From: Verrucomicrobiales bacterium
GTDB lineage: Bacteria > Verrucomicrobiota > Verrucomicrobiia > Limisphaerales > UBA9464
NCBI GenBank assembly: GCA_027489875.1
Contig: JAIXZE010000367.1
Location: 1-64,000 of the forward strand
DNA length: 64,000 nucleotides
Direction: 5' to 3'
Position numbers and translations under genes: made by a program. Below the pieces are notes generated by a model, which saw only the letters and a program-made list of their open reading frames with translations, was not told where the DNA came from and made no database searches. This document shows positions 1 through 64,000 of this stretch, one piece after another. How positions within the stretch are numbered: the stretch's first letter is position 1; every line of letters begins with the position of its first letter.

Positions 1-29
1 CAGGGCACAGAGGTCGTTGTATGGCGTGG

Positions 30-205
30 TCCCCGGGGTTCCACCCCGGGCTTTCACCGGTTGCCCCTTCGGGGCAGGCGGCCTTCAATCTTCAAGCTCC
101 AAACTTCCAACTCCCTGCTCGGTCTGTGTACTGGAAACTGGGAACTGGGGACTTGCTCTGCGCCGCGTGGGGCACGCGGCCTACAGTGGGGGAGTTGCCA
201 GCGGA
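30..205. repeat. Interspersed repeat block (hairpin plus GGGAACTGG-type repeat)
   Basis: This non-coding stretch holds a short palindrome of the CCCCGGGG/CCCCGGG kind near 30-48. It also has a run of the GGAAACTGGGAACTGGGG motif near 133-150 and the hairpin GCCGCGTGGGGCACGCGGC near 163-181. The same modules recur between genes at about 4.7-5.5, 18.6 and 28.2 kb. I see no gene here. Confidence 0.6.
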
Positions 206-218
206 GCGATGTTCGCGA

Positions 219-599
219 TCAAACGGTGCGGGTGAGGGAAGACGGAAGGAAAGGGCGCCGGAAGGCCTCGTTGAAATCGAAGCCGGCGGCGAAGTCCTCG
301 CGGCGGTCCTGCTCGGTTTTCCGGAGTTCGCCTTCGTCGATGAGGTTGAAGACGAGTTCGCCGATGTCGGCGCAGGAGCGGATGCCCCATTCCTCGAGGA
401 GCAGGAGGGACATGGGCCCGTACTCCTTGAGCGTGTACTGGCGGATGCCTTCCAGGAGTTCGGTGACGGAGACGTGCCCGGAGCGGTTGTGGAGGAGTTG
501 CGTGAAGTCGAGGGCGGCGCGGAGGTAGAGATAGGCCTCCCGGGGATAGCGGGGATCCCGGGCGACGAGTTTCTCCACGGACGCGTCGAAATCGCTCAT
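219..599 (-). CDS. Minf_1886-type small protein (Verrucomicrobia/Planctomycetes-restricted family)
   Basis: This 126-residue soluble protein has no signal peptide or membrane segment. The sequence runs from MSDFDASVEKLVARDPRYPR through a helical core with ALDFTQLLHNRSGHVS and LLLLEEWGIRSCADIGELVFNLI to a FDFNEAFRRPF tail. I recognise this as the family named after Minf_1886, which is largely confined to Verrucomicrobia and Planctomycetes and has no known function. It starts 4 nt after the stop of the 46-residue membrane protein and is the third gene of a likely leuS operon. The location next to leuS hints at a housekeeping role, but that is only inference. Confidence 0.85.
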   Translation of the reverse strand: MSDFDASVEKLVARDPRYPREAYLYLRAALDFTQLLHNRSGHVSVTELLEGIRQYTLKEYGPMSLLLLEEWGIRSCADIGELVFNLIDEGELRKTEQDRREDFAAGFDFNEAFRRPFLPSSLTRTV

Positions 600-603
600 G
601 CCA

Positions 604-744
604 TCAACGGGTGGAGGCGGTAGGAGCGGTTGCGGTAGCCGCGGCGTCCCGCTGCCGGATCAGGTGACGCCCGAGGGCGCCACCGGTGATCAGGACGAGG
701 AGGATCCAGACGGCGAGTTGTTCCTGGCGCGTGAGGCGCGACAT
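604..744 (-). CDS. Small single-pass membrane protein, 46 residues
   Basis: A 46-codon frame starts with ATG 20 nt after the leuS stop and ends 4 nt before the next gene. It begins MSRLTRQEQLAVWILLVLIT, has one hydrophobic segment (about residues 10-25) after a basic N terminus, and ends in a short Ala/Thr-rich tail. The tight fit between two same-strand genes is the main reason to believe it. The N terminus resembles the membrane anchor of ComEA-like proteins, but no helix-hairpin-helix domain follows, so I assign no function. No Shine-Dalgarno site is visible. Confidence 0.55.
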   Translation of the reverse strand: MSRLTRQEQLAVWILLVLITGGALGRHLIRQRDAAATATAPTASTR

Positions 745-764
745 GTCGGGAAGTTAACACGCGA

Positions 765-3506
<2,742 letters not shown>

Positions 3507-3572
3507 GTCCGGTCAGCATGGCGGGAAGGGTGGGGTGGTTTGAAGATTGAAGTTGGGGGCGTTTCTGAAGGG

Positions 3573-3665
3573 GGCGCCTGCACGTTGCCCCCTCATGGAA
3601 CGGGGTGGCGACGTCCTCGTCGCCATGGAAAAGGCTTCCTGACGGCGACGAGGACGAGCGGTCTG
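3573..3665. repeat. Truncated copy (E) of the palindromic MITE-like element
   Basis: A degenerate left terminal repeat (3573-3592, ending GTTGCCCCC) is followed by the core palindrome GGCGACGTCCTCGTCGCC and then by the facing core GGCGACGAGGACG. The right terminal repeat is missing. It is related to the complete copies at 16.3, 18.8, 30.5 and 43.6 kb. Its outer edge lies 66 bp before the leuS start codon. The rest of 3507-3762 holds no supported gene. Confidence 0.6.
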
Positions 3666-3762
3666 TCCCGCACCTCGCCCTCCACGACCAGCGACTCCGT
3701 GTCCTCGGACTTGCGGCACATGACGCCGAACACGGAGGCGTTCGCGCGCATCGGCGTCCGTA

Positions 3763-4569
3763 TCAGACGAGGGACGGGAAACGCTCCGCGAGCGCTGTCC
3801 GTACCTTGGCTGCGATCTTTTCGAAGCCGACCTTGCTCGGATGGATTTCGTCCCCCCACTCGGTGTCGTCGAGGGTTCCTTGGGTGCGGACGTGATGGAA
3901 CCGCTGGGAGGTTTCCTCGAGGCGCTGGAGCATCTGGGCGAATCGTTCCAGCATGTGACCGACGATCAGTCTCTGGTCGGAAGGATCCGTGATGCCCTTG
4001 GCAACGAGATAGGGCTTCATCCAGGGGCCAACCTTGATGGGGCCGATGCGGATGGGTTTGTCACCCGGGATCGCGCGGTCGTAGTCGTGGGAGAAGATCC
4101 AGGCGTCGGGATGGTAGTCATCGCGGAGGGCGATCAGCTCCCGGTAAGCGCCCTCGATCTGCGCAAGCCGTTGCTGGAGGCGTTCGCCGTGGATGCAATC
4201 CTGCCAACTCATCCAGGGTTCGCGCTGTTTCAGCAGGGGCAACATTGCCCGGCCGACGATGTCATTGCCGCCGGCGCTGAAAAGGATCGCATCGAACCGG
4301 GCCTTCGGGCGGGTGAGTTCCTTCTGGAGCTTTTCCCATTGTTCCCCGGCCATCATGACGCGGGCTTCATCGCCGCTCTTCTCGAGGCGCAGCCATGCCG
4401 CCTTGCTTCCGAGTTGCCGGATCAGGACATCCACGACGTTGGGTCGACCGGGGAGCGGCAGGGCGAACCAGGAGTCGCCCTCGGTGAGGATGCCCACCCT
4501 GCCGGGGGCTGCATCCAGTTTGTCGAGGTACGCTTCAAACGGGGTCTTGGAGGAAGGGGTGCGGGCCAT
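3763..4569 (-). CDS. SGNH/GDSL-type hydrolase
   Basis: This 268-residue protein carries the SGNH-hydrolase blocks: GDSW with the nucleophile Ser33, GGND with oxyanion Asn102, and a C-terminal DEIHPSKVGF with catalytic Asp240 and His243. Family members cleave esters (lipase, esterase or acetyl groups on sugars). The substrate cannot be told from the sequence. There is no signal peptide, so the protein is probably cytoplasmic, which is less common in this superfamily. A conserved-looking HDYDRAIPGD segment near residue 161 resembles peptides seen in other bacterial GDSL-like proteins. It stands alone, with repeats upstream and downstream. Confidence 0.8.
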   Translation of the reverse strand: MARTPSSKTPFEAYLDKLDAAPGRVGILTEGDSWFALPLPGRPNVVDVLIRQLGSKAAWLRLEKSGDEARVMMAGEQWEKLQKELTRPKARFDAILFSAGGNDIVGRAMLPLLKQREPWMSWQDCIHGERLQQRLAQIEGAYRELIALRDDYHPDAWIFSHDYDRAIPGDKPIRIGPIKVGPWMKPYLVAKGITDPSDQRLIVGHMLERFAQMLQRLEETSQRFHHVRTQGTLDDTEWGDEIHPSKVGFEKIAAKVRTALAERFPSLV

Positions 4570-4696
4570 ATCAAGGTGGGTGAGGGTGTGTGGACGGAGG
4601 ATGAAGGTGTGGTCAGGTACGGAGCTGCATTACGGTGCGTTCTGGACAGCGTGTAGAACAACGCTGTTCAGGACAATCTGACAGAAATCGGCGAAG

Positions 4697-4860
4697 GGTC
4701 TGGAAGCTGGGAACGAGACTGGCAACTCCGCCTGGAAGCGCCGCGTGGGGGCACGCGGCCTACAGTTGGGAGTTCCCAGAGACCAGTTGCCAGATACCAG
4801 GGAACTGGCGACTGGGAACTGGTATCTCACCCCGCGCCGCGTGGGGGCACGGGGTCAATC
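4697..4860. repeat. Composite interspersed repeat, copy 1
   Basis: The order of modules is a GCCGCGTGGGGGCACGCGGC hairpin, GGGAGTTCCCAGAG, CCAGTTGCCAG, then repeats of the ACTGGGAACTGG type and TATCTCACCCC. The same order recurs at 5275-5395 and 5396-5495. A second, incomplete hairpin lies near 4837-4855. The whole 4570-5578 region contains no gene that I can support. Confidence 0.7.
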
Positions 4861-4904
4861 GTTGGGATCTTCGGACTCGAAGGGCAGTACGCCGGAGGCG
4901 TTGG

Positions 4905-5105
4905 AGCGGATAGCCCCGGGTTGGCGCGGGAGCGCCTACCCGGGGTTTCGTGTTGGAATCGTCACGCACCCCGAAGGTGGTGCGAGGATTGGGAGAGGCT
5001 GCAACCCCTCCAGGGTTGGTGTCTCCTTGGGAACGGGTGACCCGGGGTTGCTTCGCACCCCGTATTGGCTAATGGCTGCAACGCCTCCGGCGTTGGAACC
5101 ACGTG
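4905..5105. repeat. Palindrome-rich interspersed repeat (CCCGGGG / GCAACGCCTCCGGCGTTGG type)
   Basis: The block holds paired short inverted repeats: CCCCGGGTTGG with CTACCCGGGG, a CGCACCCCGAAGGTGGTGCG hairpin, and AACGCCTCCGGCGTT. Similar text recurs at 28250-28345. Repeats of this look are frequent in verrucomicrobial and planctomycete genomes. No coding function is evident. Confidence 0.55.
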
Positions 5106-5151
5106 GGATGGGGAGGTTGGCCAGTGTTTTTGTTGAGGGGAAGGTGGCTCA

Positions 5152-5219
5152 CTCAAAGACGCAAAGACGCAAAAGGGGGAAGCCGGATGTGTTCTGTCTT
5201 GGCGTCTTTGCGTCTTGAG
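5152..5219. repeat. Inverted repeat with CTCAAAGACGCAAAGACGC arms
   Basis: The left arm at 5152-5170 and the right arm at 5202-5219 are near-perfect inverted copies with a loop of about 31 nt. This type of palindromic repeat is widespread in several bacterial phyla. It has no sign of coding. Confidence 0.7.
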
Positions 5220-5274
5220 CGAAGCGGGCGTGAGGAATCCATCCGTCGGCGCCTGTGGGGGTGGGGATGGGAAA

Positions 5275-5495
5275 CGGCGGACTGGGAACTGGTATCTCAC
5301 CCCGCGCCGCGTGGGGGCACGCGGCCTACAGATGGGAGTTCCCAGAGGCCAGTTGCCAGGAACTGGGGACTGGGGACTGGCAACTGGGATCTCACCCTGC
5401 GCCGCGTGGGGGCACGCGGCCTTCAGACGGAGTTCCCAGAGGCCAGTTGCCAGACGGTCTGGGAACTGGCGACTGGGGACTGGGAACTCTGAAAA
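5275..5495. repeat. Composite interspersed repeat, copies 2 and 3 in tandem
   Basis: Two consecutive copies of the composite repeat are present. Each has a GCCGCGTGGGGGCACGCGGC hairpin (5307-5326 and 5401-5420), then CAGAGGCCAGTTGCCAG, then a variable run of GGGAACTGG/GGACTGG units. The number of 7-9 bp units differs between copies. The transketolase start follows about 85 bp downstream. Confidence 0.7.
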
Positions 5496-5578
5496 AACCG
5501 GTTTTCAAGGGGGCGGGTCGTCCGTAGGTTGCGGCGTCCGTGGCCGATGAAGGCCACGGTGATTCATTCCGACCCGCC

Positions 5579-7657
5579 ATGGCTGCTGACAATTCCGTTG
5601 TTGCGAAAGTTGAACTCCCCGCGTTGAAGCCCCAGGCCGTGAAGTCACGGCTGGCCGGCACACCGACCCAGGCCCCGAAGTACGCGACGACCGTCCGCAA
5701 TGCGGCGGGTGTCGAAGTGGTGTTGGGTTGCCCGAAGGCGACGCGCGGGTTGGTGGCATTGATGAACGTCCACGCGGTGAATGGCGGGGCGGCGTGTCAC
5801 TGGGGTGGACCGGCAGCGTTCGCGGAAATCAATTCGGCCATCCATGGGCTGATGTTCGGGGTGACAGGACGGCCGTGGCATGAGGCGTACAACTACGTCA
5901 ATGACGCCGGTCACGCGGAGAATGGCATCTACGCGCTGCGCGCGAATTACGGCTTCGATGGCACCACCTTCGAGTGCCTGAAGGGGTTCCGCTCGATTGC
6001 TTCCAAGCTTACCGGTCACGGCGAATCGCACCTGAACCCCGAGGGCGTGCTGCTCTCCAACGGCCCGCTGGGTTCGGCGTTGCCGCAGGCGCAGGGATTG
6101 GCGATCGCGGATCATCTGGCAGGCCATGACCGCGTGACGATCGCGGTGGTCTCCGACGGAGCATCGATGGAAGGCGAGGCCAAGGAGTCCTTCGCGGCGA
6201 TCCCGGGTCTGGCGGCGAAGGGCCGGGTGAATCCGTTTGTGATGATCATCTCCGACAACGACACGAAGCTCTCGGGTCGCATCACGAAGGATTCCTTCTC
6301 GATGCAGCCGACCTTTGCGGCGCTGGATGACCTTGGCTGGGACGTTCGGAAGGTCGAGAACGGCCACGATCTCCAGGCGGTCTATCTCGCCCTGGAAAAG
6401 GCGGTGGCGGACACGAAGGCGAACGCAGCGAAGCCGGTGTGCCTGTGGATCAAGACCATCAAGGGCTACGGCGTGAAGTCCACGATGGAGAACGCCGCGG
6501 GTGGCCACGGGTTCCCGCTGGCGAACGGCGAGAAGATCATCGAGTTCGTGGACGAGATCTTCAGTGGCGAGACTCCGGCGGAGTTCAAGACGTGGGCGGT
6601 GGCGCTGCGCGCGGACTGGGAGCAGAAGGAAGCGGCGAAGAAGGCCAAGGCGGCCGCTGCGGCGGCGAATCCGGCACCGACGGTAGCGGCGGTGAAGAAG
6701 GACAAGGTCCAGGCGGGTCTGGCTGCGGGCGCGATCAAGGCGGCCATGGAAGGCCACCCGGTGTACTCGGTTTCTTCAGACGTCCAGGGCTCGACGGGCA
6801 TCAGTACCTTCCAGAAGGCCACGGGCCGGTTCATCGAGGTCGGCATCGCCGAGTCAAACATGATCTCGGTCGCCGCGGGCCTTTCGAAGGTCGGGTTCAT
6901 CCCCATCGTGGACACGTTTGGCCAGTTCGGTGTCACGAAGGGCAACCTGCCGCTGACGATGGCGGCGCTTTCGCAGGCTCCGGTCATCGCGATGTTCTCG
7001 CACGTCGGATTCCAGGACGCGGCGGATGGTGCCTCGCACCAGGCGACGACGTACTTCGCGGCGGTCAGTGCGATCCCGCACACGGTGGTGGTCGCACCCA
7101 GCTGCGCGGAGGAGGCGGAGGCCTTCATGTACCAGGCGGTCTGCCACATTGCCGAGGAACGGGCGGCCGGTCGGGATGGCGAATCGGTGATCTTCTTCGT
7201 GGGCCGCGAGAACTACCCGGTGCGCTGGGTGGAAGGTTCGAATTACGCGTGGGGCAAGGCGCAGGTCATCCAGGAGGGCACGGACGTCGTGCTGGTGGGT
7301 TCGGGCGTGCTGTTCAACAAGGCGCTGGAGGCGGCGAAGCTGCTGGCCGCGCAGGGACGTTCCGCGACGGTGATCAACAACCCGTTCGTGAACCTCGTGG
7401 ACGTGGAAACCATCGGGGCCGCGGTGAAAAAGTGCGGCGGCCGCTTGGTGACCATCGAGGATCATCAGTTGATCTGCGGCATGGGCGCGCAGGTGTCGCA
7501 TGCGCTTTCAACCGCAGGGATCGCGCACCGGGCAGTGTCGCTGGGCATCCATGGCGAGTTCGGCCAGTCGGCGTACATGGCGGAGGAACTGTACGTCCGT
7601 CATGGACTGACCGGACCCAAGATGGCGGAGGCGGCGCTGAAGCTGATCAACGGCTGA
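5579..7657 (+). CDS. tkt: Transketolase
   Basis: The enzyme moves two-carbon units between sugar phosphates in the pentose phosphate and Calvin-type pathways and needs thiamine diphosphate. The full-length single chain (692 residues from ATG 5579) has GNGPLGSALPQAQGLAIA-type cofactor-binding sequence after GHGESH. VVSDGASMEGEAKESFA with SDNDTKLSGR forms the ThDP/Mg motif. The pyrimidine-binding domain has RFIEVGIAESNMISVAAGLS, and the C-terminal domain ends LYVRHGLTGPKMAEAALKLI. A GTG at 5540 is an alternative start that would add 13 residues. I chose the ATG because MAADNSVVAK fits a usual N terminus. A strong hairpin follows the stop. Confidence 0.93.
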   Translation: MAADNSVVAKVELPALKPQAVKSRLAGTPTQAPKYATTVRNAAGVEVVLGCPKATRGLVALMNVHAVNGGAACHWGGPAAFAEINSAIHGLMFGVTGRPWHEAYNYVNDAGHAENGIYALRANYGFDGTTFECLKGFRSIASKLTGHGESHLNPEGVLLSNGPLGSALPQAQGLAIADHLAGHDRVTIAVVSDGASMEGEAKESFAAIPGLAAKGRVNPFVMIISDNDTKLSGRITKDSFSMQPTFAALDDLGWDVRKVENGHDLQAVYLALEKAVADTKANAAKPVCLWIKTIKGYGVKSTMENAAGGHGFPLANGEKIIEFVDEIFSGETPAEFKTWAVALRADWEQKEAAKKAKAAAAAANPAPTVAAVKKDKVQAGLAAGAIKAAMEGHPVYSVSSDVQGSTGISTFQKATGRFIEVGIAESNMISVAAGLSKVGFIPIVDTFGQFGVTKGNLPLTMAALSQAPVIAMFSHVGFQDAADGASHQATTYFAAVSAIPHTVVVAPSCAEEAEAFMYQAVCHIAEERAAGRDGESVIFFVGRENYPVRWVEGSNYAWGKAQVIQEGTDVVLVGSGVLFNKALEAAKLLAAQGRSATVINNPFVNLVDVETIGAAVKKCGGRLVTIEDHQLICGMGAQVSHALSTAGIAHRAVSLGIHGEFGQSAYMAEELYVRHGLTGPKMAEAALKLING

Positions 7658-7707
7658 GGTGAGGCGCGGTGCGGTCTTCGGACCGCCGGTTGGGTCGGTT
7701 GCTTTCC

Positions 7708-7741
7708 GTCGGCGGACCCGGAGCTGTCCGGGTTCGCCGAC
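7708..7741 (+). terminator. Strong hairpin after tkt
   Basis: A 15-bp stem, closed apart from one G-U pair, with a GCTG loop lies 50 nt after the tkt stop and before the TMEM14-like gene. A clear T-run is missing (GCCGGTCTTTAT follows), so it may pause or terminate transcription or protect the 3' end. Confidence 0.5.
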
Positions 7742-7759
7742 GCCGGTCTTTATATCACT

Positions 7760-8041
7760 ATGATTCTCTGGGTTTACATCGCGATGCTGATCGCGGGCGG
7801 GATGGTGGGTTTCATCAAAGCGGGTTCGAAGGCCTCGATCATCGCGTCGACGGTGCTGGCCGTGCCGCTGGTGGCGGTGAACCTCGGGTATCTCCCGATG
7901 CAGGTGGCGTGGGTGGTGATCGGGATGGTCAGCGCGATCTTCGTCGTGCGGTTTGCCAAGACCCGGAAGCCGATGCCTGCCATTCCCATGATCGTGGCGT
8001 CGGCCGTGGTGCTGACGCTGCTGATCGTCCGCGGCCGCTGA
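7760..8041 (+). CDS. TMEM14 family membrane protein
   Basis: This 93-residue protein has three to four hydrophobic segments (about residues 3-20, 27-45, 47-63 and 72-90) and a glycine-rich first helix, MLIAGGMVGFIKAGSKAS. The helix and the SKAS turn match the TMEM14/UPF0136 family of small inner-membrane proteins found in bacteria, plants and animals. The role in bacteria is not known. It lies 6 bp before the helicase gene and probably shares its transcript. Confidence 0.75.
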   Translation: MILWVYIAMLIAGGMVGFIKAGSKASIIASTVLAVPLVAVNLGYLPMQVAWVVIGMVSAIFVVRFAKTRKPMPAIPMIVASAVVLTLLIVRGR

Positions 8042-8047
8042 GTTCGC

Positions 8048-10738
8048 ATGGACCCGTGCCAACTGCCGGTCTGGGCATTGCACCAGCCCATTCTGGATTC
8101 GTTGCGCCAGCATGGTCGGCTCGTGCTGGTGGCGGCCACCGGATCCGGGAAGACCACGCAGGTGCCGCAGATGCTGCTGGACGCCGGGCTCGCGGGTGGG
8201 AAGCGGATCGTCGTGCTGCAACCGCGACGCGTGGCAGCACGGACGGTGGCGTCGCGGGTGGCGTGGGAACGCGGCGGAAAGCTTGGAGGCGAGGTCGGGT
8301 ATCAGGTCCGTTTCGAGGATCACATCGCGCGGGATACCCAGCTTTGTTTTGTCACGGAGGGCATCCTCCTGCGGTGGTTGCAGGATGATCGCACGCTGTC
8401 GGACATCGGGATCGTGGTCTTCGATGAGTTCCACGAGCGAAACCTGTTGAGCGATGTGGCGCTGGCGCTGGTGAAGGAATTGCGGCGGACGTCGCGGCCG
8501 GATCTGGGAATCGTGGTGATGTCGGCGACGTTGGATGCGGAACCGGTGGCGCGATATCTGGGGGGAGGGGAGTTCCCAGTTGCCAGTGCCCAGTTCCCAG
8601 TTCCCAGTGGCCAGTGGCCAGAGGGGAGTTCCAAGTCGTCTGGGACTGGAAACTGCGGACTGGAAACTGGTTACTCCCCCGTCCCGATCCTGGTTTCGGA
8701 GGGGCGGACGTATCCGGTGGAGATCCGGTGGGCGGATTACAATGACGGGCGACCGGAGTGGGAGCAGGCGGTGGCGGCGGTGGAGAAGATCGTCTCGAAT
8801 GGATGGGACGGGGACATCCTGGTGTTCATGCCGGGGATGGGCGAGATCCAGACGACGCTCCGGGAGTTGGGTGCGGCGCGACTGGGAGAGAAGGTGAACC
8901 TGATGGCCTTGCACGGCGACCTGCCGCCCGAGGAACAGGATCGGGCCTTCCAGCCCAGTGACCGGCGGAAGATCGTGGTCAGCACGAACGTGGCGGAGAC
9001 GAGTGTCACCATCGACGGGGTCCGGCACGTGGTGGACGCGGGGTTGGCCCGGGTGGCGCGGTACGACGCGGAGCGCGGGATCCAGACGTTGCTGGTGGAA
9101 CAGATCAGCCGGGCGTCGGCAGACCAGCGGGCAGGCCGCGCGGGCCGGACGGCTCCGGGAACGTGCTGGCGATTGTGGACGGAGAGCGGGCATCTGAACC
9201 GTCCGGCGCGGAACACGCCGGAGATCCAGCGGGCAGACCTCGCAGAAGTGGTCCTGCTGTTGCATTCGCTGGGCGTTCGCCGGGCGGTGGAGTTCGACTG
9301 GCTCGACCGTCCGGACAAGGAAGCGGTCGAACGGGCGGAGCGGTTGCTCGTCACGTTGGGCGCGCTGGAAACGGGCGACTCGGCGCACGGGGAATTGACC
9401 GAGATCGGTCGGCGGATGCTAAGGCTTCCGATGCATCCACGATTTGGACGGATGCTGGTCGAGGCGGGCCGGCGTGGATGCGTGCCTTCTGCAGCGCTGT
9501 GTGCCGGACTGGTGAGTGGCCGGGATCTGATGGTGCGGATCGGGCGCGACGAGGGCCATCTGAAGGAGCGGCGGGAAGTGTTCGAGGGGGATGGGGGTAG
9601 TGATTTCCACACGCTGTTGCGGGCGTACCAGTTTGCGCGGAACAACGGATTCTCGGTCGACGCGTGCCGTCGCCACGCGATCCACGGGCAGACGGCGCGG
9701 CAGGTGGAGGATACGTACCGACAGATCCTGCAATTGGCGCGTCGCGAAGGTTTGGTGGCCGGAGGCGAGGACGGTGCGGGTGAGGCAAAACCCGAGGCGC
9801 TGGAGCGCTGCCTGGTGGCGGGATTCGTGGATCAGCTTTGCCTGCGGAAGAACCTGGGGACGCTCGATTGCGAGATGACGGAAGGCCGCACCGGGACGCT
9901 GGTCCGCGAGAGCGTCGTGCAGGATGCGAAGATGTTCGTGGCGGCGTCGGTGCGCGAGGTGAGCGGACGTGGCGGGAAGCTCACCTTGTTGTCGCAATGC
10001 ACGGCGGTGAAGCCGGAGTGGTTGCGCGAGATGTTCCCGCAGCATTTCAGCTCACGTCTGGAGCATCTGTACGACCGCACACACAAGCGCGTGGCGGCCA
10101 TCGATGTGATCCGGTTCCTCGATCTGGTGGTGGATCACCAGCATCGGCGGGACGTGCACCCGGTGGCGTCAGGGCAATGCCTGGCGGATGCGGCGGCGCG
10201 TGGGTGGTTGGAGTTGCCGAACATCGATCATGCGGTGCAGCAGTGGATCGGTCGGGTGGAATGCCTGCGGGCGGCGGTGCCGGAACTTGAGTTGCCGGCG
10301 ATGTTCACGGAAGGCAGGCAACGCGCGTTGGAAGCGGCGTTCCGCGGCATGACACTGGGGCGCGAGGCGCAGGCGGCGAATCTCTTGCCGGCGTTCCGGG
10401 CCGTGCTTTCGAAGGATCTGCAGGCGTTCGTCGACGAGTTGGCACCGCTGCAGGCGGCGGGCGTGGAAGGAAAGCCGTGGAAGCTGGCGTATGCGGTCGA
10501 CAAGGACGATGCGTCGGCACCACCGGTGCCCGAGGTGCAGGTGAAGCTGTTGGACCTGCTGCCGATGAAGGAACATCCGCGCATTGCGGAGGGCCGGGTG
10601 CCGATCCGGATCTGGATCCAGGACCCGACGGGGAAGCGGTTGGCGTCGACGCGGGATTGGCCCGCGTGGCGTGCGGGGGAGTATCCGAAGATCCGGTCGA
10701 TGCTGAAGACGAAGCATCCTGGGTTCCTGTGGCCTTGA
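8048..10738 (+). CDS. hrpB: ATP-dependent helicase, HrpB type
   Basis: This DEAH/RHA-family helicase has 896 residues. Motif I is AATGSGKTTQVP, motif II is DEFHER (HrpB-like rather than DEAH) and motif III is MSATLDAEPV. Later come STNVAETSVTIDGV and DQRAGRAGRTAPG (motifs V and VI). The C-terminal HrpB domain includes HPRIAEGRVPIRI and TRDWPAWRAGEYPKIR. The substrate of HrpB in bacteria is not well defined. Codons about 173-211 (8566-8682) encode a Pro/Ser/Gly-rich insert absent from typical HrpB. Its DNA is the same CCAGTTGCCAG/GGAAACTGG repeat found between genes, yet the frame stays open. The insert lies between motif III and the conserved SEGRTYPVEIRW, where a surface loop could tolerate it. 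Confidence 0.9.
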   Translation: MDPCQLPVWALHQPILDSLRQHGRLVLVAATGSGKTTQVPQMLLDAGLAGGKRIVVLQPRRVAARTVASRVAWERGGKLGGEVGYQVRFEDHIARDTQLCFVTEGILLRWLQDDRTLSDIGIVVFDEFHERNLLSDVALALVKELRRTSRPDLGIVVMSATLDAEPVARYLGGGEFPVASAQFPVPSGQWPEGSSKSSGTGNCGLETGYSPVPILVSEGRTYPVEIRWADYNDGRPEWEQAVAAVEKIVSNGWDGDILVFMPGMGEIQTTLRELGAARLGEKVNLMALHGDLPPEEQDRAFQPSDRRKIVVSTNVAETSVTIDGVRHVVDAGLARVARYDAERGIQTLLVEQISRASADQRAGRAGRTAPGTCWRLWTESGHLNRPARNTPEIQRADLAEVVLLLHSLGVRRAVEFDWLDRPDKEAVERAERLLVTLGALETGDSAHGELTEIGRRMLRLPMHPRFGRMLVEAGRRGCVPSAALCAGLVSGRDLMVRIGRDEGHLKERREVFEGDGGSDFHTLLRAYQFARNNGFSVDACRRHAIHGQTARQVEDTYRQILQLARREGLVAGGEDGAGEAKPEALERCLVAGFVDQLCLRKNLGTLDCEMTEGRTGTLVRESVVQDAKMFVAASVREVSGRGGKLTLLSQCTAVKPEWLREMFPQHFSSRLEHLYDRTHKRVAAIDVIRFLDLVVDHQHRRDVHPVASGQCLADAAARGWLELPNIDHAVQQWIGRVECLRAAVPELELPAMFTEGRQRALEAAFRGMTLGREAQAANLLPAFRAVLSKDLQAFVDELAPLQAAGVEGKPWKLAYAVDKDDASAPPVPEVQVKLLDLLPMKEHPRIAEGRVPIRIWIQDPTGKRLASTRDWPAWRAGEYPKIRSMLKTKHPGFLWP
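8566..8682 (+). repeat. Intergenic-type GGGAACTGG repeat inserted in frame inside hrpB
   Basis: This 117-bp, 39-codon stretch has AGTTCCCAGTTGCCAGTGCC, a string of CCCAGT/GGCCAGT units and then GGACTGGAAACTGG. It matches the intergenic composite repeat but is read as part of the helicase. Its length is a multiple of three and it contains no stop in the coding frame. Confidence 0.8.
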
Positions 10739-10742
10739 GCGG

Positions 10743-11013
10743 GGTTTTGGGGAGAGGGCGACGAGGACGTCGCTGCCCCGTCCGTGAGCGGGGAGGCGAT
10801 GTCTTCATCGCCGTGAGGTGAGCTTTGGGAGAGGGCGACGGGGACGTCGCCGCCCCGTCCACGAGCGGGGAGGCGATGTCCTCATCGCCGTGGGGGGAGC
10901 TTTGGGAGAGGGCGACGGGGACGTCGCTGCCCCGTCCAAGAGCGGGGAGGCGATGTCTTCATCGCCGTGAGGGGAGCTTTGGGAGAGGGCGACGAGGACG
11001 TCGCTGCCCCGTT
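10743..11013. repeat. Tandem array of a 77-bp palindrome-bearing unit
   Basis: Three full units and a partial fourth recur with an exact 77-bp period; GAGGGCG is at 10754, 10831, 10908 and 10985. Each unit holds GGCGACGAGGACGTCGC and, inverted, GGCGATGTCTTCATCGCC joined by a GGGG/CCCC stem. These cores also form the centre of the MITE-like element elsewhere. The array separates the convergent hrpB and ABC permease genes and could serve as a bidirectional stop for transcription. Confidence 0.85.
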
Positions 11014-11021
11014 CTGGTGGC

Positions 11022-11858
11022 TTACGACTTGATGTCGCGGACGCTGAAGACGGCGACGCCGCCGGCGAAAAAGGTGGCGTTCATGCCGAGGAGGAGGAAG
11101 AGGGACTCACCGATGCGACCCCACTGGATGGGTTCGCCGTAGAGCTGTTGCCAGAGGTTGAGGTGGTAGGTGAGGAACCAGGGCTTCAGGTCATTGAACC
11201 AGGGAATGTTCATCATGATGAAGCTGAGGAACACGATGGAGAGGGCGAGGATGGTGGCGGCGGCGGGCTTCACGTTGAAGCATCCGAAGAAGAACGAGAG
11301 GCCCATGACGGAGATCGCGGCCATCGACATGAACACGTGGGCACCGGCGAACCGGACGAGGCCATCGCGGGGTTCGAAGACCGCGAAGGATTCGCCGGGG
11401 AAGAAGTAGAACAGTCCGCCCCAGTCGAAGCAGGTGAGGCCCAGGAGGAGTCCGCTCACTCCGAGCATCAGGCAGAGGAGCATCGAGAAGATCGAACCGG
11501 CGGCCCATTTGAGGGCGAGCAGCCGCACGCGTGAGATCGGACGGGCGAGGATCAGTCGCAAGGTGCCGTCCTCGGCTTCCTTGGCGACGAGGTCGCCGCC
11601 GACGAGGGCTCCGAAGAGGGGCAGCAGGATGATGGCGAGCCAGAAGTTGGTGAAGGTGGCGGCGGTGAGCGGGGACAGGAACTGGGTCATGTCATAGCCG
11701 TTGTTTTCAAGGAGCCGACCCATGTCGGCGGACGCCCGCGAGAACCGGAACACGAGGAGGATCACCGCCTGCGCGAGCAGGAACATGGTGAAGCCGATAT
11801 AGGTCCGCTTCTTGCCGAAGAGCTTCCAGAGTTCGTTGCGGAGTTGGAGGAGGAGCAT
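11022..11858 (-). CDS. ABC-2 type transporter permease
   Basis: This 278-residue integral membrane protein has about six hydrophobic segments: near residues 20-36, 68-88, 118-140, 170-190, 200-216 and 250-268. The cytoplasmic stretch LVAKEAEDGTLRLILARPISR is the signature turn of ABC-2/NosY-type permeases. It is preceded by its ATPase with 28 nt between them. The substrate is unknown. Confidence 0.85.
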   Translation of the reverse strand: MLLLQLRNELWKLFGKKRTYIGFTMFLLAQAVILLVFRFSRASADMGRLLENNGYDMTQFLSPLTAATFTNFWLAIILLPLFGALVGGDLVAKEAEDGTLRLILARPISRVRLLALKWAAGSIFSMLLCLMLGVSGLLLGLTCFDWGGLFYFFPGESFAVFEPRDGLVRFAGAHVFMSMAAISVMGLSFFFGCFNVKPAAATILALSIVFLSFIMMNIPWFNDLKPWFLTYHLNLWQQLYGEPIQWGRIGESLFLLLGMNATFFAGGVAVFSVRDIKS

Positions 11859-11886
11859 GGCGGGGATTGGCGGAGACGGGAAAGGT

Positions 11887-12837
11887 TCAGGACGGACGGA
11901 TGGACGCGGCGACGGGCGGTGGAGCGGAGGGAGTGCCTTGGCCCAGGCGGGCGGATTTCACCACTGAAAGGTAGAAGTCTTCGAGCGTCTGCGGTTCGCG
12001 TTGCGCGCCCTCCACGTTGAAGCCGGCTTCGACCAGGCGTCGGACGATGCCGCTGACGTTGCGTCCGGGGGCGAGGAGGACATGGCCGGTGGGGTCCGAA
12101 CCGGTGATCCATCCCTCGGTGAGGAGCAGGGCGGCGGCTTCGGCGAAGCGGTCGACGTCGAGGAGGAGTTTCGGGGCGGAGGCGCGGGTCTCGGCGAGGG
12201 TGCCGTCAAAGACCTTCCGGCCGCCGTGGATAACGGCGATGCGGGAGCACAGTTGTTCGACCTCGGAGAGCAGGTGGGAGGACAGGAGGATGGTCAGGCC
12301 GAGGTTGCGATGGAGTCGCCGGATGGTCTCGCGCATCTCGTGGATGCCCTCGGGGTCTAGGCCGTTGGTGGGTTCGTCGAGGATGAGGAGCTCTGGACCG
12401 GGGAGGAGGGCCTGCGCGAGGGCAAGCCGGGCGCGCATGCCATGTGAATAGGTGCGGACCTTGGAATCTTCCCGGCCGCCGAGCCCGACCCATTCGGCGA
12501 CCTCGCGGATGCGCTGGGCGGAGGTGGGGGCGGTGTAGGTGGCGAGGATTTCGAGGTTCCGGCGGCCGCTGAGGTAATCGTAGAAGATGGGGGTCTCGAA
12601 GATGGCCCCGACCTTGCGGAGGGCGTCGTGGCGGTTGCGGGTGACATCGTGACCGCAGACGAGGACGGACCCCGAGGTGGGCCAGACCTGACCGAGCAGC
12701 ATGCCGATGGTGGTGCTCTTGCCGGCTCCGTTGTGGCCCAGCAGGCCGAAGATCTCGCCCTTCGGAACGGTGAGGTCGAGGGATTCGACGGCAGGGCGCG
12801 TGCCGAAGATCTTGGTGAGCTTTTCGAGGGTGATCAT
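11887..12837 (-). CDS. ABC transporter ATP-binding protein
   Basis: This 316-residue ATPase has Walker A GHNGAGKST, a signature loop degenerate as YSHGMRARLALAQALL, Walker B LLILDEPTNGLDPEG, and the H-loop LSSHLLSEVE. A C-terminal extension of about 90 residues is typical of ATPases paired with ABC-2 permeases. It energises the permease encoded immediately downstream. The start lies 33 nt after the pseudopilin stop, so the three genes may form one transcript. Confidence 0.92.
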   Translation of the reverse strand: MITLEKLTKIFGTRPAVESLDLTVPKGEIFGLLGHNGAGKSTTIGMLLGQVWPTSGSVLVCGHDVTRNRHDALRKVGAIFETPIFYDYLSGRRNLEILATYTAPTSAQRIREVAEWVGLGGREDSKVRTYSHGMRARLALAQALLPGPELLILDEPTNGLDPEGIHEMRETIRRLHRNLGLTILLSSHLLSEVEQLCSRIAVIHGGRKVFDGTLAETRASAPKLLLDVDRFAEAAALLLTEGWITGSDPTGHVLLAPGRNVSGIVRRLVEAGFNVEGAQREPQTLEDFYLSVVKSARLGQGTPSAPPPVAASIRPS

Positions 12838-12870
12838 TGCGTGGGTTGCAGAAGCGGGCGGGAAGGGGCG

Positions 12871-13425
12871 TCAGGGCGCGCCGGGAGTGGGTTCGGCTTC
12901 AAGGGTGAAGAAGGTCTTCACGGCACCATCGGCGTAGAGGTGGTTCTTGCCGCGGTTGGCCCCGCGGGCGGCGTGGAAGTTCTCCTTGTCGCTGAACAGC
13001 GCGACGCCGTCGGACTTGAGCGAGAGACCCATGAGCTTCGGGTGGTCGGCGGACTGGCCGTTGAGGAGGAAGTTCCAGAAGTAGCTGGAGCCGGTCCGTT
13101 CGAAGACGCGCTGGCGGTCGGACGGACAACGGAGGACTTCGCGGTTGCCAAGGTGCGGCAGGAGCACGTCCTCGACGGCGTTGGTGACGACCTGGTTGGT
13201 GTCGGTGGAACGGTTGGCCATGATGGGAAACCGGTTCTGGTGGTCGTCGAGGTAGAGGCGGAGGGCGACGCCGACCTGGCGCAGGTTGGAGAGGCAGGCG
13301 GTGGCACGCGCGGATTCAGTGGCCTTGCCGAGCGTGGGCAGGAGCAGTCCGGCGAGGATCGCGATGATGGCGATGACCACGAGCAGTTCGATGAGCGTGA
13401 AGGCGTGGGACGTGCGATCGACCAC
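12871..13425 (-). CDS. Type II secretion/type IV pilin-like pseudopilin
   Basis: After a short leader (VVDRTSHA) comes the prepilin cleavage and helix motif [18 protein letters not shown], with Glu at mature position 5. It continues [29 protein letters not shown], the form common in Verrucomicrobia, Planctomycetes and Lentisphaerae. The C-terminal part ends with a short [12 protein letters not shown] block like the H-X-DG domain. I chose GTG 13425 (184 residues), which gives a normal leader. The frame stays open upstream to an ATG at 13593, which would add 56 residues made of a 14-residue repeat ([11 protein letters not shown]...) read from a 42-bp tandem DNA repeat. That looks like non-coding repeat read through by chance. 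The prepilin peptidase encoded at 28.4-29.5 kb would process it. Confidence 0.8.
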
Positions 13426-13442
13426 AGATGAGGAGAGTATGC

Positions 13443-13700
13443 GGTCCACGGATTTCACCGATGGCACAGATGTGGGGAGTGAACGGTCCACAGATTTCAC
13501 CGATGACACCGATGTGGGGAGTGAGCGGTCCACAGATTTCACGGATGGCACAGATGTGGGGAGTGAGCGGTCCACAGATTTCACCGATGACACAGATTAC
13601 TGCGTGTGGACCGGTGGCGGGCGCGATGGATGAATCCGGCGGGTGGTTTGCTTCGGACCATCTGTGAAATCTGTGAAATCTGTGGATGGCATTCTGCTGT
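13443..13700. repeat. 42-bp tandem repeat and related CCACAGATTTCAC repeats
   Basis: Units starting GGTCCACAGATTTCACCGAT recur with an exact 42-bp period at 13443, 13485, 13527 and 13569. An inverted ATCTGTGAAATCTGTGAAAT-type stretch follows at about 13660-13690. The same motif appears at 50818-50960. Since 42 is a multiple of three, the array reads as a repetitive peptide in the pseudopilin frame. No other gene is seen between 13426 and 13713. Confidence 0.8.
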
Positions 13701-13713
13701 CTTGATCTTCCGA

Positions 13714-14367
13714 TTACTTCGGTGGACCGAGGCGGCGGCGGTTCCGGAAGGAGCCACCCGTTTCCATGTTGCGCTGCAGTTCCTCAACGAGGGGTTGGAG
13801 TTGGGCGCGGGTGTCGGCGGAGCCTTCGTCCATGAACGTCTTGAGGCCCTTGGAAACGATCCGATCGCGGGCCTCGGGGCTGAGCGTGGCGAAGGGATCC
13901 TCGCCGGGATCCGGAGAGGCGTTGCCACCTTCGCCGGCTTCGGCGTTCTGCAGTCGGGCCTCGCGGAGGCGTCGCAGGGAATCCTCGATGGAGCGGCGAC
14001 GCTGGGCCTCGGGCATCTGCTCGAACGCCGAAAGCATCTGGGTGACGCCGGAGGGCAGCGTGAGTTCGAGGAGTTCGGCCTTCTCGGGTTCGGTCATCTG
14101 CGTGAGCCAGGCGCGCCATTCTCCGGCGAGGCGGGCCTCGCGGCGATCCTCGGGCTTGAGGGCGTTGAGGAGGTCGGCCAGGCGTCGTATGGCCTTGCGT
14201 CGTTCGTCGGGACTGAGCTTGGAGAGGTCCGTGGATTGCAGCAGCGCGCGGATCTTTGCGGGACTGGGCTTGAGGTGTCGCACCAAGGCGAAACCTCCAT
14301 ACGCGATCGCCCATGCGGCGATGAGACCGGCGAGCGAATACCAGAGTGGACGTGAGCGGGGCGACAC
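13714..14367 (-). CDS. Hypothetical single-pass membrane protein
   Basis: The 217-residue product has an N-terminal membrane anchor (about residues 9-28, YSLAGLIAAWAIAYGGFALV). A charged, mostly helical region follows with DERRKAIRRLADLLNALKPEDRREAR and MPEAQRRRSIEDSLRRLREARL, and the C terminus is basic (NRRRLGPPK). It probably faces the periplasm or cell surface. I do not recognise the family. It is divergent from miaE. Confidence 0.7.
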   Translation of the reverse strand: MSPRSRPLWYSLAGLIAAWAIAYGGFALVRHLKPSPAKIRALLQSTDLSKLSPDERRKAIRRLADLLNALKPEDRREARLAGEWRAWLTQMTEPEKAELLELTLPSGVTQMLSAFEQMPEAQRRRSIEDSLRRLREARLQNAEAGEGGNASPDPGEDPFATLSPEARDRIVSKGLKTFMDEGSADTRAQLQPLVEELQRNMETGGSFRNRRRLGPPK

Positions 14368-14470
14368 TCTGCGAACGCTAGGTCGATGCGCGGGAATCGG
14401 AATGAAAATTTTTGGGAAAGAGGGCGGTGGGCTGGCGGCGTCGATTGTTCCGCGGTATCACCGTGCCCGC

Positions 14471-15046
14471 ATGTTGTTGTTTCGGGAACGCATTCCGACG
14501 GGTTGGGTGGAGAAGGTCCGGTCGAATATCGGCGCGGTATTGGTCGATCATGCCCATCTGGAACGGAAGGCGGCGACGACGGCGATCACGCTGGAGAAGT
14601 ATCGGCAGTTGTACGGAGAAGTGCACACGCTGAATGCCATCGCGATCGAGGAGTTGCAGCACTTCGAGTTGGTGTTGCAGTTGTTGAAGCGGCGTGGGGT
14701 GGAGTTTGGGCAGCCGGTGCGGAGCCCGTGGATCTCGGGAATGATGGGCGCAGTGCGTCATGGTAACAATCGGGAGCAGGTGATCGATCACCTGCTGTGC
14801 TGTGCGTTGATCGAGGGGCGTAGCTGCGAGAAGTTCCAGGTCTTGTCGCGGGAATTGGTGGCGGACGAGCCCGAGTTGGCGACGTTCTACGGCAGCCTGG
14901 TCGAATCGGAGGGCAACCATTACGCGACGTATCTTCTCATGGCGCGGCATATCGACGAGGGGGAGACAGATCGGCGGTTGGATTGGTTCCTGGACCTGGA
15001 TGCGCAGTTGATCCGGGAGCCGCATGCGTTGCCGATCCTGCATTGA
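14471..15046 (+). CDS. miaE: tRNA-(2-methylthio-N6-isopentenyl-adenosine37) hydroxylase
   Basis: MiaE is a di-iron enzyme that hydroxylates the isopentenyl group of ms2i6A37 in tRNAs reading UNN codons. The 191-residue product has the carboxylate/His ligands expected: DHAHLERKAA, IEELQHFELV, LIEGRSCEKF and ESEGNHYATYL. The start is ATG 14471 (MLLFRERIPTGW). An upstream open frame is only unrelated sequence. It is shorter at the N terminus than the enterobacterial protein. The partners miaA and miaB are not in this window. The amidohydrolase follows 56 nt later. Confidence 0.9.
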   Translation: MLLFRERIPTGWVEKVRSNIGAVLVDHAHLERKAATTAITLEKYRQLYGEVHTLNAIAIEELQHFELVLQLLKRRGVEFGQPVRSPWISGMMGAVRHGNNREQVIDHLLCCALIEGRSCEKFQVLSRELVADEPELATFYGSLVESEGNHYATYLLMARHIDEGETDRRLDWFLDLDAQLIREPHALPILH

Positions 15047-15102
15047 GCGGGATTTCCAGGATTCAAGTTTTCAAGGGTTGCGGGGTGGGTACAGGCTTGG
15101 GC

Positions 15103-16113
15103 ATGGAGCCTGCGCGAACAGAGGAATTGCCGCCGGTGGATGCCCACGTGCACATCGTGGGCAACGGTGCCGGTGGGACGGGGTGCTGGTTGGACATGTC
15201 GAGTGGGTTCCGTCGATTGCAGGCTCGGCTGCTGCTGGCGGCGATCGGGATGGAGGCGTCGTCGTTGAAGGGGGATTTCGACCGGCTCTACGTGGAACAC
15301 CTGTTGGCGAAGTTGCGGGAATCGTCGATGAGCGCAGCAGTAATCCTCGCGCAGGAGGAAGTCTACGGCGCGGACGGAAAGCGGGTGCCCGGGGCGGGTC
15401 TGTTCCATGTGCCCAACAGTTACGTCCTCGAATTGGCGCGGAAGCATCGCGAGTTCATTCCGGCGGTTTCGATCCATCCGGGTCGGCCCGATGCGTTCGA
15501 TGAGTTGGAGCGTTGCCTGGAGGGGGGCGCGGCCATGATGAAGATCCTGCCGAACGTGCAGAACATCGATTGCTCGAACCGGAAGTTCGCGAAGTTCTGG
15601 GAACGGATGGCGGCGGCGGGTTTGCCGCTGCTCTCGCATACGGGCGGCGAGAAGACGTTGCCGGTGGTGGATCCGGAGTTGGCGAACCCGCGGCATCTGG
15701 AGTTGCCGTTGCAGATGGGCGTGAAAGTCATCGCAGCGCATTGCGCGACGAAGAGCGCGCTGTTCGACGCGAACTGGTTCCCGGATTTCGTCGCGATGAC
15801 GGAACGGCATCCGAACCTGTATGGGGACAACAGCGCCTTCAATGTGCTGAACAACCGGATCCGTGGGGACACGGTGCCGCGGACGTTGGCGGATCCGTTG
15901 GCGTCCCGGATCATTCACGGCAGTGATTGGCCGGTGCCGGTGAACGGTTGGTGGGCGCGCGTGAAGGGATACATTGATGCCGAGACGCACCGCCGTTGGC
16001 AGAGCCATCCGAACCTTCTGGAGCGGGACTACCAGTTGAAGCGCGCGAAGGGATACGCGCCCGCGACATTCACCCGGATCTGGAGTGTGATCCGCAGGCC
16101 GCGGCGGGCCTGA
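15103..16113 (+). CDS. Amidohydrolase family protein (metal-dependent hydrolase)
   Basis: This 336-residue TIM-barrel hydrolase has an N-terminal metal site, VDAHVHI, and a central MMKILPNVQNID. LLSHTGGEKTL then follows with AAHCATKS (metal His residues), and IIHGSDWPVPV (catalytic Asp) lies near the end. This is the amidohydrolase-2/TatD-like layout. The substrate is unknown. There is no signal peptide. The start is ATG 15103; the frame stays open further upstream only by running over the end of miaE. Confidence 0.82.
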   Translation: MEPARTEELPPVDAHVHIVGNGAGGTGCWLDMSSGFRRLQARLLLAAIGMEASSLKGDFDRLYVEHLLAKLRESSMSAAVILAQEEVYGADGKRVPGAGLFHVPNSYVLELARKHREFIPAVSIHPGRPDAFDELERCLEGGAAMMKILPNVQNIDCSNRKFAKFWERMAAAGLPLLSHTGGEKTLPVVDPELANPRHLELPLQMGVKVIAAHCATKSALFDANWFPDFVAMTERHPNLYGDNSAFNVLNNRIRGDTVPRTLADPLASRIIHGSDWPVPVNGWWARVKGYIDAETHRRWQSHPNLLERDYQLKRAKGYAPATFTRIWSVIRRPRRA

Positions 16114-16145
16114 GCCGTAACCCTGCGATTGAGAACGGGAATAGG

Positions 16146-16280
16146 TTCACGCGGAGACGCGGAGGCGCGGAGAATGGAACTTGGGAAGGCAGGCGGACCA
16201 GTCACCCTTTGGTGACCGGGTGCCGAGGTTGCAAGGCTCGTGACCAGCCCCTGTCTCCGCGCTCTCCCAGCTCCGCGTGA
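16146..16280. repeat. Inverted repeat with TTCACGCGGAGACGCGGAG arms
   Basis: The left arm at 16146-16173 and the imperfect inverted right arm at 16254-16280 (ending CTCCGCGTGA) enclose a smaller GGTCACC/GGTGACC-type hairpin. This is a common bacterial dispersed palindrome. It sits between the amidohydrolase stop and the MITE-like element. Confidence 0.6.
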
Positions 16281-16318
16281 GACGGCTACTGCATGGTTAC
16301 GGCTGCGCCGTCTCTGTG

Positions 16319-16451
16319 GGCGCATCTTGACACTGCCCCCTTTTGGAGGGGATTCGGGGCGGCGATGTCCTCATCGCCTTGGGAATGGCTTTGGAAAGGC
16401 GACGAGGACGTCGCCACCCCGTTCCTCACGGGGGCAGTGTCAAGATGCGCC
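16319..16451. mobile_element. MITE-like palindromic element, copy A (133 bp)
   Basis: Perfect 22-bp terminal inverted repeats (beginning GGCGCATCTTGACACTG) lie at 16319-16340 and 16430-16451. Inside are inverted 24-bp core arms at 16355-16378 and 16398-16421, which differ at three positions. The 11-bp sequence CCGTCTCTGTG occurs directly at both outer edges (16308-16318 and 16452-16462), as expected for a target-site duplication. The element encodes nothing. The SDR start codon follows 63 bp beyond its right end. Confidence 0.85.
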
Positions 16452-16514
16452 CCGTCTCTGTGTGGGTTGCTCAAAAGGCGGGACGCCTATCAGGGAACGG
16501 GGCATGGTCCGGTC

Positions 16515-17339
16515 ATGGATTCGGCGTTGGTCGGGAAGGTGGTGGTGGTCACGGGTGCGTCCGGTGGCATCGGGATGGCGACGGCGCGGCGGTTCGCAGC
16601 CGAGGGCGCGCGCGTGGTGGTGCATTACCGGACGGGGCGGGACCGGGCGGAAGGCTTGGTGAAGGCGTTGGGTGCAGACGCGTTGGCGGTCCGCGCGGAA
16701 CTCACACGGGAGGGCGAGGTGCGCCGGATGTTTGCGGCGGTGATGCGGCGGTACGGTCAGATCGACACCCTGATCGTCAACGCGGGGTCCTGGGCGAGCG
16801 AATCGCTGCCGGTGGACGAGATCCCGCTGCGGCGATGGCGCCAGACGGTGGACGCGGTGTTGACGTCGGCGTTCCTGAGTGTGCGCGAGTTCAGCCGGGT
16901 GATGCGTCGCCAGCGGCGCGGGAATGCGGTTTTGGTGGCTTCGACGGCGGGTGTGTTTGGCGAGGCTGGCCACCTCGATTACGCGTCGGCAAAGGCGGCG
17001 ATGGCCTACGGAATGGTGCGGACGTTGAAGAACGAATTTGTGCGGCTCGCGCCGCACACGGCGGAGTATTGCGGCGGACGCATCAACGCGATCTGCCCGG
17101 GGTGGACGGTGGTGCCGAGGAACGCGGCGAAGCTGAAAGATGCGGCCACGGTGCGGAAGGTGACGGCCACGATGGCGCTGCCACAGATCGGACGTCCGGA
17201 GGACATGGCGAACGCGGCGGTATTCCTGTCATCGGATGTGCTGGCGCGGCACATCACGGGTCAGACCCTGGTGGTGGCCGGAGGTATGGAAGGTCGATTG
17301 TTGTGGCAACCCGAGGAGATCGACCCGACGACGGCGTGA
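16515..17339 (+). CDS. Short-chain dehydrogenase/reductase
   Basis: This 274-residue oxidoreductase has a Rossmann NAD(P) site, VVTGASGGIG (residues 11-20), an NAG block at 89-91, and the catalytic triad Ser143 (VASTAG), Tyr156 and Lys160 (YASAK). A proline-glycine substrate-loop motif (NAICPGWT) and the C-terminal QTLVVAGGM are present as in FabG-like enzymes. Substrate and direction are not known. The start is ATG 16515, directly before the Rossmann motif. It is convergent with lepB, 13 bp away. Confidence 0.88.
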   Translation: MDSALVGKVVVVTGASGGIGMATARRFAAEGARVVVHYRTGRDRAEGLVKALGADALAVRAELTREGEVRRMFAAVMRRYGQIDTLIVNAGSWASESLPVDEIPLRRWRQTVDAVLTSAFLSVREFSRVMRRQRRGNAVLVASTAGVFGEAGHLDYASAKAAMAYGMVRTLKNEFVRLAPHTAEYCGGRINAICPGWTVVPRNAAKLKDAATVRKVTATMALPQIGRPEDMANAAVFLSSDVLARHITGQTLVVAGGMEGRLLWQPEEIDPTTA

Positions 17340-17352
17340 GGGGGCAGTGGGT

Positions 17353-17868
17353 TCAGAAACCCGGACGAAACGACCCGATGACCTTGCCGATGATCTGGTC
17401 GCGGGGGACGACGGCGTGGACCAGGACGGTGGAGGGCAGGGATCGGTTGTCGCCGAGGAGGGCGAAACTGCCTTCGATGAGGCGGCCGTTGCGGATCTCC
17501 AGGTTTCCCGGTGAGACGGTATAGGTGTCCTCGGGGAGTGGACGTCCATCGACGTGCACGCGTCCGTTGCGGGCATCGATGGTTTCTCCCGGAAGTCCGA
17601 CGACGCGCTTGATGATGAACTCGTCGCGGAACCGGGCGACGACGACGTCGCCGCGGGCGGGCGTGGAAGGCTCGTACGCCCGGGTGTGGACGAGCAACAC
17701 GGTACCTTGGGTGAATGTGGGTTCCATGCTGCGGCCTTTGACCAGCACGAGGCGGAATTGGGTCCGGGCCAACGCGAGGAGCAGAATCAGTCCGACGATG
17801 GACCAGCCCAGCAAGACCCGCCGACGGCGTGGCGCGGGTCCTCGGGGAGCAGCGCCGGATGCGTTCAC
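17353..17868 (-). CDS. lepB: Signal peptidase I
   Basis: The enzyme removes signal peptides from exported proteins at the outer face of the inner membrane. The 171-residue protein has a basic N terminus, one membrane anchor (about residues 19-36), the nucleophile Ser47 in GRSMEPT and the general base Lys87 in IIKRVVGLPGE. Box E begins LLGDNRSLPST, where the usual DSR after GDNR..S is replaced by TVL. It overlaps the upstream gene by 4 bp (ATGA), so the two are translationally coupled. Confidence 0.92.
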   Translation of the reverse strand: MNASGAAPRGPAPRRRRVLLGWSIVGLILLLALARTQFRLVLVKGRSMEPTFTQGTVLLVHTRAYEPSTPARGDVVVARFRDEFIIKRVVGLPGETIDARNGRVHVDGRPLPEDTYTVSPGNLEIRNGRLIEGSFALLGDNRSLPSTVLVHAVVPRDQIIGKVIGSFRPGF

Positions 17869-18488
17869 AGGGTTTCCGCCTGGGGTTGGTGACGGAGCAA
17901 CTCGCTGAGTTGGGAGCGGCCCTGAAGCGGTCCCGGGGTCCGGGAGAGATGAACGAGGGTTCCGATCAGTTCGCTCTGGCGTCCGGTGAGTTCGGCCATG
18001 CGGAGTGCCTCGCCCGCGAGTTCGCAGACGAGGGGTTCGAGGGGTTGGCGGTTGGCGTAGTCCTGATAGACCTCGAGCCAGCGGGCGTGCAGGTGGGCGC
18101 GCTTCAAACCTTGGAGCAGGCTGCGGACGGCGAAGGGTTCCGTGCCGGTGCCGCGGAATCCCGCGGCGGCGTCCTCAAGCATGGCCACGGATTCAGGAAC
18201 GATCGCGGTTGTTTCCGTGGAGTTCAGGACGGGAATCAGGCCGTCCTTGGGCTCGTTGAGCATCCGCCGCTGGGCGTGGGAAATGTAGCGGAGGCAGAGG
18301 GCCTCCAGATTGCTGCGGGCCTGATCGACCTCCGAGAAGGAATCCGAGGAGGTCAACAGGGCTGAGTCCACGACGGCTTGCGAGGAGAGGCGGTTGGGGG
18401 CGTCCTCGACGAGTCGACCTGCCGAATATCCGACGAGGCCCGCGCAGAGCGCTGTGGCGGCGAAGAACGAGAGGATCGATGCGTGCAT
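17865..18488 (-). CDS. Hypothetical anchored protein upstream of lepB
   Basis: This 207-residue protein has an N-terminal hydrophobic segment (residues 3-24, ILSFFAATALCAGLVGYSAG) that could be a signal or an anchor. A helical, TPR-like region without clear repeats follows. I do not recognise the family. The 4-bp overlap with lepB suggests co-expression. Its product probably lies in the periplasm. Confidence 0.7.
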   Translation of the reverse strand: MHASILSFFAATALCAGLVGYSAGRLVEDAPNRLSSQAVVDSALLTSSDSFSEVDQARSNLEALCLRYISHAQRRMLNEPKDGLIPVLNSTETTAIVPESVAMLEDAAAGFRGTGTEPFAVRSLLQGLKRAHLHARWLEVYQDYANRQPLEPLVCELAGEALRMAELTGRQSELIGTLVHLSRTPGPLQGRSQLSELLRHQPQAETL

Positions 18489-18575
18489 GTGAGACCTTGA
18501 GCTTTTGTTGCTTCCGGGAGTGGCCGTCCCGGAGGCTGCGGCTTCTTACCCGGCAGATGGGCGGAAGGTTTCAGG

Positions 18576-18770
18576 ACAGTTCCCAGTTTCCAGAACTGGA
18601 GACTTTCCTCGCCGCCGGGTGAGGGCACCCGGCCTTCAAAGGAAGTTCCTAGTTGCGAGATTCCAGATGCCAGATGGATGCGCCGATCTCCACCGGGTGA
18701 GGGCACCCGGCCTTCAGGGGAGGTTCCACTTATGGAATGCTTGATCCCGGAATTGGGAACCCCGGGCTCG
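18576..18770. repeat. Interspersed repeat block, GCCGGGTGAGGGCACCCGGC hairpin variant
   Basis: Two hairpins of the GGGTGAGGGCACCC type at about 18612-18634 and 18694-18714 are each flanked by TTCCCAGTTTCC or TTCCAGATGCCAG units. This is a variant of the composite repeat at 4.7-5.5 kb. The gap 18489-19031 contains this block and mobile element copy B, and no gene. Confidence 0.65.
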
Positions 18771-18834
18771 AACACAGCCTCCTGACGTCGACTGCTACGT
18801 TTGGGGGTAGCCAACTACGTGAGGAGGCCGCAGG

Positions 18835-18968
18835 GGCGCATCTTGAAACTGCCCCTGCACGGAACGGGGTGGCGACGTCCTCGTCGCCGTTCCAAAGCCT
18901 TTCGCAGGGCGATGAGGACATCGCCACCCCGTTCCCATTCTCAAAAGGGGGCAGTGTCAAGATGCGCC
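18835..18968. mobile_element. MITE-like palindromic element, copy B
   Basis: The left terminal repeat (18835-18855, one difference and one shorter) and right terminal repeat (18947-18968) match those of copy A. The inner cores are GGCGACGTCCTCGTCGCC and GGCGATGAGGACATCGCC with CCCCGTTCC. The direct repeat GGCCGCAGG flanks it at 18826-18834 and 18970-18978. The phosphoesterase start codon lies 63 bp beyond its right end. Confidence 0.85.
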
Positions 18969-19031
18969 CGGCCGCAGGGGGGTGGGAACACGGGGCTGGT
19001 CAGGGCAGGTGGTTCCGTCGGAGGGTGAGGC

Positions 19032-20003
19032 ATGGGTGCGTTGCTGGTGCTGAGTGATGTTCATCGGGCGGGACCGATCGAGCAGACCCGGCGTGGATTT
19101 GATTCGCAGGCCGTTGGGAATCCTTTCCTGCGCGGGTTCCAGCGGGTGTACCGGCGCTACGTCTGGATGCATGATCCCATGGCGCACAACCACCTTCTGG
19201 AAGCCATCGTGCGCCGGGTGCCGGATCCGGAGTGGGTGGTGGCGAACGGGGATTTCACCCTCGATACCGGGTTCGTTGGTGTGAGCGAGGAGGGGGCTTA
19301 TCAGAGTGCATCGGAGGCGCTCGCGATCCTGCGTCGGGCCTATGGGAAGCGGTTGCGATGCACCCTTGGGGATCATGACATCGGGAAGAAGAGCTTCATC
19401 GGGGACGCGGGCGGGGTGCGTCGGCGGAGCCTGGAACGGTGTGAGTCGGATCTGGGGATCCCGCGGTTATGGCACGAGGATTTTCCGGGATGGCGATGGA
19501 TCGGGGTGACCTCGACGTTGGCGGCGTGGCCTGTTTTCCGGGTGGAGACACCGCAGGACGAGCAGGCGTGGTGGGCGGCGGCGCACGCGGCGCATCTGGC
19601 GGCGATTGACCGGTTGTTCGCGGAGGCGAACGCGTTGGGGTTGCGGACGGTGTTGTTCTGCCATGACCCGACGGCGTTGCCGTTCCTGCGGGAGTTGCCA
19701 GGGGTGGCAGCGGCGATGCCCGGGATCGGGACGACAGTCATCGGGCATCTGCACACGCGGTTGGTGCTGCGGGTGGGGCGATTGCTGGCCGGGGTGCCGC
19801 AGGTGGGATGGGCAGGGCACAGCATCCGGCGGTATACGGCGGCGCTGAACAAGGCCCGCTGCTGGCGGGAATTCCGGGTGCACCTGTGTCCGTCGCCGAC
19901 CGGCGTCCAATTGCTGAAGGACGGCGGCTACCTGAAAACGGAATGGCCGCCGACCGGACGTGAAGTCCGATGGGCGGCCCATGATCTGCCGTGGACCGGG
20001 TGA
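19032..20003 (+). CDS. Calcineurin-like metallophosphoesterase
   Basis: The 323-residue product has the blocks of the metallophosphoesterase superfamily: SDVH (residues 8-11), ANGDF, a variant GDHD in place of GNHE, FCHDP and GHLHTR. These bind two metal ions and attack phosphate esters. The substrate is unknown. There is no signal peptide, so it is likely cytoplasmic. It is convergent with dsbD. Confidence 0.85.
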   Translation: MGALLVLSDVHRAGPIEQTRRGFDSQAVGNPFLRGFQRVYRRYVWMHDPMAHNHLLEAIVRRVPDPEWVVANGDFTLDTGFVGVSEEGAYQSASEALAILRRAYGKRLRCTLGDHDIGKKSFIGDAGGVRRRSLERCESDLGIPRLWHEDFPGWRWIGVTSTLAAWPVFRVETPQDEQAWWAAAHAAHLAAIDRLFAEANALGLRTVLFCHDPTALPFLRELPGVAAAMPGIGTTVIGHLHTRLVLRVGRLLAGVPQVGWAGHSIRRYTAALNKARCWREFRVHLCPSPTGVQLLKDGGYLKTEWPPTGREVRWAAHDLPWTG

Positions 20004-20033
20004 GGGTCCTGGTGGCGGGACGTGCGGAGGAAA

Positions 20034-22127
20034 CTATTGGGAAGCCCAGTCGAGGGCGGCCTGGATCTCGGCGGGGGTGAAGATCGTGTTCATGACGCGC
20101 GGGGCGCGGTTGGGGTCCTTGGGGTAGACGAGGACGAGGGGAACGCCGCGCCGGTTGTAGCGGCGGAGTTCGGAGGCGATCTCGGGATTCGAGTCGGTGA
20201 AATCGCCTTCGAATACGGCGAAGTTTCCCTTGGTGAGGCGCTCGATGGTGGGCGCGATCTCGATGGAACGGACGAGGTTGAACTTGCAGTTCGCGCAGTT
20301 GTCCGCGGTGAAGTCGACGAGCACGGGATGACCGGCGGCGCGGGCTTCGGCGACGGCGGCCTTGGACCACGGTTGCCAGGCGATCTTGGGCTGGCGTTGC
20401 GAGGCGGGGGTGCGCCAGTCGAGGGCGATCTCCATGAAGCCGATGTACCCGCCGGCCAGGAGGACAACGGCGGTCAGGATGCCGGCGAGCGGGCGACCGG
20501 CGCGCTGGGCGAATTCGCCCCAGGACCAGGCGGCGGCAGCGACGATGACGAGGAAGAGTCCGAACCACAGGACACCGGCGTGGCCCATGCGGCCCGCGGT
20601 GAACCAGAAGATCCAGATCGCGGTGCCGAGGATTGGGAAGCCCATGGCGACCTTGAAGCGGACCATCCAGTCGCCGGGGCGCGGCAGGAGCTTCAGCCAG
20701 GCGGGTTGCCAGCAGAGGAGGACGAAGGGCAGGGCGAGGCCAAGGCCGACGGTCAGGAAGATGAGGACCAGGACGAGCGGGGGTTGGGTGAAGGCGAAGG
20801 CGACGGCAGTGGCGAGGAACGGGGCGGTGCAGGGGGTGGCCAGGACGGCAGCAAGGACGCCATTGAAGAAGGCGGCCGAGGGCCCCTCGCGTCGGATCAT
20901 CTCGGTGGCCGAGTTGAGGGCCTGTCCTTCGACGGAGACCTCAAACACGCCGAAGAGGTTGAGGGCGACCAGCACCATCAGGACGCAGAGCAGGACGCGG
21001 AAGGTGGGGCTCTGGAAGGCGGTGTTCCAGTTGGCGTCCTGGCCGGCGGCCTGGAGTCCGAGGAGCACCACCGCAAGGATGAAGAAGCAGGTGAGCACGC
21101 CCAGGCCGTAGACGATGCCGAGCTTGCGGACGTGTCTGGGGTTGCTGCCGGATTGCCGGACGAAGCTCAGCACCTTGAGCGCGATGACCGGGAGCACGCA
21201 GGGCATGATGTTCAGGATCAACCCGCCGAGCAGGGCGGCTCCGAGCATCGGGATCAGCGTGGCCCAGGAGAATGGAACGGGTTCGCCCATCGAGGGCGGC
21301 AGGATGGCCAGGTTTACTTCGACGCCCTTCTGCTCCGGCGTGTTGGGAAGGGCGACGAGGATGCCGGTGACGTTGGTGGGCCAGCCCGAATCGGTTTCGC
21401 TGACGACCTTGCGCAGGCGGAGCTTTCCGGGGGCGGCACCGTCAGGGCGTTCAGTGCGTGCCCCGATATCGACGCCCTTGCGTTGGAAGGGGTAGAAGTC
21501 GGCCTTCTTTGCGTCGGTCATCCAATCGATCAGGATGGCGCGTTGCTTCCCGGGTTCGGTGGATTCCCAGCGGGCGATGGCGCGGACCTTGGGATCGAGG
21601 ACGGGGATGGAGGCAACGGTTTCGGCGATGCGCGGGGCGGAGGCGGAGGGTGTGGACTGGGAACCAATGCGGAGGGAGACCTGCACGTCGGTTTTGCCTT
21701 GAACGCACTCTTTTTCGCACTCCATCCATGCCACCTCGCCAGCAAGGTCGATCGTGCCGGGCGTGGCGTTGGTGGCGACGCGGAGCGGCACGATGAGGAG
21801 GACGGTCCCCTCGTAGACGTGTGTGATGCCGGTCTCTTCCTCCAATTGATGTGGCACCGGCCAGAGGATCGGGTCTGCGGTGATTCCCGGCGGGAGCTTC
21901 CATTCGATCTTGGTGGCGATGCCCCCGCCGCCCACTTCGCTGGGATTGACCCAGTACGTGTGCCAGCCCTTGACCATCTCGAGTTCGATGGCGGCATTGA
22001 GCGTGTCGCCGGGGCGGACCTCGTCGCGGTCGAGGAGGAGCCGGACCTTCGTCTGGGCCTGGGCCCATGCGGATCCCATCGACAGGGCGAGGAACAGCAG
22101 TCCGATCAGGAATCGTTGGAGGCGCAT
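20034..22127 (-). CDS. dsbD: Thiol:disulfide interchange protein DsbD
   Basis: DsbD carries electrons from cytoplasmic thioredoxin across the inner membrane to periplasmic thiol proteins. The 697-residue protein has a signal peptide (about 1-22) and an N-terminal periplasmic domain with the pair in WMECEKECVQGK. The membrane domain has about eight helices with the redox cysteines in NIMPCVLPVIALK and ATPCTAPFLATA. The C-terminal thioredoxin domain has CANC in FTADNCANCKFN. All expected cysteines are present. It is divergent from the PQQ-repeat gene. Confidence 0.92.
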   Translation of the reverse strand: MRLQRFLIGLLFLALSMGSAWAQAQTKVRLLLDRDEVRPGDTLNAAIELEMVKGWHTYWVNPSEVGGGGIATKIEWKLPPGITADPILWPVPHQLEEETGITHVYEGTVLLIVPLRVATNATPGTIDLAGEVAWMECEKECVQGKTDVQVSLRIGSQSTPSASAPRIAETVASIPVLDPKVRAIARWESTEPGKQRAILIDWMTDAKKADFYPFQRKGVDIGARTERPDGAAPGKLRLRKVVSETDSGWPTNVTGILVALPNTPEQKGVEVNLAILPPSMGEPVPFSWATLIPMLGAALLGGLILNIMPCVLPVIALKVLSFVRQSGSNPRHVRKLGIVYGLGVLTCFFILAVVLLGLQAAGQDANWNTAFQSPTFRVLLCVLMVLVALNLFGVFEVSVEGQALNSATEMIRREGPSAAFFNGVLAAVLATPCTAPFLATAVAFAFTQPPLVLVLIFLTVGLGLALPFVLLCWQPAWLKLLPRPGDWMVRFKVAMGFPILGTAIWIFWFTAGRMGHAGVLWFGLFLVIVAAAAWSWGEFAQRAGRPLAGILTAVVLLAGGYIGFMEIALDWRTPASQRQPKIAWQPWSKAAVAEARAAGHPVLVDFTADNCANCKFNLVRSIEIAPTIERLTKGNFAVFEGDFTDSNPEIASELRRYNRRGVPLVLVYPKDPNRAPRVMNTIFTPAEIQAALDWASQ

Positions 22128-22368
22128 CGTACGCTGAAGAGATACGCAGGAATGCCGCCGGATGCCAGATGGGAGAGGAGAACGTTCGAAATTGGGGATG
22201 ACGGTAAGGTTCGGGACAGAATCGGACCATGCGGGGTCCGATATCGGACCGCGATTGGGGCGTGGCCAGCCAGAATGGCCTCACGCGGAAACGCGGAGGG
22301 ATTCGGGGAGGATCCGCCTCCTTCGTTGCCGGAGTGACAATTCTGGTTCCGTACCCAAGAGTGGCGAC

Positions 22369-23709
22369 ATGAACAGGACGCGGATGGCGGGTGTCGTGGG
22401 TCTGGGTTTCATGTTGGCGGGCGCGGCCGAGGCCGGGACGCGGTGGCCGCAGTTCATGGGCATGGGTGCGGCGGGCGTGGATTCCTCGGTGGAACTGCCG
22501 ACCACGTGGGACATCGCGAAGGGGACGAATGTCCGGTGGAAGACGGCGGTTCCCGGGATGGGGCATGCATGTCCGGTCGTCTGGGAAGATCGGATCTATG
22601 TGGCGACGGCGGTGAAACCGGGCGAGTCGGAGCTGAAGGTAGGGTTGTATGGGGACATCGCGTCGGTGGATGAGAAGGAGCCGCAGCAATGGCGGTTGAT
22701 CGCGCTGGACCGGGTGACGGGCAAGGTGGTGTGGAACACGCTGGGCGTGGAGGCGGTGCCGCGGGTGAAGCGGCACACGAAGGCCAGCCATTGCAATTCG
22801 ACGCCGGCAACCGATGGGAAGCGGATCGCGGCGTTGTTCGGGTCCGAGGGGCTTTACGTGTTCGACATGGAAGGGAAGCTCGTCTGGAAGAAGGATCTGG
22901 GACCGCTGGACAGCGGGTACTTCGATGTGCCGAGCGCGCAGTGGGGCTTCGCGAGTTCGCCGGTGATCCATGGCGGAAAGGTGATCGTGCAGGCCGATGT
23001 CCAGAAGGGGTCCTTCCTCGCGGTGTACGATCTGGAGACCGGCAAGGAGGTCTGGAAGCAACCGCGCAAGGACGTGCCGACCTGGTCGACGCCCGCGGTG
23101 GTGGAGACGGCGGGGCGCACGCAGATTGCGGTGAACGGGTGGCATCATACGGGCGGCTACGATTTCGCCACGGGGCGGGAGCTGTGGAAGCTCGATGGGG
23201 GTGGCGACATTCCGGTGCCGACGCCGGTGTTCGCCCACGGGTTGATCTATTTCACCAGTGCGCACGGGAAGGTGCGTCCGATGCGTGCGATCCGGCCGGA
23301 CGCCACTGGGGACATCACGCCAAAGGAAGTGGGCGGAACGAATGCAGCGATCGCGTGGGTCCACCCGCGGCAGGGGAACTACATGCAGACGCCGGTGGTG
23401 GTCGGGGATTATCTGTACGCCTGCTTTGATGCGGGAATCCTGACGTGCTTCGAGGCGAAGACGGGGAAGATCGAGTACAACCAGCGGGTGGTGAATGGTG
23501 GGGAAGGGTTCACGGCGTCGACGGTTTCCGATGGACGGAACCTGTTCGTGACCTCCGAGAACGGGAACGTGTACGTGGTGCCCACGGGACCGAAGTTCTC
23601 GGTGATCTCGACGAATCGGATGGACGAGACCTGCATGTCGACGCCCGCCATTGCGGGTGGGGCGTTGATCTATCGCACGCGGGGGCACGTGGTGAGCCTT
23701 GGGAAGTGA
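22369..23709 (+). CDS. PQQ-like beta-propeller repeat protein, exported
   Basis: The 446-residue product starts at ATG 22369 with a signal peptide ending ..AGAAEAG. It then has repeated WD/PQQ-like blades such as LIALDRVTGKVVWN, VYDLETGKEVWKQ, YDFATGRELWKLDGG and FEAKTGKIEYN. The family includes BamB-like and quinoprotein-like propellers. No enzyme-specific residues are evident, so binding or scaffolding is as likely as catalysis. The following membrane protein begins 6 bp after its stop. Confidence 0.82.
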   Translation: MNRTRMAGVVGLGFMLAGAAEAGTRWPQFMGMGAAGVDSSVELPTTWDIAKGTNVRWKTAVPGMGHACPVVWEDRIYVATAVKPGESELKVGLYGDIASVDEKEPQQWRLIALDRVTGKVVWNTLGVEAVPRVKRHTKASHCNSTPATDGKRIAALFGSEGLYVFDMEGKLVWKKDLGPLDSGYFDVPSAQWGFASSPVIHGGKVIVQADVQKGSFLAVYDLETGKEVWKQPRKDVPTWSTPAVVETAGRTQIAVNGWHHTGGYDFATGRELWKLDGGGDIPVPTPVFAHGLIYFTSAHGKVRPMRAIRPDATGDITPKEVGGTNAAIAWVHPRQGNYMQTPVVVGDYLYACFDAGILTCFEAKTGKIEYNQRVVNGGEGFTASTVSDGRNLFVTSENGNVYVVPTGPKFSVISTNRMDETCMSTPAIAGGALIYRTRGHVVSLGK

Positions 23710-23715
23710 ACCCGC

Positions 23716-25233
23716 GTGACGGCTCTGGGCCATCTGGTCGTGCGCGAGTTGCGGGCCCGTGGTCGCGATCCGGCGATGCCTTGGATCCGGGGCGGGGCGG
23801 CCGTGTCCGCTGTGCTGCTGACGGCGTCCATGATGCAGGGGACGCTTCAAGGCGGGACGCTGATACCGATGAGCGTCATCGGGAAGGCGCTCATGGCGAC
23901 GTTGTGCACCTCGCTGTTCCTCTTTGTCTGGTTCGCGGGATTGCGGGGCGGATTCGAGGCCATCCGACGGGATCGGCAATCGGAGGAGTCAGGGTTGCTG
24001 GACCTGACGCGGCTGGGCCGGGATGAGCGGGTGTTGGCGTTGGCGTTCCCGGTCTGGCTGCACGGGTGGGTGGTAGCGGCGGCGGGATTGCCGGTCACGT
24101 CCGTGGGGTGGTTGATGGGCGGAACGGGTGGTGGTGATCTGGTTAGGATCTGGGGATTGCTGCTGTCGCATGGAGCGCTCGCCGTGGCGGTGGGGCTGTG
24201 GCTGGGGGTCGTGTCGGGCCCACGTCGGATCGCGGTCAGGATCGCCGTTCTTGGGATCGGGGTGTCCGCGCTCCTGGCTGCACTCGAACGTTGGACCGGG
24301 CTCCGGTCGATGCAGGTGTGGGAATGGGCGTCGGCGGCGACCTCAACGCGGGAGGCGATGGCTGCGGCTGGCGTCTTGACGCTTCTGGCGGCGGGATTGG
24401 CCTTCGATTGTTCCCGGGTTTTGCCTCGCGGGGAATCGATGGGCATCGAATTGGGGGCGGTGGTTCGGAAGCGGCACGGTGGAGGCCGCAGAAGGGCGAG
24501 CGTCCTGCAGGCGTCGAGCGGCGAAGGGATGGGATGGACGCTCTGGGCGCTGTATGGACTGGCGGTGTTTCCGACGGTGCAGCGTGCGCTGGAGTCCGGT
24601 CTCGGCGGAACAATCTTTGTTGGCTGGGCCAGCGCTGGGTCCTCCTTGGATGTATTGGATAACTTCGTCTTGCCGTGGTTGGTGGGCGGGGTGGCGATCC
24701 GTGTGCTCCATGAGGCGAGGCGACAGGGGCGCTGGGAGGCATTTTTGTCAACGCCGCGGGCCCCGGCGGAACTCCTCCGGCAAATGCGCGTTGATTGGCT
24801 GGCGGAGGCACGGTGGCCGTTCCTCCTTTTCGTGGTGCTTCACCTTGCCGGCGCGGTGATGGAATTTGTTCGGCTTGGTTGGATGGGTGTCCCTTTCCTG
24901 TTGGTGTTTTGGGTGTCGCCGTTGGCGCACGTTGTCGTGGTGTGGTTCGGTGCCTTGCCCCTGGCCCAGTACCTCGCGTTGCGGCATCCGCATTCGGGCG
25001 TGGCCATGGGTTGGGTGCTGGCAGTGGTGGTCGGCGTGCCCTGGGTCCTGGGTGTCTTCTGGGGCTGGATCATCGCCTTCAGCATGAGCGGTAGCCTTCC
25101 CGGTTGGACCTGGGGTGTCGTCCTCCTGCCATGGGGCGTGGGTCTCTATGCCGTGCTCGCCGCGGGAAAATGGGCGCGTCAGCAGCTCGGACGCATGTCC
25201 CGTGAGTGGTTCACAGGCTACGTCCGCGGATGA
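23716..25233 (+). CDS. Polytopic membrane protein, ABC-2 permease-like
   Basis: This 505-residue protein has about ten hydrophobic segments in two halves separated by a basic loop near residue 250 (VVRKRHGGGRRRA). Its N-terminal layout (VVRELRARGRD..., then IRRDRQSEESGLLDLTRLGRDERVLA before a helix) resembles permeases of ABC-2 exporters. The start is GTG 23716, 6 bp after the PQQ gene, so the two are co-transcribed. No ATPase is on the same strand. The nearest ABC ATPase is the convergent gene that follows. Function not assigned. Confidence 0.65.
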   Translation: MTALGHLVVRELRARGRDPAMPWIRGGAAVSAVLLTASMMQGTLQGGTLIPMSVIGKALMATLCTSLFLFVWFAGLRGGFEAIRRDRQSEESGLLDLTRLGRDERVLALAFPVWLHGWVVAAAGLPVTSVGWLMGGTGGGDLVRIWGLLLSHGALAVAVGLWLGVVSGPRRIAVRIAVLGIGVSALLAALERWTGLRSMQVWEWASAATSTREAMAAAGVLTLLAAGLAFDCSRVLPRGESMGIELGAVVRKRHGGGRRRASVLQASSGEGMGWTLWALYGLAVFPTVQRALESGLGGTIFVGWASAGSSLDVLDNFVLPWLVGGVAIRVLHEARRQGRWEAFLSTPRAPAELLRQMRVDWLAEARWPFLLFVVLHLAGAVMEFVRLGWMGVPFLLVFWVSPLAHVVVVWFGALPLAQYLALRHPHSGVAMGWVLAVVVGVPWVLGVFWGWIIAFSMSGSLPGWTWGVVLLPWGVGLYAVLAAGKWARQQLGRMSREWFTGYVRG

Positions 25234-25242
25234 GGCACTGCC

Positions 25243-26052
25243 TCAGACCACCCGCTGGCTCGGCCCGACGTCCGGGACGGTGAGGGCGTAGCGGCCCTCG
25301 CGCTTGGTCAGGCGGACGGTTTCGCCGAGGGTCTGGGACAGAAGGCGGGTCGTGAGGCAGCGGTTCGCGGGACCGGAAGCGATGATCGAACCTGCCCGCA
25401 TGAGCAGCGCGTGGGTGAAGCAGTCCACGATCTCCTCGACGTGATGGGTGACGAGGATGAGGGCGGGCGCGTCCGGTGTTGCGGCCAGGCGGCGCAGGAA
25501 TTGAAGGAAGTGTTCCCGCGCGACGGGATCGAGGCCGGCGCATGGTTCGTCGAGGATGAGGAGGCGGGGATCGGACATCAGGGCGCGGCCGATGAGGATG
25601 CGCTGGCGTTCGCCTTGGGAGAGGACGGCCCAGGGGCGTTCGGCCAGGTGGGAACACTCGATCCGTGCGAGGATTTCGAGGGCGCGCTTGCGGTCGGCGC
25701 GGGTCGGACGGCCCCAGAAGTCGATCATGGCATACTTGCCGGAGGCGACGGATTCGAGGGCGGGTTCCGAGTCCGCCATGAGCTGGCGGATGGAGGAGGA
25801 AACGATCCCGATGCGGGTGCGGAGTTCGCGCCAGTCGGCCTGGCCGAAGCGCTGGCCGAGGAGGTCGATCTCGCCGGCGGTGGGCATCAGGTAGCCGGTG
25901 AGGGCGGCGAGGAGGGAGGTCTTGCCGCACCCGTTGGGGCCGAGGACGACCCAGTTCTGGCCGGGGTCGACGCGCCAGGAGACCTCCTTGAGGATCGGGG
26001 TGCCATCGCGCTGGATGCGCAGCGACTGGACTTCGAGGATGGGCGGGATCAC
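25243..26052 (-). CDS. ABC-type ATPase (orphan)
   Basis: This 269-residue ATPase has Walker A LGPNGCGKTS, Q-loop IGIVSSSIRQ, signature LSQGERQRILIGRAL, Walker B LLILDEPCAGLDP and the H-loop VTHHVEEI. The layout is like ModF/iron-uptake-type ATPases. The start is GTG 26052, which overlaps the methyltransferase stop by 4 bp (GTGA). An alternative ATG far upstream would overlap that gene by about 300 bp and is rejected. No permease is directly adjacent on this strand. Confidence 0.85.
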   Translation of the reverse strand: MIPPILEVQSLRIQRDGTPILKEVSWRVDPGQNWVVLGPNGCGKTSLLAALTGYLMPTAGEIDLLGQRFGQADWRELRTRIGIVSSSIRQLMADSEPALESVASGKYAMIDFWGRPTRADRKRALEILARIECSHLAERPWAVLSQGERQRILIGRALMSDPRLLILDEPCAGLDPVAREHFLQFLRRLAATPDAPALILVTHHVEEIVDCFTHALLMRAGSIIASGPANRCLTTRLLSQTLGETVRLTKREGRYALTVPDVGPSQRVV

Positions 26053-26789
26053 TTGCGGAAATGCGAGAGGACCTTGCCGGGGAAATGCGGGAGCGCGCGC
26101 AGGACCTCCTTCAGCATGCGCGGGCTCATCTCGGAGGGGACGGTGGCGCGGACGTAGGCCCGGGGATGGACGAGGTCGGTGGGCAGGGGGCGGGTGGCTT
26201 CGCGGGCTGCGGAGAATTCGGCCAAGCGGCTGCGGCGGACGAAGGCGAACATGTTCTGGACGTACCACCACGCGACGGAGGAGTTGTTCCAGATCTGCCA
26301 GCGGAAGCAGTCGAGGGGAACGAAGTCCTGCTTCTCGAAATGGGGGATCCAGTAGCTGGGCCACTGCTCGTTGACGTGGTGGGTGCCGCCCTGGCCGGGA
26401 ACGGCGGCGCTGAACACGACGACATCGCCGAGCTTGCAGAGATCGGCCGCGAAGGTGGGACCGCGGGAGGGATCGAGGTGCTCGGCGACTTCGAGGCAGT
26501 TGACGAGGTCGAAGCGGCGATCGAGGGCAAGGGGTTGGGCCAGGTCCCGGCGGTGGAAACGATCGACGGGAATGAGGAGTTGGTCGGGTTGGACGACATG
26601 GCCGTCCACTCCGGTGATTTCGCAGCCGGCGTCGAGATAGGCGCGTGCCCAGGTTCCGGAACCGCAGCCGACGTCGATGACGGTGCGGGAAGGAAACAGC
26701 CGAAGGATGAGGGGAACGACGGCGCGGGCGGAGGCGGCGGAATCCTCCTTGAGGCCTTCGTAATAGCGGGAGGAGTAAGGCGAGGACAT
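26049..26789 (-). CDS. SAM-dependent methyltransferase (class I)
   Basis: The 246-residue product has motif I TVIDVGCGSGTWARAYLDAG, then ITGVDGHVV (acidic loop residue) and FDLVNCLEVAEHLDP (motif IV region), as in methyltransferase-type-11/23 proteins. A following segment with THHVNEQWPSYWIPHFEK is typical of enzymes working on small molecules or glycans. The substrate is unknown. I chose ATG 26789 (MSSPYSSRYYEGLK), 4 bp after the glcF stop; a longer frame reaching 26873 would overlap glcF. Confidence 0.82.
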   Translation of the reverse strand: MSSPYSSRYYEGLKEDSAASARAVVPLILRLFPSRTVIDVGCGSGTWARAYLDAGCEITGVDGHVVQPDQLLIPVDRFHRRDLAQPLALDRRFDLVNCLEVAEHLDPSRGPTFAADLCKLGDVVVFSAAVPGQGGTHHVNEQWPSYWIPHFEKQDFVPLDCFRWQIWNNSSVAWWYVQNMFAFVRRSRLAEFSAAREATRPLPTDLVHPRAYVRATVPSEMSPRMLKEVLRALPHFPGKVLSHFRK

Positions 26790-26793
26790 GGGG

Positions 26794-28095
26794 TCAGTCG
26801 CGGCGGTAGGCTTCGGCGAGGAGCGTGATGGGATGGACGACGCGGATGCCGACGCCGCGGTCGCGGAGGCCATTCTGGACCTGGAGGAGGCATCCGGGAT
26901 TGCCGGTGGCGACGGTGGCGGCGCCGGTGGTGAGGATGTGGTTGACCTTCCGTTCGAGGAGTTGGCCGGCCATCTCGGGTTGGGTGAGGTTATAGATGCC
27001 GGCGGATCCGCAGCACCAGGAGGCCTCGGGGAGTTCGACGAGGCGGAGTCCGGGGATGCGCCGGAGGAGTTGTCGCGGCTGGGAGGAGATCTTCTGGCCG
27101 TGGCAAAGGTGGCAGGACTCGTGGTACGTGACGGTCTGCGCCGGTTGGTTCGCGGGCTTGGGTTCGGCGATGCCGATGGCCGCGAGCCATTCGTGGATGT
27201 CCTTCACCTTCGAATCCCAGTTGTGGGCGGCGTCTGCGTAGCGGGGATCGTCCTTGAGCAGCTTGTGGTAGTGCTTCAGGTGGGATCCGCAGCCGCCGGC
27301 GTTCGTGATGATGGCGTCGAACTGGTGCGGCGGGAACTGGTCGAGGTTGCGCCGGGCGAGGTCGCAGGCGAGGTCCCATTCGCCGTTGTGGGCGTGGAGC
27401 GAACCGCAGCAGCTCTGGTTGTGCGGGGTGAAGACCTCGCAGCCGTTGCGGGCAAGGACCTCGGCGGTGTCGCGATTGACGTCGGAAAAGAGGAGGTCCT
27501 GGGCGCACCCGGTCAGGAGCGCGACGCGGTAGCGCTTCTCGCCGGTGGGGGGCGTGACGGGGTCAATGAGTTCGTCGGAGAAGCGCGGTTGGACGGTGGG
27601 GGTCATCGCCTCCAGTTCGCGGAGGCGCTTCGGGAGCAGCTTGGTCACGCCGGACTTGCGAAGGACATCCTGGAGGCCGGTCTGCTGCCAGACCTGCATG
27701 GCCTTGCCGACCATCTGGAGACGGCCGTGATCCATGAAGAGCCACGACAGGGTGGCCTTGCGGATGACGCCGCGGGTCGGGTTGTTGAGGACGCCCTTGG
27801 ATTCCACCTCGGCACGGGCGTGCTCGAAGAGTTCGGCGTAATTCACGCCGGCCGGGCAGGCGGTCATGCACGCAAGGCAGCCCAGGCAGAAATACATCTC
27901 CTCCCCGAACGACGGCGTCACCTCCATCCGGTCATCGGCAATGGCACGCATCAGTGCGATGCGGCCGCGGGGGCTGTTCCGTTCGAGTTTGGTGGCGTCG
28001 TAGGTCGGGCACGTGGGAAGGCACAGTCCGCAGTGCATGCACTGTTGCACGACGGAGTAGTCCAGATCCTTCAGATGCGAGCGGGTGGCGGTCAT
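26794..28095 (-). CDS. glcF: Glycolate oxidase iron-sulfur subunit / (Fe-S)-binding oxidoreductase
   Basis: The 433-residue product carries two [4Fe-4S] ferredoxin-type motifs near the N terminus, CMHCGLCLPTCPTY and CLGCLACMTACPAG. Two CCG domains follow (SCCGSLHAHNG and WCCGSAGIYNL with GGCGSHLKHYHKLL and HESCHLCHG). This is the GlcF layout, passing electrons from a flavoprotein glycolate or lactate oxidase to quinones. The flavoprotein subunits (glcD, glcE) are not in this window. It heads a three-gene run with the methyltransferase and ABC ATPase. Confidence 0.87.
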   Translation of the reverse strand: MTATRSHLKDLDYSVVQQCMHCGLCLPTCPTYDATKLERNSPRGRIALMRAIADDRMEVTPSFGEEMYFCLGCLACMTACPAGVNYAELFEHARAEVESKGVLNNPTRGVIRKATLSWLFMDHGRLQMVGKAMQVWQQTGLQDVLRKSGVTKLLPKRLRELEAMTPTVQPRFSDELIDPVTPPTGEKRYRVALLTGCAQDLLFSDVNRDTAEVLARNGCEVFTPHNQSCCGSLHAHNGEWDLACDLARRNLDQFPPHQFDAIITNAGGCGSHLKHYHKLLKDDPRYADAAHNWDSKVKDIHEWLAAIGIAEPKPANQPAQTVTYHESCHLCHGQKISSQPRQLLRRIPGLRLVELPEASWCCGSAGIYNLTQPEMAGQLLERKVNHILTTGAATVATGNPGCLLQVQNGLRDRGVGIRVVHPITLLAEAYRRD

Positions 28096-28129
28096 CGCTG
28101 TCGGGGTGGACTTTCGCGATTCCCGAATC

Positions 28130-28345
28130 GGGATGCCAGTGCCCAGATGGGGTTTTTGAAGGGAGTTTCCAGAGGCCAGTTGCCAGCTCCCAGAGGGGCA
28201 GCAGTTGAAGGCCGGGTGCCCTCACCCGGCGGGGTGCGAAGATTCGGGAGGCTGCAACCCCTGCCGGGGTAGGTTATTCCTTTTGTACCGGTGACCCGGG
28301 GTCGCTTTGCACCCCGGGCTACCCGCTTCAACGCCTCCGGCGTAT
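28130..28345. repeat. Interspersed repeat block between glcF and pilD
   Basis: GCCAGTGCCCAG, AGAGGCCAGTTGCCAG and a GCCGGGTGCCCTCACCCGGC hairpin (about 28213-28232) are followed by CGGGG/CACCCCG palindromes. These copy the block at 4905-5105 in shortened form (GGCTGCAACCCCTGCCGGGG, AACGCCTCCGGCGT). The gap 28096-28415 holds no gene. Confidence 0.65.
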
Positions 28346-28415
28346 TCCAAAGACACGACTACGGACTTCAGGTGGCGGAGCCTCCGGCGATAACTTTCAT
28401 TCAGGACCTGACAGT

Positions 28416-29534
28416 TCAGTACCCGATGAACTGGCTCCAGAAGCGGGAACCGCCGAAGAGCCAGAGCACGGCTCCGGCGGTGAGGTAGGGCCCGAACGGG
28501 AGGCGCGCGGACCACTCGCGTCGGCCGATGACGATCAGGGAGAGCCCGATGGCGGCACCGAGAAGGGAGGCGGCGGCGAGGGTGAACAGGGTGGCTTGCC
28601 AACCCAGGAAGGCCCCGATCGTGGCCATGAACTTCACGTCGCCAAAGCCCATGGCTTCCCGGGGCAGCACGAGTTCGGTGGCGTCGGCAGCAAGGTAGGG
28701 TTCGTCGGCGGGAACGAAGGTGTCCGGTCCGACGACGAGCCCGGCTTCATTGAGGCGGACTTCCGCCTCGACGTAGCAGCGGTCGGCGAGTTCCACGTGG
28801 CGGCCGACCATCCGGATGGTGTCCGACTTGCGGTAGAAGATCTCGGCGAAGGGAATGGTGCGGTCCGGAAGGACGATGCCGTCTTCGTGAAACACGACGC
28901 GGGTTCCCGGTTCCATGGGGATGCGTTCGCGTCCGAAGAGCAGCTTGCCGAGTCGGACGACGCCATAGACGACGCCGAATCCGATGGCGATGCCGAGGGC
29001 GCTGCGTTTGAGGGCTTCGCCGGCGGAGAAGGTGGCGTGCAGGCCAGGGACGATGGGTGAGAGGATCAGGCCGGCACCGGCACCACCGAGCGTGATGGGA
29101 TCGGGAATGATGAAGTGTTCGAAGTCGATGAAGGTGGCGACAACGAACAGGGAGAAGAGAACGCAGAGCGCGAGGGCAAGGCCGGGATCGTTATGGCCGA
29201 AGTGGACCCAACAGAGCGCGAAGAGGGCGGCGGTGAGGACCTCCACGGCGAGATAGCGCGGGGAGATGGGTGCGGCGCAGGATCGGCAGCGCCCGCGGAG
29301 CCATAGCCACGTGATGACCGGGATGTTCAGGTACCACGGGATCGAGTAGCGGCAGTGGGGACAATGGGAGGGCGGGTTGACGACGGACTGATCGAGCGGC
29401 ATCCGATGGATGCAGACGTTGAGGAAGCTCCCCACGAACGCGCCGAGGATGACGATGAACACCGTCCAGAAATGGAACGGCATGCCGAACAGGCTGGGAT
29501 GGGAGAGCCACCAGTCGACGAATTGCGGGCTCAT
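28416..29534 (-). CDS. pilD: Prepilin peptidase (type 4 leader peptidase)
   Basis: PilD-type enzymes cleave and N-methylate prepilins and pseudopilins at the inner membrane. This 372-residue protein has the N-terminal GAFVGSFLNVCIHRMP, a zinc-type pair of CxxC motifs (CPHC, CRSC), and the first catalytic aspartate in FIDFEHFIIPDPI. The second aspartate is in GFGDVKFMATIGA. About 100 residues (GRERIPMEPGT to LVLPREAM) are inserted in front of the second aspartate, making it longer than classical PilD. ATG 29534 overlaps the aroE stop (ATGA) and is preceded by a clear AGGAGG-like site. Confidence 0.92.
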   Translation of the reverse strand: MSPQFVDWWLSHPSLFGMPFHFWTVFIVILGAFVGSFLNVCIHRMPLDQSVVNPPSHCPHCRYSIPWYLNIPVITWLWLRGRCRSCAAPISPRYLAVEVLTAALFALCWVHFGHNDPGLALALCVLFSLFVVATFIDFEHFIIPDPITLGGAGAGLILSPIVPGLHATFSAGEALKRSALGIAIGFGVVYGVVRLGKLLFGRERIPMEPGTRVVFHEDGIVLPDRTIPFAEIFYRKSDTIRMVGRHVELADRCYVEAEVRLNEAGLVVGPDTFVPADEPYLAADATELVLPREAMGFGDVKFMATIGAFLGWQATLFTLAAASLLGAAIGLSLIVIGRREWSARLPFGPYLTAGAVLWLFGGSRFWSQFIGY

Positions 29535-30448
29535 CCGTAGACCTCCTGTTCGAGGGCGGCGCGCATGACATCGCGGGGTGCGTGGCGGCCCGACCAGAGG
29601 TCGAGAGCGGCGGCCCCCTGATGGAGGAGCATGCCGAGTCCGTTGGACACGGAACATCCGGCGGCGCGGGCCGCGGCCAGCAGCGGGGTTTCGTGCGGGC
29701 GATAGATCATGTCGTAGACACCGTCGGCACCGTTGAGGGGAAAGCGTTCAATATCCAGCGGCAGCGGATCGCCTGGCTTCAATCCCGCGGAGGTGGCGTT
29801 GAGCAGGATCTCGACGGAGGAATCCGGGTAGCCCGCGGCGGCGTGGACGGCCGGGAATCGTTCGGTGATTTCCGCGGCGAGTTCCTCGGCCTTGGATGCG
29901 GTGCGGTTCACGAGCCAGAGTTCGGCCACGCCTTCATCGGCCAGGCGGAGGGCCGCAGCCCGGGCCGCACCACCGGCACCCAGGAGCAGGACGCGCGCGC
30001 CGCGGGGTTCGATGGCGAGATCCTCGCCAAGGGAGCGGACGATGGCGTCGGCATCGGTGTTGTAACCCTTGCTGCGGACCGGGCCGGTGGGACGTTCGAG
30101 TTGGCCGAGAGGCCGCCATTCGCCGTCGGCTTCCCGGGCCTCGAAGACGATGGTGTTCACCGCGCCCCACGTGCGTGCCGATTCGTCGAGGACGTCGACG
30201 AGATCCACCGCGAGGAGTTTGTGGGGCACGGTGAGATTGAGGCCAACGAAGTGCATGGCGGCCGCTCCGGCGATGGCGGCACGGAGATCGTCCGGGGCGA
30301 CTTCACACGCGAGGTAACGCCAGTCGAGTCCAAGGGCGGCGATGCCCGCGTTCTGCATGGCGGGCGACGCCGAATGATGGATCGGTTGCCCGTACACGGC
30401 GACAAGGCGCGTGCGGGAGCCGACAGGACCGGGGTGGACGGACGACAT
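29531..30448 (-). CDS. aroE: Shikimate dehydrogenase
   Basis: AroE reduces 3-dehydroshikimate to shikimate with NADPH in the chorismate pathway. The 305-residue product has the substrate-binding VYGQPIHHSASPAMQNAG, NLTVPHKL (catalytic Lys), GAVNTIV, the cofactor site LLLGAGGAARAAALRLAD and LVNRTASKAEELA. The conserved C-terminal GLGMLLHQGAAALDLWSG is present. The start is ATG 30448 (MSSVHPGPVGSR). Other chorismate genes (aroA, tyrA) lie 25 kb away. It is followed by pilD in an overlapping pair. Confidence 0.93.
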   Translation of the reverse strand: MSSVHPGPVGSRTRLVAVYGQPIHHSASPAMQNAGIAALGLDWRYLACEVAPDDLRAAIAGAAAMHFVGLNLTVPHKLLAVDLVDVLDESARTWGAVNTIVFEAREADGEWRPLGQLERPTGPVRSKGYNTDADAIVRSLGEDLAIEPRGARVLLLGAGGAARAAALRLADEGVAELWLVNRTASKAEELAAEITERFPAVHAAAGYPDSSVEILLNATSAGLKPGDPLPLDIERFPLNGADGVYDMIYRPHETPLLAAARAAGCSVSNGLGMLLHQGAAALDLWSGRHAPRDVMRAALEQEVYG

Positions 30449-30522
30449 GCGGGCGGGAAGGTAGAACGCGACGGGCGACGGGCGAAGTCTGAACAAGGGG
30501 AGATTTTTCCCTCCCAACTCCA

Positions 30523-30607
30523 GCCGCATCTTGACACTGCTCCCTTTTGGAACGGCGACGAAGACGTCGCCACCCCGTTGCATGCGGGAGCAGTGTGAAG
30601 ATGCGCC
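30523..30607. mobile_element. MITE-like palindromic element, copy C (short, about 85 bp)
   Basis: Terminal inverted repeats at 30523-30544 and 30586-30607 differ at three positions. Only one inner core (GGCGACGAAGACGTCGCC with ACCCCGTTG) is kept. The 10-bp TCCCAACTCC occurs directly on both sides (30512-30521 and 30608-30617). It ends 65 bp before the PEP-CTERM gene start. Confidence 0.82.
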
Positions 30608-30672
30608 TCCCAACTCCCGGGTAAGGAACCTCCGCTTGAAACGGCGGCGGGATGTCGCATGCTCGCCGCCCC

Positions 30673-31419
30673 ATGAGTTCTCGTTGTATTGCTTTGGTGC
30701 GTCGTGTTGCCGTGATTGCTGCCCTGGGTGCGGCTTTGAGCGTGGATGCGGCGCCGGTGACGCTTGCGAATCCGTCATTTGAACTGCCCTCCACGGGCTT
30801 TGTGGACACCCGTGTGGATGGCTGGACGAAGACGCCGACACCGGTGTGGTTTGATCCGGCGGCGACCGGCGGTGTGACGTGGGATCAGCTTTCGGGTGTG
30901 TTCGCGAATCCGGCCGTGGGTCAGCCCACGCGGAAGACCAACATGGATGGCAACCAGGGCTTGTACCTGTTCGCGCTGCCGACGGCGGGGTTGAGCCAGA
31001 TTGTGACGACGACCTTCCAGGTTGGGATGTCTTACGAGTTGAAGGTCGCGCTGGCGGGTGGCGGCGGCGGGATGCCGGAGGGAACGACTTTCGTGCTGGG
31101 ACTTTTCTATATGGATGGGGCGATTCCGGTGCCGGTCGGAACGCAGATGGTTTCGCATTCGACCGCCCTGTTCCCGACCACGACCACCTTCGTCGACCAG
31201 ACGTTGACGGTCGGTGAGGTGTTGGCCGGCGACGCGTGGGCTGGGAAGCAGATCGGTGTGGGCGTGGCGTCGTTGAACGGTACCGGCGTGGGGTACTGGG
31301 ATCTGGACAATGTCCGACTGGAGGCGACGGTGGTGCCTGAGCCGGAGACCTGGGCGTTGATGGGAGCGGGCAGCGCACTTCTGGCGTTGTCGGCGTGGCG
31401 CCGGTCCAACCGGGGTTGA
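30673..31419 (+). CDS. PEP-CTERM sorting-domain secreted protein
   Basis: The 248-residue product has a signal peptide (about residues 1-27, ending SVDAA). A beta-rich domain follows with NPSFELPSTGFVD, DGNQGLYLFALPTAGLSQ and GYWDLDNVRLEA. It ends in a PEP-CTERM tail, VPEPETWALMGAGSALLALS followed by AWRR. This tail is the known signal for exosortase-type processing; the exosortase itself is not in this window. The start could also be ATG 30652, seven codons upstream. The second gene (31468) is a paralogue without the tail. Confidence 0.85.
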   Translation: MSSRCIALVRRVAVIAALGAALSVDAAPVTLANPSFELPSTGFVDTRVDGWTKTPTPVWFDPAATGGVTWDQLSGVFANPAVGQPTRKTNMDGNQGLYLFALPTAGLSQIVTTTFQVGMSYELKVALAGGGGGMPEGTTFVLGLFYMDGAIPVPVGTQMVSHSTALFPTTTTFVDQTLTVGEVLAGDAWAGKQIGVGVASLNGTGVGYWDLDNVRLEATVVPEPETWALMGAGSALLALSAWRRSNRG

Positions 31420-31467
31420 ACACGCCGGGCGAATCCCGGTCGAGGTGATGGATCGAGGACGCAGGCA

Positions 31468-32409
31468 ATGATGACGAAGGACCAACGGGTGAAGTCTGGA
31501 TCGTGCCCCAAGGGGGTGCGTGCCCCAATCCAGCTTTGGGTGGTCGCGGCGGTTCTCGCCCAGGTTCAAGCCGCGAGCGAACCCTTGGTGGTTCCGAATG
31601 GATCGTTCGAACTGCCTTCGACGCCGTTTGTTTCATTGGTGATCAATGGGTGGCAGCGCACGCCGAAGCCGGCGTGGTATGTGGAGGACGGCGGGTTCCA
31701 GTGGAACCAGTTGACTGGGATCTTCGTCAACACGGCCGCGGGCGCTGCCGACCATCTGGAGTCGCTGGATGGTCGGCAGGCAGCATGGCTGTTCGCGGTT
31801 CCCGAGGCGGGACTGTTCCAGCAGATCCTCAATGCACCAGGGACGTCGCCGGCGGTGTACGAGTCCGGTCGTTCCTATCGGATCACGTTTGATGCGGTGG
31901 GTGGCGGCGGAAACATGCTGGAAGGCGTGACCTTGCAGGCCGGTTTCATCCGATGGGATGCGGGTTCCAATCGCGTCTGGGTGGCTTCGACGGTCGTCAC
32001 GAATTCGCCAGCGCTGTTCGATCCACGCACTTATCTGCGGACATTCAGCCTCACGACACCCTTACTGGCACCCGAGGATCCGGCGGTGGGCACGGTGATC
32101 GGGGTTCAGGTCGTATCGACGGTTTCGGCAGCGGCGCAAGGAGGGTACTGGGATGTGGACCACGTGCGCGTTGAAGCCCTGACACCGACGCAGCCAGAGT
32201 TGACGCATGTCCTCGAGGCGGGGCAGTTGAGGTTGGGGTGGCGTTCTGAAACCGGCGTGCGGTACCGGGTGCGTCGCAGCGGCGACCTCCGGGGATGGAC
32301 CGTCGTGGGTGAACCGGTGCTGGGTACTGGGGAAGCGGTCAGTGTCCGCGTTCCCGTCGGAGCGGGGGTGGACGAGTTCTTCAGCCTGACGACGGAGACG
32401 GTGGAGTAA
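31468..32409 (+). CDS. Secreted protein paralogous to the preceding PEP-CTERM protein
   Basis: The 313-residue product has a signal peptide ending near AQVQAAS. Its main domain parallels the upstream protein: NGSFELPSTPFVS, GWQRTPKPAWY, WNQLTGIFVN, LFAVPEAGLFQQ and GGYWDVDHVRVEA. In place of a PEP-CTERM tail it has about 70 residues with LRLGWRSETGVRYRVRRSGD. That is a short domain often seen at the C terminus of verrucomicrobial secreted proteins. It lies 48 bp after the first paralogue, which suggests tandem duplication followed by exchange of the C terminus. Confidence 0.75.
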   Translation: MMTKDQRVKSGSCPKGVRAPIQLWVVAAVLAQVQAASEPLVVPNGSFELPSTPFVSLVINGWQRTPKPAWYVEDGGFQWNQLTGIFVNTAAGAADHLESLDGRQAAWLFAVPEAGLFQQILNAPGTSPAVYESGRSYRITFDAVGGGGNMLEGVTLQAGFIRWDAGSNRVWVASTVVTNSPALFDPRTYLRTFSLTTPLLAPEDPAVGTVIGVQVVSTVSAAAQGGYWDVDHVRVEALTPTQPELTHVLEAGQLRLGWRSETGVRYRVRRSGDLRGWTVVGEPVLGTGEAVSVRVPVGAGVDEFFSLTTETVE

Positions 32410-32415
32410 CGCGGC

Positions 32416-33186
32416 ATGAGGTGCCGTGGGTTCACGTTGATCGAGTTGCTGGTGGTGATCGCGATCATCGCGATCCTCGCAGGGATGCTGTTGCCGGCGC
32501 TGTCGAACGCAAAGTTGGCCGCGAAGCGTGCGGCATGCATCTCCAACCTGCGTCAGGTTGGGATCGCGATCGGTGTGTACGCCGGCGATCACGACGGTCG
32601 GATCCCGTTCGGTCCGAAGGCTCCGCCGTTCACGAGTCCGGCCAGCTTCTATCCATCGACGGGGACGCCCACGAGCCTGCTGTCGCTGCAGTCGGGCGAG
32701 GTGGTGGGATTGGGGCTGCTGTTGCCGCAGGCGTTGGCGTCGCAACCGCGGGTGATGTTCTGTCCGGGGACGGATACGCCGGTGGATGCGCAGGCGGAGT
32801 TGGCGAAGGTGGGGCGGTTGCAGGCGCAGGGGAGTTATTACTACCGGCACGGGGGCAACACGCAGATCTTCGACAATCCGGCCGCGCCATGGCCGCCTCC
32901 GCCGATCCGACTGGAAAGCCTGGGGATGAACCGGGATCAGCAACCGTTGACGGCACTGGCGATGGATGTGCAGTACGAGTGTCCTCCGGACCTTGCCCCG
33001 TTCAATGTCGTGCCGCGCTCGCATCATCGGGGTGCTGGGGTTTCCGTGCTGCATTCGGATGGGCATGTCGTTCATCGGCCCAACAAGGATCGGCGGTTTA
33101 CCGTGATCGTGGCGGAGTCGTCGGAGGTCCGGGAATCATTCAGCCGTATCCTGAGGGCGTTTGAGCGGGCGGATGTGGAGCCTTGA
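32416..33186 (+). CDS. Type II secretion/type IV pilin-like pseudopilin
   Basis: This 256-residue protein starts with MRCRG, then the cleavage site and helix [20 protein letters not shown] and [25 protein letters not shown]. The C-terminal part has the H-X-DG-like sequence [15 protein letters not shown]. It lies 6 bp after the secreted paralogue gene, so these are probably co-transcribed. Proteins of this kind are very numerous in Verrucomicrobia and Planctomycetes; individual functions are unknown. Confidence 0.88.
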
Positions 33187-33275
33187 GGTGGAGGGGGCGG
33201 ACGTCACCACCCCGTCTGGGAGTGGGGCAGGATTCCGGCTGGCAGAGGGGGGGGATCCGCGGGCAGGGTGGGGCC

Positions 33276-34034
33276 ATGCGCGACGGAACCGGAAGGGTTG
33301 CCTGTGGGCTGGTGTTGGGGTTGGTGATGCTTGCTGGCTGTGGGAAGGAAGTGGTCATGCCGCTGGGGGCCCCGACGACCTCGGCACTGCCGTCGACCGT
33401 TGTTGGATCCACCTCGACGAACGGTGCGACGGCGATCCTGGACGAGGCGGATCCTCGTTCGCTGGCGCAGTTGGGCGACGCGGCGATGCAGGCAGGGAAG
33501 TTGGCGGAGGCCCTGGCGTTGTTTGAACGGGCGCTGAAGCTCCAGCCCGACGACGAGGAAATGCACTTCAACGCCGGGTTCGTTTGCGCCCAGTTGGGCC
33601 GGACGAACGAGGCGATCATTCACTATCAGGAAGCGGTCCGCGTCCTGCCCGAGTACGGCGAGGCCCACAACAATCTGGGGAACCTGCTGCGGCGCGCCGG
33701 GCGGACTGCGGAAGCCATCCGGCACTTCGAACTGGCGTTGCAGCATTCGCCCGCCAGCCATTCCGCGCACAACAACCTGGGCACCGCGTTGGCGATGGAG
33801 GGACGGGTTGCCGAGGCGATCCCGCACTTCGTGGCGGCGACCGACTCGAATCCGGGGTACGCGGAAGCCTGGATGAACCTCGGCAATGCGTACGTGCAGG
33901 TGGGGCGCGTCGAGGAATCGATCCGGGTGTTCCAGAACGCGCTCCGGGCCAATCCCCAGCTTGAGGGGGCGGTCCGGGGATTGGCGCGGGCACAGGCGCG
34001 GTTGGGTGCCGGTGGGCGTGCTCCGACACCCTGA
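33276..34034 (+). CDS. TPR-repeat lipoprotein
   Basis: The 252-residue product begins with a lipoprotein signal whose lipobox is LAGC (Cys at about residue 22). It then has about six tetratricopeptide repeats, for example AEALALFERALKLQPDD, EAIIHYQEAVRVLPEYGEAHNNLGNLL and EAIRHFELALQHSPASHSAHNNLG. It probably sits on the periplasmic side of a membrane as a protein-binding scaffold. A fragment of the palindromic repeat (GGGGCGGACGTCACCACCCC) lies just upstream, at about 33193-33212. Confidence 0.83.
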   Translation: MRDGTGRVACGLVLGLVMLAGCGKEVVMPLGAPTTSALPSTVVGSTSTNGATAILDEADPRSLAQLGDAAMQAGKLAEALALFERALKLQPDDEEMHFNAGFVCAQLGRTNEAIIHYQEAVRVLPEYGEAHNNLGNLLRRAGRTAEAIRHFELALQHSPASHSAHNNLGTALAMEGRVAEAIPHFVAATDSNPGYAEAWMNLGNAYVQVGRVEESIRVFQNALRANPQLEGAVRGLARAQARLGAGGRAPTP

Positions 34035-34057
34035 GCGCGGAAATCTCCCGTTGCCTC

Positions 34058-34879
34058 ATGGAAGCCGAGCTCACGTTGAAGCCGATCGGATTCGTACGGT
34101 CCGGGAAGGGGGAGAAGTTCGAGGCCCGCCACCAACCGCTGGAATCCGAGCCTGAGGTCAACCGGTTGGAGTGGACGGATCCGGCGGCGATGCGGGAAGC
34201 GGTGCGGGATCTGGAGGGTTTTTCGCGGATCTGGCTGGTGTGGTGGTTCCATCGGAACCGTACCTGGCGTCCCTTGGTACTGCCGCCGCGTGGCCCGGCG
34301 CAGCGGCGCGGTGTGCTTGCCACGCGCTCGCCGCATCGGCCGAATCCCATTGGGTTGACCGCGGTCCGCCTGCTCGGGGTGGAGCCGGGGAGGCTTTTGC
34401 TCGGGGCCATCGATCTCGTCGACGGAACGCCGGTTTTCGACGTGAAGCCGTACATCCCCAAGTACGATGCCTTTCCGGACGAACGTTCGGGTTGGATGGA
34501 GAGGGTGGAAGCGGAGGAACGGTCGCGCCCAGGGTATGTGGTCGTCTGGAGTGGGCTGGCGAAGGAGCAGGGGGAATGGCTGGCGGTGGGGTGGGGAGTG
34601 GATTTCCGGGCGCGGATGGAGGAGTTGCTCTCGGCGGATCCGAAACCGCACCGGACGCGTCGGATCGTGCGTCGCGGCGAGCGCTTCGAGATTGCCTGTG
34701 GGGCCTGGCGGGGTGTCTTCCGGGTTTCGGAGACGGTGGTGACGGTGGAGGAATTGCAGGTGGGGTTCCCGCGGCGGTTTTTGGAAGACCGGTCGCGGAC
34801 GGAGGTGCCGGAGCGGGAGGCGCAGCTGGCGTTCCTGGTGCGATGGCCGGACGGCGGGGTGGAGGCCCGTCGTCCCTGA
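34058..34879 (+). CDS. trmO: tRNA (adenine(37)-N6)-methyltransferase TrmO (TsaA/YaeB family)
   Basis: TrmO adds the N6-methyl group to t6A37 in tRNA-Thr. The 273-residue product has the family blocks: KPIGFVRS, LEGFSRIWLVWWFHRN, GVLATRSPHRPNPIGLTAVRLLGVE and the conserved LVDGTPVFDVKPYIPKYDAF. A C-terminal domain of about 110 residues is present as in the full-length enzymes. It starts 23 bp after the TPR lipoprotein. Confidence 0.9.
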   Translation: MEAELTLKPIGFVRSGKGEKFEARHQPLESEPEVNRLEWTDPAAMREAVRDLEGFSRIWLVWWFHRNRTWRPLVLPPRGPAQRRGVLATRSPHRPNPIGLTAVRLLGVEPGRLLLGAIDLVDGTPVFDVKPYIPKYDAFPDERSGWMERVEAEERSRPGYVVVWSGLAKEQGEWLAVGWGVDFRARMEELLSADPKPHRTRRIVRRGERFEIACGAWRGVFRVSETVVTVEELQVGFPRRFLEDRSRTEVPEREAQLAFLVRWPDGGVEARRP

Positions 34880-35002
34880 AGCAGGCTGGCGGTGTTTGCA
34901 TGGGGGTGGGAAACGGATGGAAGGGACGAACTCCAACGTTGCGGGAGGTTGGGTGGGGGGGCTATTTTGGACAGCGGTCGGGACGTTGAGCCGGCCTAAA
35001 CG

Positions 35003-35992
35003 ATGAAGCACCAGCTTGATTTCGAAAAGCCGATCGCAGAGCTCCAGCACAAACTGGAGGACTTGCGGCAGCATCCGGAGACGCACTCGTTGGGAATCTG
35101 CTTCGAGGACGAGATCCAGATGCTGGAGCGCAAGCTCGAGGAGTTGCGCCGCAATGTGTATCTGAACCTGACGCCCTGGCAGCGGGTGCAGGTGGCGCGG
35201 CATCCGCGGCGTCCGTACACGCTCGATTACATCCATCACGCGTTCACCGAGTTCGAGGAATTGCACGGGGATCGGCTGTTCGGGGATGACCGTGCGGTGG
35301 TGGGAGGGTTCGCGAAGCTGGGAGACCAGCGGGTGGTCGTCATCGGCACCCAGAAGGGGCGGGACACCAAGGAGAACATCCTGCGCAACTTTGGTTCGGC
35401 TCATCCGGAAGGGTATCGCAAGGCGCTGCGCCTGATGCGGATGGCGGACAAGTTTGGGTTGCCGGTGGTGACGTTGATCGACACGGCAGGGGCGTACCCG
35501 GGCATCGGGGCCGAGGAGCGGCACATCGCGGAGGCAATCGCCGTGAACCTGCGTGAGATGATGTTGTTTGAGGTGCCGATCGTGGCCTGTGTGATCGGCG
35601 AGGGCGGATCCGGGGGGGCCTTGGGCATCGGCGTGGCCGACCGGGTGCTGATCCTGGAGAATGCCTATTACTCGGTGATCAGTCCGGAAGGTTGTGCGGC
35701 GATTTTGTGGAAGGACCGGAAGGCCTCCCCACAGGCAGCGGCGGCATTGAAGATCACGGCGGCGGACCTCAAGAACCTTGGGTTGGTGGATGATGTCATT
35801 CCCGAGCCACTGGGCGGGGCGCATTACGATCCCGCAGCAACCGCGGTGACCGTGCGTTCAGCGCTGCTGCGGCATCTGGCGGAGATCCAGGCGTTGTCGA
35901 AGGAGGAACGGCTGAAGGGACGCTACCGGAAGTTCCGGGGCTTTGGACAGTTCACCGAGGCCACCGAGCCGGCGGGAGGGACCCCGGAGTGA
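35003..35992 (+). CDS. accA: Acetyl-CoA carboxylase carboxyltransferase subunit alpha
   Basis: AccA with AccD transfers the carboxyl group from biotin to acetyl-CoA, the first step of fatty acid synthesis. The 329-residue product has the usual N-terminal coiled helix (LDFEKPIAELQHKLEDL), RPYTLDYI and FEELHGDRLFGDDRAVVGG. The active-site region follows with DTAGAYPGIGAEERH and GEGGSGGALGIGVADRVLIL, plus SPEGCAAILWKD. accD is not in this window. The gene overlaps manA by 4 bp. Confidence 0.95.
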   Translation: MKHQLDFEKPIAELQHKLEDLRQHPETHSLGICFEDEIQMLERKLEELRRNVYLNLTPWQRVQVARHPRRPYTLDYIHHAFTEFEELHGDRLFGDDRAVVGGFAKLGDQRVVVIGTQKGRDTKENILRNFGSAHPEGYRKALRLMRMADKFGLPVVTLIDTAGAYPGIGAEERHIAEAIAVNLREMMLFEVPIVACVIGEGGSGGALGIGVADRVLILENAYYSVISPEGCAAILWKDRKASPQAAAALKITAADLKNLGLVDDVIPEPLGGAHYDPAATAVTVRSALLRHLAEIQALSKEERLKGRYRKFRGFGQFTEATEPAGGTPE

Positions 35993-36969
35993 GTGCCATG
36001 TGGTATCCATTGACGTTTCGGCCGATTTATCAGGATCGGGTGTGGGGCGGACGGCGTTTGGAAACCGTATTCGGACGGGCATTGCCTGAGGGCCGGGTGA
36101 TCGGGGAATCGTGGGAGGTTTGCGATCGCCCCGACGCGGTGAGCGTCGTGGCGAACGGGCCGTTGGCGGGACGCTCCCTGCATGCACTGATGTCCGAGGA
36201 TGCAGCGGGATTGTGGGGCGTGGGAGTTGCGAATGGCGCTCCGTTTCCCTGGCTTTGCAAGCTGCTGGATGCCTGTGACGACCTTTCCCTGCAGGTGCAT
36301 CCACCGGCAGGGTTGGCAGCTTCCATGGGTGGGGAGCCGAAGACGGAGATGTGGTATGTGGCGGCGGCAGAGCCCGACGCCTGCGTCTACGCGGGGGTCC
36401 AGCCAGGGACCACCCAAGAGGTGTTTGCCCAGCGTGCCCACGATGGAACGGTGGCGGACCTGTTTCATCGGATTCCCGTGACCGCGGGGGATGTGCTGTT
36501 CCTGCCGAGCGGGCGGGTCCATGCGCTGGGGCGTGGGTTGGTGATCTTCGAGATCCAGCAGAATTCGGACACGACGTACCGCGTGTTTGACTGGAACCGG
36601 GTGGGACTGGACGGCAAGCCGCGGGCGCTCCACCTGGAACAGGCCCTGGCGTCCATCGACTTTACCGACACGTCACCCGCGTTGGTTCCGCGAGCTTCCA
36701 CTGTGGACCGCGGGGTGGACGTGCGAACCCTGGTGCGCCATGGATTGTTCGCGATCGATGAGGTTCGTGGTCGCGGGGCTGTGGTGGATCGGCGTCCGGA
36801 AGGTGGCGTTGGCCTGGTTGCGGTGGTTTCCGGGACCGTGCGGTTCACGGGAGGCGGGCAGACCGTGACCGTGGGGCCGGGTGGATTTGTCGTCCTGCCA
36901 GCAGGCATGCGTGATCTGACAATGGACGCGGGCAATGAGGCGCGTTGGTTGCAGGTTTCGCGCGGATGA
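35989..36969 (+). CDS. manA: Mannose-6-phosphate isomerase, class I
   Basis: The enzyme interconverts mannose-6-phosphate and fructose-6-phosphate. The 326-residue product is of the short Bacillus-like type. Zinc ligands lie in LSLQVHP (Gln, His), GEPKTEMWYV (Glu) and SGRVHALG (His). The catalytic Arg region is IQQNSDTTYRVFDWNR. The GTG at 35989 overlaps the accA stop (GTGA); ATG 35998 (MWYPLTFRP) is nearly as likely. It overlaps the next gene by 4 bp. Confidence 0.92.
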   Translation: MSAMWYPLTFRPIYQDRVWGGRRLETVFGRALPEGRVIGESWEVCDRPDAVSVVANGPLAGRSLHALMSEDAAGLWGVGVANGAPFPWLCKLLDACDDLSLQVHPPAGLAASMGGEPKTEMWYVAAAEPDACVYAGVQPGTTQEVFAQRAHDGTVADLFHRIPVTAGDVLFLPSGRVHALGRGLVIFEIQQNSDTTYRVFDWNRVGLDGKPRALHLEQALASIDFTDTSPALVPRASTVDRGVDVRTLVRHGLFAIDEVRGRGAVVDRRPEGGVGLVAVVSGTVRFTGGGQTVTVGPGGFVVLPAGMRDLTMDAGNEARWLQVSRG

Positions 36970-38840
36970 ACGTTGCCCCTGAAGGAGGCGGGACGGAATG
37001 GCGGGGAGGAGCGCCCATCGAATGGTGGGAACATTGGGCGGTGCTGCGGATGTGGCATTCGGATCGGTGGTTTCGTCGGGTGATCCTCGGTTTGGTGTCG
37101 GTGGCGTTGTTGGGATTGCTCGCCGAGGCGCGATGGGTTCCGGGGCATGAGGCGTTCGAAGGGAAACGCGCCTGGATTCGAGGGTGGGACCGGTTGTTGG
37201 CTTCGTGGCATGACTTCCGGATGGGAAGGGTGGGGCACCCTGGTTTCCGTGCGGATCCGGCCGCATGGCGATGGCGGGTCCAATTGGATCCGGGGAATCT
37301 GGAGTCCACCCGTGCCTTGCTGGAATCGCTCGCGCAGAGGACTGATTCGGACTTTTCCGACGTCACGAACGGGCTCGCGCTCGGGCATCGGCTCTGGCGT
37401 GCCGGAGTAACGAATGGGGCGGACGTGGACCGTGTCTTCCGCATCGCAAGGACCGCGCGCTGCGAAGAATGGATTCTGCTGGAGGCGGCCGGGTTGATTC
37501 CGTGGTTGGGTCCGTTGGAGCGCGAGTCGTGGGCGGCTGTTGCGGCGGATCACGAGCGATGGGACGTGGTCCGCGGATTGTTGGCCGACGGACGGTTGGA
37601 GTTTGGGGGGACCGTGGGACAGGCGTGGACGGCAGTGTGGGGGACGCCGACTTTGTCGCGGCAGGGATTGGTTGTCCTGGAAGAGCGGGCAAGAGGGCAT
37701 GGTCCGGAAGCAGTAAAGGCGGGGCGATTGCTCGTTCAGGTACTGGTGCGGTTGGGGAAGGTGGAGGCATCGATGGCGGCCGCCGAACGATTGCGGGCGT
37801 TGGGAATGGCACGGCGCTTGGAGGCGATTCGCGTGGGTCGCCTCTGGCTGGCAGCGGGCCGTCGGGAGGATTTCCGGAAGTGGCTGGACGGGTGGACGGT
37901 GGGCCCGATGGATTCGCGGGAGGTTCCTGAATGGGCCGCCTTGGTCCGGGAGATCCAGGGGGTCGGCAAGGCGGCGTTGGCCTGGCGGGACGGATGGAAG
38001 CGCTGGCGGAAGAGGGAATGGTTGGAACCCGTGTTGGGGATGGCGTGGGAGGCCCGTGATTGGGGTGGGTTCCTGGAGTTGGGCATGGAGTTGCGTCAGG
38101 GGCCGGGTGCGGTTTCCCACGAAATCGCCTTGGGATGGGTGGTCGAGGGCATCGCGCGGGAGGCAACGGGGCGCGCAGTGGAGGCGGAGTCTGCCTGGGC
38201 GGCAGCCCGGTCCCAAAAGCTTCCTTCGCCGGAGTGGGCCTTGGCGTGGGTCAAGCGGATCGCTGGCTGGGGCCACCTTCGGTCGATCCCGGAATGGGTT
38301 GCGGTGGCCGAACCGGTCGGAGTGAACGACCCCGAGTACTGGGAATTGCGGGTGCGACTGGCGAGGAGTGCGGGAGATCCCGTGAGCCTGAAGGTGGCGG
38401 CGGCAGGGTTGCGAAGACTCAGGCCGTGGGACCCGGAAGGTGTGAATGCCGCAGCGATGGCGACGTTGTGGATGCCCGTGCCAGCGCTGGAGGCGTTGGA
38501 ACTCTTGTCGGAAGCGCGCCTGCGTCGGGGACTGGACCTGGAAGGGCGCGCATTGGAGGTAATGGCGCTCGGCCGGGAAGGAAGAACGAACGAATCCGAG
38601 GTGAGGTGGTCCGAACTGCATCGAGCACCCATGGGGCGAATCCAACGAACGATGGTTTGCCTCGCGGGCTTTGAAATGCATGCTCGGGCGGGGCGGGTTG
38701 AGGCAGCGATGGAGGAATACCGGCAGATCGAAGGAAAGTATCTGATGCCTGCGCAAGTTCGTTGGTTGGAGCAGGAGTTCCTGCGACTCGGCGAGCGGCG
38801 AAAGGTCGGATCGGCTTCGAGACCGGGTGAGGACCCATGA
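36966..38840 (+). CDS. Large membrane-anchored helical-repeat (TPR-like) protein 1
   Basis: The 624-residue product has one membrane segment (about residues 39-53, VILGLVSVALLGLLA). A long region of paired helices follows (for example EARWP..., AALAWRDGWKRWRKREW, LAWVKRIAGWGHL), resembling diverged tetratricopeptide repeats. No catalytic motif is seen. ATG 36966 overlaps the manA stop and its own stop overlaps the next gene by 4 bp, so accA, manA and both TPR-like genes form one coupled run. The family is not recognised. Confidence 0.7.
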   Translation: MNVAPEGGGTEWRGGAPIEWWEHWAVLRMWHSDRWFRRVILGLVSVALLGLLAEARWVPGHEAFEGKRAWIRGWDRLLASWHDFRMGRVGHPGFRADPAAWRWRVQLDPGNLESTRALLESLAQRTDSDFSDVTNGLALGHRLWRAGVTNGADVDRVFRIARTARCEEWILLEAAGLIPWLGPLERESWAAVAADHERWDVVRGLLADGRLEFGGTVGQAWTAVWGTPTLSRQGLVVLEERARGHGPEAVKAGRLLVQVLVRLGKVEASMAAAERLRALGMARRLEAIRVGRLWLAAGRREDFRKWLDGWTVGPMDSREVPEWAALVREIQGVGKAALAWRDGWKRWRKREWLEPVLGMAWEARDWGGFLELGMELRQGPGAVSHEIALGWVVEGIAREATGRAVEAESAWAAARSQKLPSPEWALAWVKRIAGWGHLRSIPEWVAVAEPVGVNDPEYWELRVRLARSAGDPVSLKVAAAGLRRLRPWDPEGVNAAAMATLWMPVPALEALELLSEARLRRGLDLEGRALEVMALGREGRTNESEVRWSELHRAPMGRIQRTMVCLAGFEMHARAGRVEAAMEEYRQIEGKYLMPAQVRWLEQEFLRLGERRKVGSASRPGEDP

Positions 38841-40690
38841 ACGAGACAGATAACGAGTTTCTGGATACCGAAGAGCGGAAGCGCAAACTGGTTGAACGGT
38901 TTGGCGGAAGCCCTTTTCTGGTCTTCATCTTTGATCACTGGTTTGGGTTTTTCGCCTTGGTCTTCCTGGTCGGGGTGATTGCCCTCAGCCTCTTCCTACC
39001 GCGTATCTGGCGTCAGACGCCGGAGGGATTCACCCCCGTCATCCGGGTCAGCGGCCTGGATCTCTGGCAGGCAAGGTCGCTCAGGAAAACGGCACTGAAG
39101 CAGGCCGAGGCGGGGCGTACCGAGGAATCGGTCCACGCCTGGCGGTCGGCGATCGCGAACAGCACGGCCGACGTCAGCCTCCTGCGTGAAGGGTTGGGTT
39201 ACGTGGCGTCGCTCCCGAATCCCCCCGATGAACAGATCGAGTTCGCGATCAATCATTCCTTCTGGCTTTTGCGCCTGGGAAACACCAATGCGGCAGACGC
39301 CGAACTCTCGCTCCGCTTGCTGACCAAGTATGGCATGGATGATCAGGTGGTTCGCTTGGGCAGCCGTTTGGAGGACTTCCTGACTCCGGACTCCTCGAAG
39401 CTCTTGCTTACGGCCTTCTTCAATGAAGGCAAGGTGACCGAGTTCGATCGACTGTGGCGCCGGTTCTCCACCCGGTTCGAGAGCGATCCGGAGTTGATGC
39501 TTTACCGTCAGGCCTGGATGGCCAACTGGGGGCCGCCGGCAACCCTGCAGCAGGGTCGAAACGCCCTGGTGGAGGCCCGTTCGAATCCCAAGCTGCGGAT
39601 CCTCGCGCTGCGTTTGCAGGTTCTGGTGAGTTATGCGATGCGGGATGAGTCAACGTTCGCCCAGGTGTTGCGGTTGCTCGAGGAGGAGAGGGAGACCCGG
39701 CTCTCGGACCACGCGATGCATTGGATGCTGATGAACGCGCTTGGCCGGCGGGATCAGGCGCGCGAGCAGGCCCAGAATCATCAAGCGTCGCCCCGTTCCC
39801 CCGCCGACGTCCGCGTGATGGTTGTCGCAATGAACCAACTTGGGCTCAACGAAGCGGCCATTTCCTTCGGTGAGCAGCAGTTGAAGAAGTTCTCCTTTGA
39901 TGCGGAGCTTTGGCTGCTTCAGGCGGAAGGCTTGACCCGCCTCAAGAAGTGGGACGATCTGAGGACCCTGGCGGTGGGGATCCGCAATGAGCTGTCCCTG
40001 CAAGGGTTGCTGGATGGGTATTCCCAATATCTTGAAGCGTTGGCGGAGGTGAATCTGGATCGACCCGAGGCGGCGCGGGCTGCGGCTGATCGGTTGGTGC
40101 GATCGGTGTCCATGGCACCGGATTTGAGCCGTCATGTGTCACGGGAGATGCAGCGCATCGGATTTCCGGAGGTTGCGCATGTCTTGCTGCGCCCGCTGGA
40201 GGTCCATTATGCCAAGGATGCGACGTATTGGTTTGAGCGGACTTCAGCGGCGTTGCTTTCGAACAATCCTGAGGATCTGGTGCTGTCGGCTGAGCGTGCC
40301 TACGCATTGGATCCGGCGGATGCCAGCATCGTGAACAACTACGCCGCTTCGTTGATCGTCACACGTACCAAGCCGGCAGAGGCCGTGCAGCTGACGCTGA
40401 AGGTCATGGTCAGTCGGCCCGGTGATCTGGGATCCGAGCTGAACCATATCCTGGCGTTGTTGATGGTCGGTCGGCATTCCGAGGTGGAGGCCAGCCTTCG
40501 CCGGATCAACACGCTTGCTCTGACACCTTCGGAATCAGCCGTCTACCATCTTGCTTGGTTCGAGTATCACCTTGAGAAGAAGGATTGGGTGGCGGCGCGC
40601 ATCGCTTACGGGAAGATCGATCCGCGTAAGTTGGTCGCGCTTCAGGTGGCCTGGATGGACGAGAAGTTCAAGGCCATCCCTCCGGGCTGA
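38837..40690 (+). CDS. Large membrane-anchored TPR protein 2
   Basis: The 617-residue product has an acidic/basic cytoplasmic N terminus, one membrane segment (about residues 28-53, LVFIFDHWFGFFALVFLVGV...) and a long run of helical repeats. These include ALKQAEAGRTEESVHAWRSAI and YALDPADASIVNNYAASLIVTRTKPAEAVQL, which is a clear TPR near the C terminus. Overall layout matches the preceding gene (single anchor, then external repeats), which suggests an old duplication or two partners of one complex. No catalytic residues are seen. Confidence 0.75.
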   Translation: MNETDNEFLDTEERKRKLVERFGGSPFLVFIFDHWFGFFALVFLVGVIALSLFLPRIWRQTPEGFTPVIRVSGLDLWQARSLRKTALKQAEAGRTEESVHAWRSAIANSTADVSLLREGLGYVASLPNPPDEQIEFAINHSFWLLRLGNTNAADAELSLRLLTKYGMDDQVVRLGSRLEDFLTPDSSKLLLTAFFNEGKVTEFDRLWRRFSTRFESDPELMLYRQAWMANWGPPATLQQGRNALVEARSNPKLRILALRLQVLVSYAMRDESTFAQVLRLLEEERETRLSDHAMHWMLMNALGRRDQAREQAQNHQASPRSPADVRVMVVAMNQLGLNEAAISFGEQQLKKFSFDAELWLLQAEGLTRLKKWDDLRTLAVGIRNELSLQGLLDGYSQYLEALAEVNLDRPEAARAAADRLVRSVSMAPDLSRHVSREMQRIGFPEVAHVLLRPLEVHYAKDATYWFERTSAALLSNNPEDLVLSAERAYALDPADASIVNNYAASLIVTRTKPAEAVQLTLKVMVSRPGDLGSELNHILALLMVGRHSEVEASLRRINTLALTPSESAVYHLAWFEYHLEKKDWVAARIAYGKIDPRKLVALQVAWMDEKFKAIPPG

Positions 40691-40761
40691 TATCGCCCAG
40701 CGCGGGGAAGAGGATCGTGCAGAATCCAGTCGTTCGGACGTCAGCAGCCGTCCGGGTGCCG

Positions 40762-41850
40762 TCAGGGTGATTCCGGCCAGCGTCCCATGCCGCCGGCAGG
40801 CAGGGGACGCTGACGGGCCCACACGAGATAGGCCGTGCGGCTGGAGTGGTTCCAGGCCCGTTGGAAATCCGAGCGGGGAATGATGCGGACGACACGGTCG
40901 CGTCGGACTCCTGGATCGTGGATCTGGACGTCGCCTGTCGGGGTGAATCCCGAGGCGACGACAAGGTGGCCATCTCCCGGGCGGGGTTTGGCTCCTCCCT
41001 TCAGTTGGGTGTACGAAACAGAAACCGCCACGGCATTTCCGGAGGCGATCCAACGTTCCAGATCGGCGATCCCGGCGAGGCGGCTCACGCAGGCAGAAAG
41101 GCCTCGATGATGGCCGGCGTAGGCGACATTGAAGCTCCAGTTTCCTGTGCCCGGCCAGCCGGGATCATGAACGCCGCGGGCGACCTGGGGGACATCCTGC
41201 AGGAGTTCCGGGCGTTGGAGTTGTTCGGACCAACGGGAAAGAATCATGCTCAGGCTGGTGGGGCTGCACCACGACTGGATGCCCTCCGGGAAGTCTGCCT
41301 GCGAGCGCACAGGCAGGGAAAGGAGCGTTCCCCAGGCTTGGGTGAACGGCTCCGGATCCGGTTCCGAGGCCGAGTCGCCCAGCAGGCTGACACCGAGCCT
41401 TAGATCGGACGGAACCCGGCCATCCAGGGTGGCAATGCTGAACTCGAGGTCGATGCCGTCGGCCGGGGCTGTGACGATGAGTGTATCGGTCTCCACACGT
41501 GCAGTTGAGTCCTTCTGACCGGGGAAGCTCGTCCGCGGGCCGTCGTTGGTGGACACGTTCCATTGCGCGAGCGTGTACCAAGCACCGGCTTCGTCCTTCC
41601 AGACGGGGCGAGCCCGGGCGGTCAATCCGCCGGCGTGCGCGGTATTCCAGGAGATGACCGCCTCCTTCCATGCGAAGCCCGGCTGGAACCGTGGTGTGGA
41701 GACGACCACGTTCGTCGGAGAGGCGACACTTCGCAGCAATTCGGGGTGGGGCCACCACCCGAGTCGGGACGGAGGGACGCGGATCGGGTCCGCGCTCTGG
41801 ACGACGGCAAAGACCAAGAGGGAAACGGCAATCCCACTGAAGTGCTTCAT
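40762..41850 (-). CDS. C39-like peptidase, exported
   Basis: The 362-residue product has a signal peptide (about 1-19) and an N-terminal beta-rich region. A papain-like C39_2 domain follows with catalytic Cys195 in WCSPTSLSMIL, His295 in DGHLVVASGF and Asp312 in IHDPG. Such proteins are likely periplasmic or secreted cysteine peptidases of unknown target. Its start overlaps the stop of the dihydrofolate reductase gene by 4 bp (ATGA), an unusual pairing of an exported peptidase with folate metabolism. Confidence 0.82.
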   Translation of the reverse strand: MKHFSGIAVSLLVFAVVQSADPIRVPPSRLGWWPHPELLRSVASPTNVVVSTPRFQPGFAWKEAVISWNTAHAGGLTARARPVWKDEAGAWYTLAQWNVSTNDGPRTSFPGQKDSTARVETDTLIVTAPADGIDLEFSIATLDGRVPSDLRLGVSLLGDSASEPDPEPFTQAWGTLLSLPVRSQADFPEGIQSWCSPTSLSMILSRWSEQLQRPELLQDVPQVARGVHDPGWPGTGNWSFNVAYAGHHRGLSACVSRLAGIADLERWIASGNAVAVSVSYTQLKGGAKPRPGDGHLVVASGFTPTGDVQIHDPGVRRDRVVRIIPRSDFQRAWNHSSRTAYLVWARQRPLPAGGMGRWPESP

Positions 41851-42404
41851 GCGGATGGAGAGGTGGACGGTCGTGGCTCGGTCGTGTCGGGGACCGCGAG
41901 GATCCGACGGTATCGGCGTACCGTGAATCCGGTCTCGCGCAGCACTTCCCCGTCGTCGGCAAAGTCCTGCTCGAACGGCGGGAAGAATGCGTCGCCTTCG
42001 GGAGTCGAGTCGACGAGGGAAAGGAGCAACTCGGAGCAGAGCGGCAGGAATTGGCGGTAGATGTCGGCCCCGCCGCAGATCCAGACGGGTCGAGGGTCGG
42101 CCGAGAGTTCGGAGCGGAGTGCTTGGAGGTCCGGAAGGACACGGACGCCGGGGATTGCCAAGAGGGATCGGCTGAGGACGAAGGTCTCGCGGCCGTGCAG
42201 GGGGCGTCCGATGGACTCAAAGGTGTGCCGGCCCATCACAAGGATGCCTCCGAGGGTGGTTCGCTTGAACCATTGGAAGTCGGCGGGTAGGTGCCAGGGA
42301 ATCCGGTTCCGGGCACCAATGACCCGATTGCGGGCCATGGCAGCGATGGCCTTCCAGGACGTTTCAGGAAGTGGGGTGACGGTGGACACGGGGCGGAGAA
42401 ACAC
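41847..42404 (-). CDS. folA: Dihydrofolate reductase
   Basis: The enzyme reduces dihydrofolate to tetrahydrofolate with NADPH. Family blocks are AIAAMARNRVIGARNRIPWHLPADF (catalytic Asp), GILVMGRHTFESIGRPL, TFVLSRS and WICGGADIYRQFLP. The GTG at 42404 gives 185 residues. GTG 42389 would give 180 and avoids the downstream flank of the gap terminator. No thymidylate synthase is nearby. Confidence 0.9.
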   Translation of the reverse strand: MFLRPVSTVTPLPETSWKAIAAMARNRVIGARNRIPWHLPADFQWFKRTTLGGILVMGRHTFESIGRPLHGRETFVLSRSLLAIPGVRVLPDLQALRSELSADPRPVWICGGADIYRQFLPLCSELLLSLVDSTPEGDAFFPPFEQDFADDGEVLRETGFTVRRYRRILAVPDTTEPRPSTSPSA

Positions 42405-42447
42405 AAAAGGGGCGGCGGTTCCGCGAATGCGGTTCCGCCGCCCCCTT
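42402..42447 (-). terminator. Rho-independent terminator of gap
   Basis: On the minus strand a stem of GGGGCGGCGG with CCGCCGCCCC, with an inner pair GAACCGC/GCGGAAC, is followed directly by CTTTTGTG. It lies 12 nt after the gap stop codon and just before the dihydrofolate reductase start. Confidence 0.85.
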
Positions 42448-42458
42448 GGGAGCCGGGA

Positions 42459-43538
<1,080 letters not shown>

Positions 43539-43612
43539 TCAGATACAGGCGCGGGAGCCTACCGGTGGAGGGGCTGGGGTCAACGGATTGTTTCGGTTGG
43601 CTGGACCTGAGG

Positions 43613-43745
43613 GGCACCTCTCGACACCGCCCCCGCTGGGAACCGGGTGGCGACGTCCTCATCGCCGTTCCAAGGCCTTTCCCATGGCGATGAGGACATC
43701 GCGGCCTCGGAACCGTTCCCAAAGGGGGCAGCATCAAGATGCGCC
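43613..43745. mobile_element. MITE-like palindromic element, copy D (degenerate)
   Basis: The right terminal repeat (43724-43745) is well kept. The left (43613-43634) has about five changes. The inner cores GGCGACGTCCTCATCGCC and GGCGATGAGGACATCGC face each other. No clear direct repeat flanks this copy, in keeping with greater age. It ends 65 bp before the start codon of the trypsin-like gene. Confidence 0.75.
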
Positions 43746-43810
43746 TCCACCCGCATGTGTGTGGAGCGAAGGGTTGCCGAGGGGGAACGGGTTGGGTAAA
43801 AAGTGTTCCC

Positions 43811-44764
43811 ATGACCCTGAAATCCCCCTCCGTTTCCCTCCGCATGTTCGCCTGGCTACCCTTGGTCGCCGGCATCGCCACGACACAGTCGGCTTTCGCC
43901 CTGATCTTCATCAGTTCCGGTGAGGTTGGGTTCAACACGACAGCTCCCACCGGTCCACTGGAAGGCAGTGGTTGGCAATATCAGGGCAGTTGGCAGGGTT
44001 TGCTGGGCACGGCCATTGCCCCCAATTACTTCATCACGGCGAAGCATATCGGCGGTGGCGTCGGGGGAACCTTCAGCTATCAGGGCAGTTCGTACACAAC
44101 CTCGGCCCGGTTTGATCATCCGACGGCGGATCTCACGGTCTGGCAGGTCTCGGGTACCTTTTCCAGCTACGCGCCCCTGTACACCGGCACCGCGGAGATT
44201 GGTCAGGATGTCGTCTTGTTTGGTCGAAGCGCCGTGCGCGGTGCGGAAGTCAACGTGCCGGGGGCCTCGCCAACACCCCTGCGCGGTTGGCAGTGGGGCA
44301 GTGCGGGTGGAGGCATGACGCGTTGGGGTGAGAACCAGGTGGACGATGTCTTCGTACTGGACGGTGCGGAGTATCTGCTCGCGGGCTTCAGTTCCGACGG
44401 AGGGCCGAACGAGGCGATGCTCGCATCCGGGGATTCCGGCGGAGGGATGTTCATCCTCGATGGTGGCGTCTGGAAACTCGCGGGGATCAACTCGAAGGTT
44501 CAATCCACCTTCAGCATGGGCGCCAGTGGACCGACTTTTCAGGCCGCCATCTTCGATGCGGGCGGATTGTTCACGAGCACCACCGGGGGGCTTCTGCAGT
44601 TGCCGGATGGAGCCCAGGATTGGGAAGCCATCTTCCTCTCGACCCGCATTTCCGCCTACTCGGAGTGGATCACGGCTGTTCCCGAATCCGAAGCGGTGGC
44701 GGTGTGGGCGGGCGTTGCGTTGACGACCTTTGCCGGGTGGCGGCGTTGGCGTCGCGATGTGTGA
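43811..44764 (+). CDS. Trypsin-like serine protease with PEP-CTERM-like tail
   Basis: The 317-residue product has a signal peptide (about 1-30). The chymotrypsin-fold triad is His79 (ITAKHIGG), Asp107 (HPTADLTVWQV) and Ser209 (ASGDSGGGMF). The C terminus has VPESEAVAVWAGVALTTFAG followed by WRRWRR, a PEP-CTERM-like tail with Ser in place of the second Pro. It is probably exported and then released or anchored by an exosortase-like enzyme. The start is ATG 43811. Confidence 0.85.
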   Translation: MTLKSPSVSLRMFAWLPLVAGIATTQSAFALIFISSGEVGFNTTAPTGPLEGSGWQYQGSWQGLLGTAIAPNYFITAKHIGGGVGGTFSYQGSSYTTSARFDHPTADLTVWQVSGTFSSYAPLYTGTAEIGQDVVLFGRSAVRGAEVNVPGASPTPLRGWQWGSAGGGMTRWGENQVDDVFVLDGAEYLLAGFSSDGGPNEAMLASGDSGGGMFILDGGVWKLAGINSKVQSTFSMGASGPTFQAAIFDAGGLFTSTTGGLLQLPDGAQDWEAIFLSTRISAYSEWITAVPESEAVAVWAGVALTTFAGWRRWRRDV

Positions 44765-45148
44765 AGCTGGAGGCTTTCGTGCCTTTGGGGGGGAGCGGAG
44801 TCTTGCAGCTGAAGCGCGGCATCCGCTCCGAGAATTCATTGCTGGAATCGCACTGGCATCGCCTGTCTTGCTGTCCGAGGGGATTCAGGCTGGCGACCCA
44901 GTCGTCGTGACATTGCATTGGTCACGCCTGCGGCAGGGGTGTTTGCGCAGAAGCCTTGGAGTGCTTTGATGGCGGGTGGATGTAGGGATGACGGTGTAGG
45001 GGAGCGTTGGGTACGAGGGGCGTTCGACGTGCCAGGTGGGGATCCAATGGGCTGCTCAGGTAGGGATAGGTAGGGATCAGTTTGGGTTTGGTTCCTTCCG
45101 GAAACGGTGGTTCTGCTGGTTCCTGGCTTTTTTCGTGATCCAAATTGT

Positions 45149-45190
45149 TGTTCATAAATCATTAAAAACCATGGTTTTACGTGATTATAT
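45149..45190 (+). promoter_or_regulatory. AT-rich candidate promoter with 14-bp palindrome
   Basis: In an otherwise GC-rich window this stretch is AT-rich. It holds the perfect palindrome AAAACCATGGTTTT (45165-45178) between TTAAAA (45162) and TTATAT (45185), spaced 17 bp as a weak -35/-10 pair. It could be an operator-controlled promoter for the metalloprotease gene. The rest of the 44765-45362 gap contains no supported gene. Confidence 0.3.
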
Positions 45191-45261
45191 GAACTTCTAT
45201 TGCGCATGGATGGCAAGAAAGGGTGCGTGTTGCTCAATGGAGTGGGAGCGCACTTAGGTCT

Positions 45262-45362
45262 GTAGGGTTAGTCAGTACATCGTTCTTTGGATGCCTGATA
45301 GGGGTGCACCGGATGGGTCCGGCGCACAAAAGGGAGGGCGGAAACCCCTAACGAGTACTGTT
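45262..45362 (+). ncRNA. Candidate structured 5' leader of the metalloprotease gene
   Basis: Three pairings fit together: CAGTAC (45273-45278) with GTACTG (45355-45360), TAGGGGT (45299-45305) with ACCCCTA (45344-45350), and an inner hairpin GC-CCGGA/TCCGG-GC (45306-45325). A competing pairing GTTAG (45267-45271) with CTAAC (45348-45352) would break the second stem. A purine-rich single strand (AAAAGGGAGGGCGG) precedes the closing stem. This resembles a switch-like leader but matches no riboswitch class that I know. Confidence 0.35.
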
Positions 45363-47753
45363 ATGAAGAGCATGTCATTCGTGGGACTCCCCCACTGGTT
45401 CAAGAAGGGTCTTCTGCTGCTGACGCTGGGTGTGTGTGTGGCTGGAGCCTCGATGGCCTCCACCCGGTCCGAGTCAGTCGACCTGGTACGCAGCACGGTG
45501 AAGTCTTCCAAGCGGCCTGCGATGGCCGGGTACGGACGGATCCGTAGCGTGGACGTCAACCCCCGCGTGTTGGAGCGGGATTCCTTCGAGGTTACCCTTT
45601 TCCCCGGCGAAACGCTCCGGTTGGAGCGCGACCGGGTCACGGAACTTCCCGGCGGCGACCGGGTGTGGTCTGGCCGGGTTGCCGGCGAACCCCTGAGTCG
45701 TGCGACCTTCGCAGTGCGCAATGGCGTGGTTTCGGGCGTCATTGATCGGGCGATGAGCACGGGCAATGTGCTTTACGAGATCACCCCCAACGGTCGTGGC
45801 GGTTACCTGCTCTCCGAGCGGGACGGCAACGAACCGGTGGCACCGCATGCGGCAGCGGTAGAGGTGCCGACGCCCCTGGGTCGGTTCGCGGTTCCGGCGG
45901 CGGTGGCTCCGGCGGGCGGCGTGCACGTGGTCGACCTGATGGTGGTGTATACCCCGGCGTCGCGGGTGCGGTACGGCGTCGCGGGCATCGAGGCGAAGAT
46001 CCTGACGGCCGTCTCGGATGCGAATACGGCCATGGCGAACAGCGAAGTGCCGGTGCGGTTCTCCTTGGTTCACCTGTCTGAGGTGGCCTACGTCGAAACG
46101 GGCAAGATGACGGATGCGCTGATTGCGCTGGCCCGGACGGCGGACGGCATCATTGACGAGGTGCATGCGGTGCGGGACAGCGTCGGCGCAGACATGGTGA
46201 TCCTGATCAACGAGGACACGTCGAGTGCCGGGTTGTCGTACATGATGACGATTCCGTCGCCGGCCTTCGCGGCGAACGCCTTCTCGGTGGTCTACTCGGC
46301 GGCGCTGCCGTCCCTGACGATGACCCATGAGATGGGCCATGTGCTTGGACTCGCACACGACCGTGCGAATGCCACCGGGGGCGCGTCGTATCCCTACGCC
46401 TACGGCTATCGGAACTGCGACACCAACTCGACGCTGTTCCGAACGGTGATGGCTTATGCCTGCGGTTCAGCGGTGCGGGTGAACTACTTCTCGAATCCGC
46501 GGTTGAGCTACGCCGGGCTTCCGCTGGGTGTGGACTACGACGTGGATCCGGCGAATGCCGCGGACAATGCGCGGGCCATCACGGAAACGGCAGGCATCGT
46601 GGCGGGGTTCCGCGCTTCGGCGACGGCGTCGGCTCCTGCGGCTCCGACGGGCCTGACGGCGACGGAAGTGGCCTGGGACGGTGTGGTGCTCTCCTGGGTG
46701 GACACGGCGACCGATGAGGTAGCGGTCACGGTCGAGCGGACTTCGGATGGCATCACGTGGGACGTGGTGGCGACGCTGGGCGCAAATGCCTGTGGGTTTT
46801 CCGATACGGCGGTGACGCCGGAGACGACCTACGGTTATCGGGTGAACGCGGTGAACAGTGCGGGTGCCACGGTTTCCGACGCGGAACTCGTGGTGGCTGT
46901 TCCGGCGATGGCAGTGGTTCCGGCGAGCCCGAGTGGGCTGACGGCGTCGGCCAACGGAAGCGTTGTAACGCTGGGTTGGGCGGACCATTCGGCGGACGAG
47001 ACGGGCTTCCTGGTGGAACGCTCCGTGAGTGGCGGTGCGTTCGCGGTGCTGGGAACGGTGGGCGCGAACGCCACGGGCTACGTTGATGCGACCGTGGTGG
47101 AAGGCGTGACCTACGGCTACCGCGTGTCGGCCTGCAATGCGATGGGCAACTCGATGCCCACGGCAACGGCGAGCGTGCTGGTGCCGGTGTCGGTGCCGAC
47201 GCCGGCAACGGGCCTGACGGCTGTTGCTGGTGAAACCTCGGTGACGGTGACCTGGGTCGACACGGCGGCGAACGAGACCAGCTATCGCCTGGAACGTTCG
47301 GTGAATGGCGGTTCGTACCTGCTGTGGATTGTGCTGGGAGCCAACACCACGGGCTACACGGACACGGCGGTGGCTGCGGGCAGCACCTACGCCTATCGCG
47401 TGGTGGCGGCGAACAGCGCCGGATACTCGGCGGCTTCGAACATCGGTTCCGCCACGGTGCCCGTGGTCGCGGTGGTTCCGGCGACACCGAGCAGCCTCGG
47501 TTGCACGTCCGTGACCCGGACCTCGATCACGGTGGGTTGGACGGACAATTCGACCAACGAGACCGGCTTCCGTGTGGAGCGGTCCACGAATGGATCGACC
47601 TGGACGCTGGTCGCCACGGTGGGAGCGAATGTGCGGACCTACACGAACGGCAGCCTCAAGAGCAACACGCTCTATTACTATCGGGTGCGGGCCTACAACA
47701 CCTCGGGCAACTCGGCCTACACCGCGACGGTGTCGGCGAGGACCCTGCGCTGA
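45363..47753 (+). CDS. Secreted reprolysin-like zinc metalloprotease with fibronectin type III repeats
   Basis: The 796-residue product has a signal peptide (about 1-36) and a propeptide-like region. The catalytic domain has HEMGHVLGLAHD near residue 322 (zinc ligands His, His, His) and a Met-turn VMAYACG. From about residue 425 to the end there are four fibronectin type III-like domains, each with a pattern such as LSWVDTATDEVAVTVERTSDG or VGWTDNSTNETGFRVERSTNG and ending YGYRVNAVNSAG. The domain layout indicates an extracellular protease that binds polymers or cell surfaces. No PEP-CTERM or T9SS tail is seen. The start is ATG 45363. Confidence 0.88.
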   Translation: MKSMSFVGLPHWFKKGLLLLTLGVCVAGASMASTRSESVDLVRSTVKSSKRPAMAGYGRIRSVDVNPRVLERDSFEVTLFPGETLRLERDRVTELPGGDRVWSGRVAGEPLSRATFAVRNGVVSGVIDRAMSTGNVLYEITPNGRGGYLLSERDGNEPVAPHAAAVEVPTPLGRFAVPAAVAPAGGVHVVDLMVVYTPASRVRYGVAGIEAKILTAVSDANTAMANSEVPVRFSLVHLSEVAYVETGKMTDALIALARTADGIIDEVHAVRDSVGADMVILINEDTSSAGLSYMMTIPSPAFAANAFSVVYSAALPSLTMTHEMGHVLGLAHDRANATGGASYPYAYGYRNCDTNSTLFRTVMAYACGSAVRVNYFSNPRLSYAGLPLGVDYDVDPANAADNARAITETAGIVAGFRASATASAPAAPTGLTATEVAWDGVVLSWVDTATDEVAVTVERTSDGITWDVVATLGANACGFSDTAVTPETTYGYRVNAVNSAGATVSDAELVVAVPAMAVVPASPSGLTASANGSVVTLGWADHSADETGFLVERSVSGGAFAVLGTVGANATGYVDATVVEGVTYGYRVSACNAMGNSMPTATASVLVPVSVPTPATGLTAVAGETSVTVTWVDTAANETSYRLERSVNGGSYLLWIVLGANTTGYTDTAVAAGSTYAYRVVAANSAGYSAASNIGSATVPVVAVVPATPSSLGCTSVTRTSITVGWTDNSTNETGFRVERSTNGSTWTLVATVGANVRTYTNGSLKSNTLYYYRVRAYNTSGNSAYTATVSARTLR

Positions 47754-47767
47754 GCGCGGGGAGCGGC

Positions 47768-47797
47768 GGCCCCGGGGAGAGGAGGAATCCCGGGGCC
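47768..47797 (+). terminator. Hairpin after the metalloprotease gene
   Basis: A 9-bp GGCCCCGGG/CCCGGGGCC stem with a 12-nt purine-rich loop lies 15 nt after the stop codon. There is no T-run, so it may be a Rho-independent-like pause or a 3'-end stabiliser. Confidence 0.45.
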
Positions 47798-47873
47798 CAC
47801 GGAGTGCCGCAACAACGTCTTGGCCGGTGGTTGGACACCGGTCGTCGGGGCGAAAGCGCCAAAGGACAAACGC

Positions 47874-47901
47874 GGGGGACCGGACTCTTCACCGGTCCCC
47901 C
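47874..47901. terminator. Perfect hairpin between convergent genes
   Basis: A perfect 10-bp stem, GGGGGACCGG with CCGGTCCCCC and an 8-nt loop, sits 43 bp beyond the purD stop and about 120 bp beyond the protease stop. Because it is symmetrical it could serve both strands. Confidence 0.55.
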
Positions 47902-47944
47902 GTCAGCATTTCGGGAGGGACGAAACGGGCGGTCGGTCTGTCAG

Positions 47945-49234
47945 TCAGCGCAGGCCCTTGGCGGCGATGTCGCTGCGGACGTGGACGCCTTCGAAGCAGA
48001 TACGATTGACGGCGGCGTAAGCGCGATCACGGGCCTCCTGCAGGGTGGGGCCCAGGGCGGTGACGCCGAGCACGCGGCCCCCGTTGGTGACGGTGACGCC
48101 GTCCTTCAGTGCGGTCCCGGCATGGAAGACCTTGGTGGACGGCAAGGCTCCGGCTTCGGCGAGGCCCAGGATCGGAAGCCCCTTGCGGATGTTGCCGGGG
48201 TAACCTCCGGAAGCCATGACGACACAAACCGCGGACTCAGGTTTCCAGCGGAGTTGGATGCCGGCGAGGCGTCCCTCGGCGCTGGCGAGCAGCAGTTCGG
48301 CGAGGTCGTTCTCGAGGCGTGTGAGGTAGACCTGGGTTTCGGGGTCGCGGAAGCGGGCGTTGAACTCCAGGACGCGTGGGCCGTCCGGAGTCAGCATCAC
48401 CCCGGGATACAACAGTCCGCGGAAGTCGATGCCATCCGCGGCGCAGCCAGCGAGCCATGGATCGAGGATGGCGCGGCCGACGGATTCGAGTTCGGCATCG
48501 GAGAGGAACGGAGCCGGGGAGTAAGTGCCCATACCGCCGGTGTTGAGGCCTTCGTCGTTGTCGAGGGCGCGCTTGTGATCCTGGGCGGTGGGGAAGAGCA
48601 GGGCGGTCTTGCCGTCGCAAAGGGCGTGGAGGGAGATCTCCATGCCGGTGAGGAGTTCCTGGATGACCGTGCGTGATCCCGCGCTGCCGAAGGACTTCTG
48701 GACCATGATCTCGTCCACCGCCTGTTCGGCTTCGGCCAGTGTGTGGGTGAGGATCACGCCCTTGCCGAGGGCGAGGCCGTCCGCCTTGACGGCGCATCGA
48801 CCGCCGAGTTCGGCGCAGAAGCGCTTCGCGGCGACGGGGTCATCGAAGGTGCCGGAGCGTGCGGTCGGGATCCCGTGCCGCAGCATGAACTCCTGGGAGA
48901 ATGCCTTCGAGGATTCGAACTGTGCGGCTTTCTGCGTGGGCCCCCAGATCGTGAATCCCGCGGCCTGGAAGGTGTCGACCACGCCCAGGGCCAGGAGGTT
49001 GTCCGGCCCCACCACGGTCAGGTCTGGCTTCTCGCGCCGGGCGAACTCGAGGAGCGCGGCGAAGTCATCGGCTGCGATCGCGAGGTTTTCGGTGAAGCCT
49101 CCGCTGGCGAGGGCTTCACCGGCCGTGCCGGCATTGCCGGGAGCGCACCAGAGCTGAGTGATACGGGGGGATTGAGCCAGCTTCCACACCAGCGCGTGCT
49201 CGCGTCCGCCGGATCCAAGAACAAGGACCTTCAT
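47945..49234 (-). CDS. purD: Phosphoribosylamine-glycine ligase
   Basis: PurD joins glycine to phosphoribosylamine with ATP, step 2 of purine synthesis. The 429-residue ATP-grasp enzyme has the N-terminal VLGSGGREHALVWKLAQSP and VVGPDNLLALG. ATP-grasp residues are in CAVKADGLALGKGV, and the metal/ATP site is LEFNARFRDPETQ. The C-terminal HAGTALKDG and TNGGRVLGVTALGPTLQEAR are as expected. It is a single gene; the aldehyde dehydrogenase gene lies upstream on the same strand, 51 bp away. Confidence 0.95.
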   Translation of the reverse strand: MKVLVLGSGGREHALVWKLAQSPRITQLWCAPGNAGTAGEALASGGFTENLAIAADDFAALLEFARREKPDLTVVGPDNLLALGVVDTFQAAGFTIWGPTQKAAQFESSKAFSQEFMLRHGIPTARSGTFDDPVAAKRFCAELGGRCAVKADGLALGKGVILTHTLAEAEQAVDEIMVQKSFGSAGSRTVIQELLTGMEISLHALCDGKTALLFPTAQDHKRALDNDEGLNTGGMGTYSPAPFLSDAELESVGRAILDPWLAGCAADGIDFRGLLYPGVMLTPDGPRVLEFNARFRDPETQVYLTRLENDLAELLLASAEGRLAGIQLRWKPESAVCVVMASGGYPGNIRKGLPILGLAEAGALPSTKVFHAGTALKDGVTVTNGGRVLGVTALGPTLQEARDRAYAAVNRICFEGVHVRSDIAAKGLR

Positions 49235-49285
49235 GTACGTGGCGAATGGGTCAGGGAATAGAGGGCAACGGCGACGGGATCGCGA

Positions 49286-50743
49286 TCAGGCCGAATAATC
49301 GAGGTAGATGGTCTTGGACCGGCTGTAGAAGTCGAGGGCGGCCGTTCCCTGTTCGCGGAAGGTGTCGGTCGAGCTCTGCTTCACCCCGCCGAAGGGGACG
49401 TGCAGGGCGAGGCCGGTGCTGATCTGGTTCACCTTCACCACGCCTGCCTCGATCCGTTCGGCATAGAGCATGGCCTTCTTGAAATCGCGGGTGATCAGGC
49501 TGGCGGAGAGGCCATACTCAACCCCGTTGGCGACCTGGATGGCCTCGTCGAAGGAATCCACGGCCAGGATGGCCACCACGGGACCGAAGACCTCCTCGCG
49601 CGCGATACGCATCGAGGGGGTGACGTTTCCGAGCACGGCCGGTTGCATGAACCAACCGTGGGCGAGGTCGCCTTCGGTGAGGCGCGCGCCGCCCCACAGG
49701 AGTTCGGCACCTTCCGTCTTCGCCTGGGCGATCGCATCGAAGTTCCCCTGAAGTTCGGCTTCGTTGACGGCAGGTCCCATCTGGACGCCGGGGGCCAGGC
49801 CGGGGCCGACTTTCCATGCCTTGGCGAGGGCGATGAGCTTCTCGGTGAAGGCGGCCAGGACCGGGCGCTCCACGATCACGCGCGAAGTGGCGGTGCAGGC
49901 CTGTCCGGTCAGACCAAACCCGGCGATGGCCACGAGCTTCGCGGCCAGGTCGAGGTCGGCGTCGGCGAGGACGAGCGTGGGGTTCTTGGAACCCATTTCG
50001 AGCTGGCAGCGGATCCGGCGGGGGGCAACGGCTTGGTAGAGGCTGGTGCCGACGGCATGGGAACCCGTGAAGGAAAGGGCCTGGACGGCGGCGTTTGCGG
50101 CGACTTCCGCGCCGAATGGGCGGCCTTCACCGACGACGACGTTCAGGACACCCGCTGGGAGGCCGGCCTCATGGAGCGCACGGGCGATCTCGAGGGTCAT
50201 GGCCGGTGCCTGGGAGGCCGGCTTGATCACCACGGTGTTGCCGGAGAGCAGCGCTGGGGCGGCTTTCCAGGCCGGGATGGCGATCGGGAAGTTCCATGGG
50301 GTGATGAGCGCGACGACACCGAGGGGTTCGCGGCGGGTGAACATCAGGTTGCCGGCCAGGTCATGCGGAAAGGTCTGGCCGTTCGCGCTGTAGCTGATGC
50401 CGCCGTAGAAGCGGAAGATGTCCACGGCACGCTGCACTTCGCCGGTGGCTTCGGTGAGGGTCTTGCCCTCTTCACGGACGAGAAGCGCGGCGAGTTCGGG
50501 CTTCCGTGATTCGAGGATCTGGGAAGTCTTGCTCAGGATCCGGCCGCGGGAAACGGCGGTCTGAGCGGCCCACTTTGGAAATGCTTCGTGGGCGGCCGCA
50601 ATCGCTGCGGCGGCTTCCGGGGCCCCACTCAGGGGATAGGTGGCGACGACCTCCCGGGCGTCGGCGGGATTGCGCGTTTCAAAGGTTCGGCCGGATGCCG
50701 CTGCCGACCACTGGCCGCCGATGTAATTCTGGTACGAACTCAC
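49286..50743 (-). CDS. NAD(P)-dependent aldehyde dehydrogenase (succinate/ketoglutarate semialdehyde type)
   Basis: This 485-residue ALDH has VALITPWNFPIAIPAWK, KPASQAPAMT, the cofactor loop FTGSHAVGTSLY, catalytic Glu in LEMGSKNPTLV, and the nucleophile Cys in GLTGQACTATSRV. The last block and ITPWNFP suggest the semialdehyde group (succinate or 2,5-dioxopentanoate semialdehyde). Substrate assignment is not certain from sequence. No sugar-acid genes are adjacent to decide. Confidence 0.87.
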   Translation of the reverse strand: MSSYQNYIGGQWSAAASGRTFETRNPADAREVVATYPLSGAPEAAAAIAAAHEAFPKWAAQTAVSRGRILSKTSQILESRKPELAALLVREEGKTLTEATGEVQRAVDIFRFYGGISYSANGQTFPHDLAGNLMFTRREPLGVVALITPWNFPIAIPAWKAAPALLSGNTVVIKPASQAPAMTLEIARALHEAGLPAGVLNVVVGEGRPFGAEVAANAAVQALSFTGSHAVGTSLYQAVAPRRIRCQLEMGSKNPTLVLADADLDLAAKLVAIAGFGLTGQACTATSRVIVERPVLAAFTEKLIALAKAWKVGPGLAPGVQMGPAVNEAELQGNFDAIAQAKTEGAELLWGGARLTEGDLAHGWFMQPAVLGNVTPSMRIAREEVFGPVVAILAVDSFDEAIQVANGVEYGLSASLITRDFKKAMLYAERIEAGVVKVNQISTGLALHVPFGGVKQSSTDTFREQGTAALDFYSRSKTIYLDYSA

Positions 50744-50817
50744 GCGGCCTTTGTCGGCGGCGGCGGCCGGGACTGCAATGCGGAAAAACGATTGAGCCTG
50801 AAAGCGTCAGTTGGGTG

Positions 50818-50962
50818 ATCCACCGATTTCACAGATTTCACAGATGGACTGGAACGGGAGACCCCACCGCTTCGCTGTTTCCATGTCACCCGCGGGGTGA
50901 AACGACAGCCTCTCCCAATCGGCTTCCAATCCATGGAATCTGTGGATCCAACCGCATTTCTG
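50818..50962. repeat. CCACAGATTTCACAGAT-type inverted repeat pair
   Basis: ATCCACCGATTTCACAGATT at the left and ATGGAATCTGTGGATCC at the right face each other. Between them is a further palindrome with CCCGCGGGGTGAA. It belongs to the family of the 13.4-13.7 kb array. It fills the intergenic space 50744-50965. Confidence 0.6.
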
Positions 50963-50965
50963 GGT

Positions 50966-51871
50966 TCAGTGTTCGCGGTTGAGCAGGTAATGGGCGAGCG
51001 CTTCGAGGGCGAAGGCGCGACCCTTGAACGGTTGGAGCGCTTCGAAGGACCGAGCGGTCAGGCGCGCGGCGATGGCGCGGGATTTCTCCAGGCCGACGAG
51101 GCGTGGGTAGGTGGCCTTCTGGGCGGTGATGTCCTTGCCGGCGGTCTTGCCGAGCTTTTCGGTGGTCTGGGTGACGTCGAGGATGTCGTCGATGACCTGG
51201 AACGCGAGGCCGACATTGTAACCGAAGTCGGTGAGGGCCTTGAGCTGGGCGGGCGTGCAGTTGGCGCTCATGCCGCCCAAGCGGACGGAGGCGCAGAGCA
51301 GGGCGGATGTCTTGCGTTCGTGGATGTACTTGAGCTGGGGAACGGTGAGTTCCTTGCCCTCGCCTTCGAGGTCGGCGACCTGGCCGGCGATCAGTTGGAG
51401 CGAACCGGAGGCACGGGCGATTTCGAGGATGATGTCCTTGTGGGAGTAACGCGGCCAGGCCTCGCTGAGGGCGGCGATCTCGAAGGCCTGGGTCAGGAGG
51501 GCGTCGCCGGCCAGGACCGCAATGCCTTCGCCGAAGACCTTGTGGTTGGTCGGTTTTCCGCGGCGGAAGTCGTCGTTGTCCATCGCCGGGAGGTCGTCAT
51601 GGATGAGGGAGTAGGTGTGGATGCACTCGACGGCGCAGGCGAGGGGCAGTGCCGGGGCGACAGCGCCACCACATGCTTCCGCGGCGGCCAGGACGAGGGC
51701 TGGGCGCATGCGCTTGCCACCGGCAAAGAGCGAGTAGCGCATGGCCTTGTGGATGGTGGCGGGCTTGGCGGATGCCTTCGGGAGGAAGCGGTCGAGGGCG
51801 GCATCGACTTCACGAGCGCGATTCTGGACCCAGGAACCGAGGTCAAAGGACTGTTTGCGGGCGGTGGCCAT
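50966..51871 (-). CDS. ispA: Polyprenyl (farnesyl/geranylgeranyl) diphosphate synthase
   Basis: The enzyme condenses isopentenyl diphosphate with allylic diphosphates. The 301-residue product has the first aspartate-rich motif DDLPAMD (from Asp92), GGKRMRPALV, and the second motif DDILD (from Asp228). YSLIHDDLPAMDNDDFRRGKPTNHKVFGE is typical of bacterial IspA/CrtE. Product length cannot be told with certainty, though Thr-Tyr-Ser before the first motif suggests FPP/GGPP. ATG 51871 is chosen; a longer frame to 51904 lacks family similarity. Confidence 0.9.
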   Translation of the reverse strand: MATARKQSFDLGSWVQNRAREVDAALDRFLPKASAKPATIHKAMRYSLFAGGKRMRPALVLAAAEACGGAVAPALPLACAVECIHTYSLIHDDLPAMDNDDFRRGKPTNHKVFGEGIAVLAGDALLTQAFEIAALSEAWPRYSHKDIILEIARASGSLQLIAGQVADLEGEGKELTVPQLKYIHERKTSALLCASVRLGGMSANCTPAQLKALTDFGYNVGLAFQVIDDILDVTQTTEKLGKTAGKDITAQKATYPRLVGLEKSRAIAARLTARSFEALQPFKGRAFALEALAHYLLNREH

Positions 51872-51954
51872 GTAAAAGGGAGTTGTAAGGATTGTGACGG
51901 TCATGGAGCAAGCCGGGGTTGAACCCGAGGCGGGTCGGGTTCAGAACCACGGGC

Positions 51955-52392
51955 ATGAGCGGCAAGTCAGCAAAGGTGGCGGCCATGGTGGCTGGATTGG
52001 ATCCAGGACCGTGGGATCGGCGATATGTGGGGTGGTTTGTGTGCTTCAACCGGGGCGAATACTACGAGGCGCACGATGTGCTGGAGGATCTGTGGTTGGA
52101 GGGGGGAAAGGGGGGGCTGAACTACGGATTCTACAAGGGCCTCATCCAGCTGGCCGGAGCGTTCGTGCACTTGCAGAAGGGTCGGCTGGGACCGGCGGTG
52201 GCCCTGTTCCGCCTGGCGGAGGCGAATTTTGCCCGGTATCCGGTGAGGCACGCCGGGATTGACCTGTCGGCCGTTGCCGGATTATCGGTCGAATGGCGGA
52301 GCCGGGTGGAAGACGGGGCGGGCGTGAACCCCCTGGTTTCCAGCGGAGAAATGCCAGTGGTGCGATTCCCTGACGGTATGCCGGCAACCTGA
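51955..52392 (+). CDS. DUF309 family protein
   Basis: The 145-residue product carries the DUF309 core FNRGEYYEAHDVLEDLW and YKGLIQLAGAFVHLQKGR, forming a small helical bundle whose conserved Glu/His/Glu suggest a binding pocket. The family function is unknown. The start is ATG 51955. It is divergent from ispA and convergent with the TIGR03790 gene. Confidence 0.83.
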   Translation: MSGKSAKVAAMVAGLDPGPWDRRYVGWFVCFNRGEYYEAHDVLEDLWLEGGKGGLNYGFYKGLIQLAGAFVHLQKGRLGPAVALFRLAEANFARYPVRHAGIDLSAVAGLSVEWRSRVEDGAGVNPLVSSGEMPVVRFPDGMPAT

Positions 52393-52403
52393 GTCGACTT
52401 CGT

Positions 52404-54158
52404 TCAGGGCTTCCCCGGTGCGGCTGGGGTGGGCGTTGGTGGTGCGGGTGCGGGAGGTGGTTCGCGGAGTCGCTTGAGCTCGGCCTTGATGCGGTTCATC
52501 TCGGTCGTGTCGCTGGCATCGCGGGCCAGCACCAGCTGGCGTTCCCGGAAGGGGATGAAATTGGCGTAGTCCGTGCGGAGTTCCTCGACTTCACGGAGGG
52601 CCTTCACGGCTTCGGTGGACTGGCTCGTGAGGTCGAGCCATTCGGCAAGGTTGAGCAGGATCCGGACGCGTTGCTGGGGTGAGGGACTGTTTCCGAGAGC
52701 CCGGCGTGCCCAGAGGATGGCGGACTTGAGCTGGTTGGCGTCGGCGAACATGGAAGACACCTTCTCGGAGAGGATCGCGCTGTTGGTCGTGGGCGGGTGT
52801 CGGATCACGGACTCACGGATGGCCGAGGGATCGTTGGGGCTGGCTAGGAAGATGTTGACCTTGCGCAGGACGGTCCAGTCGACGGTGGGACTGCGCCGGG
52901 CGATCTGTTCGGTCTCCTGTTTGTTGAGGTTCTGCTGGAACGGGACGAACAGGGGGTCGCCATAGAAGACGTTCATCCACGAAAGCCATGGCTGGGAGGA
53001 AACGGCGGCTTCTCCGATGGTGAAGCCACCCGTCGCGAGCAGTTCCATGAAGACGTGGGTATTCGGCGTGAACTCCAGGAAGGGCTCGTCGACGGAACCG
53101 AACGTGACGGTTGCGCCCTTGGCGAGCAGTGGGCCAACCCACTGGGAATGCGGATTGCGGGGTTGGGTTCCGTTGAAGGAGTGCAGGTGGTAGGCGATGG
53201 CACCCGGCATGAATTCGACCTGGGGTAGGGTGAATGGGCCGTCGACGCTTCCAACATACCAGCCCATGTAGACCCCGATCTGGGACATGGGGAATGTCGA
53301 TGGGAAGGTGGCCGGGTTGTTGTCGACATACGTGGAGAGTCCGACCTTTTTGCAGGCTGCCGCCGCGTTGGTCAGCCATTCGTCGCCGGTGCGGTAACTT
53401 CCCGAAGTGATGTTGCGGAGGTCGAAATAGGCGTTCCCTGCGAAGCCATTGGTTTCACAGGACAGGGCCTTGTCGACGAGGCCACGCGCGATCTCCGGAG
53501 TGGGGCCGTCAAGGCGCCCGACCATCATGATGCCGTTGGTCGGATGGAAATGGGACCGGTCGATATGCTTGTAGAAAGGATTGTCGAGGCCGGCGACCAG
53601 TCGGTATCCGCCGGCGCTCGGAAGGAGCGTCAGTTCGGAGTCGATGGATGCGTCGTTGCGTTTGATTGCGGCAGGGGCCTCCTTGGGAAGCTCCCCATTC
53701 TGGAGAGGGTCGTGCGTGATGCGGTAAGGCAGGCCCCAACAAAGGACGAGGAACCGGACCTTCGAGCGGGTCACGCGGATCGCCGGGCCACCGAGGTGAC
53801 CGTTGGTCGTGGGGGAGATGTAATTCGTGTAGGTCAGCAAACCCCGTTCGCTCAGCGTTTCGAGGACCGGGGTCTGGATCCTGGCGATGTATTCGGCACG
53901 CGTGATGGCGTTGTCGGTGGTGGTCTCGAGGCCGATCCACTGGTTTTCAGGGACATTCCGGGCACGCGCATAGTGTTCGGCCACGGCGCGGGATTCCGGC
54001 TTCTGGCGTGCGTAGAGGATGACGACTTCGGAACCGTCGGCGGCAGTGGTCCGCCCGCACGGAAATACGGCGAAAAGGCTCAGGAGCAGGACGAGGAAGT
54101 GCGGCCCTGCAACGAGTCGCCACCGTGACTCAGACCGCGGCGAAGTGTTTTTGGACAT
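52404..54158 (-). CDS. TIGR03790 family protein, exported
   Basis: The 584-residue product has a signal peptide (about residues 15-41, FLVLLLSLFAVF...). The conserved VVILYARQKPESRAVAEHYARARNVPENQWIGL, VRFLVLCWGLPYRI and MVGRLDGPT blocks follow. This matches the TIGR03790 family, mostly of Verrucomicrobia, Planctomycetes and Acidobacteria, with unknown function. A C-terminal helical region ends in a Pro-rich tail (PPPAPAPPTPTPAAP). ATG 54158 overlaps the end of cmk by 29 bp. Confidence 0.78.
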   Translation of the reverse strand: MSKNTSPRSESRWRLVAGPHFLVLLLSLFAVFPCGRTTAADGSEVVILYARQKPESRAVAEHYARARNVPENQWIGLETTTDNAITRAEYIARIQTPVLETLSERGLLTYTNYISPTTNGHLGGPAIRVTRSKVRFLVLCWGLPYRITHDPLQNGELPKEAPAAIKRNDASIDSELTLLPSAGGYRLVAGLDNPFYKHIDRSHFHPTNGIMMVGRLDGPTPEIARGLVDKALSCETNGFAGNAYFDLRNITSGSYRTGDEWLTNAAAACKKVGLSTYVDNNPATFPSTFPMSQIGVYMGWYVGSVDGPFTLPQVEFMPGAIAYHLHSFNGTQPRNPHSQWVGPLLAKGATVTFGSVDEPFLEFTPNTHVFMELLATGGFTIGEAAVSSQPWLSWMNVFYGDPLFVPFQQNLNKQETEQIARRSPTVDWTVLRKVNIFLASPNDPSAIRESVIRHPPTTNSAILSEKVSSMFADANQLKSAILWARRALGNSPSPQQRVRILLNLAEWLDLTSQSTEAVKALREVEELRTDYANFIPFRERQLVLARDASDTTEMNRIKAELKRLREPPPAPAPPTPTPAAPGKP

Positions 54159-54831
54159 GGTCTCGGAGGATCGCATAGGTCTCATCAGGCGTCTGGTGGG
54201 TGTTGTCGACGCGGACGGCGTCCAGGGCGGGATAAAGAGCCCCCTTCTTGCGGGTGGCATCCATGGCATCGCGGGTGGCACCGACGCTGTCCGTATTGCC
54301 GCGGTTGGCGAGGCGGGCCTGACGGACGGCTTCATCCGCTTCGAGAAAGAACTTCACCGAGGCGAGCGGGAAGACTTCCGTGCCGATGTCACGTCCCTCC
54401 ATGACCAGTGGACCGAGGAACATGCAATCGCGTTGCCTCGCAACCATCCAGTCGCGGACCTTCGAAATCTGGGCGACCACCGGAACGGCCTTCTCGACCT
54501 TGTCGGACCGGATTTCCGCAGCGGGGTGGTAGCCATTCACATGCATCCACGCCTGACCATCGATGACGCGCATCTCGGCCTTCCATCGGCGCATGAGTTT
54601 CACGATGGCCTCGTCGTCCTGGGCGGACATGGGCTTCAGGCACCGGAGCCCGTTCTGGAGCGCCCACCAGGCGAGGGTGCGGTACATGGCCCCCGTATCG
54701 ACATAGATGCAGCCAAATTCGGCGGCGAGTCGGCGGGCAAGGGTGCCCTTTCCTGAGGCGCTTGGGCCGTCGATGGTGATGACCCGGGGGAGGCGAAGGG
54801 ACGGCGAGGCGGCGACGGGGAGTGCCTTCAA
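54130..54831 (-). CDS. cmk: Cytidylate kinase
   Basis: Cmk phosphorylates CMP and dCMP. The 233-residue product has P-loop DGPSASGKGTLARRLA, YVDTGAMYRTLAWWAL and MEGRDIGTEVFP, with RGNTDSVGATRDAMDATRKKG near the C terminus. The family usually has 215-230 residues. The start is taken as TTG 54831, which overlaps the aroA stop (TTGA). No ATG lies between it and the P-loop. aroA-cmk adjacency is seen in other bacteria. Confidence 0.88.
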   Translation of the reverse strand: MKALPVAASPSLRLPRVITIDGPSASGKGTLARRLAAEFGCIYVDTGAMYRTLAWWALQNGLRCLKPMSAQDDEAIVKLMRRWKAEMRVIDGQAWMHVNGYHPAAEIRSDKVEKAVPVVAQISKVRDWMVARQRDCMFLGPLVMEGRDIGTEVFPLASVKFFLEADEAVRQARLANRGNTDSVGATRDAMDATRKKGALYPALDAVRVDNTHQTPDETYAILRDHVQKHFAAV

Positions 54832-56117
54832 TCCGCGTGGAGTTCGTCCGGTCCGAGAAGGCGTGCGCCGTGAGCCTCCCGGATGCTGGCCCCGATCCCC
54901 TGTGGGGCGGCTGCCGCCAGCTTCTGGAAGAAGTTCGGGAAGGTCTTTTTGACGCACGACGGGTTTCTGATTTTCATGCCCGGCACTTGCAAGCTCAGAG
55001 TCGCGAAACACATCGCCATCCGGTGGTCGTTGTAGGTTTCAATCTCGGCACCGTGCAGGGGGGTTGGGTAGACCGTGAGGGTATCACCCTCCTCTTCAAC
55101 GCGGGCACCACACTTGGTGAGTTCGGTGCGCAAGGCGCGGACGCGTTCGCATTCCTGGACCCGGAGCCGGCCGAGATCGGTGAAACGAACCGGATAACCG
55201 GCGAATGGCGCGAGCACGATGGCGGTCATGATGCTGTCGCCGAGGTCGGACTCCCGGGAGACGACTGCCGGCAAGGGCAGACAGGCCGGAAAGCGGGCAT
55301 CGATCTGCCATCCGGAGGTGGGCCATCCCGAGACGGGTGGGAAGCCTGCGGGGCCCGGACGGCCACCGCGGAGCAGCCAGTCAGCGGCCCAGAAATAACT
55401 GCCCGACGAGGCATCCGGTTCGATCGGGAAAGTCCCGCCTTGGGAGGGAAAGGCTCCGGCGAGACGGGACGTCATCGCCACGTAGGGGGCGTCATCCAGA
55501 TCGCCTTCGCCTTCGAGATCGACCTGCCAGTGGGCTGTTGGGGCGGAGAGCAGGAGCGCAGAAGCGAATTGGGAGCTTTCCGCGATGCTGACCGAGCAGC
55601 GTCCGGGCCTGGGGCCGGAGCCGTGGATCACGGCCGGGAGGCGGCCGTTGGCGGACTCGATGGAATACCCGAGTTGACGGAGGGCCCCCAGGAGGGCCGA
55701 CTGCGGACGCTCGTGCATCCGTGGGATCCCGCTCAGTCGATATGTTCCGTGGCCGAGGCAGACGAATGCGGCGAGGAATCGGGCGGCGGTTCCCGCGTTG
55801 CCGACGTGCAGATCGAGCGGTTGCGTGGGCGTCCCGGCGCGTGGGATCCGGCCACCGAGGCCCACCACCTCGATGGTGCGGTTGGCGGGCTCGGATTCGT
55901 CCGGATTTACGCGGACCTCGAATCCAAGATGGCGGAGGCATTCCACCATGACCTGGGTGTCCTCGCTCCAGAGCGCCCCGCGGAGTGTCGTGGGGCCTTG
56001 GGCGAGCGCTGCCAGGATCAGGGCTCGATTGGTGATGCTCTTGGATCCAGGAATGGTGACCTGGATCGGGAGCGGGCGCAGGACGGGTTCGATCTCGATG
56101 AGCGCTGGGAGGGCCAT
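54828..56117 (-). CDS. aroA: 3-phosphoshikimate 1-carboxyvinyltransferase (EPSP synthase)
   Basis: AroA joins phosphoenolpyruvate to shikimate-3-phosphate. The 429-residue product has IPGSKSITNRALILAAL (Lys and Ser for phosphate), LHVGNAGTAARFLAAF (PEP-binding), LSGIPRMHERPQ and ESSQFASALLLSAP. The catalytic region ESDLGDSIMTAIV and YNDHRMAMCFATL follow. The LHVGNAGTAARF form points to class II, since class I enzymes have LGNAGTAMR. It is preceded by tyrA (17 bp) and followed by cmk (4-bp overlap). Confidence 0.94.
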   Translation of the reverse strand: MALPALIEIEPVLRPLPIQVTIPGSKSITNRALILAALAQGPTTLRGALWSEDTQVMVECLRHLGFEVRVNPDESEPANRTIEVVGLGGRIPRAGTPTQPLDLHVGNAGTAARFLAAFVCLGHGTYRLSGIPRMHERPQSALLGALRQLGYSIESANGRLPAVIHGSGPRPGRCSVSIAESSQFASALLLSAPTAHWQVDLEGEGDLDDAPYVAMTSRLAGAFPSQGGTFPIEPDASSGSYFWAADWLLRGGRPGPAGFPPVSGWPTSGWQIDARFPACLPLPAVVSRESDLGDSIMTAIVLAPFAGYPVRFTDLGRLRVQECERVRALRTELTKCGARVEEEGDTLTVYPTPLHGAEIETYNDHRMAMCFATLSLQVPGMKIRNPSCVKKTFPNFFQKLAAAAPQGIGASIREAHGARLLGPDELHAD

Positions 56118-56134
56118 GAAAGCGGGAAACGGAT

Positions 56135-57034
56135 TCAGTGGGTGGGCGCGGATTCCTGGCAGGGGTTCCGGAACTCCCGGAGCCAGGCTTCGCGGCGATC
56201 GCGGGCTTCGCGCAGGAACTGGTCGATGGCGCAAGCATCCCCGCGGGTGAGGGCAGCTTCGAATAGGGTCAGCTCCGCTCGCCACGACTCGATGGTGGCG
56301 CGGATGGCGTCGCTGTTGGAGAGGGCGATGTCCCGCCACATCTCCGGGGAGCCACTGGCCAGCCGGGAGGTGTCCCTGAAACCTGTGGCGCACAGATCCC
56401 GAACTCCGGCCGGGTGGGCGGGATCCAGAACGTGATGGGCCAGGACGCTGGCCAGAACCTGGGGAAGATGGCTTGCGCGGGCGACCCAGAGGTCATGGTT
56501 CCCGGGCGTCATCTCGATCGTTCGGCCACCGACGGATTGCCACAGTCGATGCAGACGGGTCACCGCGGCGACAGGGGTCCGCGGCGTGGGCGTTAGGACG
56601 CACCGTGCGTTGACGTAGAGGTCGGGCTTCGATGCCAGGACTCCCGTTTGTTCGGATCCGGCCATGGGGTGGCCACCGACGAACGTGACGCCTGTTCCCT
56701 CGACGAGCGGTTCGATGGCGGCGACGACAGAGGCCTTCGCGGAGCCGACGTCCGTGAGGAGCGCGTCATCCCGCAAGAACGGAAGGCACTGGGACGCGAG
56801 GTTCGCCATCTGGCCGATGGGGGTGCAGAGGACGACGATTTCGGCATCCATGACGACCTCGGCGAGGTCGGTGGACGCAAGGTCGGCGGCCCCCACCTGG
56901 CGACACTCATCGAGGGTTGCCTGACGACGGGCGTACCCCGCGACGCAGGAAGCGACGCGGAATTCGCGGAGGGCGCGGCCGAGGGACCCCCCGAGCAGGC
57001 CCATGCCGACGATGGCAACCTTGTTGAACAGCAC
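56135..57034 (-). CDS. tyrA: Prephenate dehydrogenase
   Basis: TyrA oxidises prephenate to 4-hydroxyphenylpyruvate in tyrosine synthesis. The 299-residue product has the Rossmann motif VAIVGMGLLGGSLGRALRE, LCTPIGQMANLA, LTDVGSAKASV, GGHPMAGSEQTGV and the C-terminal ASHLPQVLASVLAHHVLDP. No chorismate mutase or ACT domain is fused. The GTG at 57034 is chosen because it precedes the motif by seven codons and avoids overlap with the divergent DUF255 gene. It heads tyrA-aroA-cmk-TIGR03790. Confidence 0.92.
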   Translation of the reverse strand: MLFNKVAIVGMGLLGGSLGRALREFRVASCVAGYARRQATLDECRQVGAADLASTDLAEVVMDAEIVVLCTPIGQMANLASQCLPFLRDDALLTDVGSAKASVVAAIEPLVEGTGVTFVGGHPMAGSEQTGVLASKPDLYVNARCVLTPTPRTPVAAVTRLHRLWQSVGGRTIEMTPGNHDLWVARASHLPQVLASVLAHHVLDPAHPAGVRDLCATGFRDTSRLASGSPEMWRDIALSNSDAIRATIESWRAELTLFEAALTRGDACAIDQFLREARDRREAWLREFRNPCQESAPTH

Positions 57035-57123
57035 GGAGGGCGACGTTAGGGGAGGGGCGGGGGAATGTTCCAGAGGCGAGTTTTCGGTTTTCGGCCGGCG
57101 GCGGGAGGCTACCGTAGGCTGAC

Positions 57124-59214
57124 GTGAGTTCCGAGAACGCCAAGACAAGCCGCCCCGCCAACCGGCTGGGGCAGGAAAAGTCGCCCTACCTGTTGCAGCA
57201 CGCCCACAACCCTGTCGACTGGCATCCCTGGGGTGAGGAGGCGTTCGCCCGGGCGAAGGCGGAGTCGAAGCCGGTGTTCCTGAGCATTGGCTATTCCACC
57301 TGCCACTGGTGTCACGTGATGGAGCGCGAGGTCTTCGAGGATGCGGCCACAGGCGCGTACCTGAAGGAGCATTTCATCAGCATCAAGGTGGACCGTGAGG
57401 AACGGCCGGACGTGGACCGGATCTACATGTCGTTCGTGCAGATCACGACCGGGAGCGGCGGTTGGCCTTTGAACGTCTTCCTGACGCCCGATCTGAAGCC
57501 TTTCTACGGCGGGACGTACTTCCCGCCGGAACCGCGGCATGGACGTCCGTCCTTCCGTCAGTTGCTGGAACGGATCGTCGAGCTCTGGGGGCAACGACGG
57601 ACCGAACTGGTGGAGTCCGCGGAGGAACTGACGGGGCGGTTGCGGGCGATGGCGCAGCAGGATCCGGGGAACTCGTTCCCTGCGGGCTTGCGGGAGTTGG
57701 AAGGGGCGGGGCAGACCTTCCTGGGAGAATTCGATCCGGTCCACGGTGGGTTCGGCGGTGCCCCCAAGTTTCCGCGGCCCAGCCAGCCGTTGTTCCTGCT
57801 GCGGTATGCACACCGGTTTGGGGATGCGATGGCGAAGGACGCGGTGGTGATGACCTGCGATCGCATGGCGGCGGGCGGCATGTACGACCAGCTGGGGGAT
57901 GGGTTTGCGCGGTACTCGGTGGATGAACGGTGGCTGGTGCCGCACTTCGAGAAGATGCTCTATGACAACGCCCAGTTGTTGCAGTTGTACCTGGACGTCC
58001 ACGTGCTGACCGGTGACGCGCGCCATGGGGAGGTTGCCCGCGGGATTGCCCGGTATGTGCTCCGCGACATGATGTCGACCGAAGGCGGCTTCTATTCGGC
58101 GGAGGACGCCGACAGCGAAGGGCAGGAGGGCAAGTTCTACTGCTGGACGAAGGCGGAATTGTCGGCCGCCTTGACGCCAGGCGAGCTCGAGGCTTGTACC
58201 GTCCATTACGGGATTACCGAGGAGGGGAATTTCGTGGACCATAGCCACCCGGAGCCGCTCCGTGGGCTCAACGTGCTCTCCATCGTTGAACCCAACCTTT
58301 CCGGAGAGCACGCCGTCCTCCTCGCCAACGCGCGCGAAAAACTGATGGCTTTGCGCGCGCAACGGGTGCGGCCGCACCGCGACGACAAGGTGTTGGTCTC
58401 GTGGAATGGAATGATGCTGGGCGCGCTGGCGCGGGCGGGCGTGATCCTGGACGAACCGGCCTGTGTGGCCGCGGCGAATCGCAATGCCGACTTCATCCAG
58501 ACACGGATGTGGGATCCGGCTACCGGCACGCTTTTCCACCGGTGGCGGGAAGGGGAACGCGACACGGTCCAGTTGCTCGATGCATATGCGAACCTGCTGG
58601 CTGGGTTGACGGATCTTTATGAAGCGACCCTGGATCCGCGGCGCCTGGGATTCGCGGTGGCGGTGGCCGAGTCCATGATCCGTCGCTTCCACGATGCGGA
58701 GGCGGGTGGGTTTTGGCAGACGACGGCGGATGCGCCTCACCTTCTGGTCCGTTCAAAGGAGGATTACGATGGGGCGGAGCCCAGCGGGAACAGCGTCGCG
58801 GCGCTGGCGCTGCTGCGTCTGGCCGCGATCTGCGACCGTAAGGATTGGCGGGAAGCAGCCGAGCGTACTGTCCGGCTTTTTGCCCAGAAGCTTCACCAGA
58901 TGCCCCAGGCGGTACCCCATTTGTTGCTGTCCTTGGACTTCCTCCAACAGGAACCCAAACGTGTCGTGCTCGTGGGTGATTGGACGTGCGGCAGCACGGC
59001 CTCGCTGCTGCGAACCGTCCACGGGGTGTTCGAACCCAACCGGGTCGTCCTCGGCAACCACGGTCCGGTGGAGGCATTCGCCAAGACCCTGCCGGTCAAT
59101 GAGGAGTTCACGCGGGCCTTCTGCTGCAACGGCACCGCGTGCGAGGAACCGACCCGGGATCGAAAGCGGGTTCGCGCCTTCCTGGAACGTCGGGAACCGT
59201 CCGAGGGCAGATGA
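57124..59214 (+). CDS. Thioredoxin domain-containing protein, DUF255/YyaL (SSP411-like)
   Basis: The 696-residue product has an N-terminal thioredoxin-like domain with [24 protein letters not shown] and the active-site CHWC in [31 protein letters not shown] and GGTYFPPE follow. The rest is an (alpha/alpha)6 barrel with [35 protein letters not shown] and [19 protein letters not shown]. This layout defines the YyaL/spermatogenesis-associated protein 20 family. Biochemical activity is not established. GTG 57124 is the start; it is divergent from tyrA. Confidence 0.92.
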
Positions 59215-59235
59215 CCACCGACGGCTCAGGAAGGA

Positions 59236-59628
59236 TTACGGCGCTGCAGTATCGAACCCCTGGGACGCCACGGGGACGTGATAATGCACCGGCATGCCGT
59301 CGAGGTAGTTGATGATGTTGTTGCTGAACCCGTAGATCAGGATGAAGCAGAGGGTGACCGAAGCGGCCCAGAGCTTTATCCACGAGTGGTTGCCAGACTT
59401 CCTGTCGCAGACGAACACCATCCGGACGATGGCGGAGCCAACAAGGAGGATGGTGGGGTAATAGCCGAACTGGACGAGGGGGCGGGTCCAGGCGGTGGAC
59501 GGATCCGGCTGTCTCCAAAACCCCTGATCTTCCCTCAGCCAGACCATCAACGCCAGAGCTCCCAGCCCGAATGCCACCGGCCAGAGGGTCCCTGACCGCC
59601 GGGTTTCGTTGGGGTTTGGAGTCTTCAT
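59236..59628 (-). CDS. Hypothetical membrane protein
   Basis: The 130-residue product has three predicted membrane segments (about residues 15-31, 54-73 and 84-104) and a small loop with RKSGNHSWIKLW. Nothing in it matches a family I know. It is convergent with the DUF255 gene, 21 bp away. No adjacent same-strand partner is seen. The gap 59629-59892 upstream holds only a GC-rich stretch with no gene. Confidence 0.6.
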   Translation of the reverse strand: MKTPNPNETRRSGTLWPVAFGLGALALMVWLREDQGFWRQPDPSTAWTRPLVQFGYYPTILLVGSAIVRMVFVCDRKSGNHSWIKLWAASVTLCFILIYGFSNNIINYLDGMPVHYHVPVASQGFDTAAP

Positions 59629-59892
59629 GATCCACCAAAGGCCTACTCCATTTTAGGGGTGTGGCAAGACTTTCCTCAGGGGTTGCCGGACGTCCCTTTG
59701 CGAACTTTGCGCACACGATTCTCCCGTGGGCCGGACGACCCGGAGTCCAATCTCCGGCACGCGCGACGTGTGGGCGGCGACCGGCCGTCGATCGCGCCAC
59801 GGCGACTTTCGGCCGGCTTTCCGTTTGCCAGATGCGGCGGGCATGGTTAAGAAACCGGGCCGTTCACACGTCCGTTTAATCACAAAAGAATT

Positions 59893-60924
59893 ATGCCTAA
59901 CGCCTACCACGCTTCCATCGAGGGTGCGCAGCATGGAGCGAAGACTCTCGACCAGTTCCTGGACTACGCAAAAGCGTCGGGTGCCGCGGGTGCCCAGCCG
60001 AGCAATTACATGCTGGGCGACGGGAAAGGGGGCTTCAAGAAGGCGAAGGACATCAAGGCCACGTTCGAGGCGCGCGGGATGCATCTGGACGGAATCTCGG
60101 CGCATTGCCCCTTCTGGGTGCACACCTCCGCGTGGACCGGAACCAAGTCCGGCAATCCGTTCATCGCGCCGGATGTAGCCGCGCTGCCCCCGGAAAAGAT
60201 CGAGAAGTGGCACGAGACCTACCTGCTCAAGCTGATGGATCTCGCGGCGGAACTGGGTGTGAAGAGCCTGCCCATGTTCTGGGGCGTGGCCTTCGGCTGG
60301 GAGGTGGCTTCCGGTTATCCCTGGGGCTTCTGGTCTGGCGCCGGATTTGACCTGGTCAAGGAAGGGCAGGAGCGGTTCGTGAAGAAGACGGCGAAGCTCC
60401 GGAAGAAGGCGAATGAACTGGGTATCAAGCTCTGCCACGAAATCCACCCGGGCACCGGGGCGATGTGCGCCGATGATTTTCTGATGTTGGTGCAGATCTG
60501 CGACAACGACCCCTGTCTGGCGGTCAACGCGGATCCCTCGCACTGCTGGGAAGGTGAGAGTTGGGAGACGCGCTTCCTCAAGGTCGGCAAATACATCTAC
60601 GCCGCCCATGTGAAGAACTTCACCATCCGTCCCGGGTTCCCCCTGCGCTCGATGGAGGCAAACTGGCCGAAGCGCGCGATGCAGTTCACGGACCTGCCTT
60701 CCGGCGACCTGAACATGCAACGCTACGTGGAGTTGCTGCTGCACGTGGGCTACCGGGATCGCTACTGCAAGTTGAACGGCACCGCGACCGCACCGCTGGT
60801 GGTCGAGGCAGAATCGGCGCACCGCGACCTCGACTTCACGAGCGCGAACGGCATCGCGTATGTCCGCGACCACTGCTGCTGGCCGGCGGCTGCAGGCAGC
60901 TTCGAGGACGGCATGGGCGCCTAG
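59893..60924 (+). CDS. Sugar phosphate isomerase/epimerase-like TIM-barrel protein
   Basis: The 343-residue product belongs to the xylose-isomerase-like AP-endonuclease-2 fold. Metal-binding candidates are IKLCHEIHPGTG (Glu, His), VNADPSHCWEG (Asp, His), YIYAAHVKNF (His) and VVEAESAH (Glu). The fold acts on sugars or inositols. The exact substrate is unknown. The start is ATG 59893 with AT-rich sequence (TTAATCACAAAAGAATT) just before it, but no clear Shine-Dalgarno site. Confidence 0.83.
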   Translation: MPNAYHASIEGAQHGAKTLDQFLDYAKASGAAGAQPSNYMLGDGKGGFKKAKDIKATFEARGMHLDGISAHCPFWVHTSAWTGTKSGNPFIAPDVAALPPEKIEKWHETYLLKLMDLAAELGVKSLPMFWGVAFGWEVASGYPWGFWSGAGFDLVKEGQERFVKKTAKLRKKANELGIKLCHEIHPGTGAMCADDFLMLVQICDNDPCLAVNADPSHCWEGESWETRFLKVGKYIYAAHVKNFTIRPGFPLRSMEANWPKRAMQFTDLPSGDLNMQRYVELLLHVGYRDRYCKLNGTATAPLVVEAESAHRDLDFTSANGIAYVRDHCCWPAAAGSFEDGMGA

Positions 60925-60995
60925 TTCCGGCATTTCAAAAATCCTCTTTGACAGATGCGGGGGAGATCGTGCATTCCTCCGTTGCTCCGGTAACG

Positions 60996-61116
60996 GGGCA
61001 CTCATCCAGAGTGGCAGAGGGACTGGCCCGATGAAGCCACGGCAACCGGCAGCGCTGACCGCGCTGCGGCCAGGTGCCAAATCCAGGTCCTCCGAAAGGG
61101 GGGCGAAGATGAGGAG
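60996..61116 (+). promoter_or_regulatory. SAM-I riboswitch (S-box)
   Basis: The aptamer shows the conserved S-box signatures in order: CTCATCCAGAGTGGCAGAGG, GACTGGCCCGATGAAGCC, GGCAACCGG, CCAGGTGCCAAATCC, and GAAGATGAGG closing helix P1 (61001-61006 with 61108-61113). The P2, P3 and P4 stems can all be drawn. It binds S-adenosylmethionine and, when bound, favours the terminator downstream. It controls the threonine-synthase-like gene starting at 61240. Confidence 0.95.
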
Positions 61117-61133
61117 CGCTGGTCAGGATTTTC

Positions 61134-61167
61134 CGGCCCCTTCTCGCTTCGCGTGGAGGGGCTTTTT
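61134..61167 (+). terminator. SAM-riboswitch expression-platform terminator
   Basis: A stem GCCCCT/AGGGGC with an inner CGC/GCG and a TTC tip is followed by TTTTT. It lies 20 nt after aptamer helix P1, before the coding region. High SAM should terminate transcription here. Confidence 0.9.
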
Positions 61168-61239
61168 GCTTCGGCATGGTGCCGTTTCCCCTCCCACCAA
61201 CAGTTGAGTGCCCAGAGCCGGACTTTGGAACAGAGACGT

Positions 61240-62520
61240 ATGAGCCAGACGCAGCAGGGATTCATGAAGGCGCTGAAGTGCCGCGAGTGCGGACGTGAGT
61301 ACGCGCTGGGTGCCACCCACGTTTGTGAGTTTGATTTCGGTCCGCTGGAAGTCGCGTACGACTACGAGCGCATCAAGAAGGTCCTGAGCCGCGAGGTGAT
61401 CCAGTCGCGCCCACAGAACATGTGGCGTTACCGGGAGCTCCTCCCGGTGGCTGGCGAACCCACGGTTGGCCGTCAGGTGGGGTATACGCCGTTGATCAAG
61501 GCGGACCGGCTGGCGAAGAAGCTGGGGATCCGCGAACTGTGGGTGAAGAACGACGCGGTGAATTACCCGACGCTGTCGTTCAAGGATCGCGTGGTCAGCG
61601 TGGCGTTGAGCCGGTCGGTGGAGCTGGGCTTCAAGACCGTGGCCTGCGCCTCCACGGGCAACCTGGCCAATTCGGTGGCGGCCAACGCGGCTGCCGCAGG
61701 TCTGGAGGCCTACGTCTTCATCCCGTCCGATCTGGAGCAGGGCAAGGTGGTGAACTCCCTCGTCTATGGGGCGCGGGTGATCGGCATCAAGGGCCACTAC
61801 GACGAGGTCAACCGCCTCTGCGCCGAGATTGCCGGCAAGTATCCCTGGGCGTTCGTGAACGTGAACATGCGCCCGTATTACGCCGAAGGGTCGAAGTCCA
61901 TGGGCTTCGAGATCCAGGAACAGCTCGGCTGGGACATTCCCGAGCACACCGTGGTGTGCATGGCGTCCGGATCGCTGCTGACCAAGATCCACAAGAGTTA
62001 CCAGGAGTTTTCGAAGCTTGGGATCGTCCCGGAGAAGAAGTGGAGGATCCACGGGGCGCAGGCCACGGGCTGCAATCCGATCTCGTCAGCGCAGAAGGCG
62101 GGCCTGGACTTCTTCAAGCCGCAGAAGCCCAACACGATTGCCAAGTCCTTGGCCATCGGGACGCCAGCCGATGGGTTTTACGCCTTGCGGGTGATGAAGG
62201 AGACGGGTGGGAGTGGTGACGACGTCACCGACGATGAGATCCGCGAGGGCATCCGGCTGCTCGCGGAGTGCGAGGGCGTGTTCGCCGAAACCGCAGGTGG
62301 TGTCACCGTGGGTGTCGCAAAGAAGTTGATTGCCGCCGGCAAGATTCCTGCCGATGGCCGCGCCGTCCTCTGCATCACCGGCAATGGGTTGAAGACGCTG
62401 GATGCGGTGGTCGGGCATGTGGGGGAAACCCGGGAAATCCGGCCGAGCCTTCGCGAGTTCGAGGGCTTGCTGTCGGTGGAACGTGGATCGACGGGTGTCC
62501 CGTCCCACGCCGTCCGCTGA
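61240..62520 (+). CDS. thrC: Threonine synthase-family PLP enzyme under SAM-riboswitch control
   Basis: This 426-residue fold-type II PLP enzyme has PTLSFKDRVV with the PLP lysine Lys115 and the phosphate-binding ASTGNLANSVAAN, and a late ITGNGLKTLDA. An N-terminal zinc-ribbon-like start CRECGREYALGATHVCEFD is present. The second CxxC of this ribbon is incomplete: where many relatives have a fourth Cys, Asp32 is found. By family it converts O-phosphohomoserine to threonine. The SAM-I riboswitch 5' of it and the sulfur-carrier gene 36 bp downstream suggest it may instead, or also, make homocysteine. That part is inference. Confidence 0.85.
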   Translation: MSQTQQGFMKALKCRECGREYALGATHVCEFDFGPLEVAYDYERIKKVLSREVIQSRPQNMWRYRELLPVAGEPTVGRQVGYTPLIKADRLAKKLGIRELWVKNDAVNYPTLSFKDRVVSVALSRSVELGFKTVACASTGNLANSVAANAAAAGLEAYVFIPSDLEQGKVVNSLVYGARVIGIKGHYDEVNRLCAEIAGKYPWAFVNVNMRPYYAEGSKSMGFEIQEQLGWDIPEHTVVCMASGSLLTKIHKSYQEFSKLGIVPEKKWRIHGAQATGCNPISSAQKAGLDFFKPQKPNTIAKSLAIGTPADGFYALRVMKETGGSGDDVTDDEIREGIRLLAECEGVFAETAGGVTVGVAKKLIAAGKIPADGRAVLCITGNGLKTLDAVVGHVGETREIRPSLREFEGLLSVERGSTGVPSHAVR

Positions 62521-62556
62521 GGTATTGGTCCCACCGGGAGTCTGAGGAGAAGAACC

Positions 62557-62832
62557 ATGAGCGTGCGCGTAAGCATCCCGCCGACGTTGCGGAAGCTGTG
62601 TGGGGGAGAGGATTCGGTCCGGGTGCGTCCGGGCACCGTGGACTCTCTCGTGGACCAACTGCAGCAGCGTTACAACGGCGTGCGGGAGCGGCTTTGCGAT
62701 GAGCAGGGCCGGATCCGTGGATCGGTGCTGGTGTTCGTGAACGACGAGGACATCCGGTTCCTGGGACATCAGCAGACGGAGCTCCGCCCCGGGGACGAGG
62801 TCAGCATCATTCCGGCGTTTGCCGGGGGGTGA
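62557..62832 (+). CDS. MoaD/ThiS-like ubiquitin-fold sulfur carrier protein
   Basis: The 91-residue product is of beta-grasp type with GEDSVRVRPGTVDSLVDQLQ, VLVFVNDEDIRFLG, LRPGDEVSIIPAFAGG and a terminal Gly-Gly. In MoaD, ThiS and CysO the C-terminal glycine is adenylated and thiocarboxylated to carry sulfur. The gene has a good Shine-Dalgarno (GAGGAGAAGAACC) and follows thrC in the SAM-controlled transcript. Activating (MoeB/ThiF-like) and metalloprotease (Mec+-like) partners are not in this window. Confidence 0.9.
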   Translation: MSVRVSIPPTLRKLCGGEDSVRVRPGTVDSLVDQLQQRYNGVRERLCDEQGRIRGSVLVFVNDEDIRFLGHQQTELRPGDEVSIIPAFAGG

Positions 62833-63096
62833 AGCGGGGTCGGGATCGGGCGTCCATGGGCGCCCGGGGGGTGTTGCGCAAACAGCACAGTGGCCTTTTT
62901 CGGGCATCAACTTCATTCACGAAGATGCGCCAATCGGTTCATGCCTGTGCCTCCGAGGCCTGCGGACGGACATTCTGGGCGAGGTGGTCCGGGATGGACC
63001 TGGCTCGACGGGTTGAATCCGCACGCAACGCGAGTGTGGCATTGGCGGTGCTGTTCAGGTTGAGTGTGCGGGCAGCAGGTCCGCATTTCGATACAC

Positions 63097-64000
63097 ATGG
63101 CCATCCACGTCGCACTCCACCACCGCACCCATTACACCTACGACCGTGAGGTCGGGCACTCGCCGCATGTCATCCGGCTGCGCCCGGCACCGCACAGCCG
63201 CACGCCCATCCTGGCGTATTCGCTGAAGGTCAAGCCGTCGGAGCAATTCCTCAACTGGCAGCAGGACCCATTCTCCAACTACCTGGCGCGTGTCGTATTT
63301 CCGGGAAAGTCCCGGGAGTTGCTCGTGGAAGTGGACCTGGTGGCGGAAATGGCGGTCTACAACCCTTTCGACTTCTTTCTGGAGGAATCTGCGGGCGAGT
63401 TCCCGTTCACGTACGAAGCGGTGCTTCGGAAGGATCTCGCGCCCTTCATGGCCTGGCCCGGAGCGGGGCCTCGGTTGCTCGCCCTGATCGATCGGTGGCG
63501 TGGCTCGAAGATGCGGATGATCGACTTCCTGGTGGCGGTGAACCGCTGCGTCAACGAGGAGATCCGCTACACGATCCGGCTGGAACCGGGTGTGCAGACG
63601 CCGGAGGAAACGCTGACGTTGAAGAGCGGTTCGTGCCGCGACTCCGGTTGGTTGCTGGTTCAGTTGTTCCGTGCGCTGGGATTCGCCTCCCGCTTCGTTT
63701 CCGGGTACCTCATCCAGTTGGCTCCCGATGTGAAGTCGCTGGACGGCCCCAGCGGGACGTCGGTCGATTTCACCGACCTGCACGCCTGGTGCGAGGTGTA
63801 CCTGCCGGGTGCGGGGTGGGTGGGCCTGGATCCCACTTCCGGATTGATGGCGGGTGAGGGCCACATTCCGCTTTCGTGCACGCCGGAACCGGCGACGGCC
63901 GCTCCCGTCTCGGGTGCTGTCGACAAGTGCGAGTCGAAGCTGCACCACGAGATGAAGGTGACCCGGATCTTTGAATCCCCGCGGGTCACGAAACCGTACA
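63097..64000 (+). CDS. Transglutaminase-like protein, large DUF2126-type (partial, cut by window end)
   Basis: At least 301 residues lie in the window. The sequence starts MAIHVALHHRTHYTYDREVG, the N-terminal beta domain of bacterial transglutaminases. A transglutaminase core follows with catalytic Cys in LKSGSCRDSGWLLVQLFRALG, His in DLHAWCEVYLPGAGWVGLD and Asp in DPTSG. The 5' portion matches the long (about 1100-residue) fusions with a DUF2126 domain. These may act as peptidases or amidases. The C-terminal half lies outside the window. The 264 bp before it show no gene. Confidence 0.88.
   Translation, partial: MAIHVALHHRTHYTYDREVGHSPHVIRLRPAPHSRTPILAYSLKVKPSEQFLNWQQDPFSNYLARVVFPGKSRELLVEVDLVAEMAVYNPFDFFLEESAGEFPFTYEAVLRKDLAPFMAWPGAGPRLLALIDRWRGSKMRMIDFLVAVNRCVNEEIRYTIRLEPGVQTPEETLTLKSGSCRDSGWLLVQLFRALGFASRFVSGYLIQLAPDVKSLDGPSGTSVDFTDLHAWCEVYLPGAGWVGLDPTSGLMAGEGHIPLSCTPEPATAAPVSGAVDKCESKLHHEMKVTRIFESPRVTKPY

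Follow-up and report, generated by a model that had tools for sequence, protein, structure and literature searches.

The window, i.e. the whole stretch of 64,000 nucleotides that was analyzed, holds a 135-bp element, copy A, at 16318-16452, with an amidohydrolase gene on one side and a short-chain dehydrogenase gene (16515-17339, plus strand; PF13561, PF00106) on the other, the latter starting 62 bp downstream of the element (elements, core hairpins and hairpin arrays are given without strand throughout). Copy A is nearly symmetric. Its 22-bp terminal inverted repeats are perfect, as the earlier note had stated, with GGGCGCATCTTGACACTGCCCC at 16318-16339 on the plus strand and its exact complement at 16431-16452 on the minus strand; the left repeat is identical to the ends of ISKra4-like insertion sequences (ISs) in loci L062, L087, L121 and L160. 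Between the ends lie two core hairpins, GGCGATG-TCCT-CATCGCC (16361-16378) and GGCGACG-AGGA-CGTCGCC (16398-16415), which also pair with one another, and a single strand of the element folds from end to end (z = -9.0), in agreement with the full-length hairpin previously proposed. Immediately outside the ends the target duplication CGTCTCTGT is found on the plus strand at 16309-16317 and again at 16453-16461. It is 9 bp long and not 11 bp as had been read, because one G/C of each inverted repeat had been counted in. A perfect TTGACA, pointing inward, is located within GGGCGCATCTTGACACTGCCCC in the inverted repeat of all copies, and could be the -35 of a transposase promoter in autonomous ISs.

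In total, the window carries seven 22-bp ends with at most three mismatches, compared to 0.00 in shuffled sequence. Copy B (18834-18969) is 136 bp long and flanked by an 8-9-bp duplication, GGCCGCAG(G), while copy C (30522-30608), with a 9-bp duplication, CCCAACTCC, is only 87 bp and has lost one inner hairpin. The direct repeats of 9-10 bp that had been described for these two copies measure 9 bp for copy C and 8-9 bp for copy B. A fourth copy, D (43612-43746), has decayed ends and no duplication, and a truncated, decayed copy at 3571-3656 consists of the left end and hairpins only. Other palindromic repeat families are present in the window at 4738-5464, 18609-18727 and 28205-28241 (e.g. GCCGCGTGGGGGCACGCGGCC), and at locus L011 a MITE sits inside a repeat of another palindromic family. 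The window also contains 42-bp tandem repeats at 13423-13590 (CACAGATG...GGTCCACAGATTTCACCGATG), with related dispersed copies of ATCTGTGAAATCTGTG at 13658 and 50818.

The family and its palindromic core

By searching the host assembly (G000, a draft of 6.2 Mb in 451 contigs, 89% complete) for the end sequence, a check that the earlier note had proposed, we found 483 ends with a 21-mer and 464 with a 22-mer, both allowing at most three mismatches, and none with a reversed pattern as control, so that other copies clearly exist. The 464 ends correspond to about 232 element equivalents, i.e. the family has at least 230 copies in this genome. Statistics on duplications, divergence and flanks were obtained from 66 distinct copies in the fetched loci. 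Left and right flanks agreed only in the 9-bp register, with a mean identity of 0.78 versus 0.28-0.37 in the other registers tested, and the duplication length was therefore set to 9 bp; a duplication of 8 bp fits three copies. Exact 9-bp duplications were seen in 26 of the 66 copies and duplications with at most one mismatch in 42, against 0.01 when flanks were randomly re-paired. For the insertion in L034, a paralogous empty site with a single target copy was identified in L220, where 146 bp align at 82% identity, and a weaker one was found for L011; the empty sites for which close relatives had been suggested were accordingly found as paralogs, in loci of the copy-bearing genome. The copies differ from their consensus by 7% on average and by 1.5% at minimum, and many duplications are mutated. 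The recent mobility once claimed is thus supported only in part. Tandem MITE pairs sharing one 9-bp target repeat occur in L037 (1387-1665), L049 (1386-1535) and L244 (1-260), and may have arisen either by unequal recombination or by transposition of an element next to itself. The repeat is short, carries no transposase, and has 22-bp inverted ends, a duplication of constant length and a high, dispersed copy number. The original description as a MITE-like family is hence upheld by the inverted ends, the 9-bp duplications that flank dozens of independent copies, the empty-site paralog and the presence of an autonomous parent type in relatives.

The inner hairpins form a GATG/GACG heterodimer in 59 of the 66 copies and a clean homodimer in none, which points to one founder. 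Core hairpins (at most one mismatch) amount to 1355 in G000, three times as many as the 464 ends, because the core is also present alone and in tandem arrays. One such array of the hairpin pair, without MITE ends and with a 77-bp period, lies in the window at 10747-11012, and arrays with a period of 77-79 bp, likewise without MITE ends, were observed in L307-L309. No recognizable ends were found at the solitary cores and 77-79-bp arrays of G000, and a search of Rfam gave no match. Selection on the hairpin through compensatory change was considered and rejected. Single stem changes outnumber double ones at all stem pairs but two, namely pair 6-13, which carries the founder polymorphism, and, by a narrow margin, pair 5-14, at which the majority of double changes fail to pair, so that nothing indicates selection on the hairpin.

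When GTDB genomes were scanned with the end sequence, at least 77 stretches were returned; among the matches listed, nearly all were labelled Verrucomicrobia and some Proteobacteria or only "bacterium". The 122 distinct cores clustered into 23 groups, including one for the shortened copy C, so that about 22 unrelated cores remain, spread over roughly two dozen genomes of Verrucomicrobiota. Most of the cores tested for self-complementarity (28 of 33) had z of -2.5 or lower, and five were near zero. Out of 60 MITEs of other genomes, 18 had exact 9-bp duplications and 26 had at most one mismatch. Three genomes of the same genus as the window (G315, G316 and G320) contain 62-110 ends but at most two copies of the G000 core hairpin, and two others (G317 and G201) hold copies of the G000 core, mostly decayed. 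Several MAG records labelled "Akkermansia muciniphila" (L065, L067, L080, L086 and similar ones) contain these MITEs as well; in the case of CAMCFL, which appears to correspond to G320 of the window's genus, the label is probably wrong. With about 22 unrelated cores between the same ends elsewhere, and no compensatory changes apart from the founder polymorphism, the palindromic core is a passenger sequence.

The origin of this passenger can be read in another way, namely that ISKra4 ends captured a pre-existing REP doublet of the host and that REPs hitchhike on a DDE transposase. The surplus of core hairpins over ends in G000, the solitary cores and arrays without recognizable ends, and the finding that the same ends hold other palindromes in other genomes are all consistent with such a capture. 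On the other hand, sampling of other MITE families revealed no end-less core near their elements, and 45 cores were counted in G320, i.e. two per element, as expected if they are confined to MITEs. The core-only copies could furthermore be decayed or recombined MITEs, similar to what is reported for truncated QMITE2 (PMC10969869). We regard the capture as possible, if on balance improbable; the related idea that the core is a REP of the host in all of the genomes was not supported outside G000. The core-only copies of G000 would thus represent either a REP family that predates its capture by the ends or MITE remnants that multiplied later.

The probable parent transposase

In relatives, some of the ends run directly into the N-terminus (...LREIE.EV.AEGREW...) or the C-terminus (...HWDELW) of a transposase, and such ISKra4-like termini adjoin the ends in L062, L074, L087, L121, L127, L134 and L193. 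Two autonomous elements could be delimited. The one in L160 is 1380 bp long and has ends with 1 and 0 mismatches, and its reading frame is broken near the start. The one in L161 (1360 bp) encodes an intact transposase of 416 aa and is flanked by an 8-bp duplication, AATCAACC; its ends are related and not identical, i.e. GGGTGCATCTTGACACTGTCC and a variant, with 3 and 5 mismatches. Against the ISKra4 model NF033572, the two proteins score 169-170 bits (E-values of about 1e-49), below the NCBIfam equivalog cut-off of 205, and D173, D259 and E372 are invariant in an alignment of six ISKra4-like proteins. The short N- and C-terminal peptides gave no match to NCBIfam, nor did a peptide search against plasmids. 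Elements combining these ends with a transposase, namely those in L160 and L161, the one in L193 and several copies at contig ends, all belong to genomes other than G000, and the full-length transposon with the same ends that had been suggested as a possible parent is thus found, in related genomes, in the form of ISKra4-like elements. Among 286 genomes of the class, an ISKra4 match was obtained in 16 of the 24 with ends versus 32 of the 262 without (Fisher p = 1e-8, counting genomes as independent and ignoring shared ancestry). ISKra4 elements are characterized by inverted repeats of 18-39 bp, duplications of 8-9 bp and promoter targeting on both sides (PMC3942029), and the repeat and duplication lengths expected of elements mobilized by them are both present in the MITEs.

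Other candidate parents were rejected. The single match to an IS4/IS5-like DDE_Tnp_1 transposase in G000 had no such inverted repeat around it, and none of the three Y1_Tnp (RAYT) genes of G000 is bounded by these ends. As a separate observation, the start of one RAYT-like Y1 gene (L140, 376-775; G000:C254) abuts a truncated MITE that is reduced to the right end and the two core hairpins.

We found no ISKra4-like transposase in the window's own draft genome, an absence that is not certain because the draft is only 89% complete, and none in several genomes of the same genus that are rich in ends. An ISKra4-like transposase, present in this cell now or formerly, would presumably have acted on the MITEs in trans. 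The missing enzyme, together with the mean divergence of the copies and the tandem copies with one common 9-bp repeat, could also be taken to mean that the family is a dead relic, now spread by recombination and tandem duplication alone. Multi-copy ISs are, however, often absent from short-read drafts, some copies are still within 1.5% of the consensus, and the 26 perfect duplications have not yet been eroded, so that we consider a dead family rather unlikely.

Insertion at a fixed distance from a -35-like hexamer

The sole position-specific signal in the flanks is a TTGACA-like hexamer that starts at base 28 counted outward from the element end. At this position, 40 of 132 flanks had at least four out of six matches, compared to 2.6% in the background (p = 7e-31), and the hexamer was near background at the positions next to it. 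The gap between end and -35 is consequently 27 nt, 9 of which are the target duplication. The position-28 hexamer occurs on at least one side in 37 of the 66 copies; in the other 29, no -35-like hexamer (at least four out of six) was found on either side. In other genomes, MITEs whose cores are unrelated display the same signal in 22 of 119 flanks (p = 8e-13), and at the ends of autonomous ISs it is weak (4 of 34, versus 1.3 expected). A TA follows 16-18 nt after the hexamer in 14 of 40 marked flanks and in 7 of 71 flanks without the mark (p = 0.002), i.e. the -10 signal is weak.

Of the copies in the window, B, C and D conform to the position-28 rule to within one base, and the match of copy A is weak (3/6). 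Copy B is followed by TGGTCA at 18997-19002 (plus strand), facing a gene at 19032, and copy C by TTGAAA at 30636-30641 (plus strand), both at position 28. To the right of copy D, the -35 of a promoter-like TTGCCG-N17-TAAAAA (43774-43802, plus strand) lies at position 28 from the element end, and on the left side of this copy a TTGACC, one base off, at 43578-43583 on the minus strand faces a GAPDH gene (42459-43508).

Several elements of the ISKra4 group with nearly perfect inverted ends are reported to target positions upstream of sigma-A promoters and to do so on both sides (Guerillot et al., PMC3942029), and in the related TnGBS group the distance to the -35 is 15-17 nt (PMC3942029). The MITEs differ from this published distance, their gap of 27 nt being about one helical turn longer. 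Could the hexamer be a DNA target motif of the transposase rather than part of a promoter? The weak -10 signal would be compatible with this, as would the fact that promoters of this lineage are uncharacterized, but the hexamer matches TTGACA, faces outward and is followed by TA at promoter spacing, and ISs of the ISKra4 group are known to target promoters (PMC3942029), all of which makes a mere target motif improbable.

Proposed mechanism, known systems and significance

Taken together, the repeat is a genuine, ISKra4-type, promoter-targeting MITE superfamily. Very probably, the MITEs are non-autonomous elements whose ends are bound by an ISKra4-type transposase and which insert, with a 9-bp stagger, 27 bp upstream of a promoter -35. 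According to this scheme, the Mutator-like DDE transposase would bind the 22-bp ends and excise or copy the MITE, the staggered cut at insertion would give rise to the 9-bp duplication, and the insertion would be steered to its site 27 bp upstream of the -35 box, on either side since both ends are identical. The promoter would be recognized via RNA polymerase or through the promoter DNA.

Transposition by HUH/Y1 enzymes is not known to make a target duplication. Movement of the whole element as a REPIN by a REP-associated tyrosine (RAYT/Y1) transposase, which the core might suggest by resembling a REP doublet and occurring without ends and in tandem arrays, as might the three Y1_Tnp genes of G000, one with the truncated MITE at its start and the other two with none beside them, is contradicted by the 9-bp duplications and long inverted ends, by an autonomous DDE parent whose ends are identical and by the lack of any Y1 gene bounded by these ends, and is therefore extremely improbable. 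The comparison with REPINs in the earlier note remains apt for the look of the core, with its two inverted hairpins and, in this genome, core-only copies. REPINs and BIMEs (PMC3116915, PMC3733652) share with the MITEs the inner inverted hairpin pair, heterodimers and tandem core arrays, and differ in being without the terminal inverted repeats and target duplications of DDE elements; no GTAG or CGTC tag was seen beside the MITE core stems.

Among the closest known systems is the ISKra4 group (p-MULT 4, Mutator superfamily; PMC3942029), which has almost perfectly complementary 22-bp ends starting with GGG, duplications of 8-9 bp, insertion on both sides at a constant spacing upstream of promoters, and a DDE transposase homologous to that of the parent elements. 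In contrast to this group, the MITE is a transposase-less derivative of 135 bp in at least 230 copies, and the parent transposases score below the cut-off for curated ISKra4. TIMEs, i.e. Tn3-derived miniature elements (PMC4133298), resemble the MITEs in combining common ends with divergent cores and in being mobilized in trans, as is presumed for the MITEs, and differ in transposase family, in their 5-bp duplications, in having one or two copies per genome and in the smaller number of core classes. MITEs of the Correia, ERIC, Chunjie and QMITE types are alike in length (100-300 bp), high copy number, foldback structure and REP-like partial copies, whereas their ends and duplications are different and the available part of the source mentions no fixed promoter distance (PMC10969869). 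A literature search for the end sequence found no report, and judging by titles and abstracts, none of the publications that mention ISKra4 together with MITEs seems to deal with MITEs derived from ISKra4. MITEs, ISKra4 elements and promoter targeting by the latter are each known already, as are common ends around variable cores in TIMEs (PMC4133298); new here are the combination of these traits, the 27-nt distance and the wide range of cores.

In a wider perspective, one ISKra4-type transposase lineage may have seeded much of Verrucomicrobiota, its ends capping unrelated palindromes. Docking of the transposase on RNA polymerase already bound to a promoter would bring the elements to their landing point 27 bp upstream of the -35 box, and hundreds of genes in each genome would have gained an upstream insulator or regulatory hairpin. 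We put this scenario forward tentatively and consider it doubtful in its full extent. Promoter targeting by elements of the ISKra4 group was previously known for about a dozen autonomous ISs. The MITE family and its counterparts with unrelated cores provide an exact targeting rule that can be read from sequence alone, and which can be used to map promoters in uncultured bacteria, to predict insertion sites and to test docking of the transposase on RNA polymerase. Landing sites can, moreover, assign MITEs with unrelated cores to one enzyme, even if that enzyme is missing from the assembly.
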